This document shows, piece after piece, positions 1-64,000 of a stretch of 64,000 nucleotides of DNA. Where the stretch lies: NCBI RefSeq assembly GCF_004216695.1, contig NZ_SGXC01000001.1, positions 2,232,001 to 2,296,000 of the forward strand, given 5' to 3'. The notes beneath the pieces were generated by a model. The model was given only the letters and a program-made list of their open reading frames with translations. It ran no database searches and was not told where the DNA came from. Each line of letters begins with the position of its first letter. The stretch's first letter is position 1. A program made the position numbers and the translations under genes. This DNA comes from Pigmentiphaga kullae (GTDB lineage Bacteria > Pseudomonadota > Gammaproteobacteria > Burkholderiales > Burkholderiaceae_B).

Positions 1-1
1 G

Positions 2-823
2 CGCGCCCACCGCTCCGGTTCGGCGGTCAGCGGCCAGATCCGCCGCCTGGAAGAGCAATTGGGCGTGCCGCTGTTCCATCGCACCACGCGCCAGGTCACG
101 CTGACGCGCGAAGGCGAACAACTGCTCCAGTGCGTCCGGCGTGCCCTGCAGGAGGTGGAAGGCGGATTGCAGGCGATCCAGGAAGCCGCCGACGTCCAGC
201 GCGGGCGCATCGCGCTGGCCTGCGCGCCCACCATCGCCGGCGCCTACCTGGGCGACGTGCTGGCGGCCTTCCAGGGCCGGTATCCCGGCATCCAGGTCTT
301 CGTGCGCGAGATCACCGCGGCGGCGCTGTTCGAAAGCGTCAGGCAGCGGGAGGTGGATTTCGGCATCAGCGTGATGACCGGTTCGCCCGAGTTCCGCTTC
401 GAGCCCCTGCTGACCGACGAGCTGGTCGCGCTGGTGCCGCGCGCGCTGCTGGACGGCGACCGCAAGACCATCTCGCTCAAGGCGCTGGCGGCCATGCCGC
501 TGCTGGTGCTGGAACAGGGCACCGCGCTGCGCGCCATCGTCGAGGAAGCGATGGCCGCGCAGGGGCTGCAGCTGGCCACGCGCTTCCAGTTCATGCATTC
601 GCAGACGCTGATATCCATGGCGACGGCCGGCCTGGGCGCCGCCATCCTGCCGACGACCGCGCTGCCGCGCACGCTGGGCGCCGGTGTGCAGAAGCTGCGC
701 ATCGTCCGTCCCACCCTGGTCCGCAGCATGGCGATCGTGACGCTGCCCGGCCACGCGTTGTCGCCGGCGGCGCTGAAACTCGTGGACATGCTGCGCAGCA
801 TCCTGGCCCAGGCCCGGGCCTAA
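2..823 (+). CDS. LysR-family transcriptional regulator (5' end cut by window)
   Basis: The reading frame is open from base 2, so the start codon lies outside the window; 273 residues are visible. The first visible residues are the recognition part of a winged helix-turn-helix (SAVSGQIRRLEEQLGVPLFH, then RTTRQVTLT), which is the classic LysR pattern. The remainder is a substrate-binding-like effector domain ending in Ala-Arg-Ala. It is convergent with the Bug gene that follows, and the two overlap by 4 bp at their stop codons. The effector and targets cannot be read from the sequence. The family call is safe; the function is unknown. Confidence 0.9.
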   Translation, partial: RAHRSGSAVSGQIRRLEEQLGVPLFHRTTRQVTLTREGEQLLQCVRRALQEVEGGLQAIQEAADVQRGRIALACAPTIAGAYLGDVLAAFQGRYPGIQVFVREITAAALFESVRQREVDFGISVMTGSPEFRFEPLLTDELVALVPRALLDGDRKTISLKALAAMPLLVLEQGTALRAIVEEAMAAQGLQLATRFQFMHSQTLISMATAGLGAAILPTTALPRTLGAGVQKLRIVRPTLVRSMAIVTLPGHALSPAALKLVDMLRSILAQARA

Positions 824-1818
824 TCCAAGGAAATGTTCAAGCGCTTGATGACCTGCCCATACCGGCGCGAATCGGCATCGAGCTGGGCCTGGAATTGCTC
901 GGGCGTCATCGCCAGCGGTTCGTAGGCCAGCTGCATGTAGCGCTCGCGCAGTTCCGGGTCCTGCAGTGCCGTGGCGATGTCGCGGCGGATCCTGGCCGCG
1001 ATGGCATCGGGAACGCCCCGGGGCGCCAGGATGCCCACCCAGGCGCTGAGCTCGAAACCTTGCGGGCCGCCGGCCTCGCCCATGGTGGGAATCGACTCGA
1101 ACCCTTGCACCCGCGAAGGCGCCGCGGCCGCCAGCAGCCTGAGCTTGCCCCCCTTGTAGAGCGCGTTCATGCTTCCTATGGTGCCGAATGCCCAGGGTAC
1201 CTGGCTGCTCGCCACGGCCGTGTAGAGCTGCGACATTTCCTTGTACGCGATGTGCGTCATGGACGTGCCCGCCGCCTGGTCGAGCATGGCGCCTCCCAGA
1301 TGTCCGGGGCTGCCCACGAACCAGGATCCGTAGTCGATGTTCCCCGGCGCCGCCTTGGCGTCGGCGATCAGGTCGCCCACCCTGCGGTAGCGGCTGTCAG
1401 CGGGAACCGCCACGAAGAAATAATTGCGGAACAAGGTCGTGACCGGCGTGAAGTCACGCTTCAGATCGTAGGGAAGCTTGCTGAACAGGTAGGGCTGCGC
1501 GGCCATCTGCGCGCTGTCCAGTTGCAGCAGGGTATAGCCGTCGGGCGCGGCGCGCTTGGCGGTTTCGATGGCGATGAAGCCGGCCGCGCCTGGCTTGTTC
1601 TCGACCAGTACGGGCTTGCCCCAGGCCTTGGACAGGCGTTCGGTCACCATGCGCAGGTTCACGTCGACGCCGCTGCCGACCGGAAAGGGCGTGACGATGC
1701 GCACGGGTCGATCGGGATATTGCGCCGCCGCCTGCGGCACAGCGCAGACCGCCACCAGGGCAATCTGGCAGAGGGCGGCCAGTGGTCGCCAGGCAAGGGG
1801 GAACGGGAATGCGGCCAT
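820..1818 (-). CDS. Bug-family (tripartite tricarboxylate transporter) substrate-binding protein
   Basis: A 332-residue exported solute-binding protein. I chose the ATG at 1818 because a GAGGAGA ribosome site sits just upstream and because a Sec signal peptide follows directly (hydrophobic core, cleavage near AVPQAAAQ). The mature protein opens with YPDRPVRIVTPFPVGSGVD, the standard Bug start, and has the ENKPGAAG and AAPDGYTLL motifs of the family. No TctA or TctB membrane subunits are nearby, so it is an orphan binding protein, as is common in Bordetella. The ligand is unknown, probably a carboxylate. Two overlapping inverted repeats lie in its upstream region (1849-1886). Confidence 0.92.
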   Translation of the reverse strand: MAAFPFPLAWRPLAALCQIALVAVCAVPQAAAQYPDRPVRIVTPFPVGSGVDVNLRMVTERLSKAWGKPVLVENKPGAAGFIAIETAKRAAPDGYTLLQLDSAQMAAQPYLFSKLPYDLKRDFTPVTTLFRNYFFVAVPADSRYRRVGDLIADAKAAPGNIDYGSWFVGSPGHLGGAMLDQAAGTSMTHIAYKEMSQLYTAVASSQVPWAFGTIGSMNALYKGGKLRLLAAAAPSRVQGFESIPTMGEAGGPQGFELSAWVGILAPRGVPDAIAARIRRDIATALQDPELRERYMQLAYEPLAMTPEQFQAQLDADSRRYGQVIKRLNISLD

Positions 1819-1848
1819 GGCTGTCTCCTCGAATTTTTCATGGGGGAA

Positions 1849-1886
1849 TCGTGCCGCGTCCCGGCACGACGGGTCAAACACCCGTC
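1849..1886. promoter_or_regulatory. Two overlapping inverted repeats between divergent genes
   Basis: TCGTGCCG (1849-1856) and CGGCACGA (1862-1869) form a perfect 8-bp inverted repeat with a 5-base loop. GACGGGT (1868-1874) and ACCCGTC (1880-1886) form a perfect 7-bp repeat with a 5-base loop. The two structures share bases 1868-1869. They sit 30-70 bases ahead of the Bug gene start and about 120 bases ahead of the divergent methyltransferase. They could be operators, or mutually exclusive hairpins in the leader of the Bug mRNA. The repeats are seen; their role is inference. Confidence 0.5.
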
Positions 1887-2005
1887 TCGGTCGTTGAGAA
1901 TCCCCTGCAAGCCCAGCCTGCTTTCGCGCCGACATCGAGTCAGGCACAATCGAATCCGACGCACCCACGTCCCGCTTACTCGTTCACCAGAAAAGGGGAA
2001 ACCCC

Positions 2006-2857
2006 ATGATGCTCGCGTTGTTGGGTAGTTCGTTGCAGTCGAAAGCGTTGCGCCGGTGCGCGCGGGGGATGGCCGTCCTGGCCGCCTGCGCGCTGCCGGC
2101 CCTGGCCGCCGTCCAGGCGGCGGAAAAGCCGGATTCGTCGTATGTGCCCGACGTTGGCCAGGAAGGCAAGGACGTGGTGTGGGTGCCGACCCCCCAGACC
2201 CTGGTCGACAAGATGATGGACATGGCCAAGGCCGCGCCCGGCGATACCCTGATCGACCTGGGCTCGGGCGACGGGCGCCTGGTGATCACCGCCGCCCAGC
2301 GCGGCATCAAGGCCCATGGCATCGAATACAACCCCGAGATGGTCGAACTGGCCCGCCGCAACGCCCAGGCGGCCGGGGTGTCCGGCCGCGCCACCTTCGA
2401 GAAGGCGGACCTGTTCGAGACCGACCTTTCCCGCGCCACGGTCGTCACGCTGTTCCTGCTGCCCACCATCAACGAGAAGCTGCGGCCGCGCCTGCTGGAC
2501 CTCAAGCCCGGCACCCGCGTCGTGTCCAACACCTTTCCCATGGGCGACTGGCGGCCCGACGAGCAGGCCACGGTCACCGAGCAATGCCAGACCTGGTGCT
2601 CGGCGCTGCTGTGGATCGTGCCCGCCAAGGTCGAAGGCGCGTGGAAACTCGACGGCCGCGAACTGAAGCTCGCCCAGCAGTACCAGCGGCTGAGCGGCAC
2701 CCTGGATGCCCGGCCCCTCGACGATGCCACCTTGCGCGGCGACGAGATCTCGTTCTCGGTGAACGGGGTACGCTATCGCGGCAAGGTCAATGGCAACACC
2801 ATGCAAGGCACGCGCGCCGGGGGTAAGCCGGCTTCGTGGTCCGCCGTGCGCGGCTGA
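2006..2857 (+). CDS. Exported class I SAM-dependent methyltransferase-like protein
   Basis: A 283-residue protein. Residues 15-39 form an N-terminal hydrophobic segment that looks like a Sec signal peptide (core AVLAACALPALAA). A Rossmann methyltransferase core follows, with motif I LIDLGSGDGRL at about residues 82-92 and the acidic end of strand beta-2 at IEYNPEM. The last 80 residues are beta-rich and not part of the common core. The start at 2006 has an AAAGGGGAAA ribosome site. It lies 44 bases ahead of gcvT on the same strand and could be co-transcribed with it. A SAM-binding fold behind a signal peptide is odd, because SAM is cytoplasmic; the segment may instead be a membrane anchor. 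The substrate is unknown. Confidence 0.8.
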   Translation: MMLALLGSSLQSKALRRCARGMAVLAACALPALAAVQAAEKPDSSYVPDVGQEGKDVVWVPTPQTLVDKMMDMAKAAPGDTLIDLGSGDGRLVITAAQRGIKAHGIEYNPEMVELARRNAQAAGVSGRATFEKADLFETDLSRATVVTLFLLPTINEKLRPRLLDLKPGTRVVSNTFPMGDWRPDEQATVTEQCQTWCSALLWIVPAKVEGAWKLDGRELKLAQQYQRLSGTLDARPLDDATLRGDEISFSVNGVRYRGKVNGNTMQGTRAGGKPASWSAVRG

Positions 2858-2901
2858 CGTCCGTCCATCCCGTCCGTCCATTCCGTTACGCAGGAATCCG
2901 C

Positions 2902-4008
2902 ATGACCGCGTCCCTCCCCCTGAAACAGACCCCGCTCTTCGCCGAGCATCTGGCCCTGTCCGGCAAGATGATCGACTTCGGCGGCTGGTCCATGCCCGTC
3001 TCGTACGGTTCGCAGATCGACGAGCACCATGCCGTCCGGCGCGGCGCGGGCATGTTCGACGTCTCGCACATGCTCAACGTGGACGTGGTGGGCAGCCAGG
3101 CGCGGCCCTACCTGCGGCATTTGCTGGCCAACGACGTCGATCGCCTGGCCGAGCCGGGCAGGGCGCTGTATTCCTGCATGCTCAATCCCCAGGCGGGCGT
3201 GGTCGACGACCTGATCGTCTACCTGCTGACGCCGGAGCACTACCGGCTGGTGGTCAACGCCGCGTCGGCCGACAAGGACCTGGTGTGGATGGCGCGCGTC
3301 GCCCAGGCGGGCGGCTACGACGTGGCGATCGAGCCGCGCCGCGAACTGGCGATGATCGCGGTCCAGGGGCCGCAGGCCCGCGACCGGCTGGCGCAGGCAA
3401 GGCCGGCGCTGGGGCGCCTGGCGCGTGGCCTGGCGCCGTTCACGGCCGAAGGGGCCGAGGGCGTGCTGGTGGCGCGGACGGGCTACACCGGCGAGGACGG
3501 CGTGGAAGTGGTGCTGCCCGGCGCCGATGCGCCCGCCCTGTGGCGGGACCTGCTGGCGGCGGGCGTCGCGCCCTGCGGCCTGGGGGCGCGCGACACGCTG
3601 CGGATCGAGGCCGGCCTGAACCTGTACGGGCAGGACATGGACGAACTGACCCAGCCGGCCGAGGCCGGGCTGGCCTGGACGGTGTCCGACCACGATCCGC
3701 AGCGCGACTTCGTCGGGCGCGCGGCGCTGGCCTACGGCCTGAAGTGGCAGTTGCTGGGGCTCAAGCTGCTGGACCGGGGCGTGATGCGCGCCCAGATGGC
3801 GGTCGAGACGGCCGAGGGCGCCGGCATGGTCACCAGCGGCACCATGTCGCCCACCCTGGGCACGTCCATCGGTTTCGCCCGCCTGCCGGACAGCGTGTCG
3901 CCCGGCGACGCGGCCGAGGTGGAGATTCGCGGCCGGCGCGTGCCGGCGGTGGTCTGCCGGCTGCCCTTCGTGCGGCGCGGCAAGGTGCTCGACAGCGGCG
4001 AGCCTTGA
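2902..4008 (+). CDS. gcvT: Glycine cleavage system T protein (aminomethyltransferase)
   Basis: A 368-residue protein close to the usual length (E. coli about 364). It transfers the methylene group from the aminomethyl-lipoyl H protein to tetrahydrofolate and releases ammonia. Visible hallmarks are TPLFAEHLALSGKMIDFGGW at the start, HHAVRRGAGMFDVSHM, the RTGYTGEDGVEV segment, GLGARDTLRIEAGLNLYG, and the C-terminal SGTMSPTLGTSIGFA. The start MTASLPLK at 2902 was chosen over an upstream in-frame ATG because it fits the family N-terminus. It is the first gene of gcvT-gcvH-gcvP. The 45-base space ahead of it is too short for a glycine riboswitch. Confidence 0.97.
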   Translation: MTASLPLKQTPLFAEHLALSGKMIDFGGWSMPVSYGSQIDEHHAVRRGAGMFDVSHMLNVDVVGSQARPYLRHLLANDVDRLAEPGRALYSCMLNPQAGVVDDLIVYLLTPEHYRLVVNAASADKDLVWMARVAQAGGYDVAIEPRRELAMIAVQGPQARDRLAQARPALGRLARGLAPFTAEGAEGVLVARTGYTGEDGVEVVLPGADAPALWRDLLAAGVAPCGLGARDTLRIEAGLNLYGQDMDELTQPAEAGLAWTVSDHDPQRDFVGRAALAYGLKWQLLGLKLLDRGVMRAQMAVETAEGAGMVTSGTMSPTLGTSIGFARLPDSVSPGDAAEVEIRGRRVPAVVCRLPFVRRGKVLDSGEP

Positions 4009-4078
4009 TCCGCGCCCGCCGTCGCCAAGGTTCACTACAATTCCTCCAGACTCTTCCCCATCACCAGGATCCGCCTCC

Positions 4079-4459
4079 ATGAATCTTCCTTCCGAACTCA
4101 AGTACGCCAAGACCCACGAATGGATACGCGCCGACGGCGATCTGCTGGTGGTGGGCATCACCGACCATGCGCAGGACCAGCTGGGCGACCTGGTCTATGT
4201 CGGCGACGTCAAGGTCGGGGCCAGGCTCCAGGCCGGCCAGACGGCGGGCGTGGTGGAGTCGGTCAAGGCGGCCTCCGACATCTATGCGCCCGTGGCGGGC
4301 GAAATCGTGGCCTTCAACGAAGACCTCTCGGCCAGCCCCGAGCAGCTGAACCAGGCGCCCTACACCGCCTGGATCTTCAAGCTGCGGCCCGACAACATGG
4401 CAGACACCGCCGGCCTGCTCGACGCGGCGGGCTACCAGGCCTCGGTCGACGCCGAATGA
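4079..4459 (+). CDS. gcvH: Glycine cleavage system H protein (lipoyl carrier)
   Basis: A 126-residue lipoyl-domain protein that shuttles the aminomethyl group between the P, T and L proteins. The lipoylation site is Lys63 in VESVKAASD, matching the conserved ESVKAxSD motif. The N-terminal KYAKTHEWI and the C-terminal PYTAWIFKL are also typical. It follows gcvT by 70 bases and is separated from gcvP by 103 bases that carry two strong hairpins. The function is certain by family; there is no unusual feature in the protein. Confidence 0.97.
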   Translation: MNLPSELKYAKTHEWIRADGDLLVVGITDHAQDQLGDLVYVGDVKVGARLQAGQTAGVVESVKAASDIYAPVAGEIVAFNEDLSASPEQLNQAPYTAWIFKLRPDNMADTAGLLDAAGYQASVDAE

Positions 4460-4466
4460 CGCCACC

Positions 4467-4515
4467 GCCGCGGCCCGTCCGGGCCGCGGCCGGCACCCGC
4501 GCGGCGAACGGGTGC
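4467..4515 (+). promoter_or_regulatory. Tandem hairpins in the gcvH-gcvP gap
   Basis: GCCGCGGCCC (4467-4476) pairs perfectly with GGGCCGCGGC (4481-4490) across a 4-base loop. GCACCCG (4493-4499) pairs perfectly with CGGGTGC (4509-4515). No T-run follows, so this is not a standard terminator. Such intercistronic hairpins may stabilise the upstream message or reduce read-through into gcvP. The structure is seen; the role is inference. Confidence 0.5.
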
Positions 4516-4562
4516 GCGCCTCTTAGCCATTCCATCGCAGGCCCACGACAGGACGGGTTCCC

Positions 4563-7427
4563 ATGCTCAAGGCGCTTGAAGACGATGCGGCATTCACGGC
4601 CCGCCATATCGGGCCTTCCGATTCCGACCAGGCCGCGATGCTGGCCGTGGTCGGGGCCGACAGCCTGGATGACCTGGTACGCCGCGTGGTGCCGGCGGCC
4701 ATCCTGGAAACCGCTCCGCTGGACCTGCCGGGCCCGATGACCGAGGCCGGCGCGCTGGCCGGACTCGAGGCCCTGGCGGGGCGCAACATGCTTTTCCGCA
4801 GCTATATCGGCCAGGGCTACTACGGCACGCACACGCCGCCGGTCCTCCAGCGCAACATCCTGGAGAACCCGGCCTGGTACACCGCCTATACCCCCTACCA
4901 GCCCGAGATATCCCAGGGCCGGCTGCAGGCCCTGCTGGTGTTCCAGACCATGGTGTGCGAGCTGACCGGCCTGGACATCGCCAATGCGTCGCTGCTGGAC
5001 GAGGCCACCGCGGCCGCCGAGGCCATGACCCTGGCGCGGCGCGGCTCCGCCAGCGACAGCCGGGTGTTTTTCGTGTCCTCGGGCTGCCATCCGCAGACCA
5101 TCGAGGTGCTGCGCACCCGGGCCTGCGCGCTGGACATCGACGTCGTGGTCGGCGACGAAGCCGCCGGCGTGCCCGCGTGCTTCGGGATCCTGTTGCAGTA
5201 TCCCTGCAGCACCGGCGAAGTGCGGCGCTACGCGCGGCTGGCCGCCGAGGTGAAGGCGGCCGGCGGCGTGGTCGCGTGCGCGACCGACCTGCTGGCGCTG
5301 GCGCTGATCCAGCCGCCGGGCGCCTGGGGGGCGGACATCGCCGTCGGCTCGTCGCAGCGCTTCGGCATCCCGCCCGGATACGGCGGCCCGCACGCCGCGT
5401 TCATGGCGTGCCGGGACGAACTCAAGCGCAACCTGCCCGGACGGCTGGTGGGCGTGTCGCGCGATGCCTCGGGCCGGCCGGCGCTGCGGCTGGCGCTGCA
5501 AACGCGCGAGCAGCACATCCGCCGCGAGAAGGCCACCTCCAACATCTGCACCTCGCAGGTGCTGCTGGCCGTCATGGCCGCGATGTACGCGGTCTGGCAC
5601 GGCCCCGATGGCCTCGCGCGCATGGCGGCCCGCGTGCATCGCCAGACGGTGGCGCTGCGCGACGCGCTGGCCCGCCTCGGCATCGAGGCGAGGCATGAAT
5701 CCTTTTTCGACACGCTGCACTTGCGCACGGGCGACCATACCGCCGCCATCGTCCGCGCGGCCGAGGCGGCGCGCATCAACCTGCGCAAGCTCGACGCGGC
5801 GCATCTGGCGGTGTCGCTGGACGAGACCGTGACCGACGCCGACCTGGCGTCCCTGCTGGCGGTGTTCGCCGAAGGCTGCGGCAGGAAGGGCGGTGCGGCC
5901 GCGGCCGGCGCGGCCGGGCCGTCCGCGGTCCCGCCGGACCTGGCGCGCGATACGCCGGCGCTGTCCCATCCCGTGTTCCGCTCCATCCGTTCGGAAACCG
6001 AGATGCTGCGCTGGCTGCGGCGGCTGTCGGACATGGACCTCGCGCTGGATCGCACCATGATCCCGCTGGGTTCATGCACGATGAAGCTCAACGCCACCGC
6101 CGAAATGATGCCGATCACCTGGCCGCGCTTCGCCGCGCTGCATCCGTACGCGCCGGCGTGGCAGGCCGAGGGCTATCGCGAGCTGGTCGCCGGGCTGTCG
6201 CGCGCGCTGTGCGAAATCACGGGCTACGACGCCATCAGTTTCCAGCCCAATTCCGGGGCGCAGGGCGAGTACGCCGGCCTGATGGCGGTGCGCGCCTACC
6301 ATGCCGCGCGCGGCGAATCGGCGCGCGACATCTGCCTGATCCCGGCCTCGGCCCATGGCACCAATCCCGCCTCCGCCCAACTGGCCGGCATGCGCGTCGT
6401 GGTGGTGGCGTGCGACCGGCAGGGCAACGTCGACGTCGAGGACCTGCGCCGCAAGGCGGCCGAGGCGGGGCGGGGGCTGGCGGCGCTGATGGTGACCTAT
6501 CCGTCGACCCATGGCGTGTTCGAGGACGCCATCGGCGAGATCTGCCGCATCGTCCACGACCACGGCGGGCAGGTCTACCTGGACGGCGCCAACATGAATG
6601 CCCTGGTCGGCCTGGTCAAGCCCGGCCGCATCGGCGCCGACGTGTCCCACCTGAACCTGCACAAGACCTTCTGCATTCCGCATGGCGGCGGCGGGCCGGG
6701 CGTGGGGCCGGTGGCGGTGCGGGCGCACCTGGCGCCGTATCTGCCCGGCGTGGTGGGCGAGGACGGCCGGCTGCCGGCGGGCACGCCCTGCGGCCCCGTG
6801 GCCGCCGCGCCGCTGGGGTCGGCGGGCATCCTGCCCATTCCCGCGGCCTACGTGGCGCTGATGGGGGCCGAGGGGCTGCGCAAGGCGACCCAGGTCGCCA
6901 TCCTGAATGCCAACTACGTGGCCCGCCGGCTGGCCGAACACTATCCCGTCCTGTACACCGGCCGCGGCAGCCACGTGGCGCACGAGTGCATCCTGGACCT
7001 GCGGCCCATCAAGCAGCGCTGCGGCATCGACGCCGAGGACGTGGCCAAGCGCCTGATCGACTATGGCTTCCATGCGCCCACGATGAGCTTTCCGGTGGCC
7101 GGCACGCTGATGGTGGAGCCGACCGAATCCGAAAGCCGCGCCGAGCTGGATCGCTTCATCGAAGCGATGATCGCCATCCGCGCCGAGATCGCCGAGATCG
7201 AAGCAGGGCAGCAGGACCGCGCCGACAACCTGCTCAAGAACGCGCCGCATACCGCCGAGGCGCTGCTGGCGCGGGACTGGCCGCACCCCTATGAGCGCGA
7301 GCGCGCGGCCTATCCTGTGCCGTCGCTGCGCGAGCACAAATACTGGCCGCCCGTGGGGCGGGTGGACAACCTGTATGGCGACCGCAACCTGGCCTGCTCG
7401 TGCCCGCCCACGAGCGACTATGCCTAG
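4563..7427 (+). CDS. gcvP: Glycine dehydrogenase (decarboxylating), P protein
   Basis: A 954-residue single-chain P protein of normal length for the proteobacterial fused form. It decarboxylates glycine with pyridoxal phosphate and passes the aminomethyl group to lipoyl-GcvH. The N-terminal half has [12 protein letters not shown] and [20 protein letters not shown]. The C-terminal half carries PLP-binding Lys701 in [18 protein letters not shown] and ends with [18 protein letters not shown], the family signature. The ATG at 4563 has an AGGACGGG ribosome site. It is convergent with the MFS gene, with only 6 bases between the stops. Confidence 0.98.
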
Positions 7428-7433
7428 CCGCGA

Positions 7434-8954
7434 TCAGTCCATGGCCACGTGCGGGGCGTCCTCGCCTGCCGCGCGCCGGCGCGAGCGCACGATGGCCAGC
7501 AGCGGCACCACGCACAGGGTGGCGATGAACATCAGCTTGAAGGCGTCGACGTAGGCGATCATCGAGGCCTGCTGCGTCACCATCCGGTTCAGCGACTCCA
7601 GCGCCGTGGGCGAACTCAGGTCGTAGTTCTGCACCAGCGCGGCGTTGGCCGGATTCATGTGCTCGACCAGCGAGGCATGCACGACCTGGGTATTGCGCGT
7701 GACCTGGGCCTGGATCACCGAGATGCCTATGCTGCTGCCGATGTTGCGCATCAGGCTGAAGATGGCCGTGCCGTCGGCCCGCAGTTCGGGGGCCAGCGTG
7801 GCGAAGGTGACCGCGCTCAGCGGGACGAATACGAAGCCCAGGCCCACGCCCTGGATGACGCCCGGCCAGACGATGTCGCTTTCGGACAGGACCAGCGTGT
7901 AGCCCATCATCTGGTAGAGCGCGACCGCCGACACCAGGAAGCCGGCCAGCAGCATCATGCGCACGTCCATGCGCCCGACCAGCCGTCCCGCGATCAGCAT
8001 GGCTACCATGGTGCCCACGCCGCTTGGCGCGGTGACCAGGCCGGTGGTGGCCACCGGATAGCCCATCAGTGCCTCCAGCATGGGGGGCAGCAGGGCGCGC
8101 GTCGCGTACATCACCGCGCCGATCACGAAGATGAAACAGGTGCCGGTGACGAAATTGCCGTCTTTCAGCAGTTCGTAGCGGAAGAAGGATCCCTTGCCCG
8201 CCGTGGCCGTGTGCAGCGCGAAGAAGACGAAGCTGACCAGCGCGACGGCGGCCTCGATGCGTATTTCGAGCGAGCCGAACCAGTCCAGCTGCTGGCCGCG
8301 GTCCAGCATGGCCTGCAGCGCCCCGATGGCCAGCGACAGGGTGATGAACCCGAAGAAGTCCAGCGCCTGCCTGGCCGATGGCTTGGAGCGGGGCAGGTAG
8401 GTCAGTACGCCGAACAGCGCGAAGGCGCCGATGGGCAGGTTGATCAGGAACACCCAGCGCCAGTTGTAGCTGTCCGTCAGCCAGCCGCCCAGGGTGGGGC
8501 CCAGTATCGGCCCCACCATCACGCCCACGCCCCAGATCGCGATGGCCTGCGGCTGCTTGTCGCGCGGATTGATGTCCAGCAGGATGGATTGGGACAACGG
8601 CACCAGCGCGGCCCCGAACAGGCCTTGCAGCAGCCGTGCGCCGACGATCTGGGCCAGGGTTTCGGACAGGCCGCACAGCAGCGAGGCCACGGTGAAGCCG
8701 CTGACCGCCACCGCCAGCAGGCGCTTGACGCCCAGCCGCGCGGCCAGCCAGCCGGTCAGCGGCGTGGCGATGGCGGCGGCCACGATGTAGGAGGTCAGGA
8801 CCCAGCTGATTTCGTCCTGGGAGGCGGACAGCGTACCCTGCATGTGGGGCAGCGCGACGTTGGCGATGGTGCTGTCCAGGGTCTGCATCAGCGTGGCCAG
8901 CATGATGGACAGGGTGATCATGCGCCGGTTGAGCGGCGCGGCGGGGGTTTGCAC
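7434..8954 (-). CDS. MFS multidrug efflux transporter, DHA2 (EmrB/QacA) family
   Basis: A 506-residue inner-membrane protein consistent with 14 transmembrane helices. DHA2 hallmarks are LATLMQTLDSTIANVALPHM in helix 1, WVLTSYIVAAAIATPLTGWL, and the antiporter motif C GPILGPTLGGWLTD followed by YNWRWVFLINLPIG. It should export hydrophobic drugs or related compounds using the proton gradient. The start used is GTG at 8954; the ATG at 8921 (MITLSIM) is an alternative. No membrane-fusion (EmrA) or outer-membrane partner is adjacent. It is divergent from a MarR regulator with inverted repeats between, so it is probably repressed by that regulator. The substrate is unknown. Confidence 0.92.
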   Translation of the reverse strand: MQTPAAPLNRRMITLSIMLATLMQTLDSTIANVALPHMQGTLSASQDEISWVLTSYIVAAAIATPLTGWLAARLGVKRLLAVAVSGFTVASLLCGLSETLAQIVGARLLQGLFGAALVPLSQSILLDINPRDKQPQAIAIWGVGVMVGPILGPTLGGWLTDSYNWRWVFLINLPIGAFALFGVLTYLPRSKPSARQALDFFGFITLSLAIGALQAMLDRGQQLDWFGSLEIRIEAAVALVSFVFFALHTATAGKGSFFRYELLKDGNFVTGTCFIFVIGAVMYATRALLPPMLEALMGYPVATTGLVTAPSGVGTMVAMLIAGRLVGRMDVRMMLLAGFLVSAVALYQMMGYTLVLSESDIVWPGVIQGVGLGFVFVPLSAVTFATLAPELRADGTAIFSLMRNIGSSIGISVIQAQVTRNTQVVHASLVEHMNPANAALVQNYDLSSPTALESLNRMVTQQASMIAYVDAFKLMFIATLCVVPLLAIVRSRRRAAGEDAPHVAMD

Positions 8955-8977
8955 GGTAAGCGCCCGGCGGGACTGGA

Positions 8978-9012
8978 ATGATATGTAGGTATATCATATG
9001 CTTGCTTACATA
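8978..9012. promoter_or_regulatory. Probable MarR operator between exporter and regulator
   Basis: The AT-rich divergent region carries the imperfect palindrome ATGATATGTAGGTATATCAT (8978-8997). A second, wider pair is TATGTA (8982-8987) with TACATA (9007-9012). MarR proteins usually bind such 16-20 bp AT-rich palindromes in the shared promoter of the regulator and its target. The repeats are seen; binding is inference. Confidence 0.6.
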
Positions 9013-9068
9013 TTCCCGAACGCGCGGCGATGGGCGACAATAACGCGCGTTCCTCTTGCGGTCTTCCC

Positions 9069-9512
9069 ATGGCGACTCCCTACGACAAGCGCTTCGGTTT
9101 CCTGGTGTCCGACATCGGCCGGCTGATGAGCACCGAATTCGATCGCCGGGCGCGCGGGCGGCTGGAGCTCAGCCGCGCGCAGTGCCGCCTGGCCCTGTAC
9201 CTGTCCTTCCTGGGGCCGATGACGCAGGCGCAACTGGCCGAGACCCTGGATGTCACGCCCATGACCGTCGCCCGCATGCTGGACCGGATGCAGGACGGCG
9301 GCTGGGTCACGCGCATGCCGGTGCCCGGCGACAGGCGGGCGTTCCGCGTCGAGGCCACGGCCAAGGCCGAGTCCATGCTGGCGGAGGCGCTGAACGTGGG
9401 CGACGAACTGGCCGATTTCGCCCTGCGCGGCCTGACCGAGGCCGAGCAAGGCCAGTTGATAGGATTGCTGCAACGCGTCCGCAACAACATGGCCGCGCCG
9501 GACGCGGGGTGA
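9069..9512 (+). CDS. MarR-family transcriptional regulator
   Basis: A 147-residue winged-helix regulator. The DNA-binding core reads LSRAQCRLALYLSFLGPMTQ, QLAETLDVTPMTVARMLDRM and GWVTRMPVPGDRRAFRVEAT, which is the typical MarR helix-turn-helix plus wing (the DxR motif is in GDRRAF). I prefer the ATG at 9069 (MATPYDKRF) over an upstream in-frame ATG at 9030 because the family domain begins there. It is divergent from the DHA2 exporter and likely represses it and itself, with release by a toxic ligand. Confidence 0.92.
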   Translation: MATPYDKRFGFLVSDIGRLMSTEFDRRARGRLELSRAQCRLALYLSFLGPMTQAQLAETLDVTPMTVARMLDRMQDGGWVTRMPVPGDRRAFRVEATAKAESMLAEALNVGDELADFALRGLTEAEQGQLIGLLQRVRNNMAAPDAG

Positions 9513-9561
9513 TCCATTCGGGGACCGCGCCGGTGCGTATCCGCGGCGAAATGAGAGTGAA

Positions 9562-9604
9562 TTGCAAAAACTGTCGCAGCGCTTAAAATGCTGCACATGC
9601 GACA
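9562..9604 (+). promoter_or_regulatory. Promoter and inverted repeat at the start of the metal-efflux operon
   Basis: TTGCAA (9562-9567), a 16-base spacer and TAAAAT (9584-9589) make a good sigma-70 promoter. Transcription would start near 9596, at or just before the ATG at 9597, so the first message would be leaderless or almost so. A perfect 7-bp inverted repeat, TGTCGCA (9572-9578) and TGCGACA (9598-9604), brackets the -10 box and could be a metal-regulator operator. The elements are seen; the role is inference. Confidence 0.55.
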
Positions 9605-10073
9605 TTGGTACGTGTTTCTCGTATTGCTGTTCCTGCCCCTGCAATGGGTGTGGGCGGAGTCCGCCGCGTGCCAGCTCAAGGCGCACGTGGTGGCCAGCTA
9701 CCAGCACGCCCGTGTCGCGTCCCACCTGCCGGTGGCGGCCGGCCAGGAACTGCGCGAGGCGCCCCAGGTGGGCGCGGCCGTCCGGATCGACATGCCGCGC
9801 TGGGAGTTCGAGCTGGACGAGGAATTCGACATCGTCGAGCAGATTTCCGAGCCCGACTGGGGCGACGTGGCGGTGGACGACCTGGTCTGCCGGCCGCCGG
9901 CCAACGACAATTCCCACGGGGGCGCCCCGCTCGACCCCCACGAGTTCGACCTTCCCCTGTGCGTCGCGATCGCCGCGCCCGCCCTGGGCGATACGTTGTT
10001 CGTCGCTTCGCAGCATCCCCCCGCGCCGGCCCCGGTATTCCGGGCCTACCGGCCGCCGTCGCTGACGGCCTGA
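9597..10073 (+). CDS. CzcI-like exported protein of metal-efflux operon
   Basis: A 158-residue small secreted protein. The N-terminus RHWYVFLVLLFLPLQWVWA followed by ESAACQ resembles that of CzcI, the small periplasmic protein encoded ahead of czcCBA in metal-resistant betaproteobacteria. Several His, Asp and Glu residues in the mature part could bind metal, but there is no clear motif. An ATG at 9588 is in frame but overlaps the predicted -10 box, so I chose 9597. It is the first gene of the operon. The assignment rests on the signal-peptide pattern and position, and is moderate. Confidence 0.6.
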   Translation: MRHWYVFLVLLFLPLQWVWAESAACQLKAHVVASYQHARVASHLPVAAGQELREAPQVGAAVRIDMPRWEFELDEEFDIVEQISEPDWGDVAVDDLVCRPPANDNSHGGAPLDPHEFDLPLCVAIAAPALGDTLFVASQHPPAPAPVFRAYRPPSLTA

Positions 10074-10166
10074 TCCGCGTCACCCTCGTCTGCGGCGGCT
10101 GGTAGCCGCCGCACGCGCCTTGCCGGCGGCCTCGGGCCGCCGCGCGTGTCCGTTCCTACGACCATC

Positions 10167-11408
10167 ATGAAGCCCATCACACTCGTTTTGTCAGTGTGGC
10201 TGGCGGGCATGTGTACCCATGCGGCTGCGGCGCAGCCCTACACGCTCGACCAGCTATTGTCCCTAGCCCTGCAGGGCAACAAGGGCGTCGAGGCCGCTTC
10301 GGCCGGCGTCGACGTCGCCCGGGCCGGCCTGACCACCGCCAGGGCCTATCCCAATCCCGAGGTGGAATTCACCACGGGGCGCGTTTCCGCGCGCCAGCCC
10401 GGCTCCGCCACCGGCGTCGGACAGACGCTGTCCATCACCCAGCGCATCGACCTGCCCAACCAGCGGCGCTTGCGCTACGAGGTCGCCACGGGAACGCTGC
10501 GGGCCACCACCGCGAGCCACGAATCGTTCGTCGTGGATCTCGTGGCCAGGGTCAAGCGCGGATTCTACGAAACGCTCCGGCGCGAGGCCGAGTTCTCGGC
10601 GGCCCAGGAAGACCTCGCGCTGACCCAGCAGCTGTACAACCGTGCCCAGATCCGGGTCGACGTGGGCGATGCGCCCAAGTACGAGGCCATACGGGTCGGG
10701 GCGGAACTGCTCAATGCCCAGAAGAACAACCAGAGCGCGCTGCTGCGCGTGAACCAGGCCAAGTCGTTCCTGCGCCAGCAGGTCGGCGAGATCCTGCCCG
10801 CCGGCTTCGCGCTGCAGGGAAGGCTGGGGCGGACATGGTCGCTGGAGCCGCTTGCCAAGCTGCGCGAGACGATGCTGGCGGGCAATGCCGAACTGACCGA
10901 ATACCGGGCCGCCTTGCAGCGGGCCCGCGCATCGGTCGACTACGAGCGTTCGCTGCGTCTGCCGTCGGTCGCGCTCAAGGCCACGTCCAGCCGCGATCCG
11001 GACGTGCGCGATACGCAATTCGGCGTGGTGGTCAGCGTGCCGCTGTGGGATCGCCGGGAGGGCCCGGTCAACGAAGCCGCAGCCGGTGTCATCCGCGCGC
11101 GCAGCCAGCTCGAGGCGCGGGAGTTCGAGCTGACCCAGCAACTGGACTCCGCCTACCAGCAGTTCCAGATCGCCGCCTCGCAGGTCGAGGCGCTGGAGTC
11201 GGGCATCGTGCGCCAGGCCGAGGCCGCGCTGAACGTGGCAGAGGCCGCGTATCGCTACGGCGAGCGCGGCATCATCGACTATCTCGATGCGCAGCGCGTG
11301 CTGCGCACCGCGCGCAACGACCTCATCGCCGCCCAATTCGATCTGCAGATGGCCGCCGTGGAAATCGAGCGGCTGCTGGCCAACTCTTTCGCAGGTGACC
11401 CCTCATGA
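10167..11408 (+). CDS. czcC: CzcC-type outer-membrane efflux protein (TolC family)
   Basis: A 413-residue outer-membrane channel subunit with a signal peptide (LSVWLAGMCTHAAAAQ). Long heptad-rich helices with repeated Ala, Gln and Glu in two halves, plus motifs such as ARAYPNPEVEF and the C-terminal YRYGERGIIDYLDAQR, are standard for the CzcC/CusC branch of the TolC family. I chose the ATG at 10167 over a GTG at 10146 because the signal peptide starts there. It overlaps the adaptor gene by 4 bp (ATGA), so the two are translationally coupled. It completes the tripartite pump with the next two genes. Confidence 0.92.
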   Translation: MKPITLVLSVWLAGMCTHAAAAQPYTLDQLLSLALQGNKGVEAASAGVDVARAGLTTARAYPNPEVEFTTGRVSARQPGSATGVGQTLSITQRIDLPNQRRLRYEVATGTLRATTASHESFVVDLVARVKRGFYETLRREAEFSAAQEDLALTQQLYNRAQIRVDVGDAPKYEAIRVGAELLNAQKNNQSALLRVNQAKSFLRQQVGEILPAGFALQGRLGRTWSLEPLAKLRETMLAGNAELTEYRAALQRARASVDYERSLRLPSVALKATSSRDPDVRDTQFGVVVSVPLWDRREGPVNEAAAGVIRARSQLEAREFELTQQLDSAYQQFQIAASQVEALESGIVRQAEAALNVAEAAYRYGERGIIDYLDAQRVLRTARNDLIAAQFDLQMAAVEIERLLANSFAGDPS

Positions 11409-12598
11409 TTCCGCGTTCTTCCCGCAAGACTTCCGACGGCGCACGCCGTGTCCCGCCTGCCGCCGGACGGTGGAGCTTCCTGGCGGCATTCTGCCTCGTG
11501 CTGGCCGCCTGCGGCGACAAGCCCGCGATCGAGGCCGAGCCGGCCGAAGCGCTCGACCCCAGCATCGTGGTCGCGAGCGAGGCCATGCAGGCCCGCATCC
11601 AGGTCGCCCCGATCGCGACCGAGCCGTTCAGCGACGTGCTGCGCGTGGCCGGCCGCATCGATTTCGACCGCCAGCGCATGGCCCGGATCGGCGCACCCGT
11701 GACGGGGCGGGTCACCGACATCAACACCACGCTGGGCGCGGCGGTCAAGCCGGGCGACGTGCTGGCGCGGCTGCACAGCACCGAGCTGGGTAGCGCGCAG
11801 CTGGCCTACCTGAAGGCCAAGGCCCAGTCCGAACTGCAACAGAACGCCCGCGAGCGGGCTCGCCTGCTGTTCGCCGCCGACGTGATCGGCAAGGCCGAAC
11901 TGCAGCGGCGCGAGAACGAATACGCGGTGGCCGCGGCCGAGCTGCGCGCCGCGTCCGACCAGTTGAGCGTGCTGGGCATGTCGCCGTCGGCGATCTCCCG
12001 CATGGGGAAATCGGGCGAGATCAGTTCCTTCTCGCCTGTGGTGTCCACGCTGCGCGGGTCAGTGGTCGAGTTGAATGTGTCGCCGGGGCAGGTGGTCCAG
12101 CCCGCCGACGCGCTGTTTACGGTGGCCGACCTGTCGCGCGTGTGGGCCGTGGCCGAAGTGCCCGAGCAGCAGGCGGACCTGGTGGCGGCGGGCCAGACCG
12201 TCGACATCGAGGTGCCGGCGCTGGGCAACCGCAAGATCTCGGGCGAACTGATCTTCGTCGGCCAGGTGGTCGACCCGGCCACGCGCACCGTGCCGGTCAG
12301 GACGTCCATCGACAACGCCGACGGCCGGCTCAAGCCGGCCATGCTGGCGACCATGCTGATCGTCAGCCGCCCGACAGAACAGCTCGTGATACCCGCCTCG
12401 GCCGTGGTGCGTTTCGAGAACGAAGACCTGGTCTACGTCGAGATCGAACCGGGACGCTTTCGCGCGACCCAGGTACAGATGGGCGCCTCGTACAACGGCA
12501 AGCGCGTGGTCGCCTCGGGCCTGAAGGCCGGTGACCGAGTCGTCGTCGAAGGGGCCTTCCACCTCAACAACCAGCGCGCTGGCGTCGATCCGGAGTAA
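11405..12598 (+). CDS. czcB: CzcB-type periplasmic adaptor lipoprotein of RND metal pump
   Basis: A 397-residue membrane-fusion protein. The N-terminus has a lipobox LVLAACGD with lipid-attachment Cys36. The lipoyl-like half-motifs lie at RIGAPVTGRVTDINTTLGAAV and GSVVELNVSPGQVVQPADAL, with a helical hairpin between them rich in Arg, Glu and Gln. The C-terminal beta-barrel includes VWAVAEVPEQQADLV. It links the inner-membrane pump to the outer-membrane channel. It has none of the His-rich C-terminal extension found in some CzcB proteins, so the metal cannot be read from it. Confidence 0.93.
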   Translation: MIPRSSRKTSDGARRVPPAAGRWSFLAAFCLVLAACGDKPAIEAEPAEALDPSIVVASEAMQARIQVAPIATEPFSDVLRVAGRIDFDRQRMARIGAPVTGRVTDINTTLGAAVKPGDVLARLHSTELGSAQLAYLKAKAQSELQQNARERARLLFAADVIGKAELQRRENEYAVAAAELRAASDQLSVLGMSPSAISRMGKSGEISSFSPVVSTLRGSVVELNVSPGQVVQPADALFTVADLSRVWAVAEVPEQQADLVAAGQTVDIEVPALGNRKISGELIFVGQVVDPATRTVPVRTSIDNADGRLKPAMLATMLIVSRPTEQLVIPASAVVRFENEDLVYVEIEPGRFRATQVQMGASYNGKRVVASGLKAGDRVVVEGAFHLNNQRAGVDPE

Positions 12599-12603
12599 CG
12601 ATC

Positions 12604-15600
12604 ATGCTCGAGAAAATCGTCCGCGCTGCCCTGCAGCAGCGGCTGATCATCGCCGTACTGGCGGTGGTGGCCCTCGTGGTCGGCCTGGACGCCATGCGCA
12701 AGATGTCGGTGGATGCCTTCCCGGACGTCACCAACGTCCAGGTCCAGATCGCGACCGACGCCACCGGCCGTTCGCCGGAAGAGGTCGAGCGCTTCGTGAC
12801 CGTGCCTATCGAGATCGCGATGACAGGCCTGCCCGGACTGCAGGAGATGCGTTCGCTGAACAAGCCTGGACTGTCGCTGATCACCCTGGTCTTCACCGAC
12901 GCGACCGACGTCTATTTCGCGCGCCAATTGGTGATGGAGCGGCTGATCGAGATCGGCTCGCGCATGCCCACCGGCGTGACGCCCGTGCTCGGGCCCGTGT
13001 CCACGGGCCTGGGCGAGGTCTACCAGTACACCCTGGACCGGCCCGATGACGGCGACCGGGAACTGACGCAGAAGGAACTGACGGAACGGCGCATCGTCCA
13101 GGACTGGGTGGTGCGTCCGCTGCTGCGGTCCATCCCGCAGGTGGCCGAGATCAATTCGCAGGGCGGCTACGTCAAGCAGTATCAGGTACTGGTCAATCCC
13201 GACCGCATGAGCCACTACGGCATCACGCTGCATCAGGTGTACGAAGGGCTGGCGCGCAACAACGCCAACTCGGGCGGGGGCATCCTGCCGCACTACGCCG
13301 AGCAGTACCTGATACGCGGCGTGGGCCTGATAGAGAACCTGCAGGACATCGCCAACATCGTGCTGGCCGAGTCCAACGGCACGCCGGTCTATGTGCGCGA
13401 CGTGGCCGAGGTCGGCATGGGACACGAGGTCCGCTACGGCGCCGTGGTCAAGAACGGCGTGACCGAGTCCGTGGGCGGCATCGTCATGATGATGCGCGGC
13501 GGGAACGCCAAGGAGGTGGTGGCGCGCATCAAGCAGCGGGTGGCCGAGATCAACAGCCAGGGCATGCTGCCCGACGGCCTGCAGATCGTGCCCTACTACG
13601 ATCGCAGCGAACTGGTCGACGCGGCCCTGTGGACCGTGGCCAAGGTGCTGCTGGAAGGCGTCCTGCTGGTCGTCGTCATCCTGTTCCTGTTCCTGGGCGA
13701 CGTGCGGTCCTCGCTGATCGTCGTGGCGACCCTGGTGCTGACGCCGCTGCTGACCTTCTTCGCGATGAACCGGTTGGGCATCTCGGCCAACCTGATGTCG
13801 CTGGGCGGACTGGCGGTCGCCATCGGCCTGATGGTGGACGGTTCCGTGGTGGTGGTGGAAAACGCCTTTGCCCATCTGGGCCACGCCAAGGACAGCGGCG
13901 AGAGCAAGGTCCGCATCATCCTCAAGGCGGTGGCCGAGGTGGCGACGCCCGTGGTGTTCGGCATAGGCATCATCATCCTGGTGTTCCTGCCGCTGATGAC
14001 GCTGCAGGGCATGGAAGGCAAGATGTTCGCGCCGCTGGCCTACACCATCGCCATCGCGCTGGCGATCTCGCTGGTGTTGTCGCTGACGCTGTCGCCGGTG
14101 TTGTCGTCCTATCTGCTCAAGGGCGGGGCCGAGCACGATACGCGCATGATCGCCTTCATGAAGCGGCACTACCTGCGGATGCTGGACTGGGTGCTGCGCA
14201 ACACGAAGAAGACGCTCGTCATGGCGGTGCTGGCCTTTGGCGCCTCGGTGGCCGTGCTGCCCTTCCTGGGCACCTCCTTCATTCCGGAGATGAAGGAGGG
14301 ATCGATCGTACCGGGCATCAACCGCGTGCCCAACATCTCGCTCGAGGAGTCGATCGAGCTGGAGCGCCAGGCCATGAAGATCGTCATGGGCGTGCCAGGC
14401 GTCAAATCGGCGATATCCGGGGTGGGCCGGGGCGAAAGTCCCGCCGATCCGCAGGCGCAGAACGAGTCCACGCCCATCGTCAGTCTCAAGCCGCAGGACG
14501 AATGGCCCGAGGGCTGGACCCAGGACACCATCGCCGAGGAGATCCGCAAGCGCCTGGAAGTGATCCCCAGCGCGCAGATCATCATGGCGCAGCCGATTTC
14601 CGACCGCGTCGACGAAATGGTCACCGGTGTGCGCTCGGATGTGGCCGTGAAGGTATTCGGCGAGGACCTGGACCGGCTGCTGCAGAAGGCCCAGGAGATC
14701 GCGCGGGTGGCCGAGACGGTGCAGGGCGCGCGCGACGTGAGGGTGGATCGCGTCAGCGGCCAGCAGTACCTGTCCATCAATATCGACCGACAGGCCATCG
14801 CCCGCTACGGCCTGAATGTGTCGGACGTGCACGATGTGATCGAAGTGGCCATCGCCGGCAAGACCGCCACCGAGATCTACGAAGGCGAGCGCAGGTTCTC
14901 GGCGGCCGTGCGCCTGCCCGAGAGCTTCCGCGGCAGCGTGCAGTCCATCCGCCAGATCCTGCTGACCACGCCGCACGGCGTGCGCGTGCCGCTGGAAAGC
15001 CTGGCCGCCATCGAAGTGCGCGACGGACCGGCGCAGATCAGCCGCGAAGGCGGCAAGCGGCGCGTGGTGGTCGCCATCAACGTGCAGGACCGCGACCTGG
15101 GCGGTTTCGTGGCGGAGCTGCAGCAGACGGTGCAGGGCAAGGTGCAGTTGCCGACCGGCTACTACCTGGAGTGGGGCGGCCAGTTCCAGAACATGGAGCG
15201 GGCGCTTGGCCACCTGTCCATCATCGTGCCCGCCACCGTGGCCGCCATCTTCTTCCTGTTGTTCCTGCTGTTCAATTCGGTGCGCTACGCGACGCTGATC
15301 ATCACCGTGCTGCCGTTCGCCTCCATCGGCGGCATCATCGCCCTGTTCGTGACGGGCGAGTACCTGTCGGTGCCTGCGTCGGTGGGCTTCATCGCGCTGT
15401 GGGGCATCGCCGTGCTGAACGGGGTGGTGATGGTGTCCTACATACGCAAGCTGCGGATGGAGGGCAGGCCGCTGGCCGAGGCGGTGGTGGAAGGGGCGAC
15501 CATGCGTTTCCGCCCGGTCATGATGACCGCCACCGTGGCGATGCTGGGCCTGGTGCCTTTCCTGTTCGCCACGGGGCCCGGGTCCGAAGTGCAGAAGCCG

Positions 15601-15705
15601 CTTGCGGTGGTGGTGATCGGGGGATTGATCACGTGCACGGCGTTGACGCTGTTGGTGCTGCCGATGCTGTACCGGTGGTTCGACGAAGAGTCGCCCGAGG
15701 CATAG
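12604..15705 (+). CDS. czcA: CzcA/CusA-type heavy-metal RND efflux pump
   Basis: A 1033-residue inner-membrane RND transporter of the heavy-metal (HME) branch. It starts with LEKIVRAALQQRLIIAVLAV and DAFPDVTNVQVQI, both family hallmarks. Two groups of membrane helices flank large periplasmic loops. The proton-relay motif in helix 4 reads AIGLMVDGSVVVVEN, with Asp412, Glu419 and Asn420. Classic CzcA proteins have D-F-G-x3-D-G-A there, so this one is a variant and the metal (Zn, Co, Cd, Ni or Cu) is not safely predicted. It follows czcB by 5 bases. The RND class is certain. Confidence 0.94.
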   Translation: MLEKIVRAALQQRLIIAVLAVVALVVGLDAMRKMSVDAFPDVTNVQVQIATDATGRSPEEVERFVTVPIEIAMTGLPGLQEMRSLNKPGLSLITLVFTDATDVYFARQLVMERLIEIGSRMPTGVTPVLGPVSTGLGEVYQYTLDRPDDGDRELTQKELTERRIVQDWVVRPLLRSIPQVAEINSQGGYVKQYQVLVNPDRMSHYGITLHQVYEGLARNNANSGGGILPHYAEQYLIRGVGLIENLQDIANIVLAESNGTPVYVRDVAEVGMGHEVRYGAVVKNGVTESVGGIVMMMRGGNAKEVVARIKQRVAEINSQGMLPDGLQIVPYYDRSELVDAALWTVAKVLLEGVLLVVVILFLFLGDVRSSLIVVATLVLTPLLTFFAMNRLGISANLMSLGGLAVAIGLMVDGSVVVVENAFAHLGHAKDSGESKVRIILKAVAEVATPVVFGIGIIILVFLPLMTLQGMEGKMFAPLAYTIAIALAISLVLSLTLSPVLSSYLLKGGAEHDTRMIAFMKRHYLRMLDWVLRNTKKTLVMAVLAFGASVAVLPFLGTSFIPEMKEGSIVPGINRVPNISLEESIELERQAMKIVMGVPGVKSAISGVGRGESPADPQAQNESTPIVSLKPQDEWPEGWTQDTIAEEIRKRLEVIPSAQIIMAQPISDRVDEMVTGVRSDVAVKVFGEDLDRLLQKAQEIARVAETVQGARDVRVDRVSGQQYLSINIDRQAIARYGLNVSDVHDVIEVAIAGKTATEIYEGERRFSAAVRLPESFRGSVQSIRQILLTTPHGVRVPLESLAAIEVRDGPAQISREGGKRRVVVAINVQDRDLGGFVAELQQTVQGKVQLPTGYYLEWGGQFQNMERALGHLSIIVPATVAAIFFLLFLLFNSVRYATLIITVLPFASIGGIIALFVTGEYLSVPASVGFIALWGIAVLNGVVMVSYIRKLRMEGRPLAEAVVEGATMRFRPVMMTATVAMLGLVPFLFATGPGSEVQKPLAVVVIGGLITCTALTLLVLPMLYRWFDEESPEA

Positions 15706-15726
15706 ACGAATGCAAGGAGAAATCGA

Positions 15727-16050
15727 ATGAAGGAAATCAAGGCGATCATACGGCCGGTGCGCCTGGACGACGTGCGCGAGGCGCTGATGCGCACGCCGGG
15801 TTTTCCCGGCATGACCGTCACGCACGTCGAAGGGTGCAGCGCGCCGGGGCGGCACCAGCCGCAGAATCTCAAGGAAGAGCTGCTGGATTTCTCGCCCAAG
15901 GTGCGCATCGAGATGGTGGCGGCGGACGAATATGCCGACACCTTGTACGAGGCCCTGAAGCAGGCGGCCACGACCGGCCACGTCGGCGACGGCCTGGTCT
16001 GGATGAGCGAGGTGGCGCGCTGCGACTACCTGTGGCAGCCCGGCGGTTGA
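15727..16050 (+). CDS. PII-like signalling protein linked to metal efflux
   Basis: A 107-residue protein with the PII start MKEIKAIIRPVRLDDVREAL and a matching ferredoxin-like layout (KVRIEMVAADEYADTLYEAL, then TTGHVGDGLVWMSEV, similar to the GxxGDGKIFV segment of GlnB). The T-loop region (residues 37-57) lacks the Tyr51 that is uridylylated in GlnB and the usual PII signature. A divergent PII group tied to metal-efflux RND genes is described in the literature, and this gene fits it by sequence and position, 21 bases after the pump. It probably senses or regulates metal transport, not nitrogen. Its ligand is unknown. Confidence 0.82.
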   Translation: MKEIKAIIRPVRLDDVREALMRTPGFPGMTVTHVEGCSAPGRHQPQNLKEELLDFSPKVRIEMVAADEYADTLYEALKQAATTGHVGDGLVWMSEVARCDYLWQPGG

Positions 16051-16117
16051 CCCCGGGTATGCCGGCCGGTGCGGTTGTCCGGACAAATTTTTCGTTGTTT
16101 TTCTGAGATATGGCAAT

Positions 16118-16143
16118 ACCGGCCCCCACCAGGGCCGGTTTTC
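16118..16143 (+). terminator. Rho-independent terminator of the metal-efflux operon
   Basis: ACCGGCCC (16118-16125) pairs perfectly with GGGCCGGT (16132-16139) around a 6-base loop and is followed by TTTT. It lies 68 bases after the stop of the PII-like gene and closes the operon begun at 9562. Confidence 0.85.
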
Positions 16144-16260
16144 ATATGCGCGCGGGCCGCGCCCGATGGCATGGATATTGCACGGTCCGCCTGCCGTCCG
16201 CCGCATCGGCGCGGTGGCCTGCGATGACTGATGTGTCGCAAAGAAAAAACGGAGACAGAC

Positions 16261-18747
<2,487 letters not shown>

Positions 18748-18758
18748 GGGAGGCGGCG

Positions 18759-19106
18759 ATGCGCAAGCCGATCGTGGTCGCAGCGGTGCTGGTGGCGCTG
18801 GCGGCGGCGCTCGCCGCCGGCATGGCCGCGGGCAGCCGTGTCACGCTGCTGGTGCTGGACGTGCCGGACCGGCAGGCCACGCTGCTGGTCAAGCGCAGCG
18901 CGTCGCTGGGCATGGGATGGCTGGAGTCCGAAGCCACCCTGTGCCGGCGCCAGCAGCCGGGCTCGCCCCTGCATTCGGTGATGCTGTCGCCGGAGTTCTG
19001 CCCGCTGGCCCTGGCGGCGGGCCAGGAAACGCGTGGGGACCGCGTCCTGCTGACCCTGCCCTTCCTGGCCTGGCTGCACGGCCTGGCCGGGCGCGCGCTG
19101 GCCTAG
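18759..19106 (+). CDS. Hypothetical membrane-anchored protein
   Basis: A 115-residue protein starting 11 bases after the acylase stop, with a strong GGGAGGCGG ribosome site. Residues 1-25 form a hydrophobic Ala/Val/Leu segment that may be a signal peptide or anchor. The rest looks beta-rich and has two Cys residues (in ATLCRRQQ and SPEFCPLAL) that might form a disulfide. I do not recognise the family. It is probably co-transcribed with the acylase. Confidence 0.72.
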   Translation: MRKPIVVAAVLVALAAALAAGMAAGSRVTLLVLDVPDRQATLLVKRSASLGMGWLESEATLCRRQQPGSPLHSVMLSPEFCPLALAAGQETRGDRVLLTLPFLAWLHGLAGRALA

Positions 19107-19113
19107 GTTCAGG

Positions 19114-19605
19114 CTACGCCCGCACCCGGTCGTAGGTCACGAAGTCGTAGCCCAGGCCGTCTTCGGGCGGCTGCGCTACGCGCGAGGCCTCGCGCCATTG
19201 GCCGGCGGGCAGCGGCGGAAACCAGGCATCGCCCGGCACCTCCGCGTGCACCTCGGTCGCGATCAGCATGTCCGCGCGGTCCAGCGCCGCGGCGTAGATC
19301 TGGGCGCCGCCGATCACGAATACCTGCCCGGCGTCCCCGGCCGCGGCCAGGGCCTCCTCCAGCGTGTGCACCACTGTCGCGCCCTCGGCCGCATAGGCCG
19401 GGTCGCGTGTGACGACGATATTCTGCCGGCCCGGCAGCGGCCGGCCCAGCGATTCCCAGGTCTTGCGTCCCATGACGATGGGATGGCCGAGCGTGGTGCG
19501 CTTGAAGTGCGCCAGGTCGCCGCGCAGGCGCCAGGGCAGGGCGTTGTCGCGTCCGATGACGCGGTTGCTGGCGTAGGCGACGATAAGGATGAGCTGGGCG
19601 GGCAT
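19114..19605 (-). CDS. folA: Dihydrofolate reductase
   Basis: A 163-residue enzyme of normal length that reduces dihydrofolate to tetrahydrofolate with NADPH. Hallmarks are LILIVAYASNRVIGRDNALPWRL, with the Asn-Ala-Leu-Pro-Trp loop, then HFKRTTLGHPIVMGRKTWESLG and VFVIGGAQIYAAAL. I chose the ATG at 19605 (MPAQLIL) over an upstream in-frame start because the fold begins there. It works with thymidylate synthase, encoded at 31573-32544, which regenerates dihydrofolate. Confidence 0.96.
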   Translation of the reverse strand: MPAQLILIVAYASNRVIGRDNALPWRLRGDLAHFKRTTLGHPIVMGRKTWESLGRPLPGRQNIVVTRDPAYAAEGATVVHTLEEALAAAGDAGQVFVIGGAQIYAAALDRADMLIATEVHAEVPGDAWFPPLPAGQWREASRVAQPPEDGLGYDFVTYDRVRA

Positions 19606-19793
19606 GGCGGGAAAGAATCTGGCGTATCCAGCCCGCAATCTAGCATGAACGCCACCGGTCTCCGGTGGCTCGCCGGTTGAGACGGATGGCTGCCAGACCG
19701 CGTGATTTCTGATACAACGCAAGGCTGTGGGCCCGGTTCGCGCCGCGGCCGGACCGCAACGACAATCATCCATCACCAATCGACAAGGGAATC

Positions 19794-20462
19794 ATGGGAA
19801 CGCAGATCGAATTGACCGCTTCAGACGGTGTCACCATTTCCGCCTACCGCGCCGACCCCGCCGGCAAGCCGCGCGGCGGCCTGATCGTGTGCCAGGAGAT
19901 CTTCGGCGTCAACGTCCATGTCCGCGGCGTGTGCGACCGCTATGCCCAGGAAGGCTACCTGGCCATCGCCCCCGCGTTCTTCGACCGGGTTCAGCCGGGC
20001 GTGGAACTGGGCTATGAGCCCGACGACATCGCCAAGGGACGCGAATTGATGCAGAAGGTCTCCATCGACAACGCCCTGAAGGACGTCGCCGCCGCCCTGG
20101 CCATCGCCAGCGAGGCGGGCAAGGTCGGCATCGTCGGCTACTGCTGGGGCGGCACCGTGGCATGGGCCGCCGCGGGCCGCCTGGACGGCCTGTCGGCCGC
20201 CATTCCCTACTATGGCGGCGGCATCGCCGGCATGGCCGACAAGAAGCCGCGCATCCCGACCATGGCGCACTTCGGCGAGAAAGACCACTCGATTTCGATG
20301 GCCGACGTCGAGAAAATCCGCGCCGCCCAGCCCGACGTGATCGTCCACACCTATGCGGCCGGCCACGGCTTCAACTGCGAGATGCGGGGTTCGTACGACA
20401 AGCCCAGTGCCGACCTGGCGCTGTCGCGCTCGCTGGAGTTCCTGCGCCAGCACGTGGGCTGA
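19794..20462 (+). CDS. Dienelactone hydrolase family protein
   Basis: A 222-residue alpha/beta hydrolase. The catalytic triad of the family is present: nucleophile Cys117 in GYCWGG, Asp164 in GEKDHS, and His191 in AAGHGFNC, with the helper Glu36 region QEIFGVN. Carboxymethylenebutenolidases of this type open dienelactone in chlorocatechol degradation, but many family members act on other esters. No chlorocatechol genes are nearby, so the exact substrate is open. It is divergent from folA, with 188 bases between them, and convergent with the LysR gene that follows. Confidence 0.9.
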   Translation: MGTQIELTASDGVTISAYRADPAGKPRGGLIVCQEIFGVNVHVRGVCDRYAQEGYLAIAPAFFDRVQPGVELGYEPDDIAKGRELMQKVSIDNALKDVAAALAIASEAGKVGIVGYCWGGTVAWAAAGRLDGLSAAIPYYGGGIAGMADKKPRIPTMAHFGEKDHSISMADVEKIRAAQPDVIVHTYAAGHGFNCEMRGSYDKPSADLALSRSLEFLRQHVG

Positions 20463-20504
20463 CGCGAAACGCCGTCCGGCCGCAGGCTCTGGGGAAAACC
20501 GCTC

Positions 20505-21446
20505 CTAGGCCGGCGCGCCGGACGCAGCGGCTTCCTCCAGGCATTCGATCAGCAGCGTCGTGCTGGGGGACATGGTCCGGTTGAGGTTCCAGGTGATGCC
20601 CAATGGGCGCATCAGCTTTGGGAAATTGAAGGGCAGCACCGACACCAGGCCCTGGCGCCGGTAGTGGTGGGCGATGTCGCGCGTCATGGTGGCGATGGCA
20701 TCGGTTTCCTGCAGATAGGCCAGCACGAACTGCACCGACAGCGCCTCGACGAAATCGGCCGGCATCGGGAAACCGTGCTGCTCGAAGGTGCGTTCCAGCG
20801 GTTCGTGCAGCAGTCCCTCGGACGAAGGCAGCACCCAGGGGCAGTGCATGATGTCCGCCCACTCCAGGCGCTTGCGCCGCGCCAGAGGATGACCGGGCCG
20901 GGCGATCAGCACCACCGGTTCCTGCGACAGCACCTTGCCGCCCAGTTCGGGCAAGGCGTGCTTCTCGGCCAGGCGTCCGACGATCAGATCCAGTTCGCCC
21001 TGAAGCAACTGCGGCAGCAGCCGCTCCATCGTGCCTTCGCGCAACAGGACGTTGGTCCTGGGCGCGCGTTGCTTGAGCAGCGCGACGCTGCGCGGCAGCA
21101 GGGCGGGCACGACGTTGGACAGCACGCCGACGCGGATGCGGCCCGTATCGCCGTCCAGCAAGCCCTTGAGTTCGTCCCGCGCCTGGGAAAAATCGTTCAG
21201 CAGCCGGCGCGCGTGGCGGATCAGGCATTCCCCGTAGAGCGTCGGCGTCACGCCTTTGGGGGTGCGCTCGAACAGCTTCAGGTCCAGCCCCTTCTCCATC
21301 TCGCCCAGCATCTTGGAGACGGCCGGCTGTGTGACGTTGATGTGGGCGGCGACCTTGCCGATGTGGCGCAGCTCGTCCAGCGCCACCAGCAAACGCAGGT
21401 GCCGGGGCCGCAATTCGTTCCGTATGTACCAGTCGAGCTGCGTCAT
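20505..21446 (-). CDS. LysR-family transcriptional regulator of the adjacent catabolic operon
   Basis: A 313-residue LysR protein. The helix-turn-helix reads LRHIGKVAAHINVTQPAVSK and is followed by MLGEMEKGLDLKLFERTPKG. The effector domain starts at RIRVGVLSNVVPALLP. I chose the ATG at 21446 (MTQLDWYIR) because the HTH sits at the usual distance from it. It is divergent from the catabolic operon at 21680-31565, with a perfect 18-bp palindrome between them. By the usual LysR logic it activates that operon in response to a pathway acid and represses itself. Confidence 0.93.
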   Translation of the reverse strand: MTQLDWYIRNELRPRHLRLLVALDELRHIGKVAAHINVTQPAVSKMLGEMEKGLDLKLFERTPKGVTPTLYGECLIRHARRLLNDFSQARDELKGLLDGDTGRIRVGVLSNVVPALLPRSVALLKQRAPRTNVLLREGTMERLLPQLLQGELDLIVGRLAEKHALPELGGKVLSQEPVVLIARPGHPLARRKRLEWADIMHCPWVLPSSEGLLHEPLERTFEQHGFPMPADFVEALSVQFVLAYLQETDAIATMTRDIAHHYRRQGLVSVLPFNFPKLMRPLGITWNLNRTMSPSTTLLIECLEEAAASGAPA

Positions 21447-21520
21447 GCCTGCTTCCGTCGGACGAAGTGCGGGCGATCTTAGCACCGGGGCGGCCGGCGC
21501 CGTATCTGGGTGCGGTGCAG

Positions 21521-21538
21521 CATTACCCCGGGGTAATG
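21521..21538. promoter_or_regulatory. Perfect 18-bp palindrome, probable LysR operator
   Basis: CATTACCCCGGGGTAATG is a perfect palindrome with no loop. It lies 74 bases upstream of the LysR start and 141 bases upstream of the divergent Bug gene. This is the right place for an operator controlling both directions. The palindrome is seen; binding by the adjacent LysR protein is inference. Confidence 0.7.
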
Positions 21539-21679
21539 AACCCGTCCGCATTCTTCATTGGACGCCTCCCGGGGCCGATTCCACAATGGCCGCCGATCAA
21601 CAGCCGGCCGCGCGAAGCACGCAGCCGCGACTTCCGCCCATCCGGGCGCCGCGGCCTGCCGCCGCACGAGGAGACAACC

Positions 21680-22699
21680 ATGGGTCCGTCCCGTCCGTCA
21701 TCGATGTCCGCTCATTCTTCCGCGCGGCGCGCGGTGCTCGCGGCCGCCGCCGCGCTGGCGCCGCTGCTGGTCGCGCAACCGTGCCTGGTCCAGGGAAGCG
21801 ACGCGTTTCCATCCAAGCCGCTGCGGCTGGTCGTGCCCTTTGCGCCGGGCGGCGCGGCGGACGTGATCGGGCGTTCGGTGGCCGAGCAGTTGCAGCGCGA
21901 GCTGGGCCAGTCGGTGGTGGTGGTCAACCGCGACGGGGCCGGCACCATCGTCGGCGTGAACTATGTGGCGAAGGCGCCCGGCGACGGCTACACGCTGCTG
22001 CTGAGCGGCGACGCCGCTACCATCAACACGGCCAGCGGCCGCTCGCTGCCCTACAACTTCCTGCGCGAGCTGACGCCGGTCTCGGTGCTGTTCTCCGGCG
22101 CCCAGATCCTGCTGGTCAGCAAGGACAGCCCCTTCAAGACGCTGCAGGACATGGTGTCCTACGCGCGCGCCCACCCCGGCAAGCTGCGCTACGGTAGTTC
22201 GGGCATAGGCACCTCCATCCACCTGTCCGAGGCCTCGTTCAACGCCGCGGCCGACATCGAGGCGCTGCACGTGCCCTACCGGGGCGTGGCGCCGGCCATC
22301 ACCGATCTCATGGGCGGCCAGGTGGACTACGTGATCGCCGGTTCGTCGCTGGCCACGCCGGCCATCCAGAGCGGCCAGTTGCGGGCCCTGGCGATCACCA
22401 CCGCCAGGCGGTCGCCGATGCTGCCCGACATTCCGACCGCCAGGGAACAGGGCGTGGATGTCGAGACCATGGGGTGGTATGGGCTGTTCGTGCCGGCCAC
22501 GACGCCGCCGGCGATCGTCGCCAGGTTGAACGCCGCCACGCTGGCGGCGCTCAAGTCGCCGGAACTGTCCGAGCGCTTCAAGTCCATAGGCGGCGAAGCG
22601 CGCGGGACCTCGCCGGAAGAGGCGGGCGTTTTCGTCAAGGCCGAGATCCGCAAGTTCTCCGAACTGATGCGCCGGCTCAACATCAAGCTGGATAACTGA
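21680..22699 (+). CDS. Bug-family substrate-binding protein, first gene of catabolic operon
   Basis: A 339-residue exported binding protein. The ATG at 21680 has a GAGGAGACAACC ribosome site. A signal peptide (ARRAVLAAAAALAPLLVAQP) is followed by AFPSKPLRLVVPFAPGGAAD, the family start. It opens the operon that encodes acyl-CoA metabolism, so it probably captures the acid that the operon degrades. A second Bug gene ends the same operon. No membrane transport partners are encoded nearby. Confidence 0.92.
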   Translation: MGPSRPSSMSAHSSARRAVLAAAAALAPLLVAQPCLVQGSDAFPSKPLRLVVPFAPGGAADVIGRSVAEQLQRELGQSVVVVNRDGAGTIVGVNYVAKAPGDGYTLLLSGDAATINTASGRSLPYNFLRELTPVSVLFSGAQILLVSKDSPFKTLQDMVSYARAHPGKLRYGSSGIGTSIHLSEASFNAAADIEALHVPYRGVAPAITDLMGGQVDYVIAGSSLATPAIQSGQLRALAITTARRSPMLPDIPTAREQGVDVETMGWYGLFVPATTPPAIVARLNAATLAALKSPELSERFKSIGGEARGTSPEEAGVFVKAEIRKFSELMRRLNIKLDN

Positions 22700-22716
22700 T
22701 CGTGCAGGACATGCCC

Positions 22717-23508
22717 ATGGATAACCCCGCCTGCGAACCTGCCGAAGACACGGTGCTGGTGCGCCGCGAGGGCGCGGTGATGCACGTGTCGCTGAACCGG
22801 CTCGATGCCCGCAATGCCCTGAACACGCCGGTGCGCCAGGCGCTGGCTGCGGCGTTCCGGCAGGCCGAGGCCGACCCGGGCGTGAGGGCGGTGCTGGTGA
22901 CCGGGGAAGGGCGCCATTTCTGCGCCGGCGCGGACATACGCGAACTGCGGGCGCGGACCATGCTGGAAGCCGGGTGGGCGCCGGAGCGCCTGGACACGAT
23001 GGTCGAGGGTTTGTCCAAGCCGGTGATCGGCGCGCTGCACGGGTACGTGCTGGGAGGCGGACTGGAACTGGCGCTGGCGTTCACCGTGCGGCTGGCCTCC
23101 GAGGACTTCCGGGGCGGCTTTCCCGAGGTGAAGCTGGGCATCTTCCCCGCGCTGGGCGGCACGCAGCGCCTGCCGCGGCTGGTGGGGGAAGGGCGGGCAC
23201 TGGAACTGATGCTGCGCGGCCGCATCGTCGATGCCCACGAGGCACTGGGCATGGGCCTGGTGACCGAGATCGCGCCGGCCGGCGAACTGCGCCAGCGGGG
23301 CCTGGCGCTGGCGCAGGAACTGGCCGCGGGGCCGCCGGTGGCGATGCGCGCCATCATGGAGTGCGTCCGCCGCGCGGGCGACCTGGGGCGGGCCGACGGG
23401 CTCGACTACGAACGGCGCCTGTTCGGCATCGTCTGCGGCACCGAGGACAAGGCGGAGGGCGTGGCGGCCTGGCTGGAGAAGCGGCCACCGCGCTTCTCGG
23501 GCCGCTAG
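22717..23508 (+). CDS. Enoyl-CoA hydratase/isomerase family protein
   Basis: A 263-residue crotonase-fold protein. The oxyanion-hole segments are HFCAGADIRELR and VLGGGLELALAF. The catalytic Glu pair region reads GGFPEVKLGIFPALGGTQRLPRL, with one Glu in FPEVKLG. I chose the ATG at 22717 because AGGA sits 7 bases upstream; a GTG at 22702 would add five residues. It should hydrate a 2-enoyl-CoA to the 3-hydroxyacyl-CoA, feeding the thiolase-like gene of the same operon. Confidence 0.9.
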   Translation: MDNPACEPAEDTVLVRREGAVMHVSLNRLDARNALNTPVRQALAAAFRQAEADPGVRAVLVTGEGRHFCAGADIRELRARTMLEAGWAPERLDTMVEGLSKPVIGALHGYVLGGGLELALAFTVRLASEDFRGGFPEVKLGIFPALGGTQRLPRLVGEGRALELMLRGRIVDAHEALGMGLVTEIAPAGELRQRGLALAQELAAGPPVAMRAIMECVRRAGDLGRADGLDYERRLFGIVCGTEDKAEGVAAWLEKRPPRFSGR

Positions 23509-23535
23509 CCGGGCACCAGGACGGAGAACCTAGTC

Positions 23536-25341
23536 ATGAATCTGCAAGGCTTGCTGGAGCCGCGTTCCGTCGCCATCGCGGGGGCGTCGGCCGATCCCTC
23601 GAAGCTGTCCGGGATGATCCTGGGCTTTCTGTCGCGCAGCGGTTTCCAGGGGCGGGTCTACCCCATCAATCCCCGCTACGAGACCATCGCCGACATGCCG
23701 TGCTATCCGTCGGTCGAGGCCTTGCCCGAAGCGGTCGATCTGCTGGTGTGCGTGGTGCCCATCGCCGCCGCCTTCGATTCGATCGAGGCGGCGGCGCGCC
23801 GCGGCGTCCGGTTCTGCGTCCTGATGACGGGCGGCTTCGGCGAGGGGCGCAGCGGCGACGAAGGGCGGGCCCGCCTGGCGCGATTGCAGGACCTGTGCCG
23901 CGAGACCGGCATGCACGTGGTCGGGCCCAACACCGTCGGCATGGTCAATTTCCGCAAGCGGCTGCCGCTGACCTTCGCGGACTGGTACGGCCGGGACACC
24001 GGCCAGCGCGGCGGCGTGGCCATCGTCACGCACAGCGGCAGCGTGGGCGGCCTGATCTTCTCGTCGCTCCAGCTCAATCGCATAGGCGTGGACTACTGGA
24101 TAGGCCTGGGCAACGAAGCCACGCTGGAGACGGCCGATTTCATCGCCCACTTCAGCGCCGACCCGGACATCCACACCATCATCTGCTACATGGAAGGGAT
24201 ACGGGACGGGCGCAAGTTCATCGCCGCCGCCGAGGCGGCGCGGCGCACCGGCAAGCGTATCGTCGTGCTCAAGGCCGGCGAGTATCCCGATTCCGTGCGT
24301 TCCACGATCGCGCACACCGCCCGCCATCCCACCGACCGCGACGTCTACGCGGGCGTCTTCCGGCAGTTGGGCGTGATCCAGGTGGTGTCGCTGTCGGAAC
24401 TGAGCTATGTGATGACGCTGCTGACCAGCGTGGGCGACCGGCTGGGGCCGCGCGTGGGCATCATCTCCGCCTCGGGCGGCGCCTGCTCGGTCATCGCCGA
24501 TCACGTGATCCAGGCGGGGCTGGAGCTGCCCGAACTGCCGCCCGCGTTGCAACAGACGCTGGATCGCGGCATTCCGGTCTACGGCTCGTCCAGCAATCCG
24601 GTCGACCTGTCGGCCGACGTGGTGGCGCGCGGGGAAATCCTCGGGCACACGCTGGCGGCGCTGCGCGAGGACGACAGCATCAACGTCTGGATGTTGTTCG
24701 GGCGGCCCATCATCGACCGCTACTACCCCATGCTGATCGAGTTCGTGAACGCCACGGGCAAGGCCATGGTGGTGTGCTGCGGCGTGCCGCTGGCGCCCGA
24801 CGTCCACGCGGCCCTGGCCGAGCACGGCATTGCCGTGCTGCTCGATCCCGAGCTGTGCCTGCGCGCGCTGGCGCGGATCGCCTGCCGTCCGGCCGAAGAA
24901 CCCGTGCCCGCGCCGCCGCTGCCGGCGCGGACGGCGGACGCACGGGCCGTCCATGGCCGGCAGGCGGGCGAGCTGCTGGCGCGCCACGGGCTGGACGTCT
25001 CGGCGTCGGCCGTACCCTGGCTGCGGGTGGAGATCGCGCGGGACAGGGACTTCGGTCCGGTCATCATGGCCAACTGGCTGCCGGCGTACCGGGTCGGCAC
25101 GCACCGCGTGGTGCGCGCGCTGCCCGCTACCGGCGCGGACCTGCTGGCCCTGGTCGACGACCTGGGGGAACAGTTGCAGGAATGGCCGGCCGAGCCGGTC
25201 GATATCGAGGATGCGCTGGCCACCGTGGTAAGGGCCTACGAACAGTCTCCCGGCGTGCATGGACTGGGGGTCGAGTTCGGCGGCGCCGACGGACGGGTGG
25301 CGGTCTGCGCGGCGTTCCGGCGCCAGACGCAGGCCGGTTGA
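23536..25341 (+). CDS. NDP-forming acyl-CoA synthetase-like protein with reduced ATP-grasp part
   Basis: A 601-residue protein. Residues 1-130 are a CoA-binding Rossmann domain (LLEPRSVAIAGASADPSKLS), followed by succinyl-CoA-ligase-like flavodoxin domains with VTHSGSVGG. His260, in STIAHTARHPTDRD, aligns with the phosphohistidine of the family. The C-terminal 130 residues keep the last part of an ATP-grasp domain (RDFGPVIMANWL) but the N-terminal ATP-grasp lobe appears to be missing; full fusions run to about 700 residues. It may need a separate partner, or may act only as a CoA-transferring or binding protein. It ends 2 bases before the thiolase-like gene. Confidence 0.82.
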   Translation: MNLQGLLEPRSVAIAGASADPSKLSGMILGFLSRSGFQGRVYPINPRYETIADMPCYPSVEALPEAVDLLVCVVPIAAAFDSIEAAARRGVRFCVLMTGGFGEGRSGDEGRARLARLQDLCRETGMHVVGPNTVGMVNFRKRLPLTFADWYGRDTGQRGGVAIVTHSGSVGGLIFSSLQLNRIGVDYWIGLGNEATLETADFIAHFSADPDIHTIICYMEGIRDGRKFIAAAEAARRTGKRIVVLKAGEYPDSVRSTIAHTARHPTDRDVYAGVFRQLGVIQVVSLSELSYVMTLLTSVGDRLGPRVGIISASGGACSVIADHVIQAGLELPELPPALQQTLDRGIPVYGSSSNPVDLSADVVARGEILGHTLAALREDDSINVWMLFGRPIIDRYYPMLIEFVNATGKAMVVCCGVPLAPDVHAALAEHGIAVLLDPELCLRALARIACRPAEEPVPAPPLPARTADARAVHGRQAGELLARHGLDVSASAVPWLRVEIARDRDFGPVIMANWLPAYRVGTHRVVRALPATGADLLALVDDLGEQLQEWPAEPVDIEDALATVVRAYEQSPGVHGLGVEFGGADGRVAVCAAFRRQTQAG

Positions 25342-25343
25342 TC

Positions 25344-26489
25344 ATGGACCAGGCCTACATCGCCGGCGTGGGGGAATTGCCGCAGGGCCGGTCGCCCTTG
25401 CCGGACACCATGGCGCTGCATGCGGAGCTGGCCCGCCGCGCGCTCGAGGACGCCGGCATGGAACTGGCGCAGGTGGACGCGGTGCTGACGGTCCCGCCCC
25501 GCACCGACCTCTATCTGATCCACGCCGCCGCCCTGGCCGAACACCTGGGCATCGAACCCGCCGTGGCCTGGACCCTGGAAGCCGGCGGCGCGGCGCCCAT
25601 GGCGATGGTCGAGACCGCGCGCGGCCTGATACGCGGCGGCAGCGCGGCCACGGTCCTGATCGTGGCCGCCGACATGCCGCTGGGCGCCGCGTCGCGGGAC
25701 GCCTATGTGAAGACCCTGGCCGAGGCGGGGCCGGTGCATCCGGAATGGGAAGTGCCCTACGGTCCCACCGTTCCCGCGATGTTCGCGCTGGTCGCCCGTG
25801 CCTATGCGCAGCGCTGGGGCGGCACCGACGAACAACTGGCCGCCGTGGCGGTCCATGACCGGACGGCCGCGGCCGCGCATCCGAACGCGCATCACCGGGA
25901 GGCCATCGACGCGGCGGCCCATCGGTCCAGCCGACTGATCGCCGATCCGCTGCGTCTGCTGGACTGCGCGCCGGTGTCCGACGGCGGCGGCGCGCTGGTG
26001 GTGACCGGGGTGCCGGGCGCGCGCCGGGTGCCGGTCCGGGGCGCGGGATTCGCCGCCGGCCACATGCATCTGTCGGCGGCCGCATCGCTGACGTCATTCT
26101 CGGCCGGCAGGGCGCTCGAGGCGGCATTGCGGCAGGCGGGGGCAGACCGGGACGACATCGACCTGGCGCTGGTCTACGACTGCTTCACGATCGCCATGCT
26201 GGTGAACCTGGAGGACCTGGGGCTGGCGGGGCCGGGACGGGCGGGCAGGGGGTTCCTGGACGGCCGTTTCGGCCCGGTGGGCGCGCTGCCCGTGAACACC
26301 CACGGCGGCCTGCTGTCGCACGGCCATCCCGCCCGGGCCGGGGGCATCGGCAACGTGGTCGAGGCGGTCGTGCAATTGCGCGGCGAAGCCGGCGCGCGCC
26401 AGGCCGGCGAAAGGCGGCTGGCATTGGCGCATGGCATGGGCGGCGTGTTCGCCACGCACGGCGCACTGCTGCTGGGAGCGCCGCGATGA
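25344..26489 (+). CDS. Thiolase-fold protein without catalytic Cys, possible aldolase (Ltp2-like)
   Basis: A 381-residue protein of the SCP2-thiolase (lipid-transfer protein) family. The start at 25344 follows the synthetase stop directly. The nucleophilic Cys of thiolases is replaced: the segment reads LEAGGAAPMAM, with Gly81 at the Cys position. His residues of the NTHGGLLSHGHPARAG motif (320, 326, 328) and YDCFT (Tyr278) remain. Proteins of this type paired with a DUF35 partner, such as Ltp2 in steroid side-chain degradation, are retro-aldolases. The DUF35 gene follows with a 4-bp overlap. An aldolase role is inference. Confidence 0.8.
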   Translation: MDQAYIAGVGELPQGRSPLPDTMALHAELARRALEDAGMELAQVDAVLTVPPRTDLYLIHAAALAEHLGIEPAVAWTLEAGGAAPMAMVETARGLIRGGSAATVLIVAADMPLGAASRDAYVKTLAEAGPVHPEWEVPYGPTVPAMFALVARAYAQRWGGTDEQLAAVAVHDRTAAAAHPNAHHREAIDAAAHRSSRLIADPLRLLDCAPVSDGGGALVVTGVPGARRVPVRGAGFAAGHMHLSAAASLTSFSAGRALEAALRQAGADRDDIDLALVYDCFTIAMLVNLEDLGLAGPGRAGRGFLDGRFGPVGALPVNTHGGLLSHGHPARAGGIGNVVEAVVQLRGEAGARQAGERRLALAHGMGGVFATHGALLLGAPR

Positions 26490-26881
26490 TTTCCGTTTCT
26501 TCGGGACGGCTGGCGCCGTATCGCGAGGCGGCCGGGCGGGGCGTGCTGCTCTTGCCTCGCTGCGTCGATTGCGGGACGTGGCAATGGCCGCCCCGCGCCG
26601 CCTGCCGGCATTGCGGCGGCGCGCCGGACTGGCGCGAGGCCAGCGGCGGCGGGCGTCTGTCGACCTGGAGCGTGGTGACTCGCGCACCGCGGCCTGAATG
26701 CCAGGCCGACGTGCCCTACGTCGTGGCCTTCGTCGAGCTGGATGAAGGCGTGCGCCTGTTCACCCGCATCGTCGGCACCGGCGCCGGCGCGCTGCGTACG
26801 GGCCTGCGGGTGCGCTGCCGCTTCGCTCCGTCGCCCGAACCGGCCGTATCGATACCCGTATTCGTCGTTGCAGAAGGTTGA
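26486..26881 (+). CDS. DUF35 OB-fold / zinc-ribbon partner protein
   Basis: A 131-residue protein. The zinc ribbon has Cys26, Cys29, Cys40 and Cys43 (LPRCVDCGTWQWP, then CRHCGG). The OB-fold part follows (LSTWSVVTRAP, VPYVVAFVELDEGVRLFTRI). DUF35 proteins form complexes with thiolase-fold enzymes and channel or bind the acyl-CoA substrate. It overlaps the thiolase-like gene by 4 bp (ATGA), which supports a stoichiometric complex. It ends 1 base before the acyl-CoA dehydrogenase start. Confidence 0.9.
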   Translation: MISVSSGRLAPYREAAGRGVLLLPRCVDCGTWQWPPRAACRHCGGAPDWREASGGGRLSTWSVVTRAPRPECQADVPYVVAFVELDEGVRLFTRIVGTGAGALRTGLRVRCRFAPSPEPAVSIPVFVVAEG

Positions 26882-26882
26882 C

Positions 26883-28031
26883 ATGGATTACCTGATCCCC
26901 GCGGAGTTCGTGCAGTTCGCCGATCTGGCGCGCCAGTTCGTGCAGAAGGAGTTGTGGCCCCACGAAGAAGACGTGGAGCGCGCCGACCGCATGCCGCCCG
27001 ATCTGGCCCGCGGCCTGCGGGCGAAGGCGGTGGAACTGGGCCTGTTCGGCTTCAACATGCCGGAAGAGGCCGGTGGCCCCGGGCTGCCCTATCTGGCGCA
27101 GGTCCTGATACGCGAACAACTGGGGCAGGCGAGCGTGGCGCTGGCCGACATGGCGGGCCGTCCGCCCAAGGCCCTGCTGGCCTGCCGCGGCGAGCAGCGC
27201 GAACGCCTGCTGGCGCCCGCCGTGCGCGGCGAGCAGGTCTGGGCCTTCGCCCTGACCGAGCCGGGCGCCGGATCGGATGCCGGGGCCATCCGGACCCGCG
27301 CGGTCCGCGTCGAAGGCGGCTGGCGCCTGACCGGCACCAAGCATTTCATCTCGCACGGCAACCATGCCGACCGGATCATCGTGATCGCCAAGGCGCGGCG
27401 GGGCGACGGCGAAGCGCCGGCCGCCTTCGTGGTGGAGCAAGGCGCGCCGGGTTTCACCGTGGGGCGCGTGCATCGCAAGATGGGATGGCGCGGCTATCCC
27501 GTGTGCGAGCTGGTGTTCGACGAGGTGTTCGTGGCCGATGCGAACGTGCTGGGCGAGATCGGCGACGGCCTGCGGCTGGGGCTGGCCAACATCCTGGAGT
27601 CGCGCATAGGCGTGGCCGCGCACTGCGTGGGCATGGCCCAGCGCGCCTACGACTACGCGACCGAACACCTGCGCGTGCGGCGGCAGTTCGGGCGGGCGCT
27701 GGGCAGCTTCCAGGGCCTGCAATGGATGGTGGCCGAGATGGCGGTGGACATCGAGCAGTCGCGCGCCCTGCTCTATGCGGCGGCGCGCGAGATGGACCGG
27801 GGGGTGGACGCCCGCGCGGCGGTTTCCATGGCCAAGCTGTCGGCTACCGAGATGGGGGGCCGGGTGGCGGACCGCGCGCTGCAACTGCTGGGCGGCGCGG
27901 GCTACATGGCCGAATCGCCGGTGGAGATGATCTACCGCGATGTCCGCGCCTTTCGCATCGGCGAGGGTACGAGCGAGATCCAGAAGAATCAGATCGCGCG
28001 GGCATGCCTGGGCCGGGAGATGTTCGCATGA
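26883..28031 (+). CDS. Acyl-CoA dehydrogenase
   Basis: A 382-residue flavoprotein of normal length. FAD and substrate motifs are AFALTEPGAGSDAG and TGTKHFISHG. The catalytic base is Glu361 in FRIGEGTSEIQKNQIAR, at the position of the MCAD-type Glu. The ATG at 26883 has an AGAAGG ribosome site. It should introduce the 2,3 double bond that the enoyl-CoA hydratase of the operon then hydrates. Electrons would go to ETF, encoded elsewhere. Confidence 0.94.
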   Translation: MDYLIPAEFVQFADLARQFVQKELWPHEEDVERADRMPPDLARGLRAKAVELGLFGFNMPEEAGGPGLPYLAQVLIREQLGQASVALADMAGRPPKALLACRGEQRERLLAPAVRGEQVWAFALTEPGAGSDAGAIRTRAVRVEGGWRLTGTKHFISHGNHADRIIVIAKARRGDGEAPAAFVVEQGAPGFTVGRVHRKMGWRGYPVCELVFDEVFVADANVLGEIGDGLRLGLANILESRIGVAAHCVGMAQRAYDYATEHLRVRRQFGRALGSFQGLQWMVAEMAVDIEQSRALLYAAAREMDRGVDARAAVSMAKLSATEMGGRVADRALQLLGGAGYMAESPVEMIYRDVRAFRIGEGTSEIQKNQIARACLGREMFA

Positions 28032-29683
28032 CCGCGGCCGCGAACGGGCCGCTGGCCGACGTGGACGGCTGGACCCTGGGGCGCTTCGCCGACGAGATCG
28101 GCGCGCGTTTCGGCGATGGCCTGGCCCTGGTGGCCAGCGACCGGCAGCATGGTCCCGGCCTGCGCCGGTGGACCTACGCGGAACTGGCGCGCGATGCGTG
28201 CGCGCTGCAATGGGCGCTGATGCGGCAAGGCGTGCGGCCGGGCGACCGGGTCGGCGTGATGCTGTCGAGCTTTCCGGAATGGGTGCTGTATCTGTTCGCC
28301 GTCACGCGGCTGGGGGCGGTGTTCGTTCCGGTCAACCCGCGGTTCCGCGGCCGCGAGCTGCGGCACGTATTGGGCCATTCCGGCGCCCGCGCGCTGATCG
28401 CCATGGGCAGCTATCTGGGCCACGACTACGCCGGCCAGATCGCCGAGGCCCGCGCCGATGCGGCGCTGCCGGCGCTGGAGACCGTGATCGGCGTGCATAC
28501 GGCGCCCGCCGCGGATGCGCGGGACACGGCGGACCTGCTCGAAGCGGGCCGCCGGCGGCTGAGCGAGCGTGGCGCGCCGCCCCGCGCGGACGACGCCGAT
28601 GCCGTCGCGGCGTTGTTCTACACCTCGGGCACGACCTCGTTCCCCAAGGGCGTGCCGCTGACCCATGCGAACCTGCTGCCGCATTCGGTGCGAGGCGGGC
28701 GCTGGCTGGAGCTGGAGCCGGGCGAGGGCGTGCTGACGCTGTACCCGTTCTTCGGGATTTCGGGGGGCGCCAACAAGGTCCTGTCCACGCTGGGCGCCGG
28801 CGCGCGGCTGGTCTTCCAGGACAGCTACCGGCCGGACGAAGCGGCCGGGTTGTTGCGCTCGCAGCGCTGCACCGTGATCCATGGCGTGGACGTGCAGGTA
28901 CGCGAACTGATGGCGGCGTGCCGGCTCCACCCCCCGGGCGGCGAACCCGAACGCCGGGCCACCATCGCCTTCACCGCCGGACTGGACGAGGCGCTGGCGC
29001 GCGAGATGGGGCCCGGGCTGGGCATCCACCGTTTCATCCATGCCTACGGCATGACCGAGACCAATCCCATGATCCTGTACAACCGCCTGGACGACGCGTT
29101 CGAGGTCAGCGTGAGGGCGGGCGGCCGCGTGGCCGACGGCGTCGAGGTGCGCGTGGTCGACCCCGCTTCCGGCCAGGACAGAGCGGCGGGGCAGGAAGGC
29201 GAGATCGTGGTGCGCGGGCCGACGGTCATGCGGGGGTACTACAACGATCCCGAGTCCACCGCCGCGGCGTTTCGAAACGGCTGGTTCCATACCGGCGACC
29301 TGGGCGTGCGGACCGCGGACGGCTTCCTGTTCTACGTGGGCCGGCTCAAGGACATGCTGAAGGTGGGCGGTTTCAACGTGGCGCCGCAAGAGGTCGAAGA
29401 GCTGCTGCGGACCCACGAGGCTGTCGCCGACGTCGCGGTCGCGGCCGGCAGCGATCCGCGGCTGGGCGAGGTGCCCGTGGCATTCGTCAAGCTGCATCCG
29501 GGCATGTCGGCGGGCGCGGATGAACTGATCGCCTGGTGCCGCGTGCGCATCGCCAATTTCAAGACGCCGCGGGCCGTCTATTTCGTCGACGAGCTGCCCT
29601 ACCATACGGCGGCCAACGGTTCCAAGCTGCAGCGCCACGTCCTGCGCGAGTGGGCGCGCCGGCGCGAAGCCTCTATCCCCTGA
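28028..29683 (+). CDS. AMP-forming acyl-CoA ligase
   Basis: A 551-residue ANL-superfamily enzyme. The P-loop reads FYTSGTTSFPKGVPLTH, with Ser in place of the usual Gly after the second Thr. Other motifs are HAYGMTETNP, WFHTGDLGV, and the C-terminal FNVAPQEVEE. The adenylation Lys is in NGSKLQRHVLR. It overlaps the dehydrogenase gene by 4 bp. It activates the starting acid to its CoA ester with ATP, which makes the NDP-forming synthetase in the same operon look redundant or dedicated to another step. Confidence 0.93.
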   Translation: MTAAANGPLADVDGWTLGRFADEIGARFGDGLALVASDRQHGPGLRRWTYAELARDACALQWALMRQGVRPGDRVGVMLSSFPEWVLYLFAVTRLGAVFVPVNPRFRGRELRHVLGHSGARALIAMGSYLGHDYAGQIAEARADAALPALETVIGVHTAPAADARDTADLLEAGRRRLSERGAPPRADDADAVAALFYTSGTTSFPKGVPLTHANLLPHSVRGGRWLELEPGEGVLTLYPFFGISGGANKVLSTLGAGARLVFQDSYRPDEAAGLLRSQRCTVIHGVDVQVRELMAACRLHPPGGEPERRATIAFTAGLDEALAREMGPGLGIHRFIHAYGMTETNPMILYNRLDDAFEVSVRAGGRVADGVEVRVVDPASGQDRAAGQEGEIVVRGPTVMRGYYNDPESTAAAFRNGWFHTGDLGVRTADGFLFYVGRLKDMLKVGGFNVAPQEVEELLRTHEAVADVAVAAGSDPRLGEVPVAFVKLHPGMSAGADELIAWCRVRIANFKTPRAVYFVDELPYHTAANGSKLQRHVLREWARRREASIP

Positions 29684-29700
29684 TCCCCGGAGCAACCATC

Positions 29701-30531
29701 ATGCGCATCTGGCACCAGAGCTTTACCGTACTGCAGGACCTGCCGGCCTACGCCGACGCGCTCAAGCTGCGCATAGGCGAGGTGGTCCGGCCCGATACCG
29801 AAGTCGTCCTGCACGGGCAGATACCCGGCACCTATACCAGCGACTATCCGGGCTCGGACCTGGCCTACGGCGTGCTGTACTGGATGCACGGCCTGCAATG
29901 GTTGGCCGCGGCGCGCGAGGCGCAGCGGCAGGGCTTCGACGCGATGGTGCTGGCCAGCATCGCCGGCCCGATGGCGCGCGAGATCCGGACCATCGTCGAC
30001 ATCCCCGTGGTCGGCTACGGCGAGGCGGCGTTCAACCTGGCGGGCCTGTACGGCCGGCGCGCCGGCATGTTGTTCTTCATCAAGGAGAGGCTGGACTTCT
30101 GGCCCGAGCAGTTGCGCCACTGGGGGCTGGAGAACCGCTTCGCCGGCATCGAGCACGCGGGGGTGTCCTTCAAGGACGTGCTGGCCGGGCACATGGATCC
30201 GTCGCGACGCGATGCCGTGGTGGCCCGCATCGTCGAGCAGGGCGAGAAGCTGGTGCGCGAGACCGGGGCCGACGTCATCGTGCCGGGGGAGATGCCGATG
30301 AACCTGCTGCTGTCGAAGGCGGGAGTCGACCGGATAGGCGGCGCCACCGTGGTCGACGGGCTGGCCGTCTCGTTCAAGATGGCCGAGATGATGGTGGACC
30401 TGCGCCGCCTGAGCGGCATGCGGCCCAGCAACCATGGCTACTTCCACCAGTCGCCGGATCCGCGCCGCTTCGAGCAGGTGTTGCAGTTCTACGGCGTGTC
30501 GGATCTCGGCGCCAGGATTCCCGAGTGCTGA
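29701..30531 (+). CDS. Asp/Glu/hydantoin racemase-fold protein lacking both catalytic Cys
   Basis: A 276-residue protein starting 17 bases after the ligase. It has the family layout GFDAMVLASIAGPMAREIR then IPVVGYGEAAFNLAG. In active racemases Cys residues sit at the two acid/base sites. Here the first is Ser86 (LASIAG) and the second is Gly196 (IVPGEMP). The only Cys in the protein is the C-terminal residue. It is therefore probably not a racemase and may be a decarboxylase, a hydrolase-like enzyme or a binding protein. Its role in the operon is unknown. Confidence 0.75.
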   Translation: MRIWHQSFTVLQDLPAYADALKLRIGEVVRPDTEVVLHGQIPGTYTSDYPGSDLAYGVLYWMHGLQWLAAAREAQRQGFDAMVLASIAGPMAREIRTIVDIPVVGYGEAAFNLAGLYGRRAGMLFFIKERLDFWPEQLRHWGLENRFAGIEHAGVSFKDVLAGHMDPSRRDAVVARIVEQGEKLVRETGADVIVPGEMPMNLLLSKAGVDRIGGATVVDGLAVSFKMAEMMVDLRRLSGMRPSNHGYFHQSPDPRRFEQVLQFYGVSDLGARIPEC

Positions 30532-30566
30532 ACGCGGGACGCGAACAACGATAAAGGAGACCTGTC

Positions 30567-31565
30567 ATGTCGATCGAATGCGTGCGTCCCGCCGGGCGCC
30601 ACCCACCGCGCCGGCCTTGGGCGGCGCTGGTTGCCGGACTGCTGGTTGCCGGCGGCGCCCTGGCCCAGTCCTATCCGGTCCGTCCGGTCACCGTCATCAA
30701 TCCCTGGACGCCCGGCGGTCCGGCCGACGCCGTGGCGCGCCCCATCCTGCAGAAGCTGTCCGAACGCCTGGGGCAGCAGTTCGTGGTCGAGAACCGCGCC
30801 GGCGCCAACGGCGTGATCGGTTCGGCCATGGTCGCCCGCGCCCGGCCGGACGGCTACACGCTGCTGTTCTCGCACGTGGGGCCGATCACTATCAGCCCGG
30901 CGTTGCAGCGCGACATGCCCTACGACCCGGTCAAGGACCTGGCGCCCATCACCCAGGTGGTGTCCGCGCCGCTGGTGCTGGTGGTCCGGCCGCAGCTTCC
31001 CATCCACGACCTGGGCGAACTCATCGCCTACGCCAAGGCGCATCCCGGCAAGCTGTCCTATGGGTCGGTGGGGCCGGGCAGCACCACGCACCTGGCGGGG
31101 GCGATCCTGGGCAAGAAGGCGGGCGTGGAACTGCTGCACGTGCCGTACAAGGGCGCGGCCCCCGTCATCACGGACATGCTGGGCGGGCAGATCGACATGG
31201 CGTTCCTGAACATCTCGGGGGCGGTGGCCTATCTGAAAAGCGGGCAGTTGCGCGGCATCGCGGTCAGCACGCGCCGGCGGTCGGCGCTGCAGCCGGAACT
31301 GCCGGCCATTTCCGAGCGGTTTCCGGACTACGAGATCAATTCCTGGTACGGGATGATGGCGCCGGCCGGGACGCCGCAGGCGATCATCGACAAGCTGCAG
31401 GGCGAGATCGCCGCCATCGTGAAGCTGCCGGACGTCGCGCGGCAACTGGAGGGGCTGGGGCTGGCGCCGGAAGGCACGACGCCCCGGCGCTATGCCGAGC
31501 AGATCCAGGCGGACCTGGCCCGGTGGCGCGAGGGCGTGAAGGCAGCGGGGCTGACGCCGGAGTGA
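30567..31565 (+). CDS. Bug-family substrate-binding protein, last gene of catabolic operon
   Basis: A 332-residue exported binding protein. A Sec signal peptide (WAALVAGLLVAGGALAQS) is followed by YPVRPVTVINPWTPGGPADA. Other family motifs are ENRAGANGVIG and ARPDGYTLLF. The ATG at 30567 has an AAAGGAGACC ribosome site. It is the second Bug protein of this operon, and may bind a different acid or the same one at a different affinity. It is convergent with thyA, with 7 bases between stops. Confidence 0.92.
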   Translation: MSIECVRPAGRHPPRRPWAALVAGLLVAGGALAQSYPVRPVTVINPWTPGGPADAVARPILQKLSERLGQQFVVENRAGANGVIGSAMVARARPDGYTLLFSHVGPITISPALQRDMPYDPVKDLAPITQVVSAPLVLVVRPQLPIHDLGELIAYAKAHPGKLSYGSVGPGSTTHLAGAILGKKAGVELLHVPYKGAAPVITDMLGGQIDMAFLNISGAVAYLKSGQLRGIAVSTRRRSALQPELPAISERFPDYEINSWYGMMAPAGTPQAIIDKLQGEIAAIVKLPDVARQLEGLGLAPEGTTPRRYAEQIQADLARWREGVKAAGLTPE

Positions 31566-31572
31566 CCCTGCC

Positions 31573-32544
31573 CTAGACGGCCATGGGCGCCGTCAGCGGC
31601 GCGTGGTGTTCGTATCCGACCAGCGAGAAGTCGCCCGGCTCCACGCGCTCCAGCCATTCCGGCTCGTACTTGCCGGTGACGGCGTAGTCGGGGATGCGGT
31701 CGGACAGGGCCAGCTGCGGCGCGGGGAAGGGCGTGCGGGTCAGTTGTTCCCGCAGCATGGGCAGGTGGTTCTCGTAGATGTGGGCATCGCCCATGAAGTA
31801 GCTGAACCAGCGCGGCTGGTAGCCGGTCAGCCGGCCCACCAGGTGCAGCAGCGCGGCGCCCTCGGTCAGGTTGAACGGCGTGCCCAGGCCGATGTCGTTG
31901 GACCGGATGTACAGGCACAGCGAGATCTCGCGCGTGGTCGCGTTGGGCAGGAACTGGTAGAGCAGGTGGCAGGGCGGCAGCGCCATTTCCTCGATCTGCG
32001 CCCAGTTCCAGCCATGGAACAGGATGCGGCGGTCGCCGGGGTTGCTGTGGATGGTGTCCAGGCACTGGCGCAACTGGTCGACGGCCTTGTAGAGCAGCAC
32101 CTTGCGCGTGCCGTCTTCGTCGAACTCGGCCACGCGGGCATAGCCGCGGCCCAGTGCGTCCTGCAACCGGGCGGCGCGCGACGCGTCCAGCACCTTGTAG
32201 GCCGGCCACTGGCGCCACTGGACGCCGTAGACGGGGCCCAGGTCGTCGTCGCCTTCGCGGTAGGGGTTGGCCAGCCATTGCGCGTTCTCGTTGGCGTTCT
32301 GGTCCCAGACCTTGCAGCCCAGCGCGCGGAACTCCGCGGCGCTGCGCGAGGCGCGCAGGAAGCCCACCAGTTCGCCGATGGCGGACTTGAACGCCAGCTT
32401 CTTGGTGGTGACGGCGGGGAAGCCCTGCCGCAGGTCGAACCGCAGCGAAGCGCCGGGCAGGCTGAGGGTGCGGATGCCCGTTCTGTTCACTTGCCACGAG
32501 CCGTTGTCGAGGACGGATTGGACGAGGTCGAGGTATTGTTTCAT
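31573..32544 (-). CDS. thyA: Thymidylate synthase
   Basis: A 323-residue enzyme that methylates dUMP to dTMP using methylene-tetrahydrofolate. The catalytic Cys192 lies in [15 protein letters not shown], and the folate/dUMP segments [13 protein letters not shown] and [13 protein letters not shown] are present. The protein is longer than the 264-residue E. coli form by an insertion around residues 90-150 (including [16 protein letters not shown] then a long helical stretch), as seen in some other bacterial ThyA. I chose the ATG at 32544 (MKQYLDL). Confidence 0.96.
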
Positions 32545-32729
32545 GGGCCTGGGCTGCACAGATGCGACGGCCGGGCGAAAGGCGCCCGCCAGCCATGATT
32601 ATCGCATGTCCCCGGGGGCGGCCAGGTGGCGCGAAGACCGCGCAACCCGGGCCGGGCGTTGCAGGCCGGGGACCCTGGCACGAGTCCTGCATGCGATAGT
32701 TACGTCTGTCCGTCCCCCCTGCCGCATCG

Positions 32730-34964
32730 ATGCATTCCGCCTCCATTCCCGATACCCTGCGCCGCCTCTGGGCGCACGACACCTTCGTCTACAGCCTGCG
32801 CGTGTTCATCGCCCTGGCCAGCGTCATGGCGCTGTGCTGGTGGCACGACCGGATGGACCTGGTCATCCCGGCGTTCCTGGGCGTCATCGCCTGCGCGCTG
32901 GCCGAGACCGACGACAACTGGCGCGGCCGGCTGCTGGCCCAGGTCGTCACGCTGGCCTGCTTCGCCGTGGCGGCCGTCGCGGTCAAGGCGCTGTTCCCCC
33001 ATCCGTGGCTGTTCTTGGCGGGGATGGTGCTGTCCACGTTCTGCCTGACCATGCTGGGAGCCATCGGCGAGCGCTATCGCGCCATCGGGTATGCGACGCT
33101 GATCCTGGCCATCTACACCACCATAGGCGTGGAGCAGGGCCGGGGCGAGGGCGGCTTCTGGCACGAGCCGGCGCTGCTGATGGCCGGCGCGGCCTGGTAC
33201 GGCCTGCTGTCGGTATTGTGGGCGGCGCTGTTCGTGCACCAGCCGGTGCAGCAGCGGCTGGCGCGGCTGTACGCCGTGCTGGGGGACTACCTGCTGCTGA
33301 AGGCGTCGTTGTTCGAGCCGGTGCGCGGCATCGACCTGGAGGCGCGCCGGCTGGAGCTGGCGCAGCTCAACAGCAAGGTGGTGGTGGCGCTGAACGCGGC
33401 CAAGGAAAGCATCTTCAGCCGCCTGGGCCAGAGCCGGCCGGGCCGCAAGACGGCCCGTTATCTGCGGCTGTATTTCATCGCGCAGGACGTGCACGAGCGC
33501 GCCAGTTCCTCGCATTATCCCTATGACGAACTGGCCGACGCCTTCTTCCACAGCGACATCATGTTCCGCTGCCAGCGGCTGCTGGGCCTGCAAGGGCAGG
33601 CCTGCCGCCGGCTGGCGCGGGCGATCCGGATGCGCCAGCCCTTCGATGCCGGCGACGAGGCGCGGCAGGCGCGGGCCGACCTGGACGCCTCGCTGGACTA
33701 CCTGCGCCGGCAGGGCCGGCCCGAGTGGGCGCGGCTGCTGCGGTCGGTGGGGGCGCTGTCGGCCAACCTGGCGGAGCTGGACCGGCGGCTGGGCAGCGCC
33801 AGCAATCCCGACAAGCTGGACGAGCAGCAGCAGGACAACAGCCTGCTGGACCGGTCGCCGCAGTCGGTGGGCGAGGCCTTCGACCGCGTGCGGCTGCAAT
33901 TGACGCCGGGCGCGCCGGTGTTCCGCTATGCCGTGCGGCTGACGCTGGCGATGGCGGCGGGCTACGGGATGCTGCACCTGGTCCATCCGCAGCAGGGCTA
34001 CTGGATCGTGCTGACCACGCTGTTCGTCTGCGCGCCCAGCTATGGCGCCACGCGTACCCGGCTGGTGCAGCGGGTGCTGGGCACGGTGCTGGGGCTGCTG
34101 GTGGGGTGGGTGCTGTTCAAGCTGTTCTCCAGCCTGCTGGTGCAGGCGCTGTTCGCGGTGGTGGCGGGGGTGGCGTTCTTTGCCACGCGTTCCACCCGCT
34201 ACATGATCGGCACGGCGGCGATCACGGTGCTGGTGCTGCTGTGTTTCAACCAGATCGGCAACGGCTACGATCTGTTCGTGCCGCGTCTGGTGGATACGTT
34301 GATCGGCGCGGGGATCGCGGGGCTGGCTGTGCTGGTGGTGATGCCGGACTGGCAGGGGCGCCGGCTGACGCAGGCGGCGGCCAGGGCGCTGGCCGCGAAC
34401 AGCCGGTATCTGCGCGAGATCATGATCCAGTACGAGACGGGCAAGCGCGACGACCTGGCCTATCGGCTGGCGCGGCGCAACGCGCACAACGCGGATGCGG
34501 CCTTGTCGATGGCGATGTCGAACATGTTGGCCGAGCCGGGGCATTTCCGGCGCGATGCCGACGCGGGGCTGCGCTTCCTGACGTTGTCGCATACCTTGCT
34601 GAATTATCTGTCGGGGCTGGGGGCGCATCGGGAAAGCCTGTCGGACCATGCGAGCGATGCGCAGATCGCGCGGATGACGATGGGGGTGATCGACGCGCTG
34701 GACGGGATCGCGGCGGGCTTGGCCGGGAAGGGCGGGCTGGCGGCCAGCAGCGAGGAGGAAGGGGCCTTGGCGCGGGCGCTGGAGCAGTTGCCCGAGGACG
34801 ATGCCGATGACGGGCACCGGTTGGTGCTGACGCAGCTGGGGTTGATCGGGGGCGTGCTGGGACCGCTGCGGAAGGTGGGGAGCCGGCTGGTCCGGTTGGA
34901 GAGCCGGGAGGTGGAGGAGGAAGAGGCCGCCGGGGCCGAGGCCCCGGGCGGGGGTGGGCGCTAG
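32730..34964 (+). CDS. FUSC-family (YccS/YhfK-type) inner-membrane protein
   Basis: A 744-residue membrane protein. Two hydrophobic blocks, about residues 15-165 and 390-530, each hold several membrane helices, separated and followed by cytoplasmic helical regions. The repeated block starts (VFIALASVMALCWWHDRMD, YAVRLTLAMAAGYGMLHLV) are typical of the FUSC / aromatic-acid-exporter-like superfamily. The C-terminus is Glu- and Gly-rich. The function of YccS-type proteins is not established. Its stop overlaps that of the next gene in the shared tetramer CTAG. Confidence 0.88.
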   Translation: MHSASIPDTLRRLWAHDTFVYSLRVFIALASVMALCWWHDRMDLVIPAFLGVIACALAETDDNWRGRLLAQVVTLACFAVAAVAVKALFPHPWLFLAGMVLSTFCLTMLGAIGERYRAIGYATLILAIYTTIGVEQGRGEGGFWHEPALLMAGAAWYGLLSVLWAALFVHQPVQQRLARLYAVLGDYLLLKASLFEPVRGIDLEARRLELAQLNSKVVVALNAAKESIFSRLGQSRPGRKTARYLRLYFIAQDVHERASSSHYPYDELADAFFHSDIMFRCQRLLGLQGQACRRLARAIRMRQPFDAGDEARQARADLDASLDYLRRQGRPEWARLLRSVGALSANLAELDRRLGSASNPDKLDEQQQDNSLLDRSPQSVGEAFDRVRLQLTPGAPVFRYAVRLTLAMAAGYGMLHLVHPQQGYWIVLTTLFVCAPSYGATRTRLVQRVLGTVLGLLVGWVLFKLFSSLLVQALFAVVAGVAFFATRSTRYMIGTAAITVLVLLCFNQIGNGYDLFVPRLVDTLIGAGIAGLAVLVVMPDWQGRRLTQAAARALAANSRYLREIMIQYETGKRDDLAYRLARRNAHNADAALSMAMSNMLAEPGHFRRDADAGLRFLTLSHTLLNYLSGLGAHRESLSDHASDAQIARMTMGVIDALDGIAAGLAGKGGLAASSEEEGALARALEQLPEDDADDGHRLVLTQLGLIGGVLGPLRKVGSRLVRLESREVEEEEAAGAEAPGGGGR

Positions 34965-36547
34965 TACCCGACGGCCTGGCCGTCGCGGCGGGAGTCCGAG
35001 GCGGCGATGTAGCCCTCGTCGCTGCGGTAGATCAGTTGGGCGGTGCCGAAGTCCAGGCTGTGGCGCTCCGAGACCTCGACGGTGTGGCCCAGCTTGCGCA
35101 GGCCGTCGACCACGGCGGCGGGGGTGTGGGCTTCCAGGCGGACCTCGCCGGGCTCCACGCGGAAACGCGGGGCGTCGCTCATGGCCTGCGGGTTCTGGCC
35201 GAAGGCGCCCAGGCGCACCAGCATCTGCATGTGGCCCTGGGCCTGCATCGAGCCGCCCATGACGCCGAAGGCCATGACGGGCTGGCCGGCGCGGGTGACG
35301 AAGCCGGGGATGATGGTGTGCATCGGCTTCTTGGACGGGGCGACGCAGTTGACGTGGCCGGGGCGCAGGTTGAAGCCGATGCCGCGGTTGTGCAGCGAGA
35401 TGCCGGTGCCGGGGACCACGACGCCCGAGCCGAAGCCCTGGAAGTTGGACTGGATGAACGAGACCATGGTGCCGTCGGCATCGGCGGCGGCCAGGTAGAC
35501 GGTGCCGCCCAGCTTGGGGGTGCCGGCGGTGGGGGTGCCGGCGCGCGTGGGGTCGATCAGGGCGGCGCGCTGCGCGAGGTAGGCGGGGTCCAGCAGGTCG
35601 GCCAGGCCCAGGCGCATGGCGGCGGGGTCGGCGACGTGTTCGTGCAGGTCGGAGAAGGCCAGTTTCATGGCCTCGATCATGGCGTGGTACATGGCGGGGC
35701 TGTCCAGGCCCATGCCTTCGAGGTCCAGGCGTTCCAGCATGCCCAGCGCGGCCAGCGCGGCGATGCCCTGGCCGCTGGGGGGGATCTCGTGCAGGGTGTA
35801 GCCGCGGAAATCCTGACGCAGGGGTTCGACCCACTGCACTTCGTGGGCGGCCAGGTCGGCCAGGGTCATCGCGCCGCCGGTGCGCTGCGCGAAGTCGACG
35901 ATTTTCTGCGCCAGCGCGCCGCGGTAGAAGCTGTCGCCGCCGGTCCGGGCGATGTCGGCCAGGGTGTCGGCCTGCTCGGGGAAGCGCCAGCGGTCGCCGG
36001 CCCGGGGCGTGCGGCCGTCGCGGAAGAAGGCCTCGGCGAAGCCGGGTTCCCTGGCCAGGTTGGGGGCCTGGCGGGCCCACAGGCGGGCGATCTGCGGCGT
36101 GACCTGGAAGCCTTCCCTGGCGTAGTGCAGCGCGGGCTGGAACAGTTGTTCGAAAGGCAGCTTGCCGAAGCGCTCGGACAGCGCGCGCCAGCCGGCGACC
36201 TGGCCGGGCACCGTGACGGCGTCCCATCCGGTGACCGGCATGGCCGCGCGGCCGCGGAAGTGGTCCAGGGTCCAGGCGGCGGGCGAGCGGCCGCTGGCAT
36301 TGATGCCGTGCAGGCGTCCCTCGTGCCAGACGATGGCGAACAGGTCGCCGCCTATGCCGTTCATGACCGGCTCGACCACGGTCAGCACCATGGCGGCCGC
36401 CAGCGCGGCATCGACGGCGTTGCCGCCTTCGTACAGCATGCGCAGGCCGGCCTGCGAGGCCAGCGGCTGGCTGGTGCTGACGGCGTTGGCCGCCAGCAGC
36501 GGCATCTTCTGCGAGGGATAGGGGAAATTCCAGTCGAAAGGCAGCAT
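34961..36547 (-). CDS. Gamma-glutamyltransferase-family Ntn hydrolase (YwrD-like, cytosolic)
   Basis: A 528-residue protein with no signal peptide, unlike periplasmic GGT. The start segment LLAANAVSTSQPLASQAGL and GGNAVDAALAAAMVLTVVEP are family hallmarks. The self-cleavage nucleophile should be Thr349 in LGGTVYLAAADADG. Further down, FGSGVVVPGTGISLHNRG and PMHTIIPGF are conserved. The ATG at 36547 is preferred over an upstream in-frame start. Members of this branch hydrolyse or transfer gamma-glutamyl groups or related amides; the substrate is not known. Confidence 0.9.
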   Translation of the reverse strand: MLPFDWNFPYPSQKMPLLAANAVSTSQPLASQAGLRMLYEGGNAVDAALAAAMVLTVVEPVMNGIGGDLFAIVWHEGRLHGINASGRSPAAWTLDHFRGRAAMPVTGWDAVTVPGQVAGWRALSERFGKLPFEQLFQPALHYAREGFQVTPQIARLWARQAPNLAREPGFAEAFFRDGRTPRAGDRWRFPEQADTLADIARTGGDSFYRGALAQKIVDFAQRTGGAMTLADLAAHEVQWVEPLRQDFRGYTLHEIPPSGQGIAALAALGMLERLDLEGMGLDSPAMYHAMIEAMKLAFSDLHEHVADPAAMRLGLADLLDPAYLAQRAALIDPTRAGTPTAGTPKLGGTVYLAAADADGTMVSFIQSNFQGFGSGVVVPGTGISLHNRGIGFNLRPGHVNCVAPSKKPMHTIIPGFVTRAGQPVMAFGVMGGSMQAQGHMQMLVRLGAFGQNPQAMSDAPRFRVEPGEVRLEAHTPAAVVDGLRKLGHTVEVSERHSLDFGTAQLIYRSDEGYIAASDSRRDGQAVGY

Positions 36548-36688
36548 GGCGTCGCTTACCGGTAGTCGTCCCGGAGCACAGCATACCAAGGGCCGGGCCG
36601 CGGCACTCCACTACAATGGACGCCGTCCGCCGGGCCGCGCCGGCGCGCCATCCGGGGCTTTCGTCGCGGCCGCTTCCTTGTTACCACC

Positions 36689-37657
36689 ATGAACCGTATC
36701 CTGCTTCCCCTGTGCGCCGGCCTGCTGGCGCTGGCCGGCACCGCCGCCACGGCCCAGACCTGGCCCGCCAAGCCTGTGCGCATCATCGTCGCCTATCCGC
36801 CCGGCGGAGTCAGCGACATCGTGTCGCGCGCCCTGGCCGACAAGCTCGGCGGCCAGCTCGGCACGACCGTCATCGTCGAGAACAAGGCCGGCGCCGGCGG
36901 CACCCTGGGCATGGACGCGGTCGCCAAGGCGGCGCCCGACGGCCATACCGTCGGTTTTTCCTCGATCAGCCCGCTGTCCCTGAATCCGCTGCTGGGCCGG
37001 GTCAACTACGATCCGTTCAAGGACATTGCGCCGGTCGCCAGCGTGATGTATTCGCCGGTAGTGCTGCTGGGCACGCCGGCGTTCCAGGGCAAGAGCCTGG
37101 CCGACGTGGTCGAGCAGGCGCGCAGCCGCCCGGGTGCGCTGCGCTGGGGCACCTCGGGCCTGGCCACGGTCGGCCACATCACGCTGGAGCAGTTCAAGCG
37201 CGCGGCCGGCGTGGACATCACCCACATTCCCTACAAGGGCGGCGGCCAGCAGCAGAACGATGCGCTGGGCGGCCAGTTCGAGCTGCTGTCCACCAATCTC
37301 GGCCCAGTGCTGAACGGCCACATCAAGGCCGGCAAGCTGCGGCCGCTGGCCGTGGGCGCGCCCGAGCGCATCGATCTGCTGCCCGACGTGCCGACCTTCG
37401 CCGAGGCCGGTTTTCCCAAGGCCAACCTGATGTCGGTGTTCGGTGTGTTCGCGCCGGCGGGCACGCCCGAGGCGGTGCTGAACCGGCTGAACGCCGAAAT
37501 CAACAAGGCGCTGGCGCAGCCGGACCTGCGCGCGCGCCTGGTGGACAGCGACAACGTGCCCACCGGCGGCAGCGCGGCGGCGTTCGCGCGCCTGATCCGC
37601 GCCGAGTACGACAACAACCGCGACATCATCCGGCAGGCCGGCATCAAGCTGGAGTAG
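36689..37657 (+). CDS. Bug-family substrate-binding protein
   Basis: A 322-residue exported binding protein. The signal peptide ILLPLCAGLLALAGTAATAQ is followed by WPAKPVRIIVAYPPGGVSDI. ENKAGAGGTLG and AAPDGHTVGFSS are also typical. It stands alone between the GGT-like gene (divergent) and ettA, and is followed by a hairpin with a T-run. The ligand is unknown. Confidence 0.92.
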   Translation: MNRILLPLCAGLLALAGTAATAQTWPAKPVRIIVAYPPGGVSDIVSRALADKLGGQLGTTVIVENKAGAGGTLGMDAVAKAAPDGHTVGFSSISPLSLNPLLGRVNYDPFKDIAPVASVMYSPVVLLGTPAFQGKSLADVVEQARSRPGALRWGTSGLATVGHITLEQFKRAAGVDITHIPYKGGGQQQNDALGGQFELLSTNLGPVLNGHIKAGKLRPLAVGAPERIDLLPDVPTFAEAGFPKANLMSVFGVFAPAGTPEAVLNRLNAEINKALAQPDLRARLVDSDNVPTGGSAAAFARLIRAEYDNNRDIIRQAGIKLE

Positions 37658-37717
37658 CGCCGGCCCCCGGTTCGCCTTTCCCGCGCGAACCGGCCTACAC
37701 TGTCTGCTTCGTCACAG

Positions 37718-37752
37718 CGGGGCCGGCCTGGCCGGCCCCGCGCCCATTTTTC
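37718..37752 (+). terminator. Probable terminator after the Bug gene
   Basis: CGGGGCCGG (37718-37726) pairs perfectly with CCGGCCCCG (37732-37740) across CCTGG, and a run of six T starts at 37747. It lies between the Bug gene and ettA. Because it is only 18 bases from the ettA start, the ettA message may begin upstream of it or within it. Confidence 0.6.
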
Positions 37753-37769
37753 CTTTTCGTCGTCCATCC

Positions 37770-39443
<1,674 letters not shown>

Positions 39444-39450
39444 CGGATGC

Positions 39451-39473
39451 CCGGGCCTGCGTGGCAGGCCCGG
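39451..39473. terminator. Hairpin between convergent ettA and lipoprotein genes
   Basis: CCGGGCCTGC (39451-39460) pairs perfectly with GCAGGCCCGG (39464-39473) across a 3-base loop. There is no long T-run on either strand. Its place between two convergent stops makes a two-way termination or RNA-end role likely. Confidence 0.5.
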
Positions 39474-39498
39474 CCTCGCCGTTTGCGGCGCCTGAAGC

Positions 39499-40479
39499 TC
39501 AGAGATCGCCCTCGTCGTCGGACGAGCCGCTCCAGCTTACGCCCGAGGAAGACTCGATCCGGACGTCGCTGGTGCCCGCGGTCGGGCTGCTGAAGGTCGT
39601 CGTGATCGTTTCACCGCGCGTCTCCACGGTGTAGCGGCCGGCTATCGAGCCAGGGGTGCTGCCGTCCTTGTCATAGACGGTGACTAGCGGGTCGACCAGC
39701 GCCATGCGGTAGTCGAAGGCGCCCAGGGTGACACCTTGTCCGCGATGGGTGAACCCCAGGGCGGTGTAGCGTTCCGTGCCGGTCGCATACAGGAAGTGCG
39801 ACTTGCTGTCGTACCCGCTGATGGCCTGTTCATAGTCCTTGCCGTCTTCCGTGTAGCGCAGCTTGAAATCGCCGCCGCCGGATTGGCTGACTTCCATGGT
39901 CTCCTCGACGTCTTCGATGCCGGCCGAGGCCTCGGGGACGTCGTGGGTGGTCTGCTCGAACCGGACCTGCAGCGTGCCCGACATCGATTCGCTGGCCGAC
40001 AGCTTCAGTTCCGGGACTTCCAGGGTGAAAACGCCCACGGTGTTGAACGCGTTCAGGATGTCGCCCTGTATCTCCTTTACCGCGATCCTGACCCGCCCGT
40101 TCAGCGCATCGCCCAGGCCGCGCGTGGCGCAATCGGTCATGTCTATCGTCAACGAATCCCCGGCGCTGATCTTGCCGTCGCGATCGGCGTCGACGTAGAC
40201 CGACGTGCGGCTGCCTTGCCCGTCCGCACACGGCTGCGGTTCGTCGGGCATGCCGTCGCCGACGTGGTCGAGCAGGCTGTTGATGAAGCCCATTGCGAAG
40301 TAGGGCAGGAACAGGCCCGTTTCGTAGGCGCCGCCAGCGAACAGGCGTAGTTCGGCCTGGCTCATCGGCACGGGAGTGCCGCCACCGCTGTCCTTGCCTG
40401 CGTCTCCGTCGCCCCCGCCGCATGCGCCCAGCAGCGTGGTCAGCGCCAGCGCGCCGGCGGTCTTCAATCCTGATTTCAT
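39499..40479 (-). CDS. Lipoprotein of an unrecognised three-member family, copy A
   Basis: A 326-residue predicted lipoprotein with lipid Cys20 in LLGACGGGD. A Cys pair (Cys84 in PQPCADG and Cys117 in DCATRG) brackets an EF-hand-like acidic loop, DADRDGKISAGD. The C-terminal part has GAFDYRMALVDPLV and the ending SDVRIESSSGVS. These features recur in the genes at 40619-41605 and 50798-51691. The body looks beta-rich. A GGGGGG ribosome-site-like run precedes the start. I do not recognise a known domain; it may be a calcium-binding surface lipoprotein. Its location in the envelope is well supported. Confidence 0.82.
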   Translation of the reverse strand: MKSGLKTAGALALTTLLGACGGGDGDAGKDSGGGTPVPMSQAELRLFAGGAYETGLFLPYFAMGFINSLLDHVGDGMPDEPQPCADGQGSRTSVYVDADRDGKISAGDSLTIDMTDCATRGLGDALNGRVRIAVKEIQGDILNAFNTVGVFTLEVPELKLSASESMSGTLQVRFEQTTHDVPEASAGIEDVEETMEVSQSGGGDFKLRYTEDGKDYEQAISGYDSKSHFLYATGTERYTALGFTHRGQGVTLGAFDYRMALVDPLVTVYDKDGSTPGSIAGRYTVETRGETITTTFSSPTAGTSDVRIESSSGVSWSGSSDDEGDL

Positions 40480-40563
40480 GGTGCCCCCCGATAGAAATGG
40501 CTGGAGAGCATCTTGCCTGCGGCAGCCGCGCGGCGCATTGGACTAAAGTCCTGCTTGAAACGA

Positions 40564-40592
40564 AAGCGGCCCGGAGAAGAGCCGGGCCGCTT
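40564..40592 (-). terminator. Terminator-like hairpin after lipoprotein copy B
   Basis: AAGCGGCCCGG (40564-40574) pairs perfectly over 11 bp with CCGGGCCGCTT (40582-40592). On the minus strand it follows the stop of the gene at 40619 by 26 bases and is trailed by CGTTTC. It probably ends that transcript and separates it from copy A. Confidence 0.7.
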
Positions 40593-40618
40593 GCAGGAGT
40601 TGCCTGGAAGCCGGGAGG

Positions 40619-41605
40619 TCAGAGATCGTCGAAGGCGGAGAAGTCCATCGTCGACGAGACACCCGAGGTCGATTCGATTTTCACCTGCCCCTTGCCGTCA
40701 TTGGGGACGAAGGTAGTCGTGAAGGTTTCGGCTGCGGTAACCGTCTTGAAGGCTCCCGCATCGGGTTCACCGGTATCGGAGTGTTCCCAGTAGACGAGAG
40801 GCGTGGTCATGGTGACGTCGTAGTCGAACGACCCGAGAAGCGGGTCGGTGCCGCTGGTGCCATAGCTGATCGCCGAGAACGTGTTCAGGTCGGTGGCGTA
40901 GTCGTAGACGTAGTCGCTGAGATAGTTTTCGATGCGCGTGGCGTAGCTCTTGCCGCCGTCCGAGCGGGCGATGTCCAGTTGCGCGACGGTGGTCTTATAC
41001 GAGTAGGTATCGTCGTTGTCGCTTGCTGTCCCCTTGCTGTCATGCTTGTAGGCGATGACGACCGTGCCGTCGAGCGTCTCGCTGCCATCCAGCTTGAAGC
41101 CCGTTAGAGGGAGGGTCATGGTAACGGCGGAAGAGGTCGCTTCGTCCAGGACGTCGCCGGACACGCCGCTGAACGTGACGGTGACCACGCCGTCCAGCAG
41201 CAGGTCTTCGTCTTCAAGATGGCAGTTGTCGAAATCGAAGACTACCTTGTCGCCGTTGCCGATCTTGTGGTCGCCGTTGGTGTCGGTAAGCGTGGCGACG
41301 AGTTTGCCCGGAGATGCGCCATCGCATGTGGCGGTGTCCGTCGTGATGTCTTCTGCGGCCGCGTAGCCGACGAAATCGATGGCCAGGTCGGCGATGAAAC
41401 CCGGGATCTGGGTGACGCCCAACGCCGCATAGACGCTTTCATGGCTGGCCCATTCGAGTTGCTGCTTGGTGTATTTGGCCGGCGGCGTTCCGCCTCCGCC
41501 CCCTCCGTTGCCTCCCGAACTGCTCGAGGCGCCATCGCCGCCGCCACAGGCGGCCAGGATGGACAGGGCAAGGATGGAGCCGGCTGTCTTGATTGTGGTG
41601 TTCAT
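40619..41605 (-). CDS. Lipoprotein of an unrecognised three-member family, copy B
   Basis: A 328-residue predicted lipoprotein with lipid Cys20 in LSILAACGGGD, followed by a Ser/Gly-only linker (residues 27-40). The Cys pair is Cys94 (TATCDGAS) and Cys128 (DNCHLED), around the acidic loop DTNGDHKIGNGDK. Further shared motifs are TVTFSGVSGDVLDE, LLGSFDYDVTMTTPLV and QVKIESTSGVS. I chose the ATG at 41605 because the lipobox sits at residue 20 as in the two relatives. The leader GGGGGGAATCC ahead of the ATG nearly matches that of the copy at 50798. Function unknown. Confidence 0.82.
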   Translation of the reverse strand: MNTTIKTAGSILALSILAACGGGDGASSSSGGNGGGGGGTPPAKYTKQQLEWASHESVYAALGVTQIPGFIADLAIDFVGYAAAEDITTDTATCDGASPGKLVATLTDTNGDHKIGNGDKVVFDFDNCHLEDEDLLLDGVVTVTFSGVSGDVLDEATSSAVTMTLPLTGFKLDGSETLDGTVVIAYKHDSKGTASDNDDTYSYKTTVAQLDIARSDGGKSYATRIENYLSDYVYDYATDLNTFSAISYGTSGTDPLLGSFDYDVTMTTPLVYWEHSDTGEPDAGAFKTVTAAETFTTTFVPNDGKGQVKIESTSGVSSTMDFSAFDDL

Positions 41606-41778
41606 GTCGGATTCCCCCCGGAAATCGCGCGGATTTGCCGCGCATGTTGTCGATGGATCGAGTATGGGGGTGGGGTTCTTGCAGACGCATCCCCCAAAAC
41701 GGGGATGCGCAAACGCCGTCAATTTGCCAGATGTCAGCAATCATCCGCCTTGACGATCGGCCCTCGTTCTCCCTAAAA

Positions 41779-41799
41779 TTGAACGTGCTCAAAATTTTG
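41779..41799. promoter_or_regulatory. Inverted repeats ahead of the gentisate operon
   Basis: TTGAACGTGCTCAA (41779-41792) has TTGA/TCAA arms, and CAAAATTTTG (41790-41799) is a perfect 10-bp palindrome overlapping its end. They lie 33-53 bases ahead of the first gene of the aromatic operon, in an AT-rich patch unlike the surrounding DNA. No regulator gene is adjacent. Operator function is inference. Confidence 0.45.
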
Positions 41800-41831
41800 A
41801 AAGGCCGCCGCCCAGCGGCACCGGAGACCAA

Positions 41832-42704
41832 ATGAAGATTTGCCGCTACGACGAAGGCCGGATCGGCCTGGTGGAAGGAGACACCGTCTATGACGTGTCG
41901 TCCGTGAAAGACCAACTGCCCGCGCTGGCCTGGCCGGTGCCGCCGGGCGACCTGTTCATCGAACGGCTGGGCGAGCTCGTGCCCGCCATCCAGGCCGCCA
42001 AGGCCGGCGCCGCCACGCGCCGCCTCGCCGACGTCCGGCTGCTGAGCCCGGTCGCCACGCCGTCCAAGGTCATCGCCGCGCCGCTGAATTACCACGCCCA
42101 CGTGGACGAGTCGCTGGCCGATGCCCAGATCCACAACAATGTGCACATCGCCCACTACGAGGGTTTCAAGAGCCCGGTCGCCAAATTCGGGGTGTTCCTG
42201 AAATCGGCGCAGTCGGTCGTGGGCGCGAGCCAGGGCGTGCGCATCGCCTTTCCGGGGCGGCGCAACGACCACGAGGTCGAGCTGGCGGTGGTGATCGGCA
42301 AGCAGGGCAAGGACATCAAGGCCGCCGACGCCATGGCCTACGTGGCGGGCTACTGCATCGGCCTGGACATGACCGTGCGCGGCACGGAAGACCGCAGCTA
42401 TCGCAAGTCGGCCGACAGCTACACCGTGCTGGGCCCCTGGCTGGTGACGGCGGACGAGATCGCCGATGCGGGCAACCTGGATTTCTCGATCGAGGTCAAC
42501 GGCGAACCGCGCCAGCGCGCCAATACGCGCGACCTGATCACGGGCATCGCCGAGCTGATCGAGGTGGCCTCGCACGTCTACACCCTGTATCCGGGCGACG
42601 TCATCATGACCGGCACGCCCGAGGGCGTGAACACGGTGCAGCCGGGCGACGTCATGCATGCCCGCATCGAGGGCCTGGGCGAGATGGACGTGGCGGTGCG
42701 CTGA
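41832..42704 (+). CDS. Fumarylacetoacetate hydrolase family protein, probable fumarylpyruvate hydrolase
   Basis: A 290-residue enzyme of the FAH fold. The metal-binding core is visible in FPGRRNDHEVELAVVIGKQG, and the C-terminal VIMTGTPEGVNTVQPGDVM is the usual motif. Together with the gentisate dioxygenase-like gene that follows, the best role is hydrolysis of maleyl- or fumarylpyruvate to pyruvate and maleate or fumarate. It is the first gene of a four-gene set (hydrolase, dioxygenase, monooxygenase, Bug protein). Confidence 0.85.
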   Translation: MKICRYDEGRIGLVEGDTVYDVSSVKDQLPALAWPVPPGDLFIERLGELVPAIQAAKAGAATRRLADVRLLSPVATPSKVIAAPLNYHAHVDESLADAQIHNNVHIAHYEGFKSPVAKFGVFLKSAQSVVGASQGVRIAFPGRRNDHEVELAVVIGKQGKDIKAADAMAYVAGYCIGLDMTVRGTEDRSYRKSADSYTVLGPWLVTADEIADAGNLDFSIEVNGEPRQRANTRDLITGIAELIEVASHVYTLYPGDVIMTGTPEGVNTVQPGDVMHARIEGLGEMDVAVR

Positions 42705-42736
42705 ACGGCAGCGATGCCACAGGGCGGAGGAGACAC

Positions 42737-43795
42737 ATGAACGATTCCAGGCAAGCACCGGCGGCCGCCGCGACGCGGGCGGAGCGCGAAGCGTTCTACG
42801 CCCGCATCGGCGCCGACAATCTCGCGCCGCTGTGGGAACAGCTGCACAACCTGGTCACGCGCACGCCGCGTTCCGATTGCCAGCCGGCCCACTGGTCGTA
42901 CGGCAAGGTGCGGCCCTACCTGACCGAGGCGACCTCGCTCATCACCGCCGAGGAAGCCGAGCGCCGGGTGCTCATCCTCGAGAACCCCGGGCTGCGGGGC
43001 AAGGCGGCCATCACGACCTCGCTGTACGCCGGCCTGCAGGCCATCCTGCCGGGCGAGGTGGCGCGCGCCCACCGGCACAGCCAGGCCGCGATGCGCCTGA
43101 TCCTGGAGGGCAGCGGCGCCTATACCTCGGTGGAGGGCGAGAAGACCATCATGCGGCGCGGCGATTTCGTCACCACGCCCTCATGGACCTGGCACGACCA
43201 CGGCAACGACAGCGACGCCCCGATGATCTGGCTCGACGGCCTGGACGTGCAACTGGTCGCCATGCTGGATGCCAGCTTCGCCGAGGCCTCGTCCGAGGAC
43301 CGCCAGGAGCTCCGGCGTCCGGTGGGCGACAGCCTGCTGCGCTATGGCAACGGGCTGGCGCCCGTGGACTGGGCGCCGCCGGCCAACCGGGCCTCGCCGC
43401 TGTTCTGCTATCCGTACGAGCGCACGCGCGAGTCGCTGCTGGGCATGCAGGCCGCGGGCGCGCCCGATCCGCACCTTGGCTACAAGCTGCGCTACGTGGA
43501 CCCGCTGACCGGCGGCTCGCCCATGCCGACCATGGGCGCCTACGCGCAGCTGCTGCCCAGGGATTTCTCCACGGCGTCCTATCGCTGCTCGTCGGGCACG
43601 GTGTTCACGGTGCTCGAAGGCCGGGTCGAGGCCGTCCTGGACGATCGCGTCTTCGTGGCCGAGCCCAACGACGTCTTCGTCATTCCCAGTTGGACCGCGC
43701 ATCGGCTGGTGGCGCGGGAACCGTCGGTCCTGTTCAGTTTCTCGGACCGCCCGGTCCAGGAACTGCTGGGCCTGTGGCGCGAAAGCCGGGACTGA
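42737..43795 (+). CDS. Cupin gentisate 1,2-dioxygenase-like ring-cleavage enzyme
   Basis: A 352-residue double-cupin protein. The iron-binding site of gentisate dioxygenases is present: His112 and His114 in RAHRHSQAAMRLILEGSG and the WTWHDHG segment (His153, His155). GAYTSVEGEKTIMRRGDFV is also a family hallmark. The second cupin ends in VFVIPSWTAHRLV. The ATG at 42737 has a GGAGGAGACAC ribosome site. It opens the ring of gentisate or a related hydroxybenzoate to maleylpyruvate. Confidence 0.88.
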   Translation: MNDSRQAPAAAATRAEREAFYARIGADNLAPLWEQLHNLVTRTPRSDCQPAHWSYGKVRPYLTEATSLITAEEAERRVLILENPGLRGKAAITTSLYAGLQAILPGEVARAHRHSQAAMRLILEGSGAYTSVEGEKTIMRRGDFVTTPSWTWHDHGNDSDAPMIWLDGLDVQLVAMLDASFAEASSEDRQELRRPVGDSLLRYGNGLAPVDWAPPANRASPLFCYPYERTRESLLGMQAAGAPDPHLGYKLRYVDPLTGGSPMPTMGAYAQLLPRDFSTASYRCSSGTVFTVLEGRVEAVLDDRVFVAEPNDVFVIPSWTAHRLVAREPSVLFSFSDRPVQELLGLWRESRD

Positions 43796-43842
43796 CCGGC
43801 CGCTCCGTATTCGAATCATTCCAGTCATCGTAGAACCGAATC

Positions 43843-45048
43843 ATGCAACAGCATCCTGTCGTCATTTCCGGCGCCGGCCCCGTGGGGCTGGTGGCCGCCC
43901 TGTCGCTCGCGCAGAAGGGCGTGGACGTCGTCGTCCTCGAAAGCGAGGACCATATTCCCCAGGACCTTCGGGCCGGTACTTTCCACCCTCCCACGGTCGA
44001 GATGCTCGACTCGCTGGGCATAGGCGAGACCCTGCGTTCGCGCGCGCTGCGCGTGCCCGAGTGGCAGATACGCGATCGCAAGGATGGGTTGGTGGCCCAG
44101 TTCGACCTGGGCATGATCGCCGACCTGACACCGTATCCCTTCCGCCTGCACGTCGAACAGCACAAGCTGTCGGCCATCGTGGCCGAGGCGCTGCGCGGGC
44201 ACGGCAACGCGCGCCTGCTGTTCGCGCACGAGTGCGCCGGCTATGAGCAGGACGCCGACGGCGTCACGGTGCAGGTCGCCGGACCCGACGGGCGTCAGGA
44301 GATCCGCGCCAGCTACCTGATCGGCGCGGACGGCGCGCGCAGCATCGTGCGCAAGACCATGGACACCGAGTTCGAGGGCTTCACCTGGCCGGAACGCTTC
44401 CTGGTGTTCGCCACGCGCTACGACCTGCGCCAGCAGGGCTACACCGGCAATGCCTATATCGCCGATCCGGACGAATGGAGCGCGATCTTCATCCAGCCCC
44501 ACGACGGGCCGCCGCCGATCTGGCGCATCGCGTTTCCCATCGCCCCGGGCATGGAAGAAGCCGAGGTCCTGGCGCCGGATTTCGTGCAGGGCAAGATCAA
44601 GGGTTTCCTGTCTCCTGACCAGGACTATGACATTCCCTACAAGAGCGTCTATCGCGTCCACCAGCGGGTTGCCAAGGATTTCCGCGACCGCCGGGTATTC
44701 CTGGCGGGCGATGCCGCCCACGTGAACAATCCGCTGGGCGGCATGGGGTTGAACAGTGGCATCCATGACGCGATGAACCTGACCGGCAAGCTGGCCGAGG
44801 TCATGCTGCACGGCGCGCCCGACGACCTGCTCGATCGCTACCACCGCCAGCGGCGCACGGTGAACGTGGAATACGTGCAGGCCATCACCATACGCAACAA
44901 GCGCCTGCTGGAAGAGCGCGATCCGAAGGTGCGCCAGGAACGCCTGGACGAGTTGCGCGCCACCGTGGCCGACGCCGACGCCCATCGCCAGTACCTGATC
45001 AACTCGTCCATGATCGCCAGCGTGAGGCGGGCAAACGAAATCCAATAG
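43843..45048 (+). CDS. FAD-dependent aromatic monooxygenase
   Basis: A 401-residue group A flavin hydroxylase. It has the FAD-binding GxGxxG in ISGAGPVGLVAALSLAQ (near residue 10), the DG motif in YLIGADGARSIVRK and the GDAAH motif in FLAGDAAHVNNPLGGMGLNSG. In this operon it most likely makes the ring-cleavage substrate, for example 3-hydroxybenzoate to gentisate. The exact substrate is inferred only from its neighbours. It starts 47 bases after the dioxygenase. Confidence 0.85.
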   Translation: MQQHPVVISGAGPVGLVAALSLAQKGVDVVVLESEDHIPQDLRAGTFHPPTVEMLDSLGIGETLRSRALRVPEWQIRDRKDGLVAQFDLGMIADLTPYPFRLHVEQHKLSAIVAEALRGHGNARLLFAHECAGYEQDADGVTVQVAGPDGRQEIRASYLIGADGARSIVRKTMDTEFEGFTWPERFLVFATRYDLRQQGYTGNAYIADPDEWSAIFIQPHDGPPPIWRIAFPIAPGMEEAEVLAPDFVQGKIKGFLSPDQDYDIPYKSVYRVHQRVAKDFRDRRVFLAGDAAHVNNPLGGMGLNSGIHDAMNLTGKLAEVMLHGAPDDLLDRYHRQRRTVNVEYVQAITIRNKRLLEERDPKVRQERLDELRATVADADAHRQYLINSSMIASVRRANEIQ

Positions 45049-45095
45049 CCGGCCGCTGCCGGCCAAGACCCCCATAAAGAACCAGGAGACAAAGC

Positions 45096-46094
45096 ATGCA
45101 CGATTCCGCAACCCTTACCGGACGCCGGGCGTTCGTCGCCACGCTGGCGGCGGGCGCGTTCGTGCCGGCCCGCCTGATCGCCGCCGGAGACGACCTGGGC
45201 CTGGCGGACAAGACCGTCCAGGTGGTCGTACCCTTCACGCCCGGCACCACCCCGGATTTGTGCGCCCGGCTGTTCTCGCCCCGGCTGGCCGAACGGTCCG
45301 GCCGCACCTTCGTGGTGGAGAACAAGCCCGGCGCCTCGGGCATCATCGGCCTGGGGGCAGTGGCCAAGGCGGCGCCCGACGGCCACACGATCGCGTTCAG
45401 CACGAACACGGCCCTGACGCTACCGCTGGTCTATTCGTCGGTGCCGTTCGACGTCATCGACAGCTTCACGCCCATCGCCATGCTGGGCTCGACCAATTTC
45501 GCGCTGTGCGTGCACCCGTCACTGGGCGTGACGACGCTGGCCCAGTTCATCGAGTACGTCCGGCGGCATCCCGGCACGGTCAATTACGGCTCGCCGGGCA
45601 AGGGGACTTTCCATCACCTGTGCATGGAGATGCTCGCCGCCCAGCTCGGGTTGAACATGGTGCACGTGCCGTACAAGGGGTCGGCCGGCGCCACGACCGA
45701 CCTCCTGGCCGGCCACATCAAGGCCATGTTCCAGCCCATGCATGTCGCCGTGCCCATGCAGCAGGAGAAGCGCCTGGTCATCCTGGGCGCCTCCCGGCGC
45801 GAACAGGACCCCGTCTACCCCGCGATCCCGCCGCTGGCGAAGGCGGGGCTGCCGAACTACGACGCCGATGCCTGGTACGCGGTCTGGGGGCCCAAGGGGA
45901 TGAAGGGCGAGCAGGTCGCCCGTTACAACGACGCGTTCAACCGGTTGCTGGAAAACGACGACGTGCGCGGTACCCTGCTCAAACAGGGCGTCACGCCGCG
46001 TCCCATGAGCGCGCAGGCGCTGGGGGATGCCTCCAGGGCGGAGCTGGCCAAGTGGCGGGAAGTGGTCAAGGCCGCCAACATCATGCCGGAATAG
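45096..46094 (+). CDS. Bug-family substrate-binding protein of the aromatic operon
   Basis: A 332-residue exported binding protein. It has an RR in its signal peptide (TGRRAFVATLAAGAFVPARL), which hints at Tat export but could be Sec. Typical motifs are VQVVVPFTPGTTPDLCA, ENKPGASGIIG and AAPDGHTIAFS. The ATG at 45096 has a CCAGGAGAC ribosome site. As the last gene of the gentisate-type operon it probably binds an aromatic acid. Confidence 0.9.
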   Translation: MHDSATLTGRRAFVATLAAGAFVPARLIAAGDDLGLADKTVQVVVPFTPGTTPDLCARLFSPRLAERSGRTFVVENKPGASGIIGLGAVAKAAPDGHTIAFSTNTALTLPLVYSSVPFDVIDSFTPIAMLGSTNFALCVHPSLGVTTLAQFIEYVRRHPGTVNYGSPGKGTFHHLCMEMLAAQLGLNMVHVPYKGSAGATTDLLAGHIKAMFQPMHVAVPMQQEKRLVILGASRREQDPVYPAIPPLAKAGLPNYDADAWYAVWGPKGMKGEQVARYNDAFNRLLENDDVRGTLLKQGVTPRPMSAQALGDASRAELAKWREVVKAANIMPE

Positions 46095-46124
46095 GCGGTC
46101 CGCCACTTCTGATACATTTTGTCG

Positions 46125-46168
46125 TATAAAAGCAACAGCCCCGGATCTCCGCAAGGAGCCGGGGCTGT
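46125..46168 (-). terminator. Terminator of the glycine-zipper lipoprotein gene
   Basis: A long hairpin pairs ACAGCCCCGG (46135-46144) and CTCC (46147-46150) with GGAG (46155-46158) and CCGGGGCTGT (46159-46168). On the minus strand it is followed by TGCTTTTATA. It lies 42 bases beyond the stop of the small lipoprotein gene and may also halt the convergent aromatic operon. Confidence 0.8.
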
Positions 46169-46210
46169 GGCGTCGTTGGAAGAGGCCGGCCAGGAGCCGG
46201 CCCCGCGGCA

Positions 46211-46438
46211 TCAGCGGCGCTTGCCGACCTGGTCGCCGATCACGCCGCCGATGGCCGCGCCACCCACGGTGCCCAGGATGCCGCCCCCGGTCACGGCCGC
46301 ACCGGCCACGCCGCCGACGCCGGCGCCGACCACGGTGCTTTTCTGCCGCCCGGACATGCTGTCCCAGCTGGCACACCCCGCTGCCGAGCCCACCAGGGCA
46401 GCACCGATCATCAGCTTGGCAATGAGATTCTTGTTCAT
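46211..46438 (-). CDS. Small glycine-zipper lipoprotein
   Basis: A 75-residue protein. The signal peptide ends in a lipobox GSAAGCAS (Cys22). The rest is a pair of Gly-rich helical segments (GAGVGGVAGAAVTGGG and GTVGGAAIGGVIGDQVG), the glycine-zipper pattern of OsmB/SlyB-like outer-membrane lipoproteins. Such proteins are often stress-induced. An inverted repeat AGTAC (46453-46457) with GTACT (46466-46470) lies just ahead of it. Confidence 0.88.
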   Translation of the reverse strand: MNKNLIAKLMIGAALVGSAAGCASWDSMSGRQKSTVVGAGVGGVAGAAVTGGGILGTVGGAAIGGVIGDQVGKRR

Positions 46439-46452
46439 GAGTGACTCCCTAT

Positions 46453-46470
46453 AGTACGTAGTCGTGTACT
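46453..46470. promoter_or_regulatory. Inverted repeat ahead of the glycine-zipper lipoprotein
   Basis: AGTAC and GTACT are separated by 8 bases, 15-32 bases upstream of the start codon of the minus-strand lipoprotein. It may be a small operator or part of the leader. Evidence is limited to the symmetry. Confidence 0.3.
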
Positions 46471-46571
46471 GGCGGCATCGACCGTCGCGCCGCAGCTTGG
46501 ATCAACAGTGACAGATTCGCCCCAGGCTGTCTGTGAACGAACTCGACAAGCATTACACAAAGTAACCCCCG

Positions 46572-46585
46572 CCGGATGCATCCGG
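46572..46585. promoter_or_regulatory. Perfect 14-bp palindrome ahead of the diiron protein gene
   Basis: CCGGATGCATCCGG is a perfect palindrome without a loop, 78 bases upstream of the next start codon, in a 224-base divergent spacer that holds no gene. Its symmetry and position suggest a protein-binding site, but the protein is unknown. Confidence 0.45.
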
Positions 46586-46662
46586 AAGCCTGTCGGGACT
46601 CGAATCAAGGGCCGATTGGGCTTATGCTGCAAGGATGAACTGCGCACTTCGGAGATTTTTCG

Positions 46663-47484
46663 GTGGACGCTGTTGCAACGGAAATGCCCTGGCGGCTCGA
46701 GGATATCGACCTGAGCCGCATCGAACGGAACCTGGTCCGGGACGACGAAACGCTGTTCTACCTCTTGTGCAGCGCTTCGTTCATAGAAAGCGGTTCCGAT
46801 CTTTATACCCGCAATCTGGTGAACTATTACCAGGACGACCAGGATGTGGCTGGCTGGCTGGGCCAGCACTGGGAACAGGAAGAACTGCAGCATGGCCGCG
46901 CGCTGCGCGCCTATATCGAACACGTCTGGCCGGAGTTCGACTGGCAGGCCGCGTTCGACAGTTTCTTCGATGAATATTCCCGGCGCTGCACGCTGGAGGA
47001 GTTCGAACCCACGCGGGCGCTCGAACTGGCTGCCCGCTGCGTGGTCGAGATGGGCACCGCCACGCTCTATCGCAGCCTGGCCGAGTACGCCGCCGAACCC
47101 GTGCTGCGCGAGATCACCACGAACATCCGGACGGACGAGGTCCGCCACTACAAGTACTTCTATCTTTATTTCAACCGCTACAACACGCTGGAAGGAAACG
47201 GGCGCGTGAAGGTGCTGGGCGCGCTGGTCCGGCGCCTGCTGGAGATCCGCAACGACGACGCCGAGTGCGCCATCCGCCATGTGTTGAACCATCGCCATCC
47301 CGAACATGCGAACGACAAGGCCTGGATCGAGCGCATCAATGCCGATGCCCGGCGCCTGGTCCAGCGCAACGTCAGCGCCGACATGAGCGTGAAGATGTTC
47401 CTCAAGCCGCTGAACCTGCCCGCCCGCGTGCTGAACGGCATCGAGCCGCCGCTGGCGCGCATGGTGCACTACGCCTTACGCTGA
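46663..47484 (+). CDS. Ferritin-like diiron protein (acyl-ACP-desaturase-like)
   Basis: A 273-residue helical protein. The six ligands of a diiron four-helix bundle can be placed: Glu42 (FIESGSDLY), Glu74 and His77 (EELQH), Glu129 (VVEMGTATLY), and Glu159 with His162 (DEVRH). This spacing matches stearoyl-ACP desaturase and related oxygenases. The start is GTG at 46663, with CGGAGA upstream; an ATG at 46684 is an alternative. No ferredoxin or lipid genes are adjacent, so the substrate is unknown. Confidence 0.82.
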   Translation: MDAVATEMPWRLEDIDLSRIERNLVRDDETLFYLLCSASFIESGSDLYTRNLVNYYQDDQDVAGWLGQHWEQEELQHGRALRAYIEHVWPEFDWQAAFDSFFDEYSRRCTLEEFEPTRALELAARCVVEMGTATLYRSLAEYAAEPVLREITTNIRTDEVRHYKYFYLYFNRYNTLEGNGRVKVLGALVRRLLEIRNDDAECAIRHVLNHRHPEHANDKAWIERINADARRLVQRNVSADMSVKMFLKPLNLPARVLNGIEPPLARMVHYALR

Positions 47485-47853
47485 ACGCCGCTGCGCCGGC
47501 CGTCCCAGGGTCTCGGCGTGGCGGCCGTGCAGGTAGTTCAGGATTTCATCGGCCCGATCGGCGGGCCAGTTCCAGATGTCCGTCCACGGCACGTACGAGG
47601 GGATGGCGAAGTCCCGCTTCAGGCCCGCCACCACCGCGCCGTACGCCGCGTAGCCGAAGCATTCCTCGCGCGCCCGGCCCAGGTCGGCCAGCGCCGCTTC
47701 GATGCGGCCGCGCAGGCCGGCGTCGGCGCCGATGGTTCCCGGGGCATGATGGGTGTCGAACAGGCTGGGTTCGCTGTCATCGGAGAACGCGGGCTGGTTC
47801 ACGGCATCTTTCCTCGGGGCTAGAGTGCGGCAAAGCGTCTGGGCGGCGATCAT
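47476..47853 (-). CDS. Hypothetical protein coupled to the PepSY gene
   Basis: A 125-residue protein with no signal peptide. Its ATG at 47853 overlaps the stop of the upstream PepSY gene (ATGA), with AGGAG six bases ahead; a GTG at 47802, also with a good ribosome site, would give 108 residues. The C-terminal half has an unusual Trp-rich segment (IPSYVPWTDIWNWPADRAD). I do not recognise it. It overlaps the end of the convergent diiron gene by 9 bp. Confidence 0.65.
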   Translation of the reverse strand: MIAAQTLCRTLAPRKDAVNQPAFSDDSEPSLFDTHHAPGTIGADAGLRGRIEAALADLGRAREECFGYAAYGAVVAGLKRDFAIPSYVPWTDIWNWPADRADEILNYLHGRHAETLGRPAQRRSA

Positions 47854-48146
47854 TTGCGGCTCCTGCCCGGCAGCCAGTCCGAGGGCTTGACCACTTCGCC
47901 GTTGGCCGGATCCAGGTACAGCTTGATCTTGGCGCCGTTCTTGTCGAAGCCTTCGACTTCCCAGCAGCCGTCGTCCCGCTCGACCTCGCGCACCTCGTAG
48001 CCCAGCGATTCGGCCTTGCGTATGGCCTGGTCGATGGGAATCCAGCGGTCGTGGGGAACGTAGGCGCACTTGTCGGCGGCCTGGGCGGCGGTGGCGTAGG
48101 AAGCGGTGGCGGCAAGGGCGATGATCAGGGTGGGCAGCATGCGCAT
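47850..48146 (-). CDS. Exported PepSY-domain protein
   Basis: A 98-residue protein. After a signal peptide (MLPTLIIALAATASYATAAQA) comes a single PepSY domain, with the pattern DQAIRKAESLGYEVREVERDD, GCWEVEGFDKNGAKIKLYLD and PANGEVVK. The start at 48146 has a GAGGACCGCC ribosome site. PepSY proteins are often periplasmic inhibitors or sensors. It is divergent from a second PepSY gene that precedes a two-component system, so both may be targets of it. Confidence 0.85.
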   Translation of the reverse strand: MRMLPTLIIALAATASYATAAQAADKCAYVPHDRWIPIDQAIRKAESLGYEVREVERDDGCWEVEGFDKNGAKIKLYLDPANGEVVKPSDWLPGRSRK

Positions 48147-48265
48147 GGCGGTCCTCGTTGGTGTGGGTGGGTGGTCCATGGCTGGCAGAATAGCCACCAT
48201 GCGCCCCGCCTTCCTGACCGCCGGTGTCAGCGTTTTATCAGCCAGCGACTGTTAGTGTGCCGTCC

Positions 48266-48595
48266 ATGTCTGCAAGCTTCATCCGTTTTCCCCGCCTGTC
48301 CGCCATCCTGCTCGCCGCGGTGCTTGCCTGCGCGGCGTCGCCGGCCCTGGCCCGAGACGACCGTTGCAGGCGGGACCAGGACTGCGCGCGGGAGGCGCTG
48401 GTGCACGGCGAGATCCGTCCTTTGTCCGAGGTGCTGGGCGTGGTGCGCGACAAGGTGCCGGGCGATATCATTGAGATCGAGCTCGATCGCGAAGACGGCA
48501 TCTGGGTCTACGAGGTCAAGGTGCTGCCGCCCAGCGGCCGGCGCAAGAAGCTCGAGATCGACGCCCGTACCCTGGAAATCCTGAAGATCAAGTAG
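48266..48595 (+). CDS. Exported PepSY-like protein ahead of a two-component system
   Basis: A 109-residue protein. The signal peptide (LSAILLAAVLACAASPALAR) is followed by a PepSY-type domain: RPLSEVLGVVRDKVPGDIIE, DREDGIWVYEVKVL and EIDARTLEILKIK. It ends 2 bases before the response regulator gene, so it is in the same operon. Small PepSY proteins encoded in this position commonly tune the adjacent sensor kinase. Confidence 0.85.
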   Translation: MSASFIRFPRLSAILLAAVLACAASPALARDDRCRRDQDCAREALVHGEIRPLSEVLGVVRDKVPGDIIEIELDREDGIWVYEVKVLPPSGRRKKLEIDARTLEILKIK

Positions 48596-48597
48596 AC

Positions 48598-49263
48598 ATG
48601 CGCATACTGGTAGTCGAAGACGAGCCGCGCATCGCGGCCGACATCCGCACCGGACTGGAGCGCGCGCACTATGCCGTGGACGAGGCGGCCGATGGCGAAA
48701 CCGCGTGGTTCCGGGCCGGCACCGAGGACTACGACGCCATCGTGCTGGACCTGGGCCTGCCCAAACTGGACGGGCTGACGGTGCTGAAACGCCTGCGCGC
48801 GGCGGACATCGCCACCCCCGTGTTGATCCTGACCGCGCGCGACGGCTGGCGGGACAAGGTCGAGGGCATCGACGCCGGCGCCGACGACTACCTGGCCAAG
48901 CCCTTCCAGATGGAAGAAATGCTGGCCCGGCTGCGCGCGATCACGCGCCGCGCGGCGGGGCAGTCGTCGGCCATCCTGCGCGCCGGCCCGGTCGAGATCG
49001 ACACCCGCACCCGGCTGGTCACGGTGCACGGGACCGCGATGACGCTGTCGTCGCTGGAATACCGGCTGCTGGCCTATTTTCTGCACCACCCGGGGCGCGT
49101 GCTGTCGCAGAGCGAGCTGATCGAGCACATCTACGAAACCGGCAGCGACCGCGACACCAATGCCATCGAGGCGCTGGTCGCCCGGCTGCGCCGCAAGCTG
49201 GGGGTGGACCTGATCGAGACGCGGCGGGGCCACGGCTACCTGATTCCCGACGACGCGCGATGA
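48598..49263 (+). CDS. OmpR-family response regulator
   Basis: A 221-residue regulator. The receiver domain has the phospho-acceptor Asp51 (AIVLDLGLPKLDG) and the conserved Lys101 (YLAKPF). The C-terminal winged helix includes LSSLEYRLLAYFLHHPGRVLSQ and the wing ETRRGHGYLI. It overlaps the kinase gene by 4 bp (ATGA). It probably autoregulates this PepSY-regulator-kinase operon. Confidence 0.95.
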   Translation: MRILVVEDEPRIAADIRTGLERAHYAVDEAADGETAWFRAGTEDYDAIVLDLGLPKLDGLTVLKRLRAADIATPVLILTARDGWRDKVEGIDAGADDYLAKPFQMEEMLARLRAITRRAAGQSSAILRAGPVEIDTRTRLVTVHGTAMTLSSLEYRLLAYFLHHPGRVLSQSELIEHIYETGSDRDTNAIEALVARLRRKLGVDLIETRRGHGYLIPDDAR

Positions 49264-50627
49264 ACCGCCGGTCGCTGCTCGTCCGGCTGGGCTGCGCCGC
49301 GGCGCTGATGATCCTGCTGGCGCTGGCGGCGGGGGGCGCGGGGCTCACGCTGATCTTCGATCGCCAGATGGAGCGGCGCGCGGTGGCCGAACTGAGCCTG
49401 TACCTGAAGGCGCTGGCCGCGCAGGTCCGCCTGGACGCCGACGGGACGATGGGGCTGGAGGCCACGCCCAGCGATCCGCGCTTCGAACAGCCCTATGGCG
49501 GCCTGTACTGGCAGATCGACGGCCCCGGGCGCCAGCAGCTGCGTTCACGCTCGCTGTGGGACGAGGCCCTGCCCACCGTCGATACGCCGCCGGGGCGCCC
49601 CCTGCGGGCGCGCTGGATAGACGGGCCGGAGAGATCCCGCCTGCTGTCGGTCGAGCGCACCATCGTCCTGGACGATACCGCCACCGACACGAAGGTCCAC
49701 CTGCTGGTGGCGCTCGACCGCGCCGACCTGCAGGCCGAACGCCGCTCGTTCCTGAGCCTGCTCGTTCCCTCGCTGGTCGGGCTGGGCCTGCTGCTCATCA
49801 TCGCCATGGCCGGGTTCATCCATCTGGCGCTGCGGCCTTTCCGCGATCTCCAGGCCCACTTGCAGGCGGTGCGCAGCGGGCACGGCCGCGAGCTGCCGCG
49901 CGGCGTGCCCGACGAAGTCCAGCCGGTGGTGGACGAGCTGAACCGGCTGCTGGCCTTCCACGATGCCTCGCTCGAACGCGCGCGCACCCAGGCCGGCGAC
50001 CTGGCGCATGGCCTGAAGACGCCGCTGGCCGTCATGGGCGCGGCGGCTCGGCGGGCCCGCGACGGTGGCCAGGCGGCGCTGGCCGACGAGATCGACGAGC
50101 AGGTCGGCGCCATGCGGCGCCAGGTCGACCGCACGCTGGCCCGCGCCCGCGCCGGCATGGCGGCCGCCCTCGGGTATCGCTCGACGCCGGTGGGCGACGC
50201 GGTGAACAAGACCCTGCGCGCGCTGCAGACGCTGCCGGGCGCGCAGTCGCTGGACTGGGACGCCGAGGTCGCCCCGGGGCTCTGCTTCGCGGGCGACGAG
50301 GGCGATCTGATGGAAATCCTCGGCAATCTGTTGGACAACGCGCGCAAGTGGGCACACGGCCAGATCCGGCTCGTGGCGCGCGAAGCCGGTGCAAGGGACT
50401 GGACGCTGGTCATCGAGGACGACGGCCCGGGGCTGCCCGAGGACGAAGCCCTGCGCATCGAGCGGGGCCGCCGCTGGGACGAGTCCCGCCCGGGCACGGG
50501 TTTCGGCCTGGCGATCGCCCGGGATCTGGTCGAGGCCTACCGGGGCGTGATCGGTTTCTCGCGTTCCCCGGATCTGGGCGGCCTTCGTGTTTCCATCACC
50601 TTACCAGGCCACCAGAAAAAGGAGTAA
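49260..50627 (+). CDS. Membrane sensor histidine kinase
   Basis: A 455-residue kinase. Membrane helices lie at about residues 12-32 and 166-190 and flank a periplasmic sensor domain of about 130 residues. A HAMP-like linker follows, then the dimerisation His250 in GDLAHGLKTPLAV. The ATPase part has the N box NLLDNARKW and the G boxes EDDGPGLP and GTGFGLAIARDL. This layout resembles PhoQ/QseC-type kinases. The signal is unknown. Confidence 0.94.
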   Translation: MNRRSLLVRLGCAAALMILLALAAGGAGLTLIFDRQMERRAVAELSLYLKALAAQVRLDADGTMGLEATPSDPRFEQPYGGLYWQIDGPGRQQLRSRSLWDEALPTVDTPPGRPLRARWIDGPERSRLLSVERTIVLDDTATDTKVHLLVALDRADLQAERRSFLSLLVPSLVGLGLLLIIAMAGFIHLALRPFRDLQAHLQAVRSGHGRELPRGVPDEVQPVVDELNRLLAFHDASLERARTQAGDLAHGLKTPLAVMGAAARRARDGGQAALADEIDEQVGAMRRQVDRTLARARAGMAAALGYRSTPVGDAVNKTLRALQTLPGAQSLDWDAEVAPGLCFAGDEGDLMEILGNLLDNARKWAHGQIRLVAREAGARDWTLVIEDDGPGLPEDEALRIERGRRWDESRPGTGFGLAIARDLVEAYRGVIGFSRSPDLGGLRVSITLPGHQKKE

Positions 50628-50702
50628 GTGGTCGCTTTAATCAATATTCCCGGTATCCGGATTTCATGGACGCGGCTGTCAAGAAAAATCTGATCGATGA
50701 GA

Positions 50703-50722
50703 AATCCTCAATTTGGAGGATT
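50703..50722. promoter_or_regulatory. Inverted repeat ahead of lipoprotein copy C
   Basis: AATCCTC and GAGGATT form a perfect 7-bp inverted repeat around AATTTG, 76 bases before the lipoprotein start and 76 bases after the kinase stop. No T-run follows, so an operator is more likely than a terminator. The surrounding 170 bases are AT-rich and hold no gene. Confidence 0.45.
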
Positions 50723-50797
50723 GTCGCCGGGAAGTACGCCTCCTAGGATGCAGATGGCCATCGAGCCATTCCAAGAAAACACCCTGGGGGAATCCAG

Positions 50798-51691
50798 ATG
50801 CACCATGTCCTGAAAACCACCGGCGCCGCTGTCGCGCTGGCCCTGCTGGCCGCCTGTGGCGGCAGCGACGATCCCGCCAAGCCCACCTATTCCGAGAAGC
50901 AGCTCCAGGAGCTCGCCTTCGATGTGATAGGTATCAGCCTGGGCGTGCCGCAGGTCACGATGTCCGCGGCCGGCCAGGCACTCAGCTTCCTGGACGATGG
51001 CGCGCCGAGCGGTCCCCAGCCGTGTGACGACGGCGGCACCTATACGGCCACGCTTACTCGGGCCGGCAGCGGCCCCATCCCGGGCAACGGCGACAAGGTC
51101 GACATCCAGTTCGACCGGTGCAATGACGATGACGTGGTGCTGACAGGCAAGACGACTGTCACGTTCAGCGACGTCAGCGGCGACATCTTCGATGACGACG
51201 AGCCGGCCGCGGCGACGATGACGTTTCCGTTCCGCGGCATGAAAGTGGACGACGACACCACGCTGGACGGCGATTTCGTGCTGAAGGCGGCTACCACGCC
51301 CGGTGGCGCTCCGGACACCGACGACGGCACGAGCACCCTGAAGATCTCGGGCGCGGTCAAGCTGACCGAAAGCGGCGTGTCGATGGAGATCAGCGAGTAT
51401 GCCTCCGAGTTCAGCACCGACCATGCCACGGACACCGACACGATGACCAAGGTCGACTACCGGGCCAAGGGTTCCCGCTCGCCGCTGGGCGAGTTCGACT
51501 ACCGGGTGTCGATGACTTCGCCCGTCGTGGCCCGGATCGCTTTCGGCGAGCTGATCAGCGGCGGCCTGCGCGCCAAGACCGACGCCGAGACCGTCGATAC
51601 GACCATCGCCACTTCGGACAAGGGCGTCACGACGATCTCCGTCAAGTCTTCCTCGGGCAAGAGCACGTCGATCGCCGAGGGCGACCTGTAA
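50798..51691 (+). CDS. Lipoprotein of an unrecognised three-member family, copy C
   Basis: A 297-residue predicted lipoprotein with lipid Cys20 in LALLAACGGSD. The Cys pair is Cys76 (GPQPCDDGG) and Cys108 (FDRCNDDD), around a shorter acidic loop (PGNGDKVD). Shared family motifs are TVTFSDVSGDIFDDDEP, LGEFDYRVSMTSPVV and ISVKSSSGKS. The leader GGGGGAATCC ahead of the ATG repeats that of copy B. It follows the two-component operon and is convergent with the tartrate dehydratase gene. No function is known. Confidence 0.82.
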   Translation: MHHVLKTTGAAVALALLAACGGSDDPAKPTYSEKQLQELAFDVIGISLGVPQVTMSAAGQALSFLDDGAPSGPQPCDDGGTYTATLTRAGSGPIPGNGDKVDIQFDRCNDDDVVLTGKTTVTFSDVSGDIFDDDEPAAATMTFPFRGMKVDDDTTLDGDFVLKAATTPGGAPDTDDGTSTLKISGAVKLTESGVSMEISEYASEFSTDHATDTDTMTKVDYRAKGSRSPLGEFDYRVSMTSPVVARIAFGELISGGLRAKTDAETVDTTIATSDKGVTTISVKSSSGKSTSIAEGDL

Positions 51692-51714
51692 ACGCAAGGA
51701 GCGGACTGGCGGAT

Positions 51715-52884
51715 CTACTCCGCCAGTTGCCGCATCTCCGCGTACAGGTCGCTCTTGCCCTCGAAGCCGATGCCTGGCAGCTCGGGCATGACGATGTGTC
51801 CGTTCTGGACCCGCACGCCGTCGGGGAAGCCGCCGTAGGGCTGGAACAGGTCCGGATAGCTTTCGTTGCCGCCCAGCCCCAGCCCGGCGGCGATGTTCAG
51901 CGACATCTGGTGCCCGCCATGGGGAATGCAGCGGCGCGGCGACCAGCCGTGCGTGCGCAGCACCTGTAGCGTGCGCTCGTATTCGACCAGGCCGTAGGAC
52001 AGCGCGCAATCGAACTGCAGCCAGTCGCGGTCCGGCCGCATGCCGCCGTAGCGGATCAGGTTGCGGGCGTCCTGGTGGCTGAACAGATTCTCGCCGGTGG
52101 CCATGGGGCCCGGATAGTATTCGGCCAGCGCGGCCTGCAAGGCGTAGTCCAGCGGATCGCCGGCCTCCTCGTACCAGAACAGGGGATAGTCGCGCAGCAT
52201 CTTCGCGTAGGCGATGGCGGTATCCAGGTCGAAGCGGCCGTTGGCGTCCACCGCCAGCTGCCCGCGGCCCTCGATCTCGGCCAATACCGCTTCGATGCGC
52301 CGGCGGTCCTCGTCGATGGAGGCGCCGCCTATCTTCATCTTGACCACGTCGTAGCCGCGCTCCAGGTACGAGCGCATCTCGGCGCGCAGGGCCGACAAAT
52401 CCTTGCCCGGGTAGTAATAGCCGCCGGCGGCGTAGACGAACACGCGCGGATCGGCCGTCACGCCATGGCGTTCGGCCAGCAGGCGGAACAGGGGCTTGCC
52501 TTCGATCTTGGCCACGGCATCCCAGACCGCCATGTCTATCGTGCCTACGGCCACCGAGCGTTCACCGTGCCCGCCGGGTTTTTCGTTGGACATCGCGGCG
52601 GCCCAGACGCGGTGCGGATCCAGGTTGGTGCCGGCATCGTTCAGCAGCGACTTCGGATCGGCCTCGAGAATGCGCGGCGCGAAGCGTTCGCGGATCAGTC
52701 CGCCCTGGCCGTAGCGGCCATTGGAGTTGAAGCCGTAGCCGATCACCCGCTTGCCGTCGCGCACCGCGTCGGTGACCACGGCCACGAGGCTGCTGGTCAT
52801 CCTGGAGAAGTCGATGTAGGCGTTGCGGATGGGCGAGGAGATGGGCTTGGTGACTTCGCGGATTTCAAGGATGCGGACGGACAT
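51715..52884 (-). CDS. tarD: D(-)-tartrate dehydratase (enolase superfamily)
   Basis: A 389-residue enzyme. Lys182 and Lys184 (VVKMKIGG), metal ligands Asp213, Glu239 and Glu265 (AVDANG, WYEEAGDP, TGENL) and His322 (CIPHGGHQMSL) fall at exactly the residue numbers I recall for the characterised Bradyrhizobium D-tartrate dehydratase, which has the same length. It would convert D-tartrate to oxaloacetate with Mg2+. A LysR gene is divergent from it. No tartrate transporter is adjacent, though a Bug protein elsewhere could serve. Confidence 0.9.
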   Translation of the reverse strand: MSVRILEIREVTKPISSPIRNAYIDFSRMTSSLVAVVTDAVRDGKRVIGYGFNSNGRYGQGGLIRERFAPRILEADPKSLLNDAGTNLDPHRVWAAAMSNEKPGGHGERSVAVGTIDMAVWDAVAKIEGKPLFRLLAERHGVTADPRVFVYAAGGYYYPGKDLSALRAEMRSYLERGYDVVKMKIGGASIDEDRRRIEAVLAEIEGRGQLAVDANGRFDLDTAIAYAKMLRDYPLFWYEEAGDPLDYALQAALAEYYPGPMATGENLFSHQDARNLIRYGGMRPDRDWLQFDCALSYGLVEYERTLQVLRTHGWSPRRCIPHGGHQMSLNIAAGLGLGGNESYPDLFQPYGGFPDGVRVQNGHIVMPELPGIGFEGKSDLYAEMRQLAE

Positions 52885-52978
52885 GGATACTCCAGAAGGG
52901 CCGGGCGGATGGCCGGCTGCGTGGACGTATCATGCCGTTTGCCGCACGGGGCGGCCAATGCTAGTTTTCTCTTTTTCC

Positions 52979-52993
52979 ATGCTCTGTAAGCAT
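52979..52993. promoter_or_regulatory. LysR-type binding site (T-N11-A) ahead of the regulator
   Basis: ATGCTCTGTAAGCAT has perfect 5-bp arms and fits the LysR T-N11-A rule. It ends 5 bases before the LysR start codon, in the 114-base spacer shared with the tartrate dehydratase gene. It is probably the autoregulatory site; the activation site for the dehydratase could be the same or a second weaker one. Confidence 0.6.
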
Positions 52994-52998
52994 CGGCC

Positions 52999-53952
52999 AT
53001 GAACCTGATCTGGCTGGAAGATTTCCTGGTCCTTGCCGAGTGCGGCAACTTCTCGCGTGCGGCCGAGCTGCGGCACATGACCCAGCCGGCCTTCAGCCGC
53101 CGCATACGCATGCTGGAGGAATGGCTGGGCGTGACCCTGTTCGACCGGGCCACGCATCCGGTCACCCTGACGGAAACGGGCCTGTGGTTCCGGACCACGG
53201 CCCAGGACATGCTGGCGCGCGTGGAGCGCATCCCGGACGAGGCGCGCCGGGTGGCGCAGGCCAGTTCGGCCACGCTGCGCTTCGCGGCCACGCATGCCCT
53301 GTCGCTGACCTTCCTGCCCGATTGGCTGCGCGGCCTGGAGTCCGGCCTGAGCCTGGGCCCCATCCAGCTGGTGTCGGACGTCGCCCAGCAGTGCGAGGCG
53401 CTGATGACCCAGGGGCGGGCGCAGTTCTTCCTGTGCCACGCCCACGAGCAGGCGCCGGCGCGGCTGGATCCGTCGGCCTATCCGTCGGTCAAGGTGGGCG
53501 ACGACGTGCTGGTGCCCGTCTGCGCGCCGGACCGGCAGGGCCGGCCGCGTTTCATGCTGGGCGGGGCCTCGGGCAGGCGCGTGCCCATCCTGGCGTACAG
53601 CGCGGAGTCGGGCCTGGGCCGCATCGTCCGGGCCGTGCACGGGGCCGCGCTGGCGCGGCTGCGGGCCGACGTGGCGGTAACCGCCCACTTGGCGACGGTG
53701 TTGCAGTCGATGGCGCGCAGCGGCCGCGGCGTGGCCTGGCTGCCGGCCAGCCTGGTGGGCGACGAACTGGATCAGGGGAAACTGATGGAGGCGGGAGAGG
53801 CGTCCTGGCGCATCGCGCTGGACATCCGCCTGTACCGCCGCGGCGAGGCCGAGCCTGCCGCGGCCGAGGCGTTCTGGCGGGCCGCCGGCGCGGGGGCGCC
53901 GGGGCCGCGCGCAAGCGGCGGCGTCAGGTCGCCGAAGGCATCTCGATCTTGA
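52999..53952 (+). CDS. LysR-family regulator, probable control of D-tartrate dehydratase
   Basis: A 317-residue regulator. The HTH reads [20 protein letters not shown] then [19 protein letters not shown], the LysR start. The effector domain follows from residue 90. It is divergent from tarD, with a T-N11-A site between them, so D-tartrate is a reasonable effector guess. Its last 29 bases overlap the end of minE on the other strand. Confidence 0.92.
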
Positions 53953-54184
53953 CTTCCAGCACTTCCAGGGTGTCCTGGCGTTCCAGGTGCACCTTGATGT
54001 CGTCCGGATTGATCTTGACGTACTTCGAGATGACGGCCACCAGCTCTTTCTGCAACTGCGGCAGGTAGTCGGCCGAGGCGCCGGCGCCCGATCGTTCGTG
54101 GGCGAGAATGATCTGCAACCGTTCCTTGGCGACGCCGGCCGTCGAAGGCTTTTTCTGTCCTAGGAAAAAGGAGAGCAGCGACAT
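53924..54184 (-). CDS. minE: Cell division topological specificity factor MinE
   Basis: An 86-residue protein of normal length. The N-terminal membrane-targeting and MinD-contact part reads [30 protein letters not shown] (shown here in pieces: [21 protein letters not shown]). The C-terminal dimerisation domain has [15 protein letters not shown]. It stimulates MinD ATPase and drives pole-to-pole oscillation. Last gene of minCDE, 3 bases after minD; its 3' end overlaps the convergent LysR gene. Confidence 0.96.
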
Positions 54185-54187
54185 CGA

Positions 54188-55003
54188 TTATTTCCCTCCG
54201 AACAGACGCTTGAACAGGCCGGGCTTCTCGTAATCGATGAAACGCAGCGGTTTGTCCTCGCCCAGGTAGCGGTCGACGACGTCCTGGTAGGCCTCGGCCA
54301 CCGAGGTGCCCTTCAGGTGGATCGCGGGCAGGCCCTGGTTCGAGGCCTGCAGCACGTCTTCGGATTCGGGAATGACGCCGATCAGCTTGATGCGCAGGAT
54401 GTCCTCGACATCCTTGAGCGACAGCATTTCGCCGTCGGCCACGCGCTTGGCGTTGTAGCGCGTCAGCAGCAGGTGCTCCTTGACGGGGTCTTCGCCGTTG
54501 ACGGCGCGGCGCGACTTGGCCGACAGGATGCCCAGGATGCGGTCCGAGTCGCGCACCGACGAGACTTCCGGATTGGTCACGACCAGCGCGTCGTCGGCGA
54601 AGTAGGCCGCCATCAGCGCGCCGGACTCGATGCCGGCGGGCGAGTCGCAGACGATGTATTCGAAGTCCATCTCTTTCAGGCCTTCCATGACCTTTTCCAC
54701 GCCTTCCTGCGTCAGCGCGTCCTTGTCGCGCGTTTGCGAGGCCGGCAGGATGTAGAGATTGTCGAGCTGCTTGTCGCGGATCAGGGCCTGGTTCAGGGTG
54801 GCTTCGCCCTGGACGACGTTGATCAGGTCGTAGACCACGCGGCGTTCGCAACCCATGATCAGGTCGAGGTTGCGCAGGCCGACGTCGAAGTCGATCACGG
54901 CGGTCTTATGGCCGCGCAGTGCCAGTCCTGCCGAGAAGGCGGCGCTGGAGGTGGTCTTGCCGACGCCGCCTTTGCCTGAAGTCACGACAACGATACGTGC
55001 CAT
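54188..55003 (-). CDS. minD: Septum site-determining ATPase MinD
   Basis: A 271-residue deviant Walker A ATPase. The motif KGGVGKTT holds the signature Lys11 and the P-loop Lys16. DFDVGLRNLDLIMGCERRVVYD and VCDSPAGIESGA are classic. The C-terminal amphipathic helix (EKPGLFKRLFGGK) anchors it to the membrane. It recruits MinC to block Z-ring assembly away from mid-cell. It lies between minC (20 bases) and minE (3 bases). Confidence 0.98.
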   Translation of the reverse strand: MARIVVVTSGKGGVGKTTSSAAFSAGLALRGHKTAVIDFDVGLRNLDLIMGCERRVVYDLINVVQGEATLNQALIRDKQLDNLYILPASQTRDKDALTQEGVEKVMEGLKEMDFEYIVCDSPAGIESGALMAAYFADDALVVTNPEVSSVRDSDRILGILSAKSRRAVNGEDPVKEHLLLTRYNAKRVADGEMLSLKDVEDILRIKLIGVIPESEDVLQASNQGLPAIHLKGTSVAEAYQDVVDRYLGEDKPLRFIDYEKPGLFKRLFGGK

Positions 55004-55023
55004 GGGGAGTGGATCCTTATGAG

Positions 55024-55818
55024 TTAGATGGGCAACGGTTCGACCAGCAGTTTCTCGCCGTCGAGGCGGATCAGTGCCGGTTTGTCCTGGATGTCGGGGG
55101 AAAGGGCCGTGGCCAGCGTCCGGTAGACGCCGGCCACGGCGACCAGCTCGGCTTCGAGCCGGGTGGTGAAGATGCGCGCCTTGGTGTCGCCGCGGGCGCC
55201 CGCCATGGCCTTGCCGCGCAGCGGCCCGTAGACGTGGATGTTGCCGTCGGCGATCACCTCGGCGCCGTGGCTGACCACGCCCATGACGATCAGATCGGCA
55301 TGGCGGGCGTAGACCCGCTGGCCCGAGCGCAGGGGCTTGTCGATGACCATGGTCGGCACGGCGTGCGGCGCCGCGGGCGGCTGCTCGGCCACGGTTTCGG
55401 TGGCGGGCGGGGTTTCCGGCTGGCTGGGGGCGGGAGCCGGCGCGGCCTGGGCGGCTGGCGCGGGTTCCGGCTCGGCGGCGGCCTCGGGCTCGGGCGCGGG
55501 CGACCGGGCCGGTGCGGCGGGCAGCGACAACAGGGCCAGGCCGGCCTGGCGCGCCGATTCGGCCAGATCCGCCGGAGCCATGATGCCTATGGTCGGCAGG
55601 CCGTGCCGCTTCAGGGCCTCGGCCAATTGGTTCCAGTCGAGCGGTTCGGCCAGCCGCGAGGCGTCGATGACCACCGGCTCGTCTTCGAAGAAGCCGGCGG
55701 CTTCCTCCATCCGCTGGTCCAGCGCGGCCAGCACGGCCCGGAGGTCGGAGGAATGCAACACCACGCGAATGGCGTAGAGCGAGGTGCTCTTGATATCAAG
55801 TACGGGACTGGCTTCCAT
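55024..55818 (-). CDS. minC: Septum site-determining inhibitor MinC
   Basis: A 264-residue protein. The N-terminal FtsZ-binding domain ([20 protein letters not shown]) is joined to the C-terminal beta-helix domain ([41 protein letters not shown]) by a linker of about 60 residues made mostly of Ala, Pro, Glu and Gln. That linker is longer than in E. coli MinC (231 residues). I chose the ATG at 55818 over one at 55839 because the domain starts there. It inhibits FtsZ polymerisation when bound to MinD. Confidence 0.95.
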
Positions 55819-55900
55819 GGGCGGCGCCGAATGGCGCAAATGCGCAAAGTCCAGATTCTACCGGTACGCGGCGCTTCCTGGGCGTTAGCGGTTGTGTCGA

Positions 55901-55984
55901 GTGGGAGGGGAAGCCCACCCCCTACCCGCTGACGCGGGCCCCCTCAAGGGGGCGGCGCTGGCGGACCGGCCAAGCCGGATCCGC
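55901..55984. repeat. Cluster of four hairpins, possible dispersed intergenic element
   Basis: Four inverted repeats lie end to end: GTGGG/CCCAC (55901-55918), CCCGC/GCGGG (55925-55938), CCCCCT/AGGGGG (55939-55952) and GCGGACCGGC with GCCGG-A-TCCGC (55961-55984). They fill the spacer between minC and glnS, right after the glnS stop on the minus strand. The CCCCCTCAAGGGGG core resembles sequences I have seen between genes in related bacteria, so it may be a repeated element. Only one copy is in this window. Confidence 0.5.
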
Positions 55985-56017
55985 GGCGCCCTGGGTCTAG
56001 TATCAGTTGGGGATCCT

Positions 56018-57781
<1,764 letters not shown>

Positions 57782-57827
57782 CGTTGTATGGGTTGGACGA
57801 AGTGTCCCTGTTTCGATTTTGCCATAA

Positions 57828-57843
57828 CTAGGGTTCCCCCTAG
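57828..57843. promoter_or_regulatory. Small hairpin ahead of glnS
   Basis: CTAGGG and CCCTAG form a perfect 6-bp stem around TTCC, between the sensor kinase stop and the glnS start on the minus strand. It may end the kinase transcript or shape the glnS leader. No T-run is present. Confidence 0.35.
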
Positions 57844-57888
57844 AGGCGGCCGCTTCAAGGACACCGGGTCCACGGTCTTCACCGGCGC

Positions 57889-59391
57889 CTACGCCGGGGT
57901 CAAGGGCAGCCTGACGTCCACCTGCAGGCCGCCGTGCGGCGCCTGCCCGAGGGAGATGCCGCCGCCATGGGCGCGCGCGATGGCGTCGACCAGCGCCAGC
58001 CCCAGTCCCACGTTGCCGGTCCGGCTGCGCGCCGCGTCCAGGCGCGAGAAGGGCTGCAGGGCTTCGGCGCGCCGCTCGAGCGGTATGCCCTTGCCGTGGT
58101 CCGCCACCGTCAGCAGGGCCTGGCCGTTGGCGGCGGACAGCGCGACGTGTATGGGCGGTGCCCCGTGCTGGAGCGCGTTGTTGATCAGGTTGTCGACCAG
58201 CCGCCCCAGTGCGACGGCATCGCCGGCCACCACCACGTCTTCGGCCGTCGAGGTGAGTTCGACCTGGCAGCCGGTGCCCTGCCAGGTGTGCAGCCGTTCC
58301 CGCAGCCAGTCGCCCAGGTCGATGGGGGTGAAGTGGTAGGTGGCGCGGTCGGTGCCGCGCACGAAGCCGATGAACTGGTCGACGATGTGCTGCATGTCCT
58401 CGGCGTCCTTGCGCAAACCGTCCTTGAGCGCCGGGTCGTCGACCATCTCGGTGCGCAGGCGCATCCTGGACAGCGGGCCCTTGAGGTCGTGCGGCAGGCC
58501 CGCCAGCAGCGTGCGGCGCACCGTGTCCGACTCGTTCAGCGCGTCGAGCATGGCGTTGAAGCGTTCGCCCAGGACCTGGGTTTCGTGCGGACCGGCCGGT
58601 TCCACCCGCTCCGGCTTGCCGGCCGCCAGGCGGTCGGCCGCATGGGCGAGCGAGGTGATGGGGCGCGTGATGTGCCAGGAGAACCAGGCGGCCAGCAGCA
58701 GGATCGCCCCCACCCCGCCCAGCCACATGACGATCAGGGGCGTCTTGACGGGCGGGCTGATGCGTTCCAGCGAAATCACCAGCCAGGACCGCATGAGCGG
58801 CTCCTCGTCGTTGCCCAGCCCGGGCGTGAGCGAAATGAACAGGGCGGGTTCGGGGCCGCGCGACAGGGCCACCCGCGAGCCGTCCGCCAACTGGGCGTTC
58901 AGGCGCTGGATCAGGCCCCGCATGGCGTGGCGGGGATCGTCGTCGGCCCAGCGCGGGGCCTCGCGCGGACCGCGGCGCTCGGGGCCGAAGCGGAATTCGC
59001 CGGACCGGTAGTCGGGCGGCATGCGCCCCCCCGGCAGCGGTTCGAAACGGGGGTGGGCCGGGCGGCCTTCCCGCCGTGGGTGCTCGCCGGGGCGCGGCCG
59101 GGGCGGCGCGGGCCGGGAGACCAGCCGCCATTCGCCCTGCGAGGCCGCCGCGACGAAGGCGGCGCGTTCGCTTTCGTCGATCTGCGCGATGGAGGCGCGC
59201 AGGGTGCGGATGGTGGTCGCCATGAGGTCCGGCGTGACGTTCTCGAGGACGTTGCGGCGGTAGTGCTCGATGGCCAGGAAGGTCGTGGCCTGCGCGACCA
59301 GCACCGCGCCCAGGATCAGCAGGACCAGGCGCGCGCGCAGCGAGCGCGGCATCAGGCGGCTCGCCCAGCCGCGAGGCGCGGGGCTGTTCAT
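57889..59391 (-). CDS. EnvZ-like sensor histidine kinase
   Basis: A 500-residue kinase. Membrane helices lie at about 20-42 and 218-240. The periplasmic part between them contains an unusual Pro/Arg/Gly-rich stretch (residues 92-145). A HAMP domain (TRPITSLAHAADRLAAGKPE) is followed by the His-box GLPHDLKGPLSRMRLR (His301) and the N box NLINNALQHG. This His-box is typical of EnvZ-type kinases. It overlaps the regulator gene upstream by 4 bp. Confidence 0.94.
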   Translation of the reverse strand: MNSPAPRGWASRLMPRSLRARLVLLILGAVLVAQATTFLAIEHYRRNVLENVTPDLMATTIRTLRASIAQIDESERAAFVAAASQGEWRLVSRPAPPRPRPGEHPRREGRPAHPRFEPLPGGRMPPDYRSGEFRFGPERRGPREAPRWADDDPRHAMRGLIQRLNAQLADGSRVALSRGPEPALFISLTPGLGNDEEPLMRSWLVISLERISPPVKTPLIVMWLGGVGAILLLAAWFSWHITRPITSLAHAADRLAAGKPERVEPAGPHETQVLGERFNAMLDALNESDTVRRTLLAGLPHDLKGPLSRMRLRTEMVDDPALKDGLRKDAEDMQHIVDQFIGFVRGTDRATYHFTPIDLGDWLRERLHTWQGTGCQVELTSTAEDVVVAGDAVALGRLVDNLINNALQHGAPPIHVALSAANGQALLTVADHGKGIPLERRAEALQPFSRLDAARSRTGNVGLGLALVDAIARAHGGGISLGQAPHGGLQVDVRLPLTPA

Positions 59392-60134
59392 GGCTGCGAC
59401 GGCGAGGCCGGTGCCGGGTCGTCGTTCGGCGTCAGGGGCGAGAAACGGTAGCCGATGCCCCAGACGGTCTGGATCCACTTCGGCTGCTTGGGGTCGTCCT
59501 CGATGGCGCGGCGCAGGCGCAGGATGGCGATGTCGATGGCGCGGTCGTTGCGCTCGCCGGCCTCGTCGTCGCGCGCCAGGGCCAGCAGCCGTTCGCGCGA
59601 CAGCGGCTTGCCCGCGTTGCGCAGCAGGGCTTCGAGCAGATTGAATTCGCCGCCGGTCAGGCGTACCTGTTCGGTGCCGCGGTGCAGCGTACGGGCCTTG
59701 GCGTCGAAGATGAAGGGGCCGAACGAGACCGGGGCATCCTTGACCAGCGCCGAGGGGCCGCTCTTGCGCCGCAGCACCGCCTCGATGCGGGCGAGCAGTT
59801 CGCGCGGATCGAAGGGTTTGCCCAGATAGTCGTCGGCGCCGGATTCCAGGCCGATGATGCGGTCCACCGTTTCGTCGCGCGCGGTCAGCAGGATCACCGG
59901 CAGGTCCTCGCCGCGCTCGCGCAGCCGGCGGCAGGCCTCCGCGCCGTCGCCGCCCGGCAGCATGCGGTCCAGTACCAGCAGCGCGGGGGCGTAGCGGGTG
60001 ATGCGCGCTTCCAGGTCGGTGGCGTCCGGCGCCAGCAGCGTGTCGTAGCCCTGCTTGTTCAGGTAGTCGGCCAGCAACTGGCGCAGGGCCGGGTCGTCAT
60101 CGACCACGAGCAGTTTGAGGGCGGATTTTTCCAT
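59388..60134 (-). CDS. OmpR-like response regulator
   Basis: A 248-residue regulator. The receiver has Asp56 (LLVLDRMLPGGDG) and Lys106 (YLGKPFDP). The C-terminal winged helix ends in PKQPKWIQTVWGIGYRFSP, the OmpR pattern. I chose the ATG at 60134 (MEKSALKLLVVDDD). It is divergent from the Spy/CpxP-like gene, which it may control, as envelope-stress systems often do. Confidence 0.94.
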   Translation of the reverse strand: MEKSALKLLVVDDDPALRQLLADYLNKQGYDTLLAPDATDLEARITRYAPALLVLDRMLPGGDGAEACRRLRERGEDLPVILLTARDETVDRIIGLESGADDYLGKPFDPRELLARIEAVLRRKSGPSALVKDAPVSFGPFIFDAKARTLHRGTEQVRLTGGEFNLLEALLRNAGKPLSRERLLALARDDEAGERNDRAIDIAILRLRRAIEDDPKQPKWIQTVWGIGYRFSPLTPNDDPAPASPSQP

Positions 60135-60286
60135 GGGGGAATGTTCGCGTGGCGGGGCCGGACCCGCAAGCGGCCTGAAATCGGTTGAAACAGATGGGCC
60201 CCGCCTCGCAACCGGTCCGAAACGGGTCTGGAACAAGAATGCCCTCACCGCCGCAGTCCGATGCGGTGTCGACAAGGAGTAACGCA

Positions 60287-60865
60287 ATGACCAAGAACGC
60301 CCTTCGTACGATCGCGCTGTCGCTGGCCCTGGCTACCGGGGGCGCCGGCGTGCTGCAGGCCGCCCATGCGCAGGCTGCGGGCGACAATACCACGCAGGCC
60401 GAACAGAAGCCCGCGCCGGAGCGCCACCGGGGCCCCATGGGGCACCATGGGGCCAAGGGACATCACTTCCGGGGCGGCATGGAGCAGTCGCCGCTGGCCA
60501 TGCTGGGACACCTGAGGTCCAGGCTGAACCTGACCGATACGCAGCAGAAGCTGTGGGACGCGGCGCAGAACGCCAGCCGTGAAGCCGGACAGGCCATGCG
60601 GGCCCAGCGCGAGGAAGGCATCAAGGACCTGCGCACGCAGGTCGCCGCCGGCCCCCTGGACCTGCGCGCCCTGAGCGCCCGGCACGACGCCGAACGCGCG
60701 GCCGCCAAGCCCAGGCTGGATGCCGCCCGTGACGCCTGGCTGGCCGCCTACGACTCGCTGGACGGCAAGCAGAAGCAGGTCGTGACCGACGCGGTCAAGA
60801 AGCGTCTGGAGCGGGGCGACCGCATGCGCGAGCATCGCCGCCCGGACGCTCCGTCCAAGGGCTGA
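60287..60865 (+). CDS. Spy/CpxP-like periplasmic protein (LTXXQ motif)
   Basis: A 192-residue exported protein. A signal peptide (TIALSLALATGGAGVLQAAHA) is followed by a His/Gly-rich segment (GPMGHHGAKGHHF) and a helical region with the LTXXQ motif, RLNLTDTQQKLWDAAQ. Spy and CpxP are chaperone-like envelope-stress proteins with this motif. The His-rich part might bind metal. The ATG at 60287 has an AAGGAGTAACG ribosome site. It is divergent from an OmpR/EnvZ-type pair. Confidence 0.88.
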   Translation: MTKNALRTIALSLALATGGAGVLQAAHAQAAGDNTTQAEQKPAPERHRGPMGHHGAKGHHFRGGMEQSPLAMLGHLRSRLNLTDTQQKLWDAAQNASREAGQAMRAQREEGIKDLRTQVAAGPLDLRALSARHDAERAAAKPRLDAARDAWLAAYDSLDGKQKQVVTDAVKKRLERGDRMREHRRPDAPSKG

Positions 60866-60881
60866 TCCCGGCAGGCAGTGA

Positions 60882-60911
60882 AACCGGCGCAGCGATGCGC
60901 CGGTTTTTTTT
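60882..60911 (+). terminator. Strong Rho-independent terminator
   Basis: AACCGGCGC (60882-60890) pairs perfectly with GCGCCGGTT (60897-60905) and runs into eight T (60904-60911). It closes the Spy/CpxP-like gene. Confidence 0.93.
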
Positions 60912-60986
60912 CGCCGCGACGAGGTATGTTTCTTGCGAAAGGCGGGTTTGCCGGGCGTTCGCGGACGGCCATGACGGGAGACGGGC

Positions 60987-61493
60987 ATGGTGGTGATCAT
61001 CATGGGAGTATCGGGCAGCGGCAAGACGACCATAGGCAAGCTGCTGGCCGCCCGTCTGCGCTGCGGCTATTCGGACGCGGACGAGTTCCATCCCCGGGCC
61101 AACATCGAGAAGATGTCCCGCGGGGAGGCGCTGGGCGATGCCGACCGGGAGCCATGGCTGCGGGCCATGCGCGCCGCCATCCAGACCGTCCTGGCCGGCG
61201 GCCGCACCCACGTATTCAGTTGTTCCGCCCTGCGCGAGCGCTATCGCGACGCGCTGGCCCGTCCCGGCGACGACGTCGTGTTCGTCCATCTGGACGTGTC
61301 CTACGAGACGGTCATGCAGCGGCTGGCGCGCCGCCGGGGGCATTTCTTCGATCCCGCCCTGGCGCGCAGCCAGTTCCAGACGCTGGAGGCGCCCCGGCGG
61401 GGCATCGTGGTCGATGCCGAGCGCACGCCTGGGGAGATCGTCGATCGCATCGTCGCGGACCTGGCCCGGGGGCGGGAACCGGCCGCCCACTGA
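60987..61493 (+). CDS. gntK: Gluconokinase
   Basis: A 168-residue kinase of normal length. The P-loop reads MGVSGSGKTTIGK (residues 6-18), followed by the gluconokinase pattern YSDADEFHPRANIEKMSRGEAL and VFSCSALRERYRDALA. It phosphorylates gluconate to 6-phosphogluconate. No gluconate transporter or GntR gene is nearby. It follows a strong terminator, so it has its own promoter. Confidence 0.93.
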   Translation: MVVIIMGVSGSGKTTIGKLLAARLRCGYSDADEFHPRANIEKMSRGEALGDADREPWLRAMRAAIQTVLAGGRTHVFSCSALRERYRDALARPGDDVVFVHLDVSYETVMQRLARRRGHFFDPALARSQFQTLEAPRRGIVVDAERTPGEIVDRIVADLARGREPAAH

Positions 61494-61590
61494 GTCCTTC
61501 TTGTCCCGGTTCGGGCCGGCCCGGCTTCGGTACCCAGCCGACTTCGCTAAAATCCCCCTTTGATCGGCGCCCCGCCCGAACCTGCCAGAG

Positions 61591-62773
61591 ATGTCCATGC
61601 CCAAGCCCGATACGCTGTTGGCGCATGCCGGACGCGCTCCCGAAGCCTATGCCGGCATGGTCAACACGCCCGTCTTCCGCACTTCCACCGTCATCCACCC
61701 CACGATCGAGTCGTACGAGGCGCCGCGCGACCTGATGAAGAAACCGGTCAGCTACGGCCGCCATGGCACGCCCACCACCTTCGCCTTCGAAGAGGCCGTG
61801 GCCAGGCTCGAGGGGGCGCACCAGGCGGTGGCCACGCCCAACGGGCTGTCGGCCATCGTCGTGGCCCTGCTGGCGGTCCTGAAGCCGGGCCAGCACCTGC
61901 TGGTGGCAGATTCGGCCTATTCGCCGGCGCGCGGCTTCTGCGACCGCAGGCTCGTCCCGCTGGGCATCGAGGTCGAATACTACGATCCGCTCATCGGCGC
62001 CGGCATTGCCGGCCTGCTGCGCGAGAACACCGGCGCGGTGTTCTGCGAATCCCCGGGTTCGCTCACCTTCGAAATGCAGGACATCCCCGCCATCGCGGCG
62101 GCGGCCCACGCGCGCGACATCCCGGTGCTGGCCGACAATACCTGGGTCACGCCGTATTTCGCGTCGCCGTTCGAACTGGGCGTGGACATCTCCATCCACG
62201 CCGGCACCAAGTACATCGGCGGCCATTCCGACCTGATGATAGGCGTGGTCGCCACCAACGAGCGCTACTGGAAGCCGGTGCGCCAGACGGTGTACGACTA
62301 CGCCTACAGCGTCAGTCCCGACGACTGCTACCAGGCCCTGCGCGGCCTGCGCACACTGGGCGTGCGCCTGCGCCAGCACGAGCGCAACGCGCTGCAGGTG
62401 GCGCGCTGGCTCGAAGCCCAGCCCGAAGTGTCGCGGGTGCTGTATCCGGCGCTGGAAAGCGACCCGGGCCATGCGCTCTGGAAGCGCGATTACCGGGGCG
62501 CCTCGGGGCTGTTCTCGGTGGTGCTCAAGCCGGTCGACGACGCCGCGCTGGCGCGTTTCGTCAATGGCCTGAAGCTGTTCGGCATCGGTTCGAGCTGGGG
62601 CGGCTTCGAAAGCCTGATCACGGTCGTGCACGCCGCGGCCTATCGCACGGCCACCCGCTGGCAGCCCGAGGGGCCCGCCGTGCGGCTGCACATCGGCCTG
62701 GAGGATCCGGCCGACCTGATCGCCGACCTGCGCCAGGGACTGGACCTGCTGCAGGACGGCAAGGCCGCGGCGC

Positions 62774-62781
<8 letters not shown>
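61591..62781 (+). CDS. metC: Cystathionine beta-lyase (PLP-dependent)
   Basis: A 396-residue enzyme of the Cys/Met metabolism family. The substrate/PLP parts [50 protein letters not shown] and the PLP Lys in [14 protein letters not shown] are all present. SGLFSVVL and [13 protein letters not shown] near the C-terminus are typical of cystathionine beta-lyase. It makes homocysteine from cystathionine. An in-frame ATG at 61597 is an alternative start. It overlaps recQ by 8 bp. Confidence 0.93.

Positions 62782-64000
<1,219 letters not shown>

What the first reader, a model, noticed from the sequence alone, without database searches (positions are those of the whole stretch)
21680..31565. Nine-gene acyl-CoA operon that looks like an unknown aldolytic side-chain degradation route
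The genes run Bug protein, enoyl-CoA hydratase, NDP-forming synthetase-like protein, Cys-less thiolase, DUF35, acyl-CoA dehydrogenase, AMP-forming ligase, Cys-less Asp/Glu-racemase-like protein, second Bug protein, mostly with overlaps or gaps under 40 bases. From known chemistry of ligase, dehydrogenase and hydratase, the product would be a 3-hydroxyacyl-CoA. The DUF35-paired thiolase fold without a Cys would then cleave it by retro-aldol reaction rather than thiolysis, as Ltp2 does in steroid side-chain breakdown. No 3-hydroxyacyl-CoA dehydrogenase is in the operon, which fits an aldolase. No steroid ring genes are present, so the substrate is probably another branched or aromatic acid, imported with the Bug proteins.
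Basis: partly seen in the sequence, partly recalled or inferred. Interest (0 to 1): 0.82.

Follow-up and report, generated by a model that had tools for sequence, protein, structure and literature searches.

The report
Non-steroid CoA-ester aldolase operon
A bacterial gene set probably activates an unknown organic acid and splits it with an enzyme built like a thiolase but carrying the catalytic pair of a known bile-acid aldolase, next to two partner proteins whose usual catalytic parts are missing.

Summary
The nine genes are real, co-directional and tightly packed (gaps -4 to 35 bp). A core set (ADP-forming-ligase-like, thiolase-like, DUF35, AMP ligase) recurs in nine genomes including the window's, from Alcaligenaceae to a Rhodospirillales bin. 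The retro-aldol reading is partly supported, with a correction. The thiolase-like protein has Gly82 where thiolases have the nucleophilic Cys, and carries Tyr278-Asp-Cys280-Phe: the Tyr-Cys dyad shown to be catalytic in the bile-acid aldolase CtSal, not the Tyr-Tyr pair of Ltp2. DUF35 is closest to the aldolase partners ChsH2 and Shy. No relative of the genome's 3-hydroxyacyl-CoA dehydrogenases lies in the 13-21 kb fetched around these operons, but two are elsewhere in the genome. Two further oddities: the ADP-forming-ligase-like protein lacks its ATP-grasp domain wherever it stands with the AMP ligase, and the 'racemase' has Ser86/Glu197 at the usual Cys positions. Against the simple pathway: the hydratase and the LysR gene are found at only four of nine operons. 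Two sister genomes carry deletion scars. The substrate is unknown. Non-steroid cleavage of this type is already reported (ibuprofen ipfDE), so this is a new variant of a known kind. No structure model was obtained.

The parts
20505..21446 (-). divergent LysR-type regulator (likely regulator of the operon here)
   Evidence: PF03466 and PF00126; 99% in L054 and L056, 71% in Advenella L055; no relative in the fetched DNA of L057-L060 and L062
21680..22699 (+). Bug/TctC solute-binding protein 1
   Evidence: PF03401, 230 bits
22702..23508 (+). enoyl-CoA hydratase, crotonase fold; GGGLEL and PEVKLG align with GGGLEL and PEINLG of 5zai
   Evidence: PF00378; PDB alignment
23536..25341 (+). ADP-forming acyl-CoA ligase alpha-like protein without ATP-grasp; conserved His in AHT/SHT
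   Evidence: PF13380, PF13607, no PF13549; alignment
25344..26489 (+). thiolase-fold protein, predicted acyl-CoA aldolase: Gly82, Tyr278-Asp279-Cys280-Phe281, His328
26486..26881 (+). DUF35 partner: zinc ribbon (CVDC, CRHC) plus OB fold
   Evidence: PF12172, PF01796; best PDB match ChsH2-DUF35 6ok1_B, then Shy-DUF35 9myr_B
26883..28031 (+). acyl-CoA dehydrogenase, single gene, nearest to short-chain types
   Evidence: PF00441/PF02770/PF02771; PDB relatives
28028..29683 (+). AMP-forming acyl/aryl-CoA ligase
   Evidence: PF00501, PF13193; nearest solved fatty-acyl/feruloyl/4-coumarate-CoA ligases
29701..30531 (+). Asp/Glu-racemase-fold protein with Ser86 and Glu197 at the two Cys positions
   Evidence: PF01177; alignments
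30567..31565 (+). Bug/TctC solute-binding protein 2
   Evidence: PF03401, 243 bits

Best explanation
This is a catabolic operon, probably LysR-controlled, for an imported organic acid. Bug proteins bind the acid. The AMP-forming ligase makes its CoA ester, the acyl-CoA dehydrogenase makes the 2-enoyl-CoA, and a hydratase (the operon's ECH here, presumably one encoded elsewhere in most relatives) makes the 3-hydroxyacyl-CoA. The thiolase-fold/DUF35 pair then cleaves it by a retro-aldol reaction to acetyl- or propionyl-CoA plus an aldehyde or ketone. Tyr278 would take the proton from the 3-hydroxyl and Cys280 would reprotonate the CoA enolate, as proposed for CtSal, with His328 in the place of CtSal Gln352. 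Gly82 replaces the nucleophile, so no acyl-enzyme can form. The ACD-like protein lacks the ATP-grasp domain and probably keeps a CoA- or acyl-handling role, activation having passed to the AMP ligase. The racemase-like protein probably acts as a one-base (Glu) isomerase or lyase on the free acid or a product. Shown: gene content, conservation, motifs, missing domain. Inferred: every reaction, the substrate, and the roles of the last two proteins.
For: YDCF and Gly82 are read in 9 of 9 operon genomes; His328 in 9 of 9 (in one genome the gene is split over two contigs). Y278, D279, C280, F281 and H328 are invariant in 7 of 7 rows. PMC12329534 (abstract, passages and part 1 of the Discussion read) reports CtSal Tyr302 and Cys304 essential in YDCY, with Gly89 at the nucleophile site. 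DUF35 is nearest ChsH2-DUF35, then Shy-DUF35. No relative of the genome's 3-hydroxyacyl-CoA dehydrogenases in 11 locus records of the nine genomes. In one search, loci with a full ATP-grasp ACD have no ligase homolog within 8 kb (0 of 8), while the 8 window-clade genomes examined there have the ligase and no ATP-grasp (8 of 8); the window clade is one lineage, so this is one event. Two relatives of the racemase-like gene sit with HMG-CoA-lyase-like genes (L117, L118).
Against: CtSal's Gln347, Gln352 and Gln161 are not kept (Leu323, His328, Pro144). His328 is the thiolase residue. ECH and LysR are found at 4 of 9 operons only (L057's contig begins at the ACD gene and cannot be judged). The tree puts the clade with neither CtSal nor Ltp2 (quick tree, long branches). 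In the 28-row Gly-type set around it only 16 rows have Cys at position 280; 9 have Ser and 3 Ala, and Ser or Ala there killed CtSal (PMC12329534), so the near relatives do not all share the dyad. The genome has two strong 3-hydroxyacyl-CoA dehydrogenases elsewhere, so beta-oxidation in trans is possible. No structure model and no assay.
Confidence: 0.57

Rival explanations
1. Ordinary beta-oxidation with the 3-hydroxyacyl-CoA dehydrogenase and a true thiolase supplied from elsewhere; the operon's thiolase-like protein is a degenerate scaffold or CoA-ester binder.
For: Two strong 3-hydroxyacyl-CoA dehydrogenase matches and a Cys-bearing thiolase-type protein (L015, NACAS/HDCF) exist in the genome.
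Against: The Tyr-Cys dyad is kept in all nine operon genomes with a DUF35 gene beside it, and no such dehydrogenase was found beside any of them. A decaying scaffold would not be expected to keep the dyad.
Confidence: 0.17
2. The thiolase-like/DUF35 pair does another Cys-nucleophile-free reaction on a CoA ester, such as retro-Claisen hydrolysis of a 3-ketoacyl-CoA or decarboxylation.
For: His328 of the GHP motif is kept as in thiolases. PMC12329534 (Discussion part 1 read) cites very slow malonyl-CoA decarboxylation by the YDCF protein TbSLP.
Against: The same text reports no acetyl-CoA from malonyl-CoA with CtSal and proposes that TbSLP is an aldolase. No 3-ketoacyl-CoA-forming enzyme is among the nine genes.
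Confidence: 0.14
3. The pair works in the synthetic (aldol) direction and the operon builds rather than degrades a compound.
For: Aldolases are reversible in principle (general knowledge).
Against: Two solute-binding genes, an acyl-CoA dehydrogenase and repeated deletion in sister genomes fit catabolism better.
Confidence: 0.05

Closest known systems
CtShy-CtSal bile-acid side-chain aldolase, Comamonas testosteroni (PDB 9MYR; PMC12329534)
   Same: thiolase fold with Gly at the nucleophile site, YDC[Y/F] dyad, DUF35 partner
   Different: no steroid context known; His328 for Gln352, Leu323 for Gln347, Pro144 for Gln161; DUF35 is a separate gene with four ribbon Cys (CtShy is Cys3His1); hydratase is crotonase-type, whereas Shy is a MaoC-DUF35 protein
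TcLtp2-ChsH2 (PDB 6OK1)
   Same: fold, DUF35 partner, no nucleophile, first Tyr
   Different: YDHF instead of YDCF; second catalytic Tyr344 is His here
Ibuprofen ipfD/ipfE (PMC9195938)
   Same: non-steroid 'thiolase' gene pair; pathway described as CoA ligation, dioxygenation, then a retro-aldolase step releasing propionyl-CoA (passages read; the DUF35 nature of ipfE is recalled)
   Different: ipf makes a dihydrodiol with a ring dioxygenase; here dehydrogenase and hydratase, no dioxygenase among the nine genes
Trypanosoma SCP2-thiolase-like protein TbSLP (PDB 5AB4-7)
   Same: YDCF motif (PMC12329534)
   Different: no associated DUF35; function unproven
ADP-forming acyl-CoA synthetases (TIGR02717, PDB 4XYL)
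   Same: CoA-binding and succinyl-CoA-ligase-like domains, aligned His kept
   Different: no ATP-grasp; 300 bits against a cut-off of 567
Asp/Glu racemase superfamily (KpAllR, OpaE 9QBX, arylmalonate decarboxylase)
   Same: PF01177 family
   Different: Ser86/Glu197 instead of Cys/Cys or Gly/Cys

Membership tests
Sal-type acyl-CoA aldolase | no nucleophilic Cys (Gly at that site) | tested here: met
   Gly82 in 9 of 9 operon genomes
Sal-type acyl-CoA aldolase | Tyr and Cys of the YDC motif | tested here: met
   YDCF in 9 of 9 operon genomes
Sal-type acyl-CoA aldolase | Gln347, Gln352 and Gln161 around the dyad | tested here: not met
   Leu323, His328, Pro144 by alignment
Sal-type acyl-CoA aldolase | falls in the Sal clade | tested here: not met
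   own 9-row clade, 100*; CtSal outside (only one Sal row, long branch)
Sal-type acyl-CoA aldolase | retro-aldol activity on a 3-hydroxyacyl-CoA | not testable with these tools
   needs an assay
Ltp2 steroid aldolase | YDHF and second Tyr344 | tested here: not met
   YDCF and His328
SCP2/acetoacetyl-CoA thiolase | nucleophilic Cys | tested here: not met
   Gly82; the genome's own L015 and PDB 7yvy have the Cys there
ADP-forming acyl-CoA ligase | ATP-grasp_5 domain | tested here: not met
   none over cut-off in the window and 6 of 6 orthologs scanned; present in 4 of 4 ACDs scanned from paralogous clusters
ADP-forming acyl-CoA ligase | CoA-binding domain and conserved His of the alpha half | tested here: met
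   (role of the His recalled)
Asp/Glu racemase | two catalytic Cys | tested here: not met
   Ser86/Glu197 in 8 of 8 rows including the window's; Thr/Glu in 12 of 12 relatives at 39-49%
Arylmalonate decarboxylase | Gly74/Cys188 | tested here: inconclusive
   no arylmalonate decarboxylase row was aligned; but the window protein has no Cys at either racemase Cys position (motif from PMC4996985 passages)
Complete beta-oxidation operon | 3-hydroxyacyl-CoA dehydrogenase in the operon | tested here: not met
   no relative of the genome's two strong copies in 11 locus records of the nine genomes (SDR types not searched)

The most novel reading that the evidence does not exclude
A third catalytic architecture of thiolase-fold aldolases (Tyr-Cys dyad plus thiolase-type His) serving a non-steroid acid. 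It works with a repurposed ADP-forming ligase lacking ATP-grasp that handles the acyl-CoA or the cleaved product without ATP, and with a new Ser/Glu enzyme of the Asp/Glu racemase fold, together an undescribed aldolytic pathway. The Gly-type, DUF35-linked proteins with YDCF in other operons would be further unrecognised aldolases, and those with YDSF or YDAF something else again.
Probability: 0.27. Interest if true: 0.72.

Novelty: new variant of a known kind. Interest (0 to 1): 0.5.

Why it matters
Genes annotated 'acetyl-CoA acetyltransferase' or 'thiolase family protein' beside an OB-fold/DUF35 gene can lack the thiolase nucleophile. Of the nine other matches in this genome, seven have no Cys at that position (six Gly, one Ser; one of the Gly rows has a Cys at the next residue). 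If those with the Tyr-Cys dyad are aldolases, the annotation of many catabolic operons is wrong, and C-C bond-cleaving biocatalysts are waiting to be assayed. The operon is a compact, testable case. It also suggests a swap of one CoA-activation system for another, with the old ligase kept without its ATP domain.

Tried and rejected
Steroid link: no HsaA over the cut-off in the genome (best 335 bits against 450); no control genome was over the cut-off either, and other steroid markers were not searched. Ltp2 membership: rejected on motif. Classical thiolase: rejected on Gly82. Cys-pair racemase: rejected on Cys loss. The thiodipropionate paper was a dead end for the racemase-like gene ('racemase' does not occur in it). 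Plasmid relatives gave contexts but no substrate. The LysR-Bug1 intergenic region was not analysed. One genome search and two paper runs were left unused.

Changes made on checking: identity range corrected to 59-93%; LysR and ECH restated as 4 of 9; the 28-row set re-read in full, which showed that His328 is common to the set and that 12 of its 28 rows lack the dyad Cys; therefore the novel-case probability was lowered from 0.30 to 0.27 and the main confidence from 0.58 to 0.57, and the decarboxylation/retro-Claisen rival was raised from 0.13 to 0.14.

Statements that this operon is not described rest on searches of an open-access library only, judged from their listings.
Full report
OBSERVATION. 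The window holds nine same-strand genes from 21680 to 31565, separated by 2, 27, 2, -4, 1, -4, 17 and 35 bp. Pfam gives TctC, ECH_1, CoA_binding_2 plus Succ_CoA_lig, Thiolase_C_1, zf-ChsH2 plus OB_ChsH2_C, acyl-CoA dehydrogenase, AMP-binding, Asp_Glu_race and TctC. A LysR gene (20505-21446, minus strand) diverges from the first Bug gene.

CONSERVATION. One pattern-based scan of 84,980 species genomes, which reaches close relatives only, returned 8 loci. With the genome searches this gives nine genomes with an ortholog, window included: window, L054, L055 (Advenella kashmirensis), L056/L061 (one assembly), L057, L058, L059, L060 and L062. Identity of the thiolase-like protein is 59-93%. In the genus, 3 of 11 genomes have the ortholog (a fourth match at E 1e-80 is a 44% paralog). 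In a family sample, 13 of 151 match at E 1e-80 but only the window's and G134 (68%) are of this clade. In an order sample it is 2 of 399 at E 1e-90. Gene content within the fetched DNA: ACD-like, thiolase-like, DUF35 and AMP-ligase genes in 9 of 9; acyl-CoA dehydrogenase beside them in 8 of 9 (in L060 it lies on the other strand about 6 kb away); racemase-like in 8 of 9 (not in L060); ECH in 4 of 9 (window, L054, L055, L056). LysR is in the same four and has no relative in the fetched DNA of L057, L058, L059, L060 and L062. L057's contig starts at the ACD gene, so its upstream side cannot be judged. L058 and L060 add a luciferase-like gene, a second acyl-CoA dehydrogenase and a CoA-transferase III gene.

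GAIN AND LOSS. The operon lies between a dienelactone-hydrolase gene (beside a dihydrofolate reductase gene) and a thymidylate synthase gene. Blastn of the window against sister genomes shows that G153 is collinear up to window 20664 and resumes at 31461. G073 is collinear to 20795, keeps pieces at 30869-30920 and 31282-31468, and resumes at 31547. Both keep remnants of LysR and Bug2: two deletions with different ends. In G043 and G155 the flanking genes' matches lie about 90 and 60 bp apart, and in G151 about 3.2 kb apart, with no operon sequence found. In G135 only the thymidylate synthase gene region matched, and in G096 and G116 no thymidylate synthase match reached 1e-80. The operon is dispensable.

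THIOLASE-LIKE PROTEIN. All nine operon genomes have Gly at the nucleophile site (aligned to the Cys of 7yvy and of the genome's own L015), YDCF, and His328 in GHPAR (in the L056/L061 genome the gene is split over two contigs and each piece was read alone). The C-terminal HGMG[GA] was read in the 8 genomes. Y278, D279, C280, F281 and H328 are invariant in 7 of 7 rows. PMC12329534 (abstract, passages and part 1 of the Discussion read) reports by mutation that Tyr302 and Cys304 of YDCY are essential in CtSal, that Gly89 sits at the nucleophile site, and that TcLtp2 instead uses Tyr294 and Tyr344. The window protein has the CtSal dyad, but His328 at Gln352/Tyr344, Leu323 at Gln347 and Pro144 at Gln161 (TcLtp2 also has Pro there). 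Best PDB profile matches are 4u4e (unassigned 'thiolase', itself YDSF), 9myr (CtSal), 7yvy (Cys-bearing) and 6ok1 (Ltp2). In a quick tree of 37 rows the window clade (9 rows, 100*) lies within a 28-row set at 96*; CtSal and Ltp2 fall outside, with long branches. All 28 rows of that set have Gly at the nucleophile site and His at position 328. At position 280, 16 have Cys, 9 Ser and 3 Ala. So His328 is a feature of the whole set, and 12 of 28 relatives lack the dyad Cys, whose change to Ser or Ala abolished CtSal activity. That speaks against reading the whole set as Sal-like aldolases. DUF35 keeps CxxC twice and is nearest the DUF35 partners of Ltp2 and Sal.

WIDER FAMILY. Besides itself the genome has 9 matches to the thiolase-like protein. 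Seven have no Cys at the nucleophile position (six Gly, one Ser; L010 has a Cys one residue later), one (L015) is Cys/HDCF, and one (L018) is a partial match resembling a ketoacyl synthase III (the last label is recalled from its motif).

ACD-LIKE PROTEIN. It matches the alpha half of ADP-forming ligases (4xyl, 2csu) at 300 bits against a TIGR02717 cut-off of 567. It keeps the aligned His of the HT motif in 9 of 9 rows. It has no ATP-grasp_5 over the cut-off in the window or in 6 of 6 orthologs scanned; L060 shows a sub-cut-off stretch of profile 105-187 only. Four of four ACDs scanned from clusters with 42-47% thiolase-like paralogs have the domain. One search looked at 32 locus records (L031 repeats L055 and L063 repeats L054) within 8 kb of the thiolase-like gene. 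Eight records with a full ACD show no homolog of the window's AMP ligase (one, L032, is cut by its contig end). The eight window-clade genomes there all show the ligase and no ATP-grasp. Of the 14 remaining records, 11 show a CoA-transferase III homolog (one of them weak, with a ligase too), two only a ligase homolog, and one none of these. The window clade is one lineage, so this is one change, not eight. I infer that the AMP ligase took over activation.

RACEMASE-LIKE PROTEIN. It is the most conserved product in the ortholog comparisons (77-99% identity to the window's). At the two Cys positions of 2eq5 it has Ser86 and Glu197, in 8 of 8 rows including the window's. The KpAllR entry 3qvk reads Ser at both positions, which I take to be active-site mutants; KpAllR's Cys79/Cys184 are from PMC12661438 passages. 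Twelve of 12 relatives at 39-49% have Thr and Glu, four at 29-31% have Cys and Asp, and one 23% row was unclear. Two further rows (28% and 38%) were dropped because their start motif was not found. Relatives occur in 44 of 268 family genomes at E 1e-25 and in 2 of 369 class genomes at 1e-20. Of 13 such loci fetched, one (L127) gave no such gene in my ORF pick. L117 carries HMGL-like, dehydratase-like and AMP-ligase-like genes, and L118 carries CoA-transferase III and HMGL-like genes. That fits a place in aldolytic acid catabolism but does not show it.

DEHYDROGENASE TEST. The genome has 8 matches to 3HCDH_N, two of them strong, at C1:1903463 and C1:2951227, about 350 kb and 690 kb from the operon. 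Neither of these two finds a relative (tblastn, E 1e-3) in 11 locus records of the nine operon genomes, or in 10 of 11 further records (L031-L041, L031 being the Advenella operon again); L037, a paralog locus, has one. SDR-type dehydrogenases were not searched; L060 has an SDR gene about 9 kb upstream.

MECHANISM. The best reading is: import, ligation, dehydrogenation, hydration, then retro-aldol cleavage by a Tyr-Cys dyad. Ligase, dehydrogenase and hydratase chemistry follows from known families; cleavage follows from the motif match to CtSal; the substrate, and the roles of the ACD-like and racemase-like proteins, are inferred. The weakest link is the hydratase, which most relatives do not carry beside the operon.

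KNOWN OR NEW. The kind is known: Sal, Ltp2, and the ibuprofen pathway with its ipfDE 'thiolase' (PMC9195938, passages read). New here are the non-steroid dehydrogenase/hydratase context, the Tyr-Cys dyad together with His328, the missing ATP-grasp and the Ser/Glu racemase-like partner. Eight open-access literature searches listed no paper that I could recognise as describing this operon.

LIMITS. No structure could be predicted. Catalytic roles of the ACD His and of the thiolase GHP His are recalled, as is the name Bug for the TctC proteins. The organism name of the window was not given by any tool.

Noticed in passing
L130 (G073) and L131 (G153): Two sister genomes carry remnants of LysR and Bug2 at the operon's site, with different deletion ends.
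   Followed up: yes
L058:11771-15012: Radical SAM/CofH-type (FO-synthase-like) and F420-dependent NADP oxidoreductase genes directly downstream of the operon in a betaproteobacterial bin, with a luciferase-like gene upstream: possible cofactor F420 use in this pathway's relatives.
   Followed up: partly
L060:15539-17383: A second ADP-forming-ligase-like protein without an ATP-grasp match near the operon in a Rhodospirillales bin.
   Followed up: no
L056 end of match and L061 start of match: The operon in assembly SAGV5 is split inside the thiolase-like gene across two contigs; the L061 junction reads like a sequencing adapter (recalled), so probably an assembly fault.
   Followed up: partly
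L117-L129: Racemase-like relatives in the family stand beside FAD flavoprotein-, SDR-, isochorismatase- and Bug-like genes in many of these loci (only a few checked by Pfam), with Thr/Glu or Cys/Asp at the racemase Cys sites; function unknown.
   Followed up: partly
L075 and L076: Plasmid-borne Gly-type thiolase-like/OB-fold/full ACD/Bug clusters next to a gene annotated 'acyclic terpene utilization AtuA family protein'.
   Followed up: no
L059: A metagenome bin titled Bordetella parapertussis whose thiolase-like protein is 67% identical to the window's; the species label may be wrong.
   Followed up: no
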